In this document: piece after piece, positions 1-34,955 of the stretch
Numbering within the stretch: the first letter of the stretch is position 1
Layout: each line of letters begins with the position of its first letter
Assembly (NCBI GenBank): GCA_024742935.1
Contig: JANSXN010000019.1
Location: 1 to 34,955, forward strand
Length of the DNA stretch: 34,955 nt
DNA from: Flavobacteriaceae bacterium
GTDB taxonomy: Bacteria; Bacteroidota; Bacteroidia; Flavobacteriales; Flavobacteriaceae
Direction of reading: 5' to 3'
Translations under genes and position numbers: made by a program
Notes under the pieces: generated by a model
The model's database searches: none
Told to the model about the DNA's origin: nothing
What the model saw: only the letters and a program-made list of their open reading frames with translations

Positions 1-609
1 GTACTTGCAAGACTTTGGGCTACTATCATTTTATTTGGAATGGGGTTTTTTCCAAAAGTTAGAAAAGAACAGGACCCAGACCGAAAGAAGAGCTATATGT
101 TTGTTGCCAATCATACTTCTATGACAGATATAATGCTGATGCTTTATTCTGTAAAAAACCCATTTGTGTTTGTTGGAAAAAAGGAGTTGGGTAGAATTCC
201 TTTATTTGGTTTTTTTTATAAACGCACCTGTATTTTAGTTGACAGGAACAGTGCCAAAAGCCGTAGGGAAGTTTTTGACGAAGCTCAGGAGCGTTTGAAA
301 GCCGGTTTGAGTATTTGTATTTTTCCCGAAGGCGGTGTTCCAGAAGATGAAAACATTTTACTTGACACTTTTAAAGACGGAGCGTTTAGACTTGCAATTG
401 ACCATAACATTCCAATTGTACCTATGACTTTTCACGATAATAAAAAAAGATTTTCATATACGTTCTTAAGCGGTAGTCCCGGGAAGATGAGAGTGAAAAG
501 CCATTCATTTGTTTATACAGATGCCGTTTCAAAAGAGAATAAACGAGGCGTAAAAGATGTGGTTAGAAATATAATTCTTAAGGAACTTGAATACCCTACA
601 ATTCAATGA
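1..609 (+). CDS. plsC: 1-acyl-sn-glycerol-3-phosphate acyltransferase, 5' truncated by window edge
   Basis: The reading frame is open from base 1, and the ATG at 40 is probably internal because the frame continues upstream with a hydrophobic stretch typical of the N-terminal membrane segment of this family. The acyltransferase HX4D motif is visible as NHTSMTD, followed by the FPEGG substrate-binding block (FPEGGVPED). PlsC enzymes transfer an acyl chain to the sn-2 position of lysophosphatidic acid at the inner membrane, making phosphatidic acid for phospholipids. The C-terminus is complete at TGA 607-609. The exact acyl acceptor cannot be told from sequence, and related lyso-ornithine or lysophospholipid acyltransferases share these motifs. 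The next gene is convergent. Confidence 0.85.
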   Translation, partial: VLARLWATIILFGMGFFPKVRKEQDPDRKKSYMFVANHTSMTDIMLMLYSVKNPFVFVGKKELGRIPLFGFFYKRTCILVDRNSAKSRREVFDEAQERLKAGLSICIFPEGGVPEDENILLDTFKDGAFRLAIDHNIPIVPMTFHDNKKRFSYTFLSGSPGKMRVKSHSFVYTDAVSKENKRGVKDVVRNIILKELEYPTIQ

Positions 610-622
610 GAAAATTATAATC

Positions 623-665
623 AAAAAAAGCCACTCTTTTGGCACAGCGAGTAGCTTTTCTTTAG
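623..665. terminator. Imperfect stem-loop between convergent genes, probable bidirectional terminator
   Basis: An A-rich left arm around 624-636 (AAAAGCCACTC) pairs with GAGTAGCTTTT around 649-659, with one C/A mismatch. A T-rich run follows on the plus strand and an A-run precedes it, so it could end both plsC and the beta-barrel gene on the opposite strand. The arm is imperfect, so confidence is moderate. Confidence 0.45.
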
Positions 666-726
666 TTTATTAGTTGTTAAAAATTACAAAAAACAAAAAT
701 AAACAGTCAACCAAATTAAACTTAAA

Positions 727-2178
727 CTAAAATCTGTAACTAAAACCACTGTAAACCCCCAGATAATAAGGTTTAAAGTCAATACTGCTGTCTGAATAGG
801 GATTGAGCTGGTATTTAAACATAGGCTCAAGGTTGAAGACAAATCGATTTGAAAGTTTGTAGTCAAATCCTAAACCAACGTTGGTACTAAAACTTACGTT
901 GTTTAAATTATTTGCGCTTCCAATTTCTGTTTGAAAACCATCAGACAAAACGCTTACCTGATTGTTGTTTAAAAATAGCGTACTCATTCCTCCCACCAGA
1001 TTCACGCCAAATTTTTTATTTAATAAACTGTACTTCAACTCTAATGGAACTTCAAAGTAATCCAATTCCTGTTGCATCGTTCCGGGGATGACACCATTGC
1101 GTGGGACAATCACCGTTCCATCTTCAGTCATTGTGGGTAAGTTTGACGGCGGTTGCTGCAAACTTCCTCGAGTTCCAACAGCAACAGCATATCCTTTACC
1201 TTTAGAGTCTATGGATTGCAATCCGCCGGAGGCAGATGCAATTGCAAACTCAATATCATTTGTTGAATAACTTAAATCTACCTTATTTATACCGGTTCTA
1301 ATGCTTAGCTTTTCAGTAATGGCATAACTTACTTTTACGCCATAGCTGAGATTGACATCCCCAGATTTGGAATTTTCAGAGAATTGAGGATCAATTGAGG
1401 AGCCTTTTCCAAAAGAACTATAATAAACCGGAGCCAAATTTGGAGCTACTTCCCAGCGGTTTATAGGAGTGGGATTTGAAATAGTTAAAGCGTCTTCATT
1501 TTTTTCAGCGATGTAATCAAGTAATGATTTCTTATTTTCTTCTTTAATTTTTATTTGTGTTTCAGTATCTGAAATAATTGTTTCAATTTCAGTATTTAAA
1601 GGATTGTTGTTGTGGGTATCTTTTGTTTCAGGTTTTTGTTCAGGAGAAACAACTTGGGCGATCTTATCTTTATCTGAAATACTTTCAGAAATTGACCTTT
1701 TAATTTGTGTATTTTTATTTTCAGTAACTGAATTTGATTGTTGACTAGATTTTACAATAGTTCCAGATGAAGAAATAGATTCTTGAATATCTTGAGGAAC
1801 TATTTGTTGTTTTTCAGAATTACTAGTATGTATTGAAGAAGGCTTGTCTGCAGCCTCTTCAACAACGGCATCTTGATGATGCAATTCATTGTTTTGAATT
1901 TCTACAGGAGAAATAGTTTCAGAAGGGACAGGTGATTTAGTATCTTCTAGGGTAACTTTGGTAGAAGAAGGATTGTAAAAGATACTTCCAACACTAAAAA
2001 ACACCAACAGAGCAGCAGCAACACCGGCAAGCTTATACCAAAGAGGGACAACACGCCTAGTCTGTTTTTTCTTATGCAAAGCAGCTGAGATATTTTCCCA
2101 TACAGCCGGTGGCGGTGCCACCTCCATATTTCTGAATTGCTCTTTGAAAAGCCGGTCTAATTGCTTTTTTGTCTTCAT
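727..2178 (-). CDS. Putative anti-sigma/outer-membrane beta-barrel fusion protein
   Basis: This 483-residue protein has three visible parts. Residues 1-46 are a charged cytoplasmic segment containing the FKEQFRNMEVAPPPAVWENI-type block often seen on Bacteroidota anti-sigma-like proteins. Residues about 47-68 form one transmembrane helix. Residues about 70-235 are a low-complexity linker rich in Ser, Glu, Thr, Gln and Asn. Residues about 240-483 are alternating amphipathic strands ending in an aromatic residue (SGFSYRF), as in PorT-like outer-membrane barrels. It lies 3 bases after the ECF sigma gene and is almost certainly co-transcribed with it. I infer that it holds the sigma factor at the membrane. 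The barrel assignment rests on strand pattern and terminal Phe, not on catalytic residues. Confidence 0.7.
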   Translation of the reverse strand: MKTKKQLDRLFKEQFRNMEVAPPPAVWENISAALHKKKQTRRVVPLWYKLAGVAAALLVFFSVGSIFYNPSSTKVTLEDTKSPVPSETISPVEIQNNELHHQDAVVEEAADKPSSIHTSNSEKQQIVPQDIQESISSSGTIVKSSQQSNSVTENKNTQIKRSISESISDKDKIAQVVSPEQKPETKDTHNNNPLNTEIETIISDTETQIKIKEENKKSLLDYIAEKNEDALTISNPTPINRWEVAPNLAPVYYSSFGKGSSIDPQFSENSKSGDVNLSYGVKVSYAITEKLSIRTGINKVDLSYSTNDIEFAIASASGGLQSIDSKGKGYAVAVGTRGSLQQPPSNLPTMTEDGTVIVPRNGVIPGTMQQELDYFEVPLELKYSLLNKKFGVNLVGGMSTLFLNNNQVSVLSDGFQTEIGSANNLNNVSFSTNVGLGFDYKLSNRFVFNLEPMFKYQLNPYSDSSIDFKPYYLGVYSGFSYRF

Positions 2179-2181
2179 TTG

Positions 2182-2721
2182 TTAGTTGCTCTTTGCCTGA
2201 GCGATTTTACTTTCTTCAATTTTATTTTTTAAAATCATTCTTGCTCTCGCAAGATTTGATTTTGAGGTGCCTACTGTTATATCAAGCATTTCTGCTACTT
2301 CCTGATGTGAATAGTCATCGAGGACATATAAGTTAAAAACCAATCGATACCTGTCTGGCAATTCCTGAATTAATTTTAATAAAAAATCGAGAGAAAAACT
2401 GTTTTCTTCAACTTCTATTTCAGGATCTTCAATCTGATTTTCATTCACTATTTCAAAAAAACGCTCTTTACGATATTTTTGAAGTACAGTATTAACTGTA
2501 ATGCGCTTCATCCATCCTTCGAAGGAGCCTTTGTGCTTGTATTGGCTCATATTTTTAAAAATAGTAAGAAATGCGTCCTGAAGATTGTCTTGTGCCTCAG
2601 TTGCATTGCGAGAATATTTTAGACAAACAGAATAAAGTTTACTTGAATAAAGTGTATACAACTCTCCCTGTGCTTTTATATCCTCTAGCTTACATTTTTC
2701 TATGAGCTCATTTAAAGCCAA
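2182..2721 (-). CDS. RNA polymerase ECF-type sigma factor (sigma-70 family)
   Basis: At 179 residues it has the usual size and layout of an ECF sigma factor. Region 2 spans about 20-88 (LYSVCLKYSRNATEAQDNLQ, then the FEGWMKRITVNT -10 recognition part). Region 4 spans about 115-170 with a helix-turn-helix (YSHQEVAEMLDITVGTSKS). No ATG is available between the upstream in-frame stop and the conserved region, so the start is TTG at 2719-2721, preceded by an AGAGGAAG purine run. The partner gene follows 3 bases downstream and is likely its membrane-bound regulator. The regulon cannot be told from this window. Confidence 0.88.
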   Translation of the reverse strand: MALNELIEKCKLEDIKAQGELYTLYSSKLYSVCLKYSRNATEAQDNLQDAFLTIFKNMSQYKHKGSFEGWMKRITVNTVLQKYRKERFFEIVNENQIEDPEIEVEENSFSLDFLLKLIQELPDRYRLVFNLYVLDDYSHQEVAEMLDITVGTSKSNLARARMILKNKIEESKIAQAKSN

Positions 2722-2764
2722 ACTTCCTCTTTTTTAATGTGAAACAAACAGCGGTGAGCTGTTC

Positions 2765-2822
2765 AAAAAAAATGCATCTACAAGATTTTCACTTAAAATA
2801 AGGAACTTTACTTGTAGATGCA
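2765..2822 (-). terminator. recA intrinsic terminator with long loop
   Basis: A perfect 12-bp inverted repeat, TGCATCTACAAG at 2773-2784 and CTTGTAGATGCA at 2811-2822, encloses a 26-base loop. Read on the minus strand it lies just after recA and is followed by a run of eight T, as expected for intrinsic termination. The loop is longer than usual. Confidence 0.7.
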
Positions 2823-2856
2823 AATTAAGATGTTAGGTTGCGTTATTGTGTTTTTT

Positions 2857-3864
2857 TTAACTTTTTAATAAGGCAATTGCTTCTTTGATTTTTAGTTCCA
2901 ACTCTTCAAAAAGCTCTGGATTGTCTAGTAAAAGTGCTTTTACAGCATCTCTTCCTTGTCCAAGTTTTGTGTCTCCATAGCTAAACCAAGATCCGCTTTT
3001 TTTGATAATTTCATAATCAACTCCCAAATCAATAATTTCTCCCACCTTAGAAATACCGGTGCCATACATAATGTCAAACTCGGCAGTTTTAAAAGGTGGA
3101 GCTACTTTATTCTTAACGACTTTTACACGTGTTCTATTGCCCTGAACCTCACCATTGCTGTCTTTTATTTGTGTGGATCTTCTTATGTCTAATCTCACGG
3201 AAGCATAAAATTTCAAAGCATTTCCTCCGGTAGTCGTCTCGGGATTTCCAAACATAACCCCAATCTTTTCACGAAGTTGATTGATAAAAATTACGGTACA
3301 GTGTGTTTTGCTTATAGAACCGGTGAGTTTTCTCAAAGCTTGAGACATCAATCTGGCATGAAGCCCCATTTTTGAGTCTCCCATTTCGCCTTCAATTTCA
3401 CTTTTTGGCGTAAGAGCAGCAACAGAGTCAATCACAACAATATCTATGGCGCCGCTGCGAATTAAATTGTCTGCAATTTCAAGTGCTTGCTCACCATTAT
3501 CAGGTTGAGAAATAATAAGGTTTTCAATATCAACCCCCAGCTTTGCAGCATAGCCCCTGTCAAATGCGTGCTCTGCATCAATAAATGCGGCAATACCACC
3601 CACTTTTTGACTTTCGGCGATTGCATGAAGGGTCAAAGTTGTTTTTCCTGATGATTCAGGGCCATATATTTCGATGACACGTCCTTTGGGTAATCCTCCA
3701 ACGCCAAGGGCAATATCAAGCCCTAAAGAACCGGTTGAAATAGATTCTACCTCTTGTACTGCCTGGTCCCCCAACTTCATCACAGCCCCTTTTCCATAGG
3801 TTTTATCAAGTTTGTCTAAAGTAAGTTTTAATGCTTTTAATTTTGCGTCTTTCTCGTTGCTCAT
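2857..3864 (-). CDS. recA: RecA recombinase
   Basis: RecA forms ATP-dependent filaments on single-stranded DNA, drives strand exchange in homologous recombination and promotes LexA-type repressor self-cleavage. The Walker A motif GPESSGKT is at residues 68-75. Walker B lies in [12 protein letters not shown] near 140-150, and the L2 loop region ([20 protein letters not shown]) is intact. At 335 residues it is standard length and ends in the expected acidic/helical tail. The ATG at 3862-3864 is the only sensible start. It stands alone, with a candidate promoter at 3894-3924 and a terminator after the stop. Confidence 0.98.
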
Positions 3865-3893
3865 TTCTAATAATTTATTGTAAATAGTTGTTG

Positions 3894-3924
3894 CTAAAAT
3901 ACTATTTCTTTTTGTGCATCACAA
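3894..3924 (-). promoter_or_regulatory. Candidate recA promoter
   Basis: On the minus strand TTG (3922-3924), a 20-base spacer and TATTTTAG (3894-3901) match the Bacteroidota consensus TTG-N17-23-TAnnTTTG with one mismatch in the -7 box. It sits about 30 bases upstream of the recA ATG. I saw no obvious LexA-like palindrome. Confidence 0.45.
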
Positions 3925-4019
3925 TAGAAGAGCGCAACCTTTTTGAATATTTTTCATCTTCAATTTAAAGTACTATATTTAAAACAAAATGAGAACACTT
4001 AAGCGGAATTTAATATTGA

Positions 4020-4166
4020 ATGCATCTGGTTTTGCTATTACAATTGCAGTTTGCAGTAGTAGCAAAATTGATGGCGGCTAACGTTATTACAACTTTTATG
4101 ACCGATAAAATAAAATTTAGTAATAACGAATTAGCCATTCGAAAAAAAGCATCAAATCAATTTTGA
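4020..4166 (+). CDS. Possible 48-residue small protein (doubtful)
   Basis: An ATG at 4020 opens a 48-codon frame. It encodes a hydrophobic N-terminal half (MHLVLLLQLQFAVVAKLMAA) and a basic C-terminal end (AIRKKASNQF), a composition seen in small membrane proteins. Its stop lies inside the hairpin of the terminator at 4142-4176, which is unusual. A second overlapping frame at 3989-4081 encodes 30 residues with a weak lipoprotein-like look (ITIAVCSSSK) but lacks a good lipobox. Neither has a clear ribosome-binding site or promoter. The 402-base space between recA and trhO may simply hold decayed coding sequence. I do not recognise either peptide. Confidence 0.2.
   Translation: MHLVLLLQLQFAVVAKLMAANVITTFMTDKIKFSNNELAIRKKASNQF
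4082..4128. repeat. 9-bp inverted repeat
   Basis: CGTTATTAC at 4082-4090 is matched by GTAATAACG at 4120-4128 with 29 bases between. It lies inside the doubtful small frame and upstream of the terminator. Function unknown. Confidence 0.5.
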
Positions 4167-4176
4167 TGCTTTTTTT
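4142..4176. terminator. Strong bidirectional intrinsic terminator
   Basis: AAAGCATCAAA pairs with TTTGATGCTTT across a short loop, with an A-tract before and a T-tract after. It would stop transcription in both directions between the recA upstream region and trhO. No confirmed gene ends just before it on the plus strand, which is why the small frames at 3989-4166 deserve a check. Confidence 0.8.
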
Positions 4177-4201
4177 GTTTAATAAAAGCGCCAATTCTCT
4201 T

Positions 4202-4209
4202 AATTTTGC
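4202..4209 (+). promoter_or_regulatory. Candidate trhO promoter -7 box
   Basis: TAATTTTG at 4202-4209 matches TAnnTTTG exactly and is followed by GCAGCC, a frequent start-proximal sequence in Flavobacteria. A T-rich -33 region lies near 4174-4184. Transcription from here would begin near 4215 and give a leader of about 50 bases. That leader opens with a 7-bp hairpin, TTGTTCT (4215-4221) and AGAACAA (4229-4235). Confidence 0.55.
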
Positions 4210-4266
4210 AGCCTTGTTCTTCCAATTAGAACAATTATTTATTTTCACACTTAAAACGTTTATAGC

Positions 4267-5622
4267 ATGCAACTGTACAACACTTTAAGCGCAGATGAAA
4301 GAGCCGAACTCATTGATAAAGCCGGTAAACAACGACTCACCTTGTCTTTCTATGCGTATGCCAAAATTGAAGACCCAAAAGCCTTTAGAGATGCCCTTTT
4401 TATCGCCTGGAACCCACTCGAAGTATTGGGTAGAATCTATGTAGCCACAGAAGGGATTAATGCACAACTCTCGCTTCCTGCAGACCATTTTTATGAGTTT
4501 AAAAGCCTCATTGAAGAATTTGATTTTATGCGAGGGATTCGTCTCAATGTTGCTGTTGAACACGACGACTTTTCGTTTTTAAAACTCACTATTAAGGTTC
4601 GAAACAAAATCGTCGCAGATGGTTTAAATGACGATACTTTTGACGTCACTAACAAAGGAATCCATCTCAAAGCAGCAGAGTTTAATAAACTCCTCGAAGA
4701 CCCCAACACCATTTTGGTTGATATGCGCAATCATTATGAAAGTGAAATAGGACATTTTAAAGGCGCCATCACTCCAGATGTAGAAACTTTTAGAGAATCG
4801 CTACCCATTATTGAAAAACAACTGGAAGCACATAAAGAGGACAAAAACGTGTTGATGTATTGCACCGGTGGAATACGCTGTGAAAAGGCCAGTGCATTTT
4901 TTAAGCACAAGGGGTTTAAAAATGTATATCAACTTGAAGGCGGCATCATCGAATATACCCGTCAAATCAATGAGCAAAAAATCCCCAGCAAATTTATTGG
5001 TAAAAACTTTGTTTTTGACCACCGTCTGGGTGAGCGCATTACAGAAGATATTATTTCAAGATGTCACCAATGCGGTGCTCCCTGCGATGATCATACAAAT
5101 TGTGCAAATGACGGCTGTCATCTTTTGTTTATTCAATGTGACTCCTGCAAACAAAAAATGGAAAATTGCTGCTCTCCAGAATGCTTTGAGATGATTCATT
5201 TGCCCTTGGCAGAACAAATCAAACTCAGAAAGGGACAACAAGTGGGGAATAAAATATTTAGAAAAGGAAAATCCCCTGCCTTAAAATTTAAAAGCTCCGG
5301 TATTTTAATTGACACTCCTTTGGCTAAAGCCGAAAAGAAAAAGGATAAAATCATAAAAGCAGCTATAAAAAAAGTAATTGTGGGGAAAGGGCAGCACTAC
5401 TATACCAAGTCTAAAGTGGGGATGTTTTTAATGGAAGAAGGTGAAATTTATACTGGTGATACTTTACTTATTTATGGCCCCACTACCGGGAAACAAGAAG
5501 TTGAGATTGTGAATATGCGAGTGAATGGTGCTTTGGCAGAAAAAGCGGTTGCAGGAGATAAAGTAACCCTTCAACTGCCTTTTAGACTGAGAATGTCAGA
5601 CAAAGTGTATAAACGTTTATAG
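4267..5622 (+). CDS. trhO: tRNA uridine(34) hydroxylase TrhO (YceA family) with extra C-terminal domain
   Basis: TrhO uses molecular oxygen to hydroxylate U34 of certain tRNAs, forming 5-hydroxyuridine. The N-terminal acylphosphatase-like part (about 1-115) precedes a rhodanese domain (about 130-235) with the active-site loop CTGGIRC, Cys199 to Cys205. A cysteine-rich segment from Cys266 (CHQCGAPC and following) fits the family's metal-binding C-terminal part. The E. coli enzyme is about 350 residues and this one is 451. The added segment (about 370-450) carries IVGKGQHYYTKSKVGMFLME followed by GDTLLIYGPT. To my eye this resembles the translation-factor-like C-terminal domain of U32 peptidase/YegQ (TrhP) proteins. 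It is monocistronic, with its own promoter. Confidence 0.85.
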   Translation: MQLYNTLSADERAELIDKAGKQRLTLSFYAYAKIEDPKAFRDALFIAWNPLEVLGRIYVATEGINAQLSLPADHFYEFKSLIEEFDFMRGIRLNVAVEHDDFSFLKLTIKVRNKIVADGLNDDTFDVTNKGIHLKAAEFNKLLEDPNTILVDMRNHYESEIGHFKGAITPDVETFRESLPIIEKQLEAHKEDKNVLMYCTGGIRCEKASAFFKHKGFKNVYQLEGGIIEYTRQINEQKIPSKFIGKNFVFDHRLGERITEDIISRCHQCGAPCDDHTNCANDGCHLLFIQCDSCKQKMENCCSPECFEMIHLPLAEQIKLRKGQQVGNKIFRKGKSPALKFKSSGILIDTPLAKAEKKKDKIIKAAIKKVIVGKGQHYYTKSKVGMFLMEEGEIYTGDTLLIYGPTTGKQEVEIVNMRVNGALAEKAVAGDKVTLQLPFRLRMSDKVYKRL

Positions 5623-5737
5623 ATTTACTGATAAAGGTTTTAGTGCGTTATTATCTTCTTATCAAAAATACTATCTTTACGCTTGAAGAAAAATTTACAA
5701 GCAACGTGATTTAGTTCACATTCAAGATATTCATTTT

Positions 5738-6892
5738 ATGGGCTGTACAAGCTGTTCAACATCATCAAACGGTCAACCAAAGGGCTGCAAAAACAATGGT
5801 ACCTGTGGCACAGACGGCTGCAATAAACTCACTGTTTTTGATTGGCTGGCAAATATGACACTTCCCGAAAATCAAGAGCCTTTTGATTTTGTTGAAGTGC
5901 GTTTTAAAAATGGCAGAAAAGATTTTTACCAAAATATTGATAAACTCCCCCTTGCTGTGGGAGATGTTATAGCCACTGAAGCGGCATCAGGACATGATAT
6001 TGGATTGGTTTCCCTCACAGGAGAACTGGTGCGTATCCAGATGAAAAAGAAAAAACAACGCATAGAAGAAGGCAATTTAAAGGTGTACAGAAAAGCATCT
6101 CAACGCGACATTGACATCTGGCAAAAAGCAAGAGACAGGGAAGAAACCGTAAAGGTAAGGGCTCGTCAAATTGCTATCAGACTTAATTTGAAAATGAAAA
6201 TTTCGGATGTAGAATTTCAGGGAGATGCCTCAAAAGCTATTTTTTACTACACTGCAGAAGAAAGAGTTGATTTTAGAGAACTCATCAAAGAATTTGCACA
6301 CGAGTTTAACACCCGCATTGAGATGAAACAAGTGGGCTTTAGGCAAGAAGCGTCTAGACTTGGTGGAATAGGATCCTGTGGCAGAGAATTGTGTTGCTCA
6401 ACTTGGTTGACAGATTTTCGCTCAGTAAACACATCTGCTGCTCGATATCAACAACTTTCCCTCAATCCACAAAAACTGGCAGGTCAATGCGGAAAATTAA
6501 AATGCTGCTTAAACTATGAGTTGGATATGTATCTGGAAGCACTTCAAAACTTCCCCAGTATAGAGACAAAACTTTTAACAGAAAAAGGAACAGCCGTTTG
6601 CCAAAAATTAGATATTTTTAAAGGAGTACTATGGTATTGTTATGAAGGAGAATGGATGAACTGGTTTGAGATTAAAGCCGAAAAAGCCAATGAAATAATA
6701 GCTTTAAATAAACAAAACAAAAAGGCAGTAAGTCTGGAAGCTTTTGTAGCAGAGGTCGCATACTCAGAGGAAGCCGTCTATAACAATGTTGTGGGACAAG
6801 ATAGTTTAACACGTTTTGACAAACCAAAACGTTCAAAGAAACGTCAAAAGAATCAAAAAAGGAAAAAGAGAAATCACCAAAAAAATGATTAG
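5738..6892 (+). CDS. ricT: PSP1-domain protein, RicT (YaaT) homologue
   Basis: The PSP1 signature is clear in the central region (RLGGIGSCGRELCC, Cys214, Cys219, Cys220, then CGKLKCCLNYEL, Cys251, Cys256, Cys257). In Bacillus, RicT works with RicA and RicF in an iron-sulphur complex that affects RNA processing and development. No RicA or RicF gene is seen here. The 384-residue protein has two additions: a cysteine-rich N-terminal end (Cys3, 6, 17, 23, 28) that could bind metal, and a very basic tail (KRSKKRQKNQKRKKRNHQK) that could contact RNA. Its last 8 bases overlap the gldH start. It heads an apparent five-gene operon with gldH, a class A PBP and scoAB. Confidence 0.88.
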   Translation: MGCTSCSTSSNGQPKGCKNNGTCGTDGCNKLTVFDWLANMTLPENQEPFDFVEVRFKNGRKDFYQNIDKLPLAVGDVIATEAASGHDIGLVSLTGELVRIQMKKKKQRIEEGNLKVYRKASQRDIDIWQKARDREETVKVRARQIAIRLNLKMKISDVEFQGDASKAIFYYTAEERVDFRELIKEFAHEFNTRIEMKQVGFRQEASRLGGIGSCGRELCCSTWLTDFRSVNTSAARYQQLSLNPQKLAGQCGKLKCCLNYELDMYLEALQNFPSIETKLLTEKGTAVCQKLDIFKGVLWYCYEGEWMNWFEIKAEKANEIIALNKQNKKAVSLEAFVAEVAYSEEAVYNNVVGQDSLTRFDKPKRSKKRQKNQKRKKRNHQKND

Positions 6893-7370
6893 AAAGGCAT
6901 TCTTTTTTCTTTTTGCTGCGCTCTTAATGAGTTGTCAATCAAACGAAATTCACAGTGACTTTGTCACTTTGCCAAATCATTGGTCTCTTGAACAAAATCT
7001 TGAGTTTATAATCCCTGAGATAGACTCATTAACTAATTATAATATATTTTTTACAGTCAGAAATACAAATGAGTTTAAATTCAGCAATCTCTTTTTGATT
7101 GCGGCAATTCATTTCCCAAATGGGAAAGTGGTACAAGATACACTTGAGTACCAAATGGCCAATCCTGACGGCACCTGGTTGGGAACCGGAAACAGAGTTA
7201 AAGAAAATAAATTGTGGTATAAAGAGAACATACGGTTTTTTGAGGAGGGAAATTATAGAATCAAACTAAGACATGCAATGCGCAATAACGCCTCAATTAT
7301 GGGCGTTAATAAGCTTGAAGGCATCACAGATGTGGGCATAATTATTGAAAAGAGTCAGGCCGACAGATAA
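6885..7370 (+). CDS. gldH: Gliding motility lipoprotein GldH
   Basis: The chosen ATG at 6885 gives a 161-residue protein beginning MIRKAFFFLFAALLMSC, a lipoprotein signal with the acylated Cys at residue 17. An in-frame upstream ATG at 6816 would add a basic 23-residue leader that ruins the signal peptide. The body (SDFVTLPNHWSLEQNLEF, DGTWLGTGNRVKENKLWYKE) matches my memory of GldH from gliding Flavobacteria, where it is needed for movement and chitin use. GldH is anchored in the envelope. Its start overlaps the ricT stop, and the PBP1A gene follows after 6 bases, consistent with co-transcription. Together with the T9SS-sorted protease at 13431 it supports a working T9SS/gliding apparatus in this organism. 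Confidence 0.85.
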   Translation: MIRKAFFFLFAALLMSCQSNEIHSDFVTLPNHWSLEQNLEFIIPEIDSLTNYNIFFTVRNTNEFKFSNLFLIAAIHFPNGKVVQDTLEYQMANPDGTWLGTGNRVKENKLWYKENIRFFEEGNYRIKLRHAMRNNASIMGVNKLEGITDVGIIIEKSQADR

Positions 7371-7376
7371 AAAGTT

Positions 7377-9671
7377 ATGACAAAACAAAAAACAAAAAAA
7401 TCAACTTCGGTAAACTGGAAATACATCAAATGGTTTTGGTTAACTTTAGGTGCGGGTCTTACACTTATAGCCCTTATGTTCTTATTGGCTTCCTGGGGTG
7501 CTTTTGGAGCATTGCCCACATTTGAAGAGCTGGAAAACCCTGAGACTAATCTTGCCACAGAAATAGTGTCTTCAGATGGTCAAACACTCGGTAAATTTTA
7601 CCGTGAAAACAGAACCCCGGTTCAATATGAAGACCTTCCTGAACAACTTATTCAAGCTCTTATTGCCACAGAGGATGAACGTTTTTACAATCATTCAGGA
7701 ATTGATGCAAAAGGCTTTGCACGTGCTGTTTTCTTTTTAGGAAAAAAGGGAGGGGCCAGCACAATTACTCAACAATTATCTAGACAACTTTTTACAGGAG
7801 TGCGTTCAAAAAACTTCCTTCAAGCCGTTATCCAAAAAATGAAAGAATGGGTTATAGCAACCCGTCTAGAACGCCAGTACACAAAGGAGGAAATTCTTAC
7901 CATGTACCTCAATAAATATGACTTTTTAAATCAGGCTGTAGGAATTCGGTCAGCTTCTCGCATCTATTTTGGAAAAGAACCAAAAGATCTAAATACGGAG
8001 GAAGGAGCTATGCTTGTTGGGATGTTAAAAAACTCGTCGCTTTTCAATCCATTACGAAGAGAGGAAATGGTACATCACAGGAGGAATGTTGTTTTAAAGC
8101 AAATGGAAAAGAATAACTTTCTTACAACTGCAATTAAAGACTCATTACAACAACGCCCTCTAGGGTTAAATTACACACCCGAAGGGCACGATGAAGGGTT
8201 AGCGACTTATTTTAGAGAATATGTGAGAGCTGCCATTCAAAAATGGATTGATGAAAACCCCAAAACAGATGGAACAAAATACAATATTTATAGAGATGGT
8301 TTAAAAATTTACACAACTATCGATTCCAAAATGCAAGAGTATGCAGAGAAAGCAGTACATGCCCACCTCGTAAATCTTCAAAGAGAGTTTGACAAACAAA
8401 ACCTGAACAATAAAACAGCTCCTTTCAGAGGAATCACTCCTGAAGAAACAGAAAGCCTTTTGAATAACTCCATGAGACGAAGCGACAGATGGCGCATTCT
8501 GAAAGATCAAGGAATGACTGATGATGAGGTAAAAGATACTTTTTATAAAGACACTGAAATGAAAGTCTTTTCCTGGAAAGGGGATATTGATACGATTATG
8601 AAGCCAATCGATTCTATAAAATATTACAAATCTTATTTACAAGCTTCTATGATGTCCATGAATCCACAAACCGGAGAAGTAAAAGCCTGGGTAGGCGGAA
8701 TCAACTACAAGCACTTTAAATATGATATGGTTAAACAAGGAAAACGCCAAGTGGGCTCTACCTTCAAACCTTTTGTGTATGCTACTGCTATTGATCAATT
8801 GCATATGTCACCTTGTGATACCTTACCCAATACACCCTATACCATTGAAGAAGGAAAATATGGACTCTTAAAGCCCTGGACGCCAAAAAATGCCGGCGAT
8901 AAATATGGTGGAATGGTTAACCTAAAAGTTGCATTGGCAGAGTCGCATAATGTTGTTTCTGCAAATCTAATTGATAAAACAGGCCCAGCTCCAGTAATCG
9001 ATTTGGTTAAGAAATTAGGCATAGATACTTCAGAGATGGCTAGCGGTCCTGCCATAGCACTTGGCACAACTGATATAAGTATGTTTGAAATGGTGGCAGC
9101 TTATAGTGTGTTTGCTAATGAAGGTGTTTATGTAGAACCTGTTATGGTATTTAGGATTGAAGACAAAAACGGAACCGTATTGTTTCAACATGTTCCCAAC
9201 ACCCGCGATGTGATTAGTGCTGAGAGTGCCTATGTGACCACCAGTTTGATGGAAGGCGTCACACAAGGAGGCTCTGGTGGTCGATTGAGAAGAACTTGGT
9301 CAAATGAATTTTACGATAACGTAATGACTGGCTACCCCTATGCCTTTACAAACCCTATAGCCGGTAAAACCGGAACAACACAAAATCAAAGTGACGGCTG
9401 GTTTATGGGCATGGTTCCAAACCTCGTTACAGGAGTATGGGTGGGAGGAGAAGACAGATCTGTTAGATTTCCCACAATTACCTACGGTCAAGGAGCCACA
9501 ATGGCTCTTCCAATATGGGGATACTATATGAAGATGTGCTATGAGAACGAGAGCATTGAGGTCTCTAAAGAAGCATTTAAAAAGCCAAGTGACCTCACAA
9601 TAGAAACAGATTGTAGTAAATGGAAAGAAGGCCAAGAAAAGGATGAGCTTTTAGATGAGTTTAGTTTTTAA
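7377..9671 (+). CDS. Class A penicillin-binding protein 1A (glycosyltransferase/transpeptidase)
   Basis: This bifunctional peptidoglycan synthase polymerises and cross-links glycan strands outside the inner membrane. One transmembrane helix lies at about 20-40. The GT51 domain shows ATEDERFYNHSG (catalytic Glu near residue 99) and GGASTITQQL. The transpeptidase domain has the three active-site motifs: STFK with Ser461, SHN with Ser523, and KTGTT starting at Lys664. At 764 residues it is standard for the PonA/MrcA family. It sits between gldH and the CoA-transferase genes, and scoA begins 9 bases after its stop. All catalytic motifs are intact. Confidence 0.95.
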   Translation: MTKQKTKKSTSVNWKYIKWFWLTLGAGLTLIALMFLLASWGAFGALPTFEELENPETNLATEIVSSDGQTLGKFYRENRTPVQYEDLPEQLIQALIATEDERFYNHSGIDAKGFARAVFFLGKKGGASTITQQLSRQLFTGVRSKNFLQAVIQKMKEWVIATRLERQYTKEEILTMYLNKYDFLNQAVGIRSASRIYFGKEPKDLNTEEGAMLVGMLKNSSLFNPLRREEMVHHRRNVVLKQMEKNNFLTTAIKDSLQQRPLGLNYTPEGHDEGLATYFREYVRAAIQKWIDENPKTDGTKYNIYRDGLKIYTTIDSKMQEYAEKAVHAHLVNLQREFDKQNLNNKTAPFRGITPEETESLLNNSMRRSDRWRILKDQGMTDDEVKDTFYKDTEMKVFSWKGDIDTIMKPIDSIKYYKSYLQASMMSMNPQTGEVKAWVGGINYKHFKYDMVKQGKRQVGSTFKPFVYATAIDQLHMSPCDTLPNTPYTIEEGKYGLLKPWTPKNAGDKYGGMVNLKVALAESHNVVSANLIDKTGPAPVIDLVKKLGIDTSEMASGPAIALGTTDISMFEMVAAYSVFANEGVYVEPVMVFRIEDKNGTVLFQHVPNTRDVISAESAYVTTSLMEGVTQGGSGGRLRRTWSNEFYDNVMTGYPYAFTNPIAGKTGTTQNQSDGWFMGMVPNLVTGVWVGGEDRSVRFPTITYGQGATMALPIWGYYMKMCYENESIEVSKEAFKKPSDLTIETDCSKWKEGQEKDELLDEFSF

Positions 9672-9680
9672 AATAGGATT

Positions 9681-10382
9681 ATGATACACAAAGTAATTTC
9701 AGGAGTGGAAGCAGCATGTAAAGATGTTAAAGATGGCATGACCTTAATGTTTGGTGGTTTTGGATTAAGTGGTATTCCGGAAAACGCGATTGCACATTTG
9801 GTGAAAAAAGGTGTCAAAAACCTTACTTGTATATCAAATAATGCCGGTGTAGATGATTTTGGATTGGGACTTTTACTTCAAAAAAAACAAATTAAAAAAA
9901 TGATTTCTTCTTATGTGGGCGAAAATGCAGAATTTGAACGACAAATGTTAAGCGGCGAACTCGAAGTAGAATTGATTCCACAGGGTACACTGGCTCAACG
10001 CTGCCAGGCAGCACAAGCAGGTTTCCCAGCTTTTTATACTCCTGCAGGATATGGCACTGAAGTGGCTGAAGGAAAAGAAACAAGAGAGTTTAACGGAAAA
10101 TGGTATGTACTTGAAAAAGCATTTGAGGCCGATTTTGCCTTTGTAAAAGCTTGGAAGGGAGATACCGCAGGAAATCTAATTTTTAAAGGAACTGCCAGAA
10201 ACTTTAATCCCAATATGTGTGGTGCTGCAAAAGTGACGGTCGCTGAGGTTGAAGAACTGGTTCCCACCGGCGAACTCGACCCCAACCAAATTCATATTCC
10301 AGGTATCTTTGTGCAACATATTTTTCAGGGAATGAATTATGAAAAGAGAATTGAGCAACTTACTGTAAGAAAACGAAATTAA
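9681..10382 (+). CDS. scoA: 3-oxoacid CoA-transferase subunit A
   Basis: At 233 residues it has the size and glycine-rich N-terminal CoA-binding motif ([10 protein letters not shown]) of the alpha subunit of family I CoA-transferases. These enzymes move CoA between succinyl-CoA and acetoacetate or related acids, linking ketone-body or branched-chain catabolism to the TCA cycle. It is followed 2 bases later by the beta subunit. It is the fourth gene of the apparent ricT operon, although its function has no evident link to cell-wall synthesis. The exact 3-oxoacid (acetoacetate or 3-oxoadipate) cannot be decided from sequence. No beta-ketoadipate genes are nearby, so acetoacetate is more likely. 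Confidence 0.9.
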
Positions 10383-10384
10383 TC

Positions 10385-11041
10385 ATGGGCTTAACAAAGG
10401 AACAAATCGCACAACGCATTGCAAAAGAAGTTAAAGACGGTTACTATGTTAATCTAGGTATAGGCATCCCTACGCTGGTAGCAAATTTTGTGCGTGATGA
10501 CATTGATGTTGAATTTCAAAGTGAAAACGGCGTTTTGGGAATGGGGCCCTTTCCATTTGAAGGAGAAGAAGATCCAGATTTAATCAATGCCGGAAAACAA
10601 ACTATCACAACATTGCCCGGGGCTTCTTTTTTTGATTCTGCAATGAGTTTCTCTATGATTCGTGGTAAACATGTCGATTTGACCATACTCGGTGCAATGG
10701 AGGTGGATGAAAACGGCGACATTGCCAACTGGAAAATACCCGGTAAAATGGTGAAAGGAATGGGAGGCGCTATGGATCTTGTGGCTTCCGCCGAAAATAT
10801 TATCGTTGCGATGATGCATACCAATAGAGCGGGTGAATCCAAATTATTAAAAAAATGCTCACTACCACTTACCGGAGTAAATTGTGTAAAGAAAGTTGTC
10901 ACAGACCTTGCAGTTCTCGAAATAACAGAAGAAGGATTTAAACTGCTTGAACGCGCACCCGGAGTTACAGTAGAAGAAATTCAAAAGGCAACAGAAGGCA
11001 CACTTTTAATTGAGGGTAATGTGCCTGAAATGAAATTTTAA
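10385..11041 (+). CDS. scoB: 3-oxoacid CoA-transferase subunit B
   Basis: This 218-residue beta subunit carries the SENGVLGMGPFP motif, whose glutamate (Glu47) forms the covalent glutamyl-CoA intermediate. The N-terminal GIGIPT loop is also intact. It pairs with the preceding alpha subunit (2-base gap), and a strong terminator follows 27 bases after its stop. Both halves of the enzyme are complete, so the heterodimer should be active. Confidence 0.93.
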   Translation: MGLTKEQIAQRIAKEVKDGYYVNLGIGIPTLVANFVRDDIDVEFQSENGVLGMGPFPFEGEEDPDLINAGKQTITTLPGASFFDSAMSFSMIRGKHVDLTILGAMEVDENGDIANWKIPGKMVKGMGGAMDLVASAENIIVAMMHTNRAGESKLLKKCSLPLTGVNCVKKVVTDLAVLEITEEGFKLLERAPGVTVEEIQKATEGTLLIEGNVPEMKF

Positions 11042-11067
11042 ACAATTCCTCTCACAATATTTGAATT

Positions 11068-11097
11068 AAAAAAGAGCCCATCTTGGGTTCTTTTTTT
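11068..11097 (+). terminator. Intrinsic terminator after scoB
   Basis: AAAAAAGAGCCCA pairs with TGGGTTCTTTTTT across a 3-base loop, with one G-U pair, and runs into a T-tract. It closes the ricT-gldH-PBP1A-scoAB operon. Confidence 0.85.
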
Positions 11098-11364
11098 GTG
11101 TATAAAAGTCATTTTGTAGGTAAAAAATCAGATAAATGTTAAAATATAATGCATTTCATCGAATAAATATGTTTTTAATCGTCAATATGTGATTTTTGTT
11201 TGCATATTAGCAGTCCCAAAATCAACCAGCTTACTTAACCTAAGCTATGTGAGTTAGAAAAGTAAAAAAACTAAAGCATTGAAAAGATGGCAATAGTCAA
11301 AAAACATTTTCAAGTATTGCACAAAAAAGTTAAACCTACTTTAATTTTAGTTAATAGTGTGCTA

Positions 11365-11481
11365 TACATTTCTAAAAAAGTTTTTTTATTGATGTAACTA
11401 AAAATAAACCCCGAATCTGTTGACATTTTCAGATTTAAAGGTCAATCCCGCTCTTTGTGAGGTTAGAGCGGGATTTTTTTT
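11365..11481 (+). ncRNA. Candidate structured small RNA: H-type pseudoknot followed by terminator
   Basis: The 484 bases between convergent scoB and the ABC gene hold no ORF on the plus strand, but do hold a compact RNA-like structure. Stem 1 is AATCTG (11414-11419) with CAGATT (11430-11435). The loop begins TTGAC (11420-11424), which can pair with GTCAA (11441-11445) just 3' of stem 1, the geometry of an H-type pseudoknot. A terminator follows: AATCCCGCTCT (11444-11454) with AGAGCGGGATT (11465-11475) and a T-run. A weak -7-like box, TACATTTC, at 11365-11372 would start an RNA of about 100 bases. Rfam families such as Flavo-1 or 6S-Flavo are possible homes that I cannot test. The rest of 11098-11364 shows nothing I can name. 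Confidence 0.5.
11444..11481 (+). terminator. Strong intrinsic terminator of the candidate small RNA
   Basis: A perfect 11-bp stem (AATCCCGCTCT / AGAGCGGGATT) with a 10-base loop is followed by an unbroken T-run. No plus-strand gene lies between this and the earlier scoB terminator at 11068-11097, so it probably ends a separate transcript. Confidence 0.85.
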
Positions 11482-11501
11482 ATTTCCGCGTAGGCGGAAA
11501 T
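11482..11501. repeat. REP-like palindrome, copy 1
   Basis: ATTTCCGC (11482-11489), GTAG and GCGGAAAT (11494-11501) form a perfect 8-bp hairpin with a 4-base loop. A second copy with the same CCGCGTAGGCGG core lies at 28524-28545 inside hemC. The two differ in both arms in a compensated way. Such elements are common dispersed repeats in Flavobacteria and other bacteria. Confidence 0.75.
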
Positions 11502-11525
11502 CTCATTTCTCATCTTTTCAAAAAC

Positions 11526-13217
11526 TTATCTCCCCTTAGGAATTGCCTCAATCAACTTTTTAGTATAATCTTTCAAAGGATTGGCATAAATTTCATCTGC
11601 CTCACCAATTTCCTCAATTTTTCCTGCGTTCATTACCATAAGCTGATCTGCCATGAATTTTACAACTGCCAGGTCGTGAGATATAAAAAGGTAGCTGAAC
11701 CCATATTTATCTTTCAGCTCATTTAAAAGATTTAAAACCTGAGCCTGGACAGAAATATCTAGTGCAGAAACAGATTCATCACAGATTATTAATTTTGGTT
11801 CTACAGCTATGGTTCTGGCAATACCCACCCTTTGCCTTTGACCGCCTGAAAGTTGATGAGGATATCGATGATAAAAATCTTCACTTAAGCCAACCTGTTC
11901 TAAAAGTTGAATTACTTTTTCCTTCCTCATTTTGTCACTGTAATGCAACTTATGAACTATCATTGGCTCTAAAATTGCTTCACCCACAAGTACTCGTTGA
12001 TTGAGAGAGGAGTAAGGGTCTTGGAAGATAATCTGGATTTCTTTACGGTATTTTTTAAATTCCCTTTCGCTTAAAGCAGAAATGTTTTTCCCTTTGTAAT
12101 AAATGCTTCCGGCAGTAGCTTTATCTAGCTGGAGAATCGCTTTTCCCAAAGTTGATTTTCCACACCCAGATTCTCCTACAAGGCCTAGGGTTTCTCCTTC
12201 ATAAAGCGCAAAGCTTACATCATCAACAGCCTTAGTGACTTTTTGACTTCTGAAGAGACCCACCGAAGTATAATATTCTTTTTTGAGATTTTGAACTTTT
12301 AGTAATGGTTGGGCATTATATATTTTCTTGTGTTTTGCCGCCCTTTGAGTTTCCGAAACGAATGTTGAATTAACTATGTTTTTTAAAAAATCTTGAATCG
12401 TTGATAGCCTTTCTTTTCTTTTATTTAAACTGGGTCTGGCATGTATCAAAGCCTTAGTGTAAGAGTGTTTTGGAGCACAAAATATTTCTTTTACGGTTCC
12501 TTGTTCAACAATTTCACCCTTAAACATCACCAGAATTCTATTGGCTATTTCAGAAACCAAAGTCAAGTCGTGAGATATAAATAAAATGCTCATACCTGTT
12601 TCTTTTTGTAACTCCTTTAAAAGTAAAATAATTTCCTTTTGAACGGTTACATCAAGCGCTGTTGTGGGTTCATCGGCGATTAGAATTTTTGGCTTGCACG
12701 CAATAGCCATAGAAATCATAACCCGCTGCATTTGGCCACCGCTTATTTGATGTGGGTATTTGCTATATACATCTTTAGGATTAGGAAGCTTAACTTTTTC
12801 AAAAAGCAAAAGAGTTTCTTTTTTTGCTGCTTTGCGTGAAACAGATTTGTGTTGAACCAGTATTTCTGCAACTTGATGACCACAAGGCATCGAAGGGTTT
12901 AAAGCACTCATGGGCTCCTGAAAAATCATAGAAATGGAATTTCCCCTAATTTTTTGAAGGTCTTTTTCACTTAGATCTAGAAGTGACAACCCTTCAAATA
13001 ATATTTCTCCATTTTTTATTTTAGAAATATTATTTGGAAGTAAACCCATTAAAGATAAGGTTGTTACCGACTTTCCGGAACCAGACTCTCCTACAATTCC
13101 TAAAATTTCATTTTTGTCCAGACTAAAAGAAACAGATTTCACAACCTCATTTTCCACTTTTCCTGAAAAAAAGGAGATGGATAAATCTTTTATGGATAAA
13201 AGAGAGTTGTTATACAT
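11526..13217 (-). CDS. ABC transporter ATPase with two nucleotide-binding domains (OppD-OppF/DppD-DppF type)
   Basis: Two complete ATPase domains are fused in 563 residues. The first has Walker A GESGSGKS at residues 43-50, signature SGGQMQR and Walker B KILIADEPTTALD. The second has Walker A GESGCGKS near 347-354, LSGGQRQR and KLIICDESVSALD. Each domain ends with an oligopeptide-type C-terminal part. Such fused ATPases power peptide, nickel or glutathione import permeases. No permease or binding-protein gene is adjacent, so the substrate is unknown and the partners must lie elsewhere. The ATG at 13215-13217 is used. It converges with the small-RNA region and lies divergent to the protease at 13431. 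Confidence 0.92.
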   Translation of the reverse strand: MYNNSLLSIKDLSISFFSGKVENEVVKSVSFSLDKNEILGIVGESGSGKSVTTLSLMGLLPNNISKIKNGEILFEGLSLLDLSEKDLQKIRGNSISMIFQEPMSALNPSMPCGHQVAEILVQHKSVSRKAAKKETLLLFEKVKLPNPKDVYSKYPHQISGGQMQRVMISMAIACKPKILIADEPTTALDVTVQKEIILLLKELQKETGMSILFISHDLTLVSEIANRILVMFKGEIVEQGTVKEIFCAPKHSYTKALIHARPSLNKRKERLSTIQDFLKNIVNSTFVSETQRAAKHKKIYNAQPLLKVQNLKKEYYTSVGLFRSQKVTKAVDDVSFALYEGETLGLVGESGCGKSTLGKAILQLDKATAGSIYYKGKNISALSEREFKKYRKEIQIIFQDPYSSLNQRVLVGEAILEPMIVHKLHYSDKMRKEKVIQLLEQVGLSEDFYHRYPHQLSGGQRQRVGIARTIAVEPKLIICDESVSALDISVQAQVLNLLNELKDKYGFSYLFISHDLAVVKFMADQLMVMNAGKIEEIGEADEIYANPLKDYTKKLIEAIPKGR

Positions 13218-13430
13218 TTCTCAAATATACTAGTAATTAAAATGCTTTTCAAAGAAAAAATTAAGCATTAAATTAAGATATAATTAATAAACTTATTTAC
13301 AAAAGATGTATTTCAACGATAAAAATATCAATTAAACAATGTTTTTTATATTTTTAGAGTCTATTCTTCCTTAATTAGAAGATTTTAGTGAGGAACAAAC
13401 CCTTTATTGTTTAATTAATCCAATTATTTT

Positions 13431-16400
13431 ATGAAAAATTTTGTCTCGATGAGTAAAATAGTCCTTTCTGTTTTACTACTTAGTTACTCTTTTGTTTTTT
13501 CCCAAACGAAGGAAGAACAAGAATTAATAACTTCTCGTTATGATTTACAAAAGTTAAATCAGTTGGAAAGTTCTTTTTCAAGCCAAGCTGCGCAACAAAA
13601 GCAATCTGCTTTTCAATTTGCACAACAAAGGGGCATTGAAACGATTATTACCCTTGAAGATGGTGGCTTTGCAGAGTTACAACGTGTAGACTCTGATGGC
13701 AGTTTAATTTATTACAGGACTTTAAATGTGGATGCGGCTCGTTCCACCAGAACCAATCACTTAAATTCTGGAGGGTCATTAGGGCTCAATTTAATGGGTC
13801 AAAACATGAGAGCCCACGTTTGGGACGGTGGTCACGCCAGAGCATCTCATCAAGAGTATGATGGTGCTGGCGGAACAAACAGATATACTGTGGCAGATGG
13901 GAGTGTTTCTCTAAATTTTCATGCAGCTCACGTTACGGGAACCATTATGGCTTCCGGAGTGGTTGCCAATGCAAAAGGAATGGCGCCACATGCACTTGTT
14001 TCAGGCTATGACTGGAACAGTGATTTGTCTGAAGCCACATCAGCTGCAGGGAATGGTATGTTAGTTTCAAATCATTCTTATGGCTTTCGCTCAGATTTAG
14101 TTCCTGACTACTATTTTGGAGCATATATAACCGATTCCAGAGACTGGGATGCACTTCATTATAATGCACCTTATTATTTGATGGTAGTTGCTGCCGGAAA
14201 TGATGGAACAACAAATTATAACGCTGCCCCTTTAAATTCAAGTTTTCCTCAATATGATAAACTAACAGGGCATTCAACTTCAAAAAATAATATGGTTGTG
14301 GCAAGTGCACAAGATGCAAATGTTAATAGTAACGGTGATTTAATTTCGGTTAATATAAGTACTTTCAGCAGTCAGGGTCCCACAGACGATTACAGAATTA
14401 AACCCGATATCACAGGAAATGGTCAAGGAGTTTATTCTACTTATCAAAACAGTGACAATGCTTACAATACCATTTCAGGAACCTCCATGGCTTCACCAAA
14501 TGTTGCCGGCTCCTTATTATTATTACAAGAACACGCCAATAACGTAAACGGGAACTATATGCGTTCTGCTACCCTAAAAGGAGTGGCACTGCATACTGCA
14601 GATGATGCAGCTATGACTGGCCCCGATGCCATTTTTGGCTGGGGATTGATGAATGCAAAACGTGCCGCAGAGGCCATTTCAAACAATGGAAATGAATCTC
14701 TAATAAATGAGTTAACATTATTTCCAGGTCAGACTTATTCCATAGAGGTTGACAGTGACGGAGTGAGTGCCCTTATGGCTTCCATCTCTTGGACAGATCC
14801 TGCAGGCACTGCAACTACAGCAACAAATAACACGACTCCAAGACTTGTAAATGACTTAGATATCAGAGTTACCCAAGGGGGGAATACTTATTACCCATGG
14901 AGACTCACGGGGGTAAATACCAATGCTAATGATGGTGATAACATTCGCGACCCATTTGAGCGTGTAGATGTTGCCAATGCTTCCGGAACCTATACAATTA
15001 CAGTAACTCACAAAGGAAGCCTTTCCGGCGGAAGCCAAAATTACTCATTAATTATAACCGGAATTTCCAGTGAACCTGTTGCTTGTAATGCAACTGTACC
15101 TTCAGGATTAACTCCTTCAGGTGTGGGAACCACTTCAGCAATATTATCATGGAATTCTGTTGATGGTGCTTCTTATGATTTGAGATACCGCGTTCAAGGC
15201 ACATCAAACTGGACAACGGTTGCTGTTTCAGGAACAACCACAACGCTTTCCGGCTTGGCAGCAAATACCTCTTATGAAGCACAAGTGAGAAGCAAATGTC
15301 CAGATGGAACCAATTCAAATTACTCCTCATCGGCAAACTTTACCACACAGGAAGTTCAGCTTGAATACTGTAACTCTCAAGGTACTAATGTGAGCGATGA
15401 GTACATTAGCAGAGTACAACTCAACACTATAAATAACCCCTCGGGTTCAGGAAATGGCTACTCAGACTTTACCAATATTTCAACTGATTTAACCAAAGGA
15501 GATTCATACACCATTACAGTAACTCCTACCTGGACAGGTACTGTTTATGCAGAAGGATATGCTGTTTGGATTGATTACAATAATGATGGTGATTTTACAG
15601 ACGCCGGTGAACAGGTATGGTCACAGTCACCAACAACCGCAAGTCCTGTTAGTGGGTCATTTACAATTCCTGCAGGAGCTTTAGAAGGATCAACAAGAAT
15701 GAGAGTTTCTATGAAATACAACGGAGTTCCTACTTCATGTGAGACTTTTACTTGGGGTGAAGTTGAAGACTATACAGTAAATATAGTAGCAGAAGGCCCG
15801 GATACACAGCCACCAACGGCACCAACCAATCTTACAGCTTCAAACATCACACAAACAACAGTAGATTTGAGTTGGAGTGCCTCAACAGACAATATAGGCG
15901 TTGTGGGATATGATGTTTATATGGGAAGTACCTTATTAGGAACTGTAGCAGGTACCTCTGCCAATGTAACAGGATTGACAGCAAGTACTTCTTACAGCTT
16001 TTCTGTAAGAGCCAAGGATGCCGCAGGAAATGAGTCGCCTTCAAGCAATGTGGTTAATGTCACAACACTAGCTCCGCCAGATACTCAAGCGCCAACAGCT
16101 CCAACAAACCTAACTGCTTCTAATGTTACTCAAACTACTGTAGACTTATCGTGGGGTGCCTCAACAGACAATGTGGGCGTTACCGGTTATGACGTTTATC
16201 AAGGAAGTAATTTGTTGGGAACAGTTTCTGGCATTTCTGCTACTGTTACAGGATTAACGGCTAGTACTACTTACAGCTTCTCGGTTAGAGCCAGAGATGC
16301 TGCCGGGAATGAATCTCCTTCAAGTAACGTTGTTTCTATCACAACTTTAGGTAATACTATAACCTATTGTACCTCACAAGGAAACAATTCAAGTGATGAA

Positions 16401-17063
16401 TGGATTCAAAGAGTACAATTAGGAAGTATAAATAATAACTCTGGTAATAATGGAGGATATGCAGATTTTACCAGTATTTCAACTACATTGGTAAAGGGAA
16501 CAAGTAATACCATAACGATTACTCCCGGTTGGTCTGGTAGAACATATAGAGAAGCCTATAGAGTTTGGATTGATTACAATCAAAACGGAAGTTTTGATGA
16601 CCCTGGTGAATTGGTTTATAACAGAAGTCGCACTACAGCAACTTCTGTTAGTGGTAGTTTTACAGTTCCCACCTCTGCATTAGACGGCCCAACAAGAATG
16701 CGTGTTTCTATGAAGTATAACGCTTCCCCAACCTCTTGTGAAATATTTGCCTGGGGTGAAGTAGAAGACTATACTGTTGTGGTTTCATCAAATGGCAGTC
16801 AAAATTATGGACACATGAATTTTACAGGAGTAGAATCAGATTTCATTATTTATCCAAACCCGGTAAAAGGAAGTGTTCTAAACTTACAACTTAAGGAAGC
16901 CGTCGGCACAGAACTTAAAGTGTTGAATGTTTTAGGACAAATAGTAGCAATACAAGCTTTTGATACTACACTGAATGTTTCTCAATTAAATAGCGGAGTC
17001 TATTTTGTTGAAGTAAAAACAGAAGACGGACAAACCTTCAGAAAACGATTTATAAAAGAATAA
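13431..17063 (+). CDS. Secreted S8 (subtilisin-like) serine protease with Fn3, GEVED and T9SS sorting domains
   Basis: This 1210-residue exoprotein starts with a Sec signal peptide (about 1-25, cleaved near SFVFSQ). The subtilase domain has its triad at Asp132 (HVWDGGH), His167 (AAHVTGT) and Ser352 (GTSMASP), with oxyanion Asn257 (AAGNDG). A jelly-roll-like segment follows to about 545. Then come Fn3 (about 548-640), GEVED (about 646-785), two near-identical Fn3 repeats (about 790-879 and 883-973), a second GEVED (about 978-1119) and a type A T9SS sorting domain (about 1137-1210; YPNPVKG to FRKRFIKE). I infer export through the Sec and type IX systems to the surface or medium, for protein degradation. 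It is monocistronic with its own terminator. The promoter is not clear, though TA/T-rich -7-like boxes lie near 13345-13360. Confidence 0.93.
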   Translation: MKNFVSMSKIVLSVLLLSYSFVFSQTKEEQELITSRYDLQKLNQLESSFSSQAAQQKQSAFQFAQQRGIETIITLEDGGFAELQRVDSDGSLIYYRTLNVDAARSTRTNHLNSGGSLGLNLMGQNMRAHVWDGGHARASHQEYDGAGGTNRYTVADGSVSLNFHAAHVTGTIMASGVVANAKGMAPHALVSGYDWNSDLSEATSAAGNGMLVSNHSYGFRSDLVPDYYFGAYITDSRDWDALHYNAPYYLMVVAAGNDGTTNYNAAPLNSSFPQYDKLTGHSTSKNNMVVASAQDANVNSNGDLISVNISTFSSQGPTDDYRIKPDITGNGQGVYSTYQNSDNAYNTISGTSMASPNVAGSLLLLQEHANNVNGNYMRSATLKGVALHTADDAAMTGPDAIFGWGLMNAKRAAEAISNNGNESLINELTLFPGQTYSIEVDSDGVSALMASISWTDPAGTATTATNNTTPRLVNDLDIRVTQGGNTYYPWRLTGVNTNANDGDNIRDPFERVDVANASGTYTITVTHKGSLSGGSQNYSLIITGISSEPVACNATVPSGLTPSGVGTTSAILSWNSVDGASYDLRYRVQGTSNWTTVAVSGTTTTLSGLAANTSYEAQVRSKCPDGTNSNYSSSANFTTQEVQLEYCNSQGTNVSDEYISRVQLNTINNPSGSGNGYSDFTNISTDLTKGDSYTITVTPTWTGTVYAEGYAVWIDYNNDGDFTDAGEQVWSQSPTTASPVSGSFTIPAGALEGSTRMRVSMKYNGVPTSCETFTWGEVEDYTVNIVAEGPDTQPPTAPTNLTASNITQTTVDLSWSASTDNIGVVGYDVYMGSTLLGTVAGTSANVTGLTASTSYSFSVRAKDAAGNESPSSNVVNVTTLAPPDTQAPTAPTNLTASNVTQTTVDLSWGASTDNVGVTGYDVYQGSNLLGTVSGISATVTGLTASTTYSFSVRARDAAGNESPSSNVVSITTLGNTITYCTSQGNNSSDEWIQRVQLGSINNNSGNNGGYADFTSISTTLVKGTSNTITITPGWSGRTYREAYRVWIDYNQNGSFDDPGELVYNRSRTTATSVSGSFTVPTSALDGPTRMRVSMKYNASPTSCEIFAWGEVEDYTVVVSSNGSQNYGHMNFTGVESDFIIYPNPVKGSVLNLQLKEAVGTELKVLNVLGQIVAIQAFDTTLNVSQLNSGVYFVEVKTEDGQTFRKRFIKE

Positions 17064-17082
17064 TCATTTTGTTTAACCTAAT

Positions 17083-17110
17083 AAAAAGCCCGCTAACAGC
17101 GGGCTTTTTT
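17083..17110. terminator. Bidirectional intrinsic terminator between convergent genes
   Basis: AAAAAGCCCGCT (17083-17094) pairs with AGCGGGCTTTTT across a 3-base loop, with A-tract and T-tract flanks. It serves the protease on the plus strand and the exonuclease on the minus strand. Confidence 0.9.
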
Positions 17111-17112
17111 AT

Positions 17113-17826
17113 TTAGACAGAAATTATTTCGTCTGAGGTTAAGATAGCTTCATTTCGCAATCGAAGAAAAACCTGAGCTACCGCAACTGTGTCTTTTTCA
17201 CAGTAACGAATAATGCGGTCGATATCTTTATCTTCATAATAAACCCCTCGCACTTCGCTTCCATCAATGTCATCTTTGGGAGAGGGAATGTCAAGTATAT
17301 GAGTAAGTAACTTCAATGAAGTGAAATGCTTATAATCGCCAAACTTCCATAATTCCAGCGTGTCGAGATGAGGTACTTCCCAGGGTTTTTTTCCAAAAAG
17401 GTTCAATTTGGCAGGGATTTCAACACGGTTGATAATCATCCGTCTTGCGATATAGGGAAAGTCAAACTCTTTCCCATTATGAGCGCACAAAACGTGTTGG
17501 GGTTTATTGAAATGAGTGTTCAGTAAGTTTTTAAAATCTTTGAGCAGTTGGATTTCATCTCCTGAAAACGAAGTCACTCTGAAGTTTCTAATGTCACCTT
17601 TTTGCACAAAGTAACCTGCAGATATACAGATGATTTTTCCAAACTCTGCCCAGATACCGGCACGATCATAAAACTCTTCGGGAGTGTATTCATCACGGCG
17701 TTGGTATTCAGTTTTCCTCTCCCAAAGTAGCTTTGCCGTGTCGTCAACATCATCAAAACTTTCGTGAATAGGTACTGTTTCAATATCTAGAAACAGAATG
17801 TTTTCTAGGTTTATTTTTTGTAACAT
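17113..17826 (-). CDS. Predicted 3'-5' exonuclease, DEDDy type (PolB-exonuclease-like)
   Basis: The 237-residue protein carries the acidic residues of a DnaQ-fold exonuclease: Asp14 and Glu16 in LFLDIETVP, Asp122 in CAHNGKEFDFPYIARR, and the YxxxD motif Tyr208-Asp212 in RYCEKDTVAV, which places it in the DEDDy class. It resembles stand-alone proteins related to the exonuclease domain of family B DNA polymerases. Such enzymes remove nucleotides from 3' ends, but the specific substrate (DNA or RNA) is not evident. It starts 10 bases after the serine-hydrolase stop and is probably the last gene of a lemA-headed operon. Confidence 0.85.
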   Translation of the reverse strand: MLQKINLENILFLDIETVPIHESFDDVDDTAKLLWERKTEYQRRDEYTPEEFYDRAGIWAEFGKIICISAGYFVQKGDIRNFRVTSFSGDEIQLLKDFKNLLNTHFNKPQHVLCAHNGKEFDFPYIARRMIINRVEIPAKLNLFGKKPWEVPHLDTLELWKFGDYKHFTSLKLLTHILDIPSPKDDIDGSEVRGVYYEDKDIDRIIRYCEKDTVAVAQVFLRLRNEAILTSDEIISV

Positions 17827-17836
17827 ATCAAATTAT

Positions 17837-18976
17837 TTAATTCAACATCTCAAAAGCTTCTTCCATATAAATCATAAAATTTTTGGGATAGGTTTCAATG
17901 CCGTTTGTTTCTCCTTTTGAGTGGCCTAAACGCACCACAATGATGTTTTCCTGAGGAAAAACAATCACATACTGCCCCAAGTGACCACGCATAGCAAAGA
18001 AGTTTTTGTCTTGACTTTCACCCAACCAAAACCCATATCCATAAGGCGCTCCTTCAAAGCGAGGTTTGATGGATTTTGCAACAAAAGCAGAATCCAGCAG
18101 TTGTTGTTTTTGCCATTTTCCGTGATCTTTATACAGTTTTCCAAAACGAGCAAAATCACGTGCATTTGAAGCAAAACAACAATAGGATTTCACCATTTCG
18201 TTCTTTTCACTATCTATCTGCCAAAGCGCATCGTATTCTGTGCCCAAAGGTTTCCAAAAACTTTCAGAAAAGTAATCTGCGGTATTCCTTCCTGTTGCTT
18301 TTTCTATGACCATAGCCAGCAACTGTGTGCTTCCACTAAGGTATTTAAACTCTGTTCCCGGCTCATCCACCACATCAAGCTCGAGCATCATTTCGTCTAA
18401 ATCATCATAAAAATAGGCCTTGGTAGTTATAGAAAACGGACTGTAATAACGTTCATCCCAGTCTATACCAGACGACATAGAAGAAAGGTCGCCCACGGTA
18501 GTTTTGGAGCCTTCATATTTTGAAAAAAAATCACTCAAGGGCTGATCAAGACTTTCTATATAACCATCCATAATCGCTTTCCCAAGTAAGCCCGAAACAA
18601 AACTTTTTGCCATTGAGAAGGAGTTGCTTTTACTGCTTTTGTCAAATCCGTCATAATAACTTTCATGCCAGATGCTGTCATTTTTAATAATTAGATAAGC
18701 TATGGTTCCGGCTTCTTTATGGGTTTTAAGGAGTTTTTCCGTAGGCTGGGCTTTGTTGTAGTCTGAGTGAATGGGCCAGGGGATGGTGTTTTCACTTGCT
18801 TTTACTGTAACATTGTCAAAGACCTTGTAATCTTCAAGGTAAGCCGTTTTATAACCCTTTAGATAAATGGTGCGAACGGCTTTAAACAAGTAATCCACAT
18901 TAAAAAGATAGGCAAGAAGAACAAGCAATGCTACAAGTCCAAGTATTGTAAATAGAATGCGTTTTAGAATCTTCAT
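17837..18976 (-). CDS. Membrane-anchored serine hydrolase, class C beta-lactamase family
   Basis: A single N-terminal membrane helix (about 7-26) anchors a periplasmic beta-lactamase-fold domain in this 379-residue protein. The catalytic SxxK is SMAK (Ser121-Lys124), the YxS motif is YLS (Tyr212-Ser214), and RGHLGQY probably supplies the third, KTG-like element. Family members include DD-peptidases, esterases and 6-aminohexanoate hydrolases. Few are true beta-lactamases, so no resistance role should be assumed. The gap to the upstream ogt is 53 bases and to the downstream exonuclease 10 bases, both on the same strand. Confidence 0.85.
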   Translation of the reverse strand: MKILKRILFTILGLVALLVLLAYLFNVDYLFKAVRTIYLKGYKTAYLEDYKVFDNVTVKASENTIPWPIHSDYNKAQPTEKLLKTHKEAGTIAYLIIKNDSIWHESYYDGFDKSSKSNSFSMAKSFVSGLLGKAIMDGYIESLDQPLSDFFSKYEGSKTTVGDLSSMSSGIDWDERYYSPFSITTKAYFYDDLDEMMLELDVVDEPGTEFKYLSGSTQLLAMVIEKATGRNTADYFSESFWKPLGTEYDALWQIDSEKNEMVKSYCCFASNARDFARFGKLYKDHGKWQKQQLLDSAFVAKSIKPRFEGAPYGYGFWLGESQDKNFFAMRGHLGQYVIVFPQENIIVVRLGHSKGETNGIETYPKNFMIYMEEAFEMLN

Positions 18977-19029
18977 AAGAAACGATTTGTTCTTATAAAA
19001 GTAACAAAAAATGTTATATTATACTGATA

Positions 19030-19503
19030 TCAAAAAAGTGAAGTTTGAGAAGGCGGATTTTCATGCTCCAGCAACCACTTTTTGCGCCACAATCCACCTG
19101 CATAACCGGTGAGCGAACCATCACTTCCAATCACCCGATGGCAGGGTATCACAATCCATAGTGGGTTTTTTCCATTGGCAGCAGCGACTGCTCTGATGGC
19201 TTTTTCATCACCCAGCTTACGCGAAAGCGCCAAATAAGTAGTTGTTTCCCCATAAGGAACTTTTATAAGCACTTTCCATACTTTTTGCTGAAAAGGAGTG
19301 CCTTGAGGATTTAATTTTAGTTGAAATTCTTTTCGCTCGCCGGTAAAATATTCCTGAAGTTGTTGAACAGCATTTTTTAATGAATCGGGAATATTAGTTG
19401 AAATTTCCTGATTTTCATTCACGATGGAAATAGATACCAAATCGTGCTCATCACCTTTAATTTCAGCTACACCAATTGGGGTTTGAAAAAAAGCAATTTT
19501 CAT
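19030..19503 (-). CDS. ogt: Methylated-DNA-[protein]-cysteine S-methyltransferase
   Basis: The enzyme removes methyl groups from O6-methylguanine by transferring them irreversibly to its own cysteine. The active-site motif IPCHRVIG is present with Cys121, along with the DNA-binding helix region (GTPFQQKVWKVLIKVPYGET). The length of 157 residues fits the short Ogt form without an Ada regulatory domain. The start codon lies 2 bases after the M48 protease stop, indicating co-transcription with lemA and the protease. Confidence 0.95.
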   Translation of the reverse strand: MKIAFFQTPIGVAEIKGDEHDLVSISIVNENQEISTNIPDSLKNAVQQLQEYFTGERKEFQLKLNPQGTPFQQKVWKVLIKVPYGETTTYLALSRKLGDEKAIRAVAAANGKNPLWIVIPCHRVIGSDGSLTGYAGGLWRKKWLLEHENPPSQTSLF

Positions 19504-19505
19504 TT

Positions 19506-20453
19506 TTAAAATTGCTCTAAAAATTGAATGCGTTTTTCAATGGGAGGGTGGGTTGCAAAAAGTCCACCCAAAGAGCCAAAAAAGTTAGCAGATGTATCTT
19601 TTGGAGTGTTCTCAATAAACATTTGTTGGACATCTTCACTTTTTGTTTTCACATGGTGATTTGGGGCAATTTTTTTCAATGCTGAAGCAAGCGCCCAGGG
19701 TTTACGGGTCATTTCTGCAGCACCGCTGTCTGCCATGAATTCTCTTTTTCTACTTAACGAAAATTTGAATAATAAAGAAAACAAGTAGGCAACAGCAGAA
19801 ACAATCAGGATAATAATCATCAATTTACCGGAGTCACGATTGTTTCGACTTCGCCCCATTCCGCCATAGAGAAACCCTCTAAAGGCAATTTGAACAACAA
19901 AGGCAAAAATCCCAACAAAAATGATGCTTACCACCAGCAAGCGCACATCTTTATTGCGAATGTGCATCAACTCGTGCGCAATAACACCTTCAAGCTCATC
20001 ATCATCAAGAGATTCAATTATACCTCGTGTGAGGGTAACAGTATAGTCTTTTTCTTTGAGACCGCTGGCATAGGCGTTTAGTGCAGGGCTTTCAATAATC
20101 TGGACTTTGGGCATTTTCATTCCCACACTCATACAGAGGTTTTCAACCAGATTATACACTCTCATATTGGTTTTACGATCCAGTGTTTTAGCTACTGTAG
20201 CCATAGCAATCATTTTCCCATGTGTAAAGTATGCGATGAGAAACCAAATAAGTACAATTGTTGTTACAAAGGGTATTGCATTTATAAATTGGTCGGTGGC
20301 TAGTTTTGGATTTGGATTTCCAAATTCGTCAAAACTCAAAAAATAAACCACGGCAAAAATTGATGCCAACACTAATAAAGGAAAGGCAATGAGCAGAAGA
20401 ACAGACTTTTGATTGTTTCTTCTTATTTGTTGTGAAATACCAACAAATTTCAT
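19506..20453 (-). CDS. M48 family zinc metalloprotease, HtpX-like
   Basis: This 315-residue integral membrane protease has two N-terminal membrane segments (about 18-40 and 62-76), the zinc site HELMH (His160, Glu161, His164) and two further membrane helices near 170-225. The downstream glutamate is in REFMADSGA. HtpX-type enzymes degrade misfolded membrane proteins. The gene follows lemA by 64 bases, a pairing frequent in Bacteroidota, and is followed 2 bases later by ogt. I leave out the name htpX because several M48 subfamilies share these features. Confidence 0.9.
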   Translation of the reverse strand: MKFVGISQQIRRNNQKSVLLLIAFPLLVLASIFAVVYFLSFDEFGNPNPKLATDQFINAIPFVTTIVLIWFLIAYFTHGKMIAMATVAKTLDRKTNMRVYNLVENLCMSVGMKMPKVQIIESPALNAYASGLKEKDYTVTLTRGIIESLDDDELEGVIAHELMHIRNKDVRLLVVSIIFVGIFAFVVQIAFRGFLYGGMGRSRNNRDSGKLMIIILIVSAVAYLFSLLFKFSLSRKREFMADSGAAEMTRKPWALASALKKIAPNHHVKTKSEDVQQMFIENTPKDTSANFFGSLGGLFATHPPIEKRIQFLEQF

Positions 20454-20517
20454 GTGGTTGAAGTTGTTAAAATTTTAGAAAACCGAAATTTATCTATTAA
20501 CTGAGGATGTTTTTGTG

Positions 20518-21078
20518 TTAAAACTTAATTTCAGGTGCTTTATCCAATTGTTCTCTTTGGGTGTCACCCAAGTCAAACATTTTTTCGGTTTTAAAGCCAA
20601 ACATTCCTGCAAAGATATTGTTGGGAAATTTTTGAACAGCAATATTGAGTTCTTTGGTAGCAGCATTAAAGAAGCGTCTCACAGCAGCAAGCTTGTTTTC
20701 AATATCTGCCATTTCGTTTTGAAGTTGCATAAAGTTTTCGCTGGCTTTTAGGTCAGGGTAAGCCTCCACTTGAATGTTAAGTCCTTTCAACGCCACGCTA
20801 AGCTCTTGTTCAGCATCAATTTTTTCATCAACTCCCTGGGCATTCATTGCTCTTGTACGGGCTTTTGTGATAGCTTCAAAAGTGCCGCGCTCATGCTCCA
20901 TATACCCTTTTACAGCACCTAACAATTGAGGGATTAGATCATGACGTTGTTTGAGTTGGACATCAATATCTGCAAAGGCATTTTCTCTGTTATTTCTTAA
21001 ACTTACAAGGCTGTTGTACATTCCGGCAAGAAAAAGGCCTAATACAACTACAATTCCAAGGATTACTAATAATGTCAT
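20518..21078 (-). CDS. lemA: LemA family protein
   Basis: The protein has one N-terminal membrane helix (TLLVILGIVVVLGLFLAGMY) followed by a helical domain with the family hallmarks FADIDVQLKQRHDLIPQLL and FPNNIFAGMFGF. I use the ATG at 21076-21078 (186 residues) instead of the TTG 9 bases upstream. An exact -7 box lies just upstream at 21102-21109. LemA proteins have no firm biochemical role but are commonly encoded beside M48 proteases, as here. It heads an apparent five-gene operon ending with the exonuclease at 17113. Confidence 0.92.
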   Translation of the reverse strand: MTLLVILGIVVVLGLFLAGMYNSLVSLRNNRENAFADIDVQLKQRHDLIPQLLGAVKGYMEHERGTFEAITKARTRAMNAQGVDEKIDAEQELSVALKGLNIQVEAYPDLKASENFMQLQNEMADIENKLAAVRRFFNAATKELNIAVQKFPNNIFAGMFGFKTEKMFDLGDTQREQLDKAPEIKF

Positions 21079-21101
21079 GGTGATCAATTAATTGGTTTAT
21101 T

Positions 21102-21109
21102 CAAATATA
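21102..21109 (-). promoter_or_regulatory. Candidate lemA operon promoter -7 box
   Basis: On the minus strand TATATTTG matches TAnnTTTG exactly, 23 bases before the chosen lemA ATG. A clear TTG -33 element is not seen at the expected distance. Confidence 0.4.
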
Positions 21110-21152
21110 GATATTTTTAAGATATCCTGAAGTCATTATATACTCAAAATAG

Positions 21153-22232
21153 CTACTGGGATTCAGAGTCGTTTTTTGGGCTGATTATACCTAAACGTTT
21201 TGCTCTAAGTTCCCAGTTTTTTCTGGCCATTGCTTGCATGTCGGCAACATTGTCGCTTTCGTCCATGATTTCAAGACCCAATAGAGTTTCAATGATATCT
21301 TCCATAGTAACGATTCCTATGGGGTTTCCATATTCATCAGAAACAATGGTAATGTGAGTTCTTTTTTCGATAAGGATATCAAACAACTCTGGGATGGGAG
21401 TATCACTTGATGTAGTGAGAACTTCTCTCTTGAGTGAGCTAAGGGGTTCAGGTCCTTTTTGATCAATCATTTCTTCCAGCACATCGTCTTTTAAAATAAA
21501 CCCGGTGATGTTGTTGGATCGTTCTTTGTAAATGGGTATGCGGGAGTGTTTTAAATGCTTGTTTTCTTCATAAAACTCCTCAATACTTGTGTCTTCATCT
21601 TCAGTTATAACAACAGAAAATGGTGTCATCACATCCTTAGCTTGAACTTTTTTGAAGACCAAAAGGTTTTTGATAAATGCCGTTTCATTTTCTTCAAAAA
21701 CACCTTCTTCTTCTGCAGTATCAGTCATGGCAATGAACTCCTCTCTACTAAAGGTATGTATGTGAGCAGATTTTCCAATTAATTTTGTGGTCAAGGTTAA
21801 AAACCAAATAATCCCTGTCCATTTTAATGGAAAAATTAAAATTGCTAATGAAATAGCAGTAAATGAACCCAGTGATTTCCAGTAAGAAGCACCAATGGTT
21901 TTTGGGATTATTTCAGAGAGCACTAAAATTAAAAATGTCATGATTGCTGAAATAATCATAACAGAATTATCTCCACTTCCAAAAGTTTTTTCAGCTTGAA
22001 CACCCACTAGTATGGCACCCACTGTGTGTGCAATAGTGTTAAAGGTAAGTATGGCCGTTAAAGGAACATCAATGTCTTTTTTTAGAGCAATTAATTTTTT
22101 TGCATAGGGTTTGCCTTCGTCCATTTTCATTTTCAAGAAAGAGGGGCTAAAGCTAAGAAGTGCAGCTTCTAGAATGGAACACAAAAAAGAAAAGAAAATT
22201 GATACTGCTGCGTATACAATTAATAAAGCCAT
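21153..22232 (-). CDS. CNNM/CorC-family transporter (DUF21 plus CBS pair)
   Basis: The N-terminal third is a DUF21 membrane domain with about four hydrophobic helices (FFSFLCSILEAALLSFSPSF, IAHTVGAILVGVQA, ISAIMTFLILVLSEIIPKTI). It is followed by a CBS-domain pair (about 190-320; VMTPFSVVITEDEDTSIEEF and SDEYGNPIGIVTMEDIIETL). This architecture belongs to the CNNM/HlyC/CorC group linked to magnesium or cobalt efflux. The usual C-terminal CorC/HlyC domain appears to be missing. I choose the ATG at 22232 (359 residues) over a GTG at 22253, because the GTG overlaps an exact -7 promoter box. Confidence 0.88.
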   Translation of the reverse strand: MALLIVYAAVSIFFSFLCSILEAALLSFSPSFLKMKMDEGKPYAKKLIALKKDIDVPLTAILTFNTIAHTVGAILVGVQAEKTFGSGDNSVMIISAIMTFLILVLSEIIPKTIGASYWKSLGSFTAISLAILIFPLKWTGIIWFLTLTTKLIGKSAHIHTFSREEFIAMTDTAEEEGVFEENETAFIKNLLVFKKVQAKDVMTPFSVVITEDEDTSIEEFYEENKHLKHSRIPIYKERSNNITGFILKDDVLEEMIDQKGPEPLSSLKREVLTTSSDTPIPELFDILIEKRTHITIVSDEYGNPIGIVTMEDIIETLLGLEIMDESDNVADMQAMARKNWELRAKRLGIISPKNDSESQ

Positions 22233-22252
22233 AGTTGTTTTAAAAGTTGGCA

Positions 22253-22260
22253 CAAAATTA
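22253..22260 (-). promoter_or_regulatory. Candidate promoter -7 box for the CNNM transporter
   Basis: On the minus strand TAATTTTG matches TAnnTTTG exactly and lies 20 bases before the ATG at 22232. Its overlap with the alternative GTG argues against that GTG as start. No good -33 TTG was seen. Confidence 0.4.
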
Positions 22261-22350
22261 CTTAATTATTCTTTGAAGTTTCTAATTATTTTTATAAAAT
22301 TTATAAATGTTACTTAAAGAGGGCATGTGCTATTTTATTAAAAACCAAAT

Positions 22351-22380
22351 AAATAAGTGGGCTTTAAAACCCACTTATTT
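22351..22380 (-). terminator. Probable terminator after the 159-residue hypothetical gene
   Basis: A perfect 11-bp stem, AAATAAGTGGG (22351-22361) and CCCACTTATTT (22370-22380), has an 8-base loop. On the minus strand the T-rich TTTGGTTTTT follows. It lies 8 bases past the stop of the gene at 22389. Confidence 0.65.
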
Positions 22381-22388
22381 CTCATTAT

Positions 22389-22868
22389 TTATTTTAAATT
22401 ATCCTGAATTAAAGTAAGCCAGCTTGAGGCTTGATTTAAGCTTACTAAAGGCTCTATTCCAATTTCATCATCAAAAAAGATAATTTGATGATTTTTTCTT
22501 AACTTGTCTTTGAATGAAATTTCAATTGCTACTTTTTCAATAGTGCTTGCATTGGGTTGCCCCGGCTTAGGAATTTGAATTTTTATTAGGCTGCACGACT
22601 TTACTTCTTTTAAAGGAAATACATCAATATGCTCTTCTTTTACAGGTACTGTTGAAGTGACAAGGGTTTTTGAATTCTCATCAATCCCGATGAATAGTGT
22701 ATGTAAAATAGCTGAAGATGTTAATTTTATATTTCCTAACCCACAAAGTGTTTCTACTTTTTTGATTGTTTTCTTTTCCTTGCGGGATTGGTTAGTGACG
22801 GCATAAACTATAGGAACTACAAACAGTAATAACATGGCAATGCCCAATTCAATTGATACTAAATCCAT
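22389..22868 (-). CDS. Hypothetical membrane-anchored protein
   Basis: I do not recognise this 159-residue protein. It has one N-terminal membrane helix (about 6-24, ELGIAMLLLFVVPIVYAVT), then a basic stretch (RKEKKTIKK) suggesting that the rest is cytoplasmic. The remaining region alternates short predicted strands (GNIKLTSSAILHTLFIGIDE, KVAIEISFKDKLRKNHQIIF) ending in a helix. That pattern could suit a small PH-like or lipid-binding fold, but this is only an impression. ATG at 22866-22868. It lies downstream of the small secreted protein on the same strand. Confidence 0.65.
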   Translation of the reverse strand: MDLVSIELGIAMLLLFVVPIVYAVTNQSRKEKKTIKKVETLCGLGNIKLTSSAILHTLFIGIDENSKTLVTSTVPVKEEHIDVFPLKEVKSCSLIKIQIPKPGQPNASTIEKVAIEISFKDKLRKNHQIIFFDDEIGIEPLVSLNQASSWLTLIQDNLK

Positions 22869-22958
22869 TTCTTTTAGATTTTAAATTGTTTGATTTTTTT
22901 GTAAAAAGTTTTAATGCTGAATTAACAGCAGGTTTAAAGTGACGAGTTGTCTTTTACT

Positions 22959-23303
22959 TTACAAAAAGAAATGGAATGGAAATATTTGGGTAGTTAAGAT
23001 GCCTCTGAAGTCAATGAGGTAGCTTGATTCTGTTTGAGGCAGCTCAGATTTTAAGGTATAAAAATTGTCAAATAATAAACTTTTGTTTCCTGAACCTGAA
23101 ATCACAATAACTTCTGGAGAAGCAACAGTTATTTCCTGAAGAACAAGTGCTTTGACACCTTTGGTTTTGAAAAAAGTAAGCTCCTCTTGATTGTTTATAA
23201 TCTCAGAAGAAGTCGTTGGAACATTGCCGAAAGATATAGCTGGCTGCAGGAACACCAGCAGCAGGGTAAGTAAAGGTATCCAAGTGTTTTTATTGCTTTT
23301 CAC
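22959..23303 (-). CDS. Hypothetical small secreted protein
   Basis: The frame encodes 114 residues with a convincing Sec signal peptide (WIPLLTLLLVFLQPAISFG, cleaved near residue 26). A mature part of about 88 residues has no motif I know. The only start is GTG at 23301-23303, since an in-frame stop lies four codons upstream. The sequence just upstream contains TAATCTTG, close to the -7 consensus, so a very short leader is possible. It follows hemB by 55 bases on the same strand and might be read through from the haem operon. Coding status is likely but not certain. Confidence 0.5.
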   Translation of the reverse strand: MKSNKNTWIPLLTLLLVFLQPAISFGNVPTTSSEIINNQEELTFFKTKGVKALVLQEITVASPEVIVISGSGNKSLLFDNFYTLKSELPQTESSYLIDFRGILTTQIFPFHFFL

Positions 23304-23358
23304 ACTGCAAGATTACAACAAAAAATGATTTGTGATTCTTAAATTATGGATAATTATT

Positions 23359-24348
23359 TTAAGAAATAATTTTCACCACATCCTTAGCAAAATAACTTGC
23401 TATTATACTCGCCCCGGCACGTTTGATGGCAGTTACTTGTTCCATCATTACGGCATCATGATTGAGCCAGCCTTTTTCGGCGGCAGCCTTGAGCATGGCA
23501 TATTCTCCGCTCACTTGATAAACGGCAACCGGTACCGTAACAGTATCTGCAATTTCACGAACGATATCGAGATAACAAAGCCCTGGTTTTACCATGACAA
23601 TATCAGCACCTTCGTCTATGTCCATCAAAGTTTCTCTAATAGCTTCCTGTCTGTTTGCAGGATCCATCTGGTAGGTTTTCTTATCTTTAGGAATGTCCTT
23701 CAAATCGACCGGAGCCGAGTCCAACGCATCCCGAAAAGGACCATAATATGCCGATGCATACTTAGCACTATAACTCATTATACCGGTGTTGTAAAATCCC
23801 TCATCTTCAAGCAGGCTGCGTATTTCAAAAATGCGGCCGTCCATCATATCACTGGGGGCAACAACATCGGCTCCGGCTTTGGCGTGGGATAAAGACATTT
23901 CGGCTAAAACGGAATTGGTTTCATCATTTAAAATTTCGCCATCATGAACAATACCATCGTGACCATAGATTGAAAAAGGATCCAAAGCGACATCTGTCAT
24001 CACCAGCATTTCCGGGCAAGCGTCTTTTACGGTTTTGATGGCACGTTGCATGAGTCCGTTTGGGTTTAAAGCTTCTGTTCCTTTATTATCCTTGAGCTTG
24101 TCATCCACTTTTACAAAAAGCAATACAGATTTTAATCCCAAACTCCAAAGTTCCTTAACTTCTTTAGAAAGATTGTCCAGACTCAATCTGTAATAATTGG
24201 GCATAGAGGCAATTTCCTCTTTGACACCTTTTCCTTCCACTACAAATAGTGGCACAAGAAAGTCATTAGGGGTTATGATGGTTTCACGCACAAGGCTTCT
24301 GATGGTTTCAGTGGTGCGGAGTCTTTGGTTTCTTCTAAGTGGATACAT
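23359..24348 (-). CDS. hemB: Delta-aminolevulinic acid dehydratase (porphobilinogen synthase)
   Basis: HemB condenses two 5-aminolevulinate molecules to porphobilinogen in the cytoplasm. The Schiff-base lysine lies in ADIVMVKPGLCYLDIVREI, and YYGPFRDAL and SGEYAMLKAA are typical. The segment MTDVALDPFSIYGHDG lacks the cysteines of zinc-dependent enzymes, so this belongs to the magnesium-type group. At 329 residues it is full length. It is the last haem gene of the minus-strand operon. Its ATG lies 38 bases after the hemF stop, and that gap is filled by a 7-bp tandem repeat. Confidence 0.97.
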   Translation of the reverse strand: MYPLRRNQRLRTTETIRSLVRETIITPNDFLVPLFVVEGKGVKEEIASMPNYYRLSLDNLSKEVKELWSLGLKSVLLFVKVDDKLKDNKGTEALNPNGLMQRAIKTVKDACPEMLVMTDVALDPFSIYGHDGIVHDGEILNDETNSVLAEMSLSHAKAGADVVAPSDMMDGRIFEIRSLLEDEGFYNTGIMSYSAKYASAYYGPFRDALDSAPVDLKDIPKDKKTYQMDPANRQEAIRETLMDIDEGADIVMVKPGLCYLDIVREIADTVTVPVAVYQVSGEYAMLKAAAEKGWLNHDAVMMEQVTAIKRAGASIIASYFAKDVVKIIS

Positions 24349-24350
24349 AT

Positions 24351-24385
24351 TTCAGTGTTCAGTGTTCAATATTCAGTGTTCAGTA
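24351..24385. repeat. Five tandem copies of a 7-bp unit between hemF and hemB
   Basis: Five units stand head to tail: TTCAGTG, TTCAGTG, TTCAATA, TTCAGTG, TTCAGTA. They fill almost the entire hemF-hemB gap, immediately before the hemB ATG. Changes in copy number would alter the spacing before hemB but not any reading frame. Confidence 0.85.
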
Positions 24386-24386
24386 T

Positions 24387-25289
24387 TTATACCCAATCTT
24401 TAGGGTTCTTTAATACGTTTAAAAGTTTTTCTTCCTCACTTCCCGGCTCGGGATAGTGGTCATATTTCCATTGCACGGTGGGTGGTAAACTCATTAAAAT
24501 GCTTTCAATACGACCATTCGTTTTCAATCCAAAAAGGGTGCCTTTGTCGTGTACGAGATTAAATTCCACATAACGGCCGCGTCTTATTTCCTGCCAATTT
24601 CGGTTTTCCTGTGTGTAAGGTAATTTTTTTCTTTTTTCTACAATAGGTACATAAGCTTCTAAAAAGCAGTCGCCCACTTCAGTAACAAAGTGATACCAAT
24701 CTTCCATAGAGAAATCATCTTTCGCTTTGCAATAGTCAAAAAATAGTCCGCCAATACCGCGAGCCTCTACCCGATGGGCATTGTAAAAATAGTCATCACA
24801 TTTCTTTTTATAATCCGAATAAAAATCGGGGTTATGCCCGTCACAAGCTCTTTTACAAATGCTGTGAAAATGAGTTGCATCTTCTTCAAAAAGATAATAG
24901 GGCGTTAAATCCTGTCCGCCGCCAAACCAGCTATCGATAATAGCACCTTGTTTATCATACATTTCAAAATAACGCCAATTGGCGTGCACTGTGGGAACCA
25001 TCGGGTTTTTGGGATGTAACACCAGACTCAGCCCACAGGCAAAAAAGTCACAGTCATTCACATTGAAATAACTCTGCATAGCCTTGGGCAACTCCCCGTG
25101 AACGGCAGAAATATTGACACCACCTTTTTCAAAAATGGCGCCGTTTTCAATCACACGCGTTCTACCACCACCGCCTTCAGGACGCTTCCAAAGATCTTCT
25201 TGAAATGTAGCTTTACCATCAACTGCTTCCAATTTGGAAGTGATGGTGTCTTGTAGTTGTTGTATGTAGTTGTAAAATTTTTCTTTCAT
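24387..25289 (-). CDS. hemF: Oxygen-dependent coproporphyrinogen III oxidase
   Basis: HemF oxidatively decarboxylates two propionates of coproporphyrinogen III to give protoporphyrinogen IX, using molecular oxygen. Family blocks are clear: GGGGRTRVIENGAIFEKGGV, VHANWRYFEM, WFGGGQDLTPYY, GGLFFDYC and GRYVEFNLVHDKGTLFGL. The length of 300 residues is normal. It lies between the unknown gene at 25333 (43-base gap holding a palindrome) and hemB. No oxygen-independent HemN is present in this window, so the route here is aerobic. Confidence 0.97.
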   Translation of the reverse strand: MKEKFYNYIQQLQDTITSKLEAVDGKATFQEDLWKRPEGGGGRTRVIENGAIFEKGGVNISAVHGELPKAMQSYFNVNDCDFFACGLSLVLHPKNPMVPTVHANWRYFEMYDKQGAIIDSWFGGGQDLTPYYLFEEDATHFHSICKRACDGHNPDFYSDYKKKCDDYFYNAHRVEARGIGGLFFDYCKAKDDFSMEDWYHFVTEVGDCFLEAYVPIVEKRKKLPYTQENRNWQEIRRGRYVEFNLVHDKGTLFGLKTNGRIESILMSLPPTVQWKYDHYPEPGSEEEKLLNVLKNPKDWV

Positions 25290-25300
25290 TCCTCCCCTAG

Positions 25301-25319
25301 CCCCCTCCGAAGGAGGGGG
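25301..25319. repeat. GC-rich palindrome before hemF
   Basis: CCCCCTCC (25301-25308), GAA, GGAGGGGG (25312-25319) form a perfect 8-bp hairpin with a 3-base loop, preceded by CCTCCCCTAG. It resembles a dispersed Bacteroidota intergenic repeat and fills the gap between the unknown gene and hemF. Confidence 0.8.
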
Positions 25320-25332
25320 AATTAATTTAATT

Positions 25333-25833
25333 TTAATTCAAATCTTCAATATAAACAAATTCGCTTTTATTTTCCTCTATTTCTTCAATGGAACTTATTT
25401 TCACAGCAGTTTTCATTTTCTCTTTTAATTCTGAAATTATTTCATTTTCGGCTTTATTTTGTAGTTGCTTTTTAGCGAAAATCACTCTGCCCACTTCATT
25501 ATTATGCAAATCCATAACCATCTCTAGTTTCGAATTTGGCGCCAGTTTTTCGTGTAAATCTGTTACTTTTTTTGCCCATTCCGCTGAGTTTTCAACAGAA
25601 TTATTTTTTTGATATACATTTTTTGCAATCAATATATTCCAAAGCGCATGTCTAAAAGCATTGGAAACATTGTTTATATGGTGTGCTTTTCCAAAGAGCC
25701 CATCACATATCTGAACTGTTTGCAAAGTAGCACGATGTGTCGGAAAAAAATACAACGGATTCACAATAAAAGTTCTTCCCAGCAAAAAAAGCTGTTTGAT
25801 GTTTAGACTTTTAATGCGATTCCAAATGGCCAT
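25333..25833 (-). CDS. Unknown conserved protein inside the haem operon (DUF6973-like?)
   Basis: This 166-residue protein sits between hemE (10-base gap) and hemF on the same strand. It shows a suggestive set of polar motifs: NAFRHALWN (Asn58, Arg61, His62, Trp65, Asn66), TDLHEKL (Asp92, His94, Glu95) and VMDLHNNEVGR (Asp108, His110, Asn112, Arg116). Such a His/Asp/Asn pattern fits a metal site or hydrolase active site. From memory the motifs resemble the DUF6973 family, including domains seen in some toxins, but I cannot confirm this. No signal peptide or membrane helix is clear. I infer an accessory role in tetrapyrrole synthesis only from its position. Confidence 0.75.
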   Translation of the reverse strand: MAIWNRIKSLNIKQLFLLGRTFIVNPLYFFPTHRATLQTVQICDGLFGKAHHINNVSNAFRHALWNILIAKNVYQKNNSVENSAEWAKKVTDLHEKLAPNSKLEMVMDLHNNEVGRVIFAKKQLQNKAENEIISELKEKMKTAVKISSIEEIEENKSEFVYIEDLN

Positions 25834-25843
25834 TCAGCTCCAA

Positions 25844-26881
25844 TTAGCTTTTATACTCCTTCACCGCCTCAATAAAAGCACCCGCATTTTCCAATGGAAT
25901 ATTTGGCAAAATCCCATGCCCTAAATTCACTATGTATCTGTCCTTGCCAAACTCATTAATCATTTGGGTCACCATACGTTTTATTTCTGCCGGTGGCGAA
26001 AACAAACGTGTGGGGTCAAAATTTCCTTGTAAAGTGATATTACCCCCTGTTAAATACCTCGCATTTCTGGGCGAGCAAGTCCAGTCAACACCCAAAGCCG
26101 ATGCGCCAGATTTTGCCATCACATCCAAAGCAAACCAGCATCCCTTCCCAAAGGCAATCACAGGTGTTTCCCCTTTCAAGGCATCAATAATTTGTTGCAT
26201 ATACTGCCAAGAAAACTCCTGATAATCAGTGGGTGATAACATACCTCCCCAACTGTCAAATAGCTGAACGGCATTCACACCGGCTGTTACTTTTTCCTTG
26301 AGATAAGCAATAGAGGTGTCTGTTATTTTCTGTAACAAAGCGTGAGCTGCCAACGGTTGTGTAAAGCAAAATTCCTTGGCAATGTCAAAGTTTTTAGAGC
26401 CTTGACCTTGCACACAATAACACAGGATTGTCCAAGGCGAACCTGCAAAACCAATTAACGGAATTTCATCATTCAATTTCTCCTTGGTCATTTTGATGGC
26501 ATCCATCACATAACCAAGCGTTTCCTGAATGTCCGGAACGATTACGTTGTCCACATCTTTTTGTGAACGAATGGGCTTAGGCAACCAGGGACCCACACCG
26601 GGTTTCATCTCCACTTCAATATTCATCGCTTGTGGAATCACAAGGATATCACTGAATAAAATCGCAGCATCCATCCCATATCTTCTAATTGGCTGAACAG
26701 TAATTTCTGAAGCCAGCTCAGGGGTTTGACAACGTGTAAAGAAATCATATTTTGCCTTGATTTCCTGAAACTCCGGCAAATAACGACCGGCTTGACGCAT
26801 CATCCACACGGGTGGGCGGTCAACGGTTTCGCCTTTTAAAGCACGAAGAAATAAATCGTTTTTTAAAGATGGGTTTTTCAT
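25844..26881 (-). CDS. hemE: Uroporphyrinogen decarboxylase
   Basis: HemE removes four acetate carboxyls from uroporphyrinogen III to give coproporphyrinogen III, without a cofactor. The N-terminal signature [17 protein letters not shown] is intact, as are the second signature region [12 protein letters not shown] and the C-terminal [20 protein letters not shown]. At 345 residues it is full length. It follows hemD by 27 bases and precedes the unknown gene by 10 bases, supporting a single transcript. Confidence 0.98.
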
Positions 26882-26908
26882 ATTTTTATTTGTGGGGTGC
26901 GTAATATA

Positions 26909-27574
26909 TTACACACCTACATTATTGTTTTTAATTAAATGTTTTACCACCTGTACAATCACATTTTCAATCGTGGGTTTTGTGGCGACATTTATTTTGT
27001 TTGTATGTTTTTCTGCTTCCGAGGCGGTTGTGGTACCTATGCAAAATGCGGTGGTATTTTTTAAATCATTTTCCATGATAAAGCTTTCCACTGCGCTGGG
27101 ACTGAAAAACAAGATTCCTTTGAATTTGCGTTCTAATTTTTTGGGTTTTAAAATGGTTTTATACACATCAACTTCAGTAAAGGCTACATTATTTTCTTTA
27201 AGTATTGATGGGAGTTCATCCCGTCTTAAGTTTCCGCAAAAAAAGGTGAACTTTTGGTCAGCAAATTTTTCAACGATGATTTCAGCCAACTCGTTGCCAT
27301 AATTTGTCATCTCTTTTACCCTGTATCCGTTTTCCACCAAAAGGGCTTTGGTTTTTTCTCCAACGCAAAAACAGTTTTCTATCTGCACTTTTTTGTCAAC
27401 CAAAGCTTTTACTGAGTTCTGACTGGTAATAATTGCGTTTTTAATGATGCCTTTAATTTCAAAGTCCACAAGTTTAATTCCAATGGCATCATACTCCACC
27501 AAACCAACTCCTGCTTGCAGCAAAAGACTGCGCTGGCTTTCAGATAGTTTTTTTGTTGACAATACTGTTGGCAT
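26909..27574 (-). CDS. hemD: Uroporphyrinogen-III synthase
   Basis: HemD cyclises and inverts ring D of hydroxymethylbilane. The family is poorly conserved, but the alternating Rossmann-like pattern over 221 residues fits (VLSTKKLSESQRSLL, AIITSQNSVKAL, ILFFSPSAVESFI and CIGTTTASEAEK). Its place between hemC and hemE confirms the call. I prefer ATG 27574 (MPTVLSTKKL). Another ATG three codons upstream at 27583 abuts the inverted repeat that separates it from hemC. Confidence 0.9.
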   Translation of the reverse strand: MPTVLSTKKLSESQRSLLLQAGVGLVEYDAIGIKLVDFEIKGIIKNAIITSQNSVKALVDKKVQIENCFCVGEKTKALLVENGYRVKEMTNYGNELAEIIVEKFADQKFTFFCGNLRRDELPSILKENNVAFTEVDVYKTILKPKKLERKFKGILFFSPSAVESFIMENDLKNTTAFCIGTTTASEAEKHTNKINVATKPTIENVIVQVVKHLIKNNNVGV

Positions 27575-27584
27575 ACTCAACATG

Positions 27585-27608
27585 CCTCCCGAAGTTGACT
27601 TGGGGAGG
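27585..27608. repeat. Inverted repeat in the hemC-hemD gap
   Basis: CCTCCC-G-AAGT, TG, ACTT-G-GGGAGG forms a 10-bp stem with one G/G mismatch and a 2-base loop. It occupies the short space between the hemC stop (27621) and the hemD start and resembles a dispersed Flavobacterial repeat. Confidence 0.7.
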
Positions 27609-27620
27609 GTCTCGTTATTA

Positions 27621-28571
27621 TTAGTTCAATTCATTCTTAATCTTCTCCATCAACTCTTTCCCGCCATTGGCCAAAAGCTCCTCTGCACATTTTCTTCCCA
27701 GACCGGTGCTTTCTTTAATCGCTACTGTTTTTTGAACAGCTATTTTTTGTTTTCCATCAAGGCTCAATAAATTGCCTTCAAAATGAATAGTATTATCTTC
27801 AATTGTTGCTAAAGCTCCTATGGGAGCAGTACAGCCACCTTCAAGCACTTTTAAAAATTCGCGCTCGATGTGTACACAAATTTCAGTTTCTCTATGGTTG
27901 AGATTAGCAATGGCTTCTTTTATTTCAACATCTTTTTCCATCGCCACTACCAGCATAGCTCCTTGTGCCGGAGCAGGGAGCATCCAGTCTAGAGATAAAA
28001 AGTCTTTTGGCTTTAGATTAATTCGCTCCAGGCCGGCTTCGGCAAAAATAGCGCCATTCCAGTTGTTATCTATAAGTTTTTGTAACCGTGTGTTGACATT
28101 TCCTCGCAGATCAACGACCTGATGTGTTGGATATTTGTTGAGCCATTGTGCCTTACGGCGTAAGCTGCCACTTGCAATAATTCCTTTTTCTTGTTTTAAA
28201 AAATCCAATCCCTTGTGAAGAAGAATGTCTTTATGTGAGGCTCGATCCAGAACGGCAGCTTCTACAATTCCCTTGGGTAGTGCTGTGGGCACATCTTTCA
28301 TGGAGTGAACAGCGATATCCACTTTGCCGGTAATCATTGCTATATCAAGGGTCTTGGTAAAAATGCCGGTAATTCCCATCTCATAAAGTGGCTGGTCGAG
28401 GTTGAGGTCGCCTTCAGATTTTACAGGGACGAGTTGGGTTTTGTAACCTAAGTTTTCTAATTCAGATTTTACTTTATTGGCTTGCCAAAGTGCTAGTTCA
28501 CTATCTCGGGTTCCTATTTTTATAATTCCCGCGTAGGCGGGAATTTCTTCTTTATGAGCTGTATTTGCCAA
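27621..28571 (-). CDS. hemC: Porphobilinogen deaminase (hydroxymethylbilane synthase) with altered N-terminus
   Basis: HemC polymerises four porphobilinogens to hydroxymethylbilane. The dipyrromethane-cofactor cysteine is Cys247 in EGGCTAPIGA. Other hallmarks are KIGTRDSELALWQA, VHSMKDVPTALP, SGSLRRKAQW and DLRGNVNTRL. The enzyme normally begins just before IKIGTR, but here the first 16 residues include EIPAYAG, encoded by a REP-like palindrome at 28524-28545. No in-frame ATG or GTG exists before the core, and a TGA lies five codons upstream of the TTG at 28569-28571, so TTG is the only standard start. It lies 2 bases after the hemA stop, suggesting translational coupling. Confidence 0.95.
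   Translation of the reverse strand: MANTAHKEEIPAYAGIIKIGTRDSELALWQANKVKSELENLGYKTQLVPVKSEGDLNLDQPLYEMGITGIFTKTLDIAMITGKVDIAVHSMKDVPTALPKGIVEAAVLDRASHKDILLHKGLDFLKQEKGIIASGSLRRKAQWLNKYPTHQVVDLRGNVNTRLQKLIDNNWNGAIFAEAGLERINLKPKDFLSLDWMLPAPAQGAMLVVAMEKDVEIKEAIANLNHRETEICVHIEREFLKVLEGGCTAPIGALATIEDNTIHFEGNLLSLDGKQKIAVQKTVAIKESTGLGRKCAEELLANGGKELMEKIKNELN
28524..28545. repeat. REP-like palindrome, copy 2, inside hemC
   Basis: AATTCCCGC (28524-28532), GTAG, GCGGGAATT (28537-28545) form a perfect 9-bp hairpin with a 4-base loop. It shares the core CCGCGTAGGCGG with the copy at 11482-11501. Translated on the minus strand it encodes EIPAYAGI in the HemC leader. Confidence 0.9.
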
Positions 28572-28573
28572 AT

Positions 28574-29839
28574 TTATTCTTTTTCAGAGAAGGTTTCAGT
28601 TTCCAACAGAAACACTTTTTCAATCAGGTCTATGGCTTCATTAGTACTGCCATTAGCACTGCGAAGGTGGTTTGCAAAATGGGTAGTGATTTTTTGAATT
28701 ACCCGGCTGGTGATTATTTCTGCTTGATACTCATCAAAGCTGCTTAATTTTTTTCGTTGGTAATCCAGCTCTGCGTCTTTAATGTTTTTTAGTTTCATTT
28801 TTAGAGCGCTAATGGTGGGGGCAAATTTTCTGGTTTCATACCAGCTATTAAAACCATGCTTTATTTCTTCAATGATGCTTTCAGCTTGTGGAATAAAAGC
28901 TTTTCTTTTTTCGAGTGTTTCGTCGGTTACTTTTGATAAAAAGTCAAGGTGGATGAGCTCAACGTTTTCAAGTTCAGAAACATCGTCTGCAACATTTTTT
29001 GGAATGGAGAGATCGAGTATAAGTAATTTTTTTTCTGAATAAATAAGTTCTTTTGAGATTGTTGGGTTTTGAGCACCGGTCGCAACAATTAAAATGTCAG
29101 ACTTCCTGATTTCAGCTTGAAGGTCTGCATAATCTTTTACGTCGAGATTGAATTTTCCGGCAATTTTCTCCGCTTTGTCTTTAGTTCGGTTGATAAGCGT
29201 TATATGCGGATTTTTAGTATGCTTTATAAGGTTTTCACAGGTGTTTCTTCCAATTTTTCCGGTCCCAAAAAGGAGGATATTTTTATCTGCAACATTTTCA
29301 ATGGTATTTAAAATATATTGAACCGAAGCAAAACTAACAGAAGTAGCTCCGGAAGAGATTTCTGTTTCATTCTTAATTTTTTTGCTGGCCTGAATGACTG
29401 AATTGATTAGGCGTTCTAAAAATGGGTTTGTAAGTTGGTGCCTTTTGGACCGTTTGAAAGCCACTTTTAACTGACTGATGATTTCAAAATCACCTAAAAT
29501 TTGACTGTCAAGCCCTGTTCCAACTTGAAATAAAAAAGAAATCGCCTCTTTATTTTTGTAAACATAAGCCACTTTTTCAAATTCTTCAACGGAACCTTTT
29601 GTATTATCGCAAAGTAGTTTTATAAGTTGATAGGGGTGGGCGGCAAAGCCATAAATTTCTGTACGATTACAGGTAGATGTTACTAAAACAGCCTCAATGC
29701 CTTCTTTTGCAGCTTGAGTTAACAAGGCTTCTTTGCCTTCATCATCAAGGCTAAATTTACCTCTCACTTCTGCATCTGCTTTTTTGTAGCTTAAGCCAAT
29801 GGCATAAAATGAAGTTTGTTTTAAAGTCTCGTTATTCAT
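28574..29839 (-). CDS. hemA: Glutamyl-tRNA reductase
   Basis: HemA reduces glutamyl-tRNA to glutamate-1-semialdehyde with NADPH, the committed step of C5-pathway tetrapyrrole synthesis. The catalytic cysteine is Cys57 in TSTCNRTEIYG. The NADPH-binding region is NILLFGTGKIGRNTCENL, and the dimerisation domain follows to the C-terminus (421 residues). I choose the ATG at 29837-29839, because the upstream TTG at 29854 falls at the likely transcription start. It heads the haem operon. HemL, which acts next, is not in this window. Confidence 0.97.
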   Translation of the reverse strand: MNNETLKQTSFYAIGLSYKKADAEVRGKFSLDDEGKEALLTQAAKEGIEAVLVTSTCNRTEIYGFAAHPYQLIKLLCDNTKGSVEEFEKVAYVYKNKEAISFLFQVGTGLDSQILGDFEIISQLKVAFKRSKRHQLTNPFLERLINSVIQASKKIKNETEISSGATSVSFASVQYILNTIENVADKNILLFGTGKIGRNTCENLIKHTKNPHITLINRTKDKAEKIAGKFNLDVKDYADLQAEIRKSDILIVATGAQNPTISKELIYSEKKLLILDLSIPKNVADDVSELENVELIHLDFLSKVTDETLEKRKAFIPQAESIIEEIKHGFNSWYETRKFAPTISALKMKLKNIKDAELDYQRKKLSSFDEYQAEIITSRVIQKITTHFANHLRSANGSTNEAIDLIEKVFLLETETFSEKE

Positions 29840-29862
29840 GAAAGAATTTTGCAATAGATGTG

Positions 29863-29894
29863 CAAATGTAAACGAACAAGAAGTTAAAAAACAA
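29863..29894 (-). promoter_or_regulatory. Candidate hemA operon promoter
   Basis: On the minus strand TTG (29892-29894), a 21-base spacer and TACATTTG (29863-29870) match the Flavobacterial consensus, the -7 box exactly. Transcription should start near 29856, leaving a leader of about 16 bases. A 12-bp palindrome, AAAAGTACTTTT at 29899-29910, lies just upstream of the -33 element. Confidence 0.65.
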
Positions 29895-29939
29895 CGCTAA
29901 AAGTACTTTTTTTGTCGTTACACGTTAAAATCCCCTTAA

Positions 29940-29973
29940 TTTGTTTCAAACAATGATATTTGTCATATTTTTG
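29940..29973 (+). promoter_or_regulatory. Candidate promoter of the AraC-type regulator
   Basis: TTTG at 29940-29943, a 22-base spacer and TATTTTTG at 29966-29973 match TTTG-N-TAnnTTTG, the -7 box exactly. Transcription would start near 29980 and give a leader of about 60 bases containing the palindrome at 30004-30020. Confidence 0.6.
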
Positions 29974-30003
29974 TAGCAAATACTAGTGATTTGAAGCCTC
30001 TTT

Positions 30004-30020
30004 TTTAGAATCATTCTAAA
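30004..30020. promoter_or_regulatory. Perfect palindrome in the AraC-gene leader, candidate operator
   Basis: TTTAGAAT (30004-30011), C, ATTCTAAA (30013-30020) is a perfect 8-1-8 inverted repeat between the candidate promoter and the ATG at 30043. The 7-1-7 core shape is like that of Fur-family operators, which would fit iron control of a haem regulator. This is inference from shape alone. Confidence 0.5.
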
Positions 30021-30042
30021 TAAAATCAAATACAATCGAATT

Positions 30043-30939
30043 ATGATCATAGAAGAAAATAACGCTATAAGTTCATTAAAAACAATTGCCTTTGAGGATG
30101 GGTTTACCGTTATGTATTTACAGAACGAAACTGCTGAAAAACAGCAAATTGAAAAGCGAGTTGATAGTAGTTTCATTCAGTTTCATTTTTGTGTAAAGGG
30201 CCAGGCAACCTTTATTTTTAATGAAGGTCGTTATTCTCTACCTTTACTTGATGAAAAGTCATTATTGCTTTACAACCCTCAACGTGAATTGCCAATAAAT
30301 ATAACTGTTGCTCCAAAATCATGGGTGGTCTCTGTACTTGTTTCCATCAAAAAATTTCACACCTTGTTTTCTGAAGACGCCAGTTATGTTGATTTTCTAA
30401 TGGACGAGAATTCAGACAAAAAGTACTATCAGGATGGAAGTATCTCGCCCTCTATGGCCGTGGTATTGAGCCAAATATTGAATTTTAATTTAAATCCTTC
30501 AGTTAAACATATTTATTTAAAAGGCAAACTTTATGAGCTCATTGCGCTTTACTTTAATAGACCTGATGAAGTTGATGTAGAACAATGCCCATTTTTGGCA
30601 GATGAAGACAATTTAAGAAAAATTAGAAAAGCCAAAGAAATTATCATTAAAAATATGGCCGAGCCACCTGGACTGCAAGAATTGTCAAACGAGATAGGGC
30701 TTTCGCTTAAAAAACTAAAAGAAGGCTTCAAGGAGGTGTATGGAGATACTGTTTTCGGTTTTTTATTGGATTACAAAATGGAATACGCCCGAAAGCTACT
30801 TGAAACCGGCACACACAATGTAAATGAAGTAGGACTCAAAGTGGGATACTCCACATCGAGTCATTTTATTGCAGCTTTTAAGAAGAAATTTGGTACAACG
30901 CCGAAGAAATATCTGATGAATTTAACAACTGCCTCTTAA
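30043..30939 (+). CDS. AraC-family transcriptional regulator
   Basis: The 298-residue protein has an N-terminal cupin-like sensor part and a C-terminal double helix-turn-helix AraC domain (about 205-298). The first HTH is in LQELSNEIGLSLKKLKEGFK and the second in NEVGLKVGYSTSSHFIAAFK, ending KKFGTTPKKYL. It is transcribed divergently from the hemA operon and lies directly upstream of hemH, so control of haem genes is likely. The ligand is unknown. Candidate target sites are the inverted repeat at 30971-30988 before hemH and the palindrome near the hemA promoter. Autoregulation or iron control through the 30004-30020 palindrome is possible. Confidence 0.92.
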   Translation: MIIEENNAISSLKTIAFEDGFTVMYLQNETAEKQQIEKRVDSSFIQFHFCVKGQATFIFNEGRYSLPLLDEKSLLLYNPQRELPINITVAPKSWVVSVLVSIKKFHTLFSEDASYVDFLMDENSDKKYYQDGSISPSMAVVLSQILNFNLNPSVKHIYLKGKLYELIALYFNRPDEVDVEQCPFLADEDNLRKIRKAKEIIIKNMAEPPGLQELSNEIGLSLKKLKEGFKEVYGDTVFGFLLDYKMEYARKLLETGTHNVNEVGLKVGYSTSSHFIAAFKKKFGTTPKKYLMNLTTAS

Positions 30940-30970
30940 TATCAAAATTGTTTATGGAACTATGTTTTAA

Positions 30971-30988
30971 AACTGAAAGTTATCAGTT
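30971..30988. promoter_or_regulatory. Inverted repeat abutting the hemH promoter, candidate activator site
   Basis: AACTGA (30971-30976), six bases, TCAGTT (30983-30988) is a perfect inverted repeat ending at the -33 region of the hemH promoter. This is the usual place for an activator site. The adjacent AraC-type protein is the obvious candidate binder, though AraC sites are more often direct repeats. Confidence 0.4.
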
Positions 30989-31017
30989 AATGAAGCATTA
31001 ATAAAATTGTATTTTTG
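30987..31017 (+). promoter_or_regulatory. Candidate hemH promoter
   Basis: TTAATG near 30987-30992 and TATTTTTG at 31010-31017 (exact -7 consensus) are separated by 17 bases. Transcription near 31023 leaves about 13 bases before the ATG at 31036. An alternative TTG start at 31015 lies inside the -7 box and is therefore rejected. Confidence 0.55.
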
Positions 31018-31035
31018 TTTTTGAAAAAGAAAAAA

Positions 31036-32079
31036 ATGACAAAAAAAGGAGCACTACTTGTAAATTTGGGTTCGCCAGACAGCACAGACCCAAAAGATGT
31101 AAAAAAATACCTCGACGAGTTTTTAATGGACCCCCGCGTGATAGATGTACCATACTGGTTGCGATCATTTATAGTAAGAGGAATTATCCTCAATACACGC
31201 CCAAAAAAGTCGGCCGAAGCATATAGTAAAATATGGTGGGAAGAAGGATCACCTCTCATTGTCCTTTCTGAGCGTTTGCGGGAAAAAGTAGACAATCATA
31301 CGGGTATTCCAATTGCTTTAGCCATGCGTTATGGAAGTATGACAATCAAAAAAGGCCTTCAGGAATTGAAAGAAAAAGGTGTCACCGAAGTTTTAATCGT
31401 GCCTTTATATCCTCAGTTTGCCATGGCAACAACTGAAACTATTATGGTTTTGGCCGAAGAACTGCGTCAGGAATATTTCCCTGAAATGAGCTTTGATTCG
31501 CTTCCCGCATTTTACAACAAACCTGAATATATCGACGTGCTTTCCAAGAGCATCGCTGAAAAACTGGAAGGACTGGATTATGAGCATTTACTTTTCAGCT
31601 ATCACGGTGTACCCGAAAGACATATCAAAAAAAGAGACATTACAAAAACCCATTGTAAAATTGACAAATCATGCTGTTTGACACACTCGCCGGCACATCA
31701 GTTTTGTTACCGTCATCAATGCTATGAATCCACAAGGCTTGTGGGTGAAAAGCTGGGTCTTGATCCGGGAACTTTCAGTACTTCCTTTCAGTCGCGACTG
31801 GGTTTTGACCCGTGGTTACAGCCTTACACAGACAGAACAATTGAAAAATTAGGTCTTTCAGGAATTAAAAAAATGGCAATTGTTACACCCGCTTTTGTAA
31901 GTGATTGCCTTGAAACACTCGAAGAAATTGCTATGGAAGGCGAAGAAATTTTTCACGAAGTGGGCGGAAAAGAATTCACAACCATTCCCTGCCTGAATGA
32001 TCGTGATGACTGGGTGCGTGTTTTGAGCGGCTGGATTGATCGATGGGCCGTTGTTGACGTTGAAACCGCCATAGCTTAA
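31036..32079 (+). CDS. hemH: Ferrochelatase, probable internal [2Fe-2S] class
   Basis: HemH inserts ferrous iron into protoporphyrin IX. The catalytic histidine is His190 in LLFSYHGVPERH, and LVNLGSPDS begins the protein. Between 207 and 229 five cysteines occur (Cys207, 213, 214, 224, 229), inside about 23 residues. This matches the bacterial class, known from Myxococcus xanthus, that binds a [2Fe-2S] cluster through an internal segment and not through the C-terminal tail. The C-terminus here has no cysteine cluster. The 347-residue length uses ATG 31036. Its stop TAA overlaps the next ATG by one base (TAATG), coupling it to the MATE transporter. Confidence 0.96.
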   Translation: MTKKGALLVNLGSPDSTDPKDVKKYLDEFLMDPRVIDVPYWLRSFIVRGIILNTRPKKSAEAYSKIWWEEGSPLIVLSERLREKVDNHTGIPIALAMRYGSMTIKKGLQELKEKGVTEVLIVPLYPQFAMATTETIMVLAEELRQEYFPEMSFDSLPAFYNKPEYIDVLSKSIAEKLEGLDYEHLLFSYHGVPERHIKKRDITKTHCKIDKSCCLTHSPAHQFCYRHQCYESTRLVGEKLGLDPGTFSTSFQSRLGFDPWLQPYTDRTIEKLGLSGIKKMAIVTPAFVSDCLETLEEIAMEGEEIFHEVGGKEFTTIPCLNDRDDWVRVLSGWIDRWAVVDVETAIA

Positions 32080-33440
32080 TGAGAAAAATCACCCATTCTG
32101 AAACTCTTGGGAAAAAGCCCATTGGAAAACTTCTGATACAACAATCTGTACCAGCTTCTATTGGGATTTTGGTGATGTCTTTAAACATTCTTGTGGACAC
32201 CATTTTTGTAGGGAATTGGATTGGTTCTATTGCCATTGCAGCAATCAACGTCGTGTTACCGGTTTCTTTTTTTATTGCGGCACTCGGTATGTCTATTGGT
32301 ATTGGTGGATCTTCCATTATTTCAAGGGCACTGGGTGCTAATGACAAGAAAAAAGCGCTAAAAACTTTTGGCAATCAAATAACCATTACACTTTTATTAA
32401 CCACTTTGCTGGTGGGTTTTGGTCTTTATTACATCAATGATTTGATTCCCGCTTTTGGTGGAAAAGGGGACATTTTTGAACCCGCTAAAATTTATTACCG
32501 CATTGTACTCTATGGAGTGCCCCTGCTGGCACTTTGTATGATGGGAAACACGGTAATAAGAGCAGAAGGCAAGCCCAAATTTGCCATGAACGCCATGATT
32601 ATTCCTTCTGTGAGTAACTTGGTTTTGGATTATATTTTGATTTATGTGTTTGATATGGGCATGGATGGTGCGGCCTGGGCTACTACGATTTCTTATGCAA
32701 TGTGTTTTGGGTATATTTTGTGGTTTTTCCTGTCAAAAAACTCAGAATTAAAGATTAATTTTTCTCATTTTGGACTGGATTTTCCAATTTTAAAGGAGAT
32801 AACATCACTAGGGTTTGTGACTCTTTCGCGTCAAGCGGTGGTAAGTATTACTTACCTAATAATGAATAATATTTTGTTTGATTTGGGAGGGGAGTCTTCA
32901 GTGGCTGTTTATGCCATTATTGGCAGAATGCTCATGTTTGCACTCTTTCCTGTACTGGGAGTGACACAGGGTTTCTTGCCCATAGCCGGGTATAATTATG
33001 GTGCAAATTATCATAGCCGGGTGAGGGAAAGTATTAATAAAGCCATTAAATTTGCTGCATTTTTAGGTCTTTTTGTGTTTGGTTTTATTATGTTTTTTGC
33101 AGAAGAAATCGTGATGGTTTTTACAGATGATGCCCGTGTAATTGCAGATACTCCCGGTGCTATGAGGTGGGTGTTTGCAGCGATACCCATTATTGCGGTT
33201 CAATTGATTGGCGCTGCTTATTTTCAAGCCATTGGTAAAGCGGTTCCGGCCTTGTTGCTTACTTTGACCAGACAGGGATTTTTCTTTATTCCGCTGGTGC
33301 TGATTTTGCCCCATTATTTTGGTGAAATTGGCGTCTGGATTTCATTTCCCATTGCAGATTTACTCTCAACACTTGTAACTGCTTACTTCCTTAACAGAGA
33401 GATTAGAATGAATTTAAAAACGAGCCCTGAAAATGGCTAA
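32079..33440 (+). CDS. MATE family multidrug/organic-cation efflux transporter
   Basis: The 453-residue protein has the two-repeat, roughly 12-helix arrangement of MATE transporters. The conserved N-terminal repeat start is GKKPIGKLLIQQSVPASIGI, and the second half begins near LGFVTLSRQAVVSITYL. MATE proteins export organic compounds using sodium or proton gradients at the inner membrane. It is translationally coupled to hemH (TAATG) and followed by hemJ after 40 bases. This unusual place suggests that it may export a porphyrin or related compound, but nothing in the sequence proves the substrate. Confidence 0.93.
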   Translation: MRKITHSETLGKKPIGKLLIQQSVPASIGILVMSLNILVDTIFVGNWIGSIAIAAINVVLPVSFFIAALGMSIGIGGSSIISRALGANDKKKALKTFGNQITITLLLTTLLVGFGLYYINDLIPAFGGKGDIFEPAKIYYRIVLYGVPLLALCMMGNTVIRAEGKPKFAMNAMIIPSVSNLVLDYILIYVFDMGMDGAAWATTISYAMCFGYILWFFLSKNSELKINFSHFGLDFPILKEITSLGFVTLSRQAVVSITYLIMNNILFDLGGESSVAVYAIIGRMLMFALFPVLGVTQGFLPIAGYNYGANYHSRVRESINKAIKFAAFLGLFVFGFIMFFAEEIVMVFTDDARVIADTPGAMRWVFAAIPIIAVQLIGAAYFQAIGKAVPALLLTLTRQGFFFIPLVLILPHYFGEIGVWISFPIADLLSTLVTAYFLNREIRMNLKTSPENG

Positions 33441-33480
33441 TAATTTGTATTTTTAGGCTTCAATCCATTAGACATATTTC

Positions 33481-34023
33481 ATGCTTTATAATTATTTAAA
33501 AGCCCTCCACCTCATATTTGTGATTACCTGGTTTGCCGGTCTTTTTTATGTGGTGCGACTTTTTGTTTATCAAATTGAGGCTTACCACAAACCCTCCCCT
33601 GAGAAAGAAATTTTAGGAAAACAATTAAAAATCATGACAAAGCGCCTATGGTACATTATTACCTGGCCATCGATGATACTCGCGGTTGTTTTTGGTATTT
33701 GGTTGCTTTCTATTAGAGCAGTACTTATCACTGATGTATGGATGCAGGTGAAACTGGGTTTTGTGTTGTTTTTAATTGTTTATCATTTTATATGCCATCG
33801 CTATTTTAAACAACTCCAAAAAGATATTGTAAAAAAATCGTCAAACTATATGCGCATTTTTAATGAAGGCGCTACCATTGTGTTGTTTGCGGTTGTGTTT
33901 TTAGTAAATTTCAGATATTCTATTGATTGGGTATATGGTACTTTGGGTCTTATACTTTTTTCAATTTTAATAATGATGGGATACAAACTTTACAAATACC
34001 TGAGAGAAAAAAATGGAGGTTAG
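33481..34023 (+). CDS. hemJ: Protoporphyrinogen IX oxidase, HemJ type
   Basis: This 180-residue membrane protein matches my memory of cyanobacterial HemJ along most of its length. It has KALHLIFVITWFAGLFYVVR with the conserved His10, LFVYQIEA, MTKRLWYIITWPSM, WMQVKLGFVLFLIVYHF and RIFNEGATIVL. Four or five membrane helices are evident. HemJ oxidises protoporphyrinogen IX to protoporphyrin IX, the step before ferrochelatase, and is probably a haem-binding enzyme using the respiratory chain. Proteins of this kind are often mislabelled as CopD-like. Its place after hemH and the absence of hemG or hemY in the window support the call. A histidine kinase gene starts 67 bases later. Confidence 0.9.
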   Translation: MLYNYLKALHLIFVITWFAGLFYVVRLFVYQIEAYHKPSPEKEILGKQLKIMTKRLWYIITWPSMILAVVFGIWLLSIRAVLITDVWMQVKLGFVLFLIVYHFICHRYFKQLQKDIVKKSSNYMRIFNEGATIVLFAVVFLVNFRYSIDWVYGTLGLILFSILIMMGYKLYKYLREKNGG

Positions 34024-34090
34024 ATGTGGCTCATTATTTGATGAATCACTTAATAGGCACGCTGATTTTTAAAAACCTAAAGAAGCTCAA

Positions 34091-34955
34091 ATGATTAAAA
34101 GCCTTTTAAAAAGCAAAAGTTCCCTGCGAACAAAAATTTTTCTCTCTATGATTGTTCTCGTTTTGGGAGCTTCCATCTTGATTGCTTTGGCCACTATCTA
34201 TCAGTATAATCAAGACTCTCTTCAATATCATAAGGAACGACTGGATCGGAAAGAAGATCAAATAAGAGCAAGTATAAATTATGAACTCAGAAAGACATCT
34301 TATGAGGTAATTACTGAAAATATCCCCTTAATTTTTAAAGATAAAATCTATGAAATTCAGGACATTCATAATATGGAAGTATCTCTGTTTGATTTAAACG
34401 GAACGATTTTAAAATCTTCTAGAGCTTCCTTTTTTGAAAGACCCTCAGACTCTATTAGTGCAGATGTCTTAAGCGCACTAAGAAGTTCGTCATCAAAAAA
34501 ACATGTGGTTCGCTTTCAGGAGGGGGATAAGAAGTATCGATCTTCATATTCTTACATAACAGACAATTATTTTAAACCACTTGCTATTTTAAATTTGCCC
34601 TACATTGAAGAAGACGATTTTATAACCCGTGAACTTAAAAACTTTTTGATTCGCCTGGCACAGGTATATCTTTTTATGATGGTTATTGCGATTGTATTAT
34701 CTTATTTATTGTCAAAACACATTACAAGACCCTTAAAAACAATAAGTGAAAAAATAAAGGAAACCCGATTTGATAAATCCAATAAAAAAATAGAAACAGT
34801 GCAAGCAAGTGAAGAAATTTCAACCCTTGTTAATGCCTATAATAATATGATAGATGAACTAGAAAGCAGTGCAGCAGCTCTCGCAGCAAATGAGCGGGAA
34901 ACTGCTTGGCGCGAAATGGCAAAACAAGTGGCTCACGAGATAAAAAACCCTTTAA
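34091..34955 (+). CDS. Sensor histidine kinase, 3' truncated by window edge
   Basis: The frame opens at ATG 34091 and runs off the right edge after 288 codons. It shows a first membrane helix (about 17-37), a periplasmic sensor part of about 150 residues (VSLFDLNGTILKSSRAS), a second helix (about 188-208), a HAMP domain (about 209-262; SKHITRPLKTISEKI, NAYNNMIDEL) and the start of the HisKA domain. The phosphoacceptor is His282 in REMAKQVAHEIKNPL. The ATPase domain lies beyond the window. Such kinases signal envelope or metabolic state to a response regulator that cannot be seen here. The signal is unknown, and the link to the haem genes is by position only. Confidence 0.93.
   Translation, partial: MIKSLLKSKSSLRTKIFLSMIVLVLGASILIALATIYQYNQDSLQYHKERLDRKEDQIRASINYELRKTSYEVITENIPLIFKDKIYEIQDIHNMEVSLFDLNGTILKSSRASFFERPSDSISADVLSALRSSSSKKHVVRFQEGDKKYRSSYSYITDNYFKPLAILNLPYIEEDDFITRELKNFLIRLAQVYLFMMVIAIVLSYLLSKHITRPLKTISEKIKETRFDKSNKKIETVQASEEISTLVNAYNNMIDELESSAAALAANERETAWREMAKQVAHEIKNPL

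Follow-up and report, generated by a model that had tools for sequence, protein, structure and literature searches.

RNAIII is a single transcript that contains the small coding ORF of delta-haemolysin together with an RNA part that pairs with other mRNA. The locus described here likewise combines a short coding ORF with an RNA portion that seemingly pairs with another mRNA, but its main seed lies in a terminator loop, a tiny lipoprotein is the predicted target, the ORF has been lost in some genomes, and the activity is a predicted one. SgrS is another dual-function RNA, while s-SodF, CpxQ and OppZ are derived from mRNA 3′ UTRs, with s-SodF pairing with the 5′ region of the sodN mRNA (PMC9438474). 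The latter three resemble the present element in being regulators from the 3′ end of an mRNA, which share its terminator and have one main target; in contrast, the parent ORF here has just 26–36 codons, and the release of a 3′ fragment is hypothetical. Within the Bacteroidota, GibS of Bacteroides thetaiotaomicron is intergenic and uses a single-stranded 5′ seed to pair with translation initiation regions (PMC7366714). Pairing of the sRNA with the translation initiation region of its target is a common feature (predicted in our case), whereas the seeds proposed for the present RNA are hairpin loops, located downstream of an ORF. Rfp18 of Flavobacterium psychrophilum, compared here by its description, is similarly a conserved, structured sRNA of the Flavobacteriaceae with predicted trans targets (PMC9723704). 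Among the titles and abstract openings listed by searches of open PMC papers, none describes the RNA or either of the two small proteins, which does not prove absence from the literature.

The element lies in a 34,955-nucleotide stretch of DNA from a Flavobacteriaceae genome (GCA_024742935.1, contig JANSXN010000019.1), which is referred to as the window. The main features are listed in the table. From comparisons among relatives, the element is probably the 3′ end of a small-protein transcript and would act in trans on a lipoprotein mRNA, with repression the likelier outcome.

Features of the locus in the window (all on the forward strand).
Feature	Position	Strand	Details and evidence
Promoter-like block	11137–11181	+	TGTTAAA, then direct repeat TGCATTTCATCGAAT / TATGTTTTTAATCG; upstream-region alignment, family scan
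CATATTAGCAGTCCC, −7-box-like, with predicted start at ~11215	11203–11217	+	Conserved in relatives; start inferred from the TAnnTTTG rule
Small ORF, 36 codons, MAIVKKHFQVLHKKVKPTLILVNSVLYISKKVFLLM	11287–11397	+	Homologue in 73/83 loci; pN/pS 0.38; profile matches 168/397 genomes
Conserved C-run 5′ of hairpin 1	11409–11412	+	Alignment A3 of relatives
Hairpin 1	11413–11436	+	Arms 11413–11419 / 11430–11436, loop 11420–11429; 0/500 shuffles and 0/5000 swaps as good, n = 63
Candidate second seed TTGACATTTTCA, window's genus	11420–11431	+	Complements TGAAAATGTCAA at the target's start codon; 12–13 bp, 5/5 genus genomes
Terminator	11444–11481	+	Stem 11444–11454 / 11465–11475, loop 11455–11464, T-run 11474–11481; fold and conservation in relatives
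Predicted main seed TTTGTGAGGTTAG	11454–11466	+	Terminator loop plus three stem-top bases; target complement in 38/40 RNA genomes

The original prediction described the region 11365–11481 as an orphan H-type pseudoknot joined to a terminator between convergent genes. The surroundings are as proposed: the element is flanked by a scoB-like ORF (10385–11041, forward strand) and an ABC ATPase ORF (11526–13217, reverse strand), with nothing downstream on its own strand. The terminator is real and conserved in relatives. The proposed first stem, AATCTG/CAGATT, is also present, extended by an outer G.U pair (GAATCTG, 11413–11419; CAGATTT, 11430–11436), and the relatives back it strongly. In 63 distinct sequences at least 5 bp can form in all but one (62/63), and no shuffle of the 3′ side (0/500) or swapped pairing (0/5000) was as good. 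The 5′ arm is usually [AG]AATCT, while its partner occurs in several registers (ATCTG/CAGAT, GAATC/GATTC, GAATCTA/TAGATTC, ATTTGT/ACAAAT). The fold of the 81-nt element (−25.3 kcal/mol, z = −3.86) exceeds chance, since none of 200 shuffles was as good; the first 43 nt alone fold unremarkably (z = −1.52, 17/200 shuffles as good).

Searches with BLAST (11365–11490) found the element in five genomes of the genus, at 92–100% identity, and in one of a sister genus (73%), with a second, more divergent copy (80%) in two of the genus genomes; the remaining matches were weak. These second copies (L038, G001:C52; L039, G002:C76) are degenerate: they have no ORF or promoter block, the loop is altered and the terminator stem broken. 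The pattern CTTYGTGAGGTTAGARCGGG, with at most two mismatches, matched 40 genomes in a sample of 397 from the Flavobacteriaceae, and 37 of the 40 were judged real; G122, G375 and G244 were taken as chance (G244 without its sequence), and a second match in G309 was dropped. Scanning the genomes of named species returned 82 stretches, mainly from the Flavobacteriaceae (among the genera Aequorivita, Ulvibacter, Altibacter, Gilvibacter, Patiriisocius, Aureisphaera and Planktosalinus), a Prevotella match (L116) being left out as chance. In one Aequorivita sp. MAG (L107), small ORF and RNA element occur twice, at 2075 and 2922, 847 bases apart. The motif CTTYGTGAGGTTAG is present in 81 of 83 distinct loci, which were chosen partly by that motif. 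The invariance of the loop is thus partly built in, because the pattern scans select for it; G231, found through its target as described below, is the single loop seen without that filter. Structure counts exclude the two degenerate copies, the tests of stem 1 and of the pseudoknot exclude L105, where the C-run could not be parsed, and the pseudoknot test also leaves out two mis-parsed rows.

Rfam includes families named Flavo-1 and 6S-Flavo. For the window and nine relatives no Rfam family reached the curators' gathering threshold. Matches below it, to PyrR (the best, at 26.9 against 54 bits), Hrs1 and ncr1575, were taken as chance matches to the terminator. Our own covariance model, R1, captured the terminator stem only and was left unused for searches.

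The letters of the proposed pseudoknot are there as well. TTGAC begins the loop (11420–11424), GTCAA follows stem 1 (11441–11445), and GTCAA shares its last two bases with the beginning of the terminator stem (11444 onwards). The resulting second helix has 5 bp in the five genus genomes, and one sister lineage (L040/L060) has a counterpart, CTAC/GTAG. Over 65 relatives, however, the complementarity between loop and tail is no better than that of swapped pairs (1326/5000 as good), so that the relatives support stem 1 and not the pseudoknot, which is rejected as a conserved fold; its competition with the terminator is consequently not conserved either. The alternative pairing of ACC (11408–11410) with GGT (11440–11442) is possible by its letters, and as a nested extension of the stem it is borderline in relatives (236/5000 swaps as good). 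Since the loop of the window's genus perfectly complements the start region of the proposed target in 5/5 genomes (see below), it is more likely, on this complementarity, a second seed for the target mRNA than a pseudoknot strand. That the element is an orphan pseudoknot RNA switching with its terminator is now extremely improbable: the relatives speak against the fold, an ORF sits upstream, and the second seed explains the loop sequence equally well.

A coding ORF and a promoter-like block, both conserved, immediately precede the element, which is therefore no orphan; positions 11365–11397 of the region first delimited are in fact the 3′ end of this ORF, and the window shows no terminator between this ORF and the element. 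A homologous ORF precedes the element in 73 of the 83 distinct loci, mostly with 26–36 codons and a C-terminus like NVLYVAKKVFLLM. Two of the other ten loci are cut too short to judge and eight are without the ORF, two of the eight being the degenerate copies. Comparative evidence shows the ORF to be coding, with a pN/pS of 0.38 (56 non-redundant ORFs, phylogeny ignored). The window's protein has 36 residues and is basic and hydrophobic; it would resemble the toxins of type I toxin–antitoxin systems only in size and in its hydrophobic C-terminus. A protein profile built from short and long types of the family matched 168/397 Flavobacteriaceae genomes (110/237 genera), nearly always at a single locus per genome, and an order-level search, with genomes drawn mainly from the same family, matched 6/196. 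In the 29 profile loci that were read (L209 is absent from this reading), the terminator loop accompanies all 13 short types and none of the 16 long types. No Pfam or NCBIfam model matched 32 short and four long members at its cut-off; the best matches below it, NF038244 (0.036) and DUF3511 (0.16), each to one member, are both far from the cut-off.

The original reading as a stand-alone RNA does not hold in the window, where the ORF lies upstream. It may apply at five loci (L055, L056, L098, L111 and L131), which keep the upstream block and the RNA without the ORF, so that the RNA could stand alone there; in L098 and L131 the −7-like part is harder to make out. Both the lipoprotein and its site are retained in G193, the genome of L056.

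Complementarity to the terminator loop points to one target. When one mismatch at most was allowed, CTAACCTCACAAA matched 28 sites across the five genus genomes, including five in the RNA itself, against 35 for the reversed control; the count is therefore uninformative, and only position and orthology single out the lipoprotein site. In 5/5 genus genomes this site, TTAACCTCACAAA, precedes by 10 nt the ATG of a single orthologous lipoprotein (MKMSKAMLFVALFFTGLFVSCTPESIDSNEQQIDVSNVQLPRQG in the window's genome; the G001 copy is cut by a contig end). In the family, TAACCTCACRAA with an ATG at most 25 nt after it occurs in 115/397 genomes, mostly scattered. Among the matches that were fetched it precedes the target lipoprotein in 22 genomes, namely 21 of the 37 RNA genomes and G231, where the RNA was then located; its terminator stem is altered there but its loop, TTTGTGAGGTTA, is identical. 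A lipoprotein profile was then used on 80 hand-picked genomes: the 16 RNA genomes still to be accounted for, G231, and 63 that lack the RNA. Fourteen of the 16 gave strong matches (E = 2.7e-14 or better), and AACCTCACAAA is at the same place in 14/14; the two without a clear target are G318 (weak match, 8e-4; 76% complete) and G369 (no match; 85% complete). Overall, the RNA is known from 40 genomes (37 by motif, G002 and G004 by BLAST, and G231), and 38 of them have the target site, with a complementarity of 11–13 nt (10 in Aequorivita). The site was itself the search key for 24 of these 38, so that the unbiased evidence comes from the 14 located through the protein.

The lipoprotein has 44–46 residues across genomes (44 in the window's genome), and tsaE and a 175-residue membrane protein flank it in 36/36 loci tested. 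Its C-terminal glycine is constant, often within QNG or RQG, and this C-terminus recalls a signal peptide. Further sites of the form [AT]TAACCTCACAAA occur just before start codons in single genomes, at L247 and L262 (both G003) and at L283 (G182); the genes concerned encode a surface protein of VGIGTT type and an unknown protein, and one is ftsZ-like.

At most targets the site begins a few bases after a TAGGTTTG-like box, and the ATG follows 9–13 nt after the site. According to PMC9723704, the flavobacterial TAnnTTTG box spans −12 to −5; this rule puts the mRNA start at AUUAACC, and the seed would therefore pair with the 5′ end of the mRNA. As the terminator loop has 10 nt, the full 13-nt pairing would require opening of the stem top. 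In 5/5 genus genomes the loop of hairpin 1, TTGACATTTTCA, in addition perfectly complements TGAAAATGTCAA, a stretch of the same gene that begins at the start codon and reaches codon 4 or 5. Among 5000 shuffled leaders 12 Watson–Crick pairs arose in 5, or in 24 with G.U allowed. This second seed was noticed post hoc, in a co-fold, and counts as about one case, since the five genomes are close kin; outside the genus, complementarity of hairpin 1 to the target shows no excess (1941/5000), while Altibacter-like genomes have TTTCATGAT against ATTATGAAA. In the standard co-fold the hairpin-1 helix forms and the terminator loop stays unpaired (net −7.7 kcal/mol), with a program that cannot show loop–loop contacts. 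The two helices are collinear and antiparallel in their order, as one complex needs.

The site is absent from the controls examined. Among the 63 genomes without the RNA, no match to the lipoprotein profile was better than 3.3e-7. Five weak matches (L331, L332, L333, L335 and L339) are syntenic small exported proteins, as they adjoin both tsaE and the 175-residue membrane protein; four of the five are without the lipoprotein cysteine. The site is missing from all five of these genes, whose duplex energies range from −6.1 to −12.0 kcal/mol, and likewise from 13 of 13 paralogous lipoproteins in RNA-bearing genomes. The duplex between loop and leader averages −16.6 kcal/mol for the targets (38 loci, −21.6 to −14.4), compared with −9.1 for the paralogues (13, −12.0 to −6.2) and −8.2 for shuffled target leaders. 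Thirty-eight genomes with RNA and site against five with neither give p ~1e-6, in a table that ignores phylogeny; the co-occurrence is not independent, because both are confined to one clade. At the level of sequence comparison it is shown that stem 1 and the terminator are conserved, and that the complementary site recurs at the same place of the same target. The paralogous lipoprotein (MKKLMFILAVLALAASCTPESL..QQIDKDKYEVPPNG) adjoins a relative of the 175-residue membrane protein in 13/13 loci (L345–L357), and lipoprotein and membrane protein therefore look like a duplicated pair.

No compensatory changes between seed and site were found, loop and site both being nearly invariant. The Aequorivita loop, TTCGTGAGG, has changed from TTTG to TTCG against unchanged sites (CCTCACAAA), with about 10 contiguous pairs left, and the TTAACC/AAACC variation of the site has no mirror in the loop, which is why the pairing spans 11 to 13 nt. 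The absence of compensatory change is the weak point of the trans-pairing reading; such change would be the proof, though a trans-acting RNA need not show it.

The arrangement suggests a transcript of ~265 nt (about 11215–11481), in which the small-protein ORF would come first and a trans-acting RNA module second, the latter consisting of the C-run, hairpin 1 and the terminator with the main seed in its loop. Provided that ORF and element are transcribed in common, the RNA is probably dual-function, combining an ORF with a riboregulator. The active form may be the whole mRNA or a processed 3′ fragment. The terminator loop (11454–11466) would bind the predicted 5′ end of the lipoprotein mRNA, UUAACCUCACAAA, and the hairpin-1 loop of this genus (11420–11431) could additionally bind the start-codon region, UGAAAAUGUCAA. 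Together, the two helices would cover the landing site of the ribosome and repress translation. Pairing in the cell, processing and repression are what we infer from this geometry; repression is likely rather than activation, because the start region of the lipoprotein mRNA would be covered.

The same pairing could have the opposite effect, the RNA covering the 5′ end of the lipoprotein mRNA and thereby protecting or activating it. A seed that matches the predicted very 5′ end would suit such a role, but the second seed found in this genus would cover the very start codon, and we consider protection or activation unlikely. It is quite unlikely that the element works in cis only, as the terminator and stabilizing 3′ UTR of the small-protein mRNA or by folding back on its own leader, with the lipoprotein match a coincidence of one clade. 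Site and RNA are indeed limited to one clade, and the Aequorivita-type loop matches its own leader, TTAACCTCAT, over 10 bp (0–3/100 shuffles as good), so that feedback on the small-protein gene is possible there. Elsewhere, however, the own-leader match is 5–8 bp and mostly not above shuffles, the loop is intact at the five ORF-less loci, and the target site is longer and conserved in 38/40 genomes.

A very improbable explanation is that the leader is conserved for another reason, such as a promoter start or the binding of ribosome or protein, and that the RNA loop mimics it and titrates the same factor. The position of the site a few bases after the TAGGTTTG box and the invariance of both partners are compatible with this, yet the RNA holds the complement of the site, not a copy, and both the paralogues and the syntenic genes in RNA-less genomes do without the site. 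Trans-pairing with the lipoprotein mRNA, probably repressive, is the reading that we prefer and consider likely.

Riboregulation in the Flavobacteriaceae is little charted. Here the RNA, the target and the exact paired bases can be named, and natural controls exist in target genes without RNA or site and in RNAs without ORF, which makes the question directly testable. If the trans-pairing reading is true, the terminator doubles as the seed of the regulator. Two small-protein families are also revealed, that of the small ORF having no Pfam/NCBIfam model in spite of its presence in 110/237 sampled genera. A wider picture, speculative and in our view unlikely, links a membrane-active small protein, a riboregulator from the terminator loop of the same locus and the tiny exported lipoprotein that it would control. 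Together with the near-single-copy promoter, these three would make up a surface or peptide-signalling circuit so far undescribed in marine Flavobacteriaceae; one clade would have added the pairing module to an older small-protein gene, which the module would in places have outlived.

The conserved upstream parts are ordered across relatives as TGTTAAA, TGCATTTCATCGAAT, ATGnnTTTnATCG and CATATTAGCAGTCCC, and the upstream block may be an activator-dependent promoter, on which a regulator would act. A scan of the family with the block found it in 64/397 genomes, at one site each except for two in the window's genome; the reversed control matched 9 genomes. Of 30 block loci that were read, 11 have the 3′ loop, 16 precede a longer relative of the small protein (MNIATNLPEQPTNDESKFKETLKENLQFLKSLVYLTKKIFML type, 41–44 residues) and in most cases have a 5′ UTR hairpin, AGATTT-CCCC-AAATCT, and three precede other genes. 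A leader motif, AACCTAC, was dropped as an explanation of the loop, as L178, L179 and L199 carry it without the loop. In the long-type loci (L175, L200 and others) CCCC-AAATCT lies within the 5′ UTR hairpin, ~50 nt before the ATG, whereas in the window's clade the motif is 3′ of the ORF; AAATCTACC recurs within the coding start as well. The promoter-like repeat with a TTAGnAGTCCC-type start is also found before other exported proteins, at L169 (1504–1800, G000:C111), L177, L197 and L340; among the products are a secreted protein, a CAP-like lipoprotein and, in the genome of the window itself, a surface protein of VGIGTT type. Its occurrence before several genes for exported proteins suggests a small regulon. 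Upstream of the block, L174 has an inverted repeat, CGATGAAATG..CATTTCATCG, which in L176 reads CGACAAAATG..CATTTTGTCG, as if both halves had changed together.
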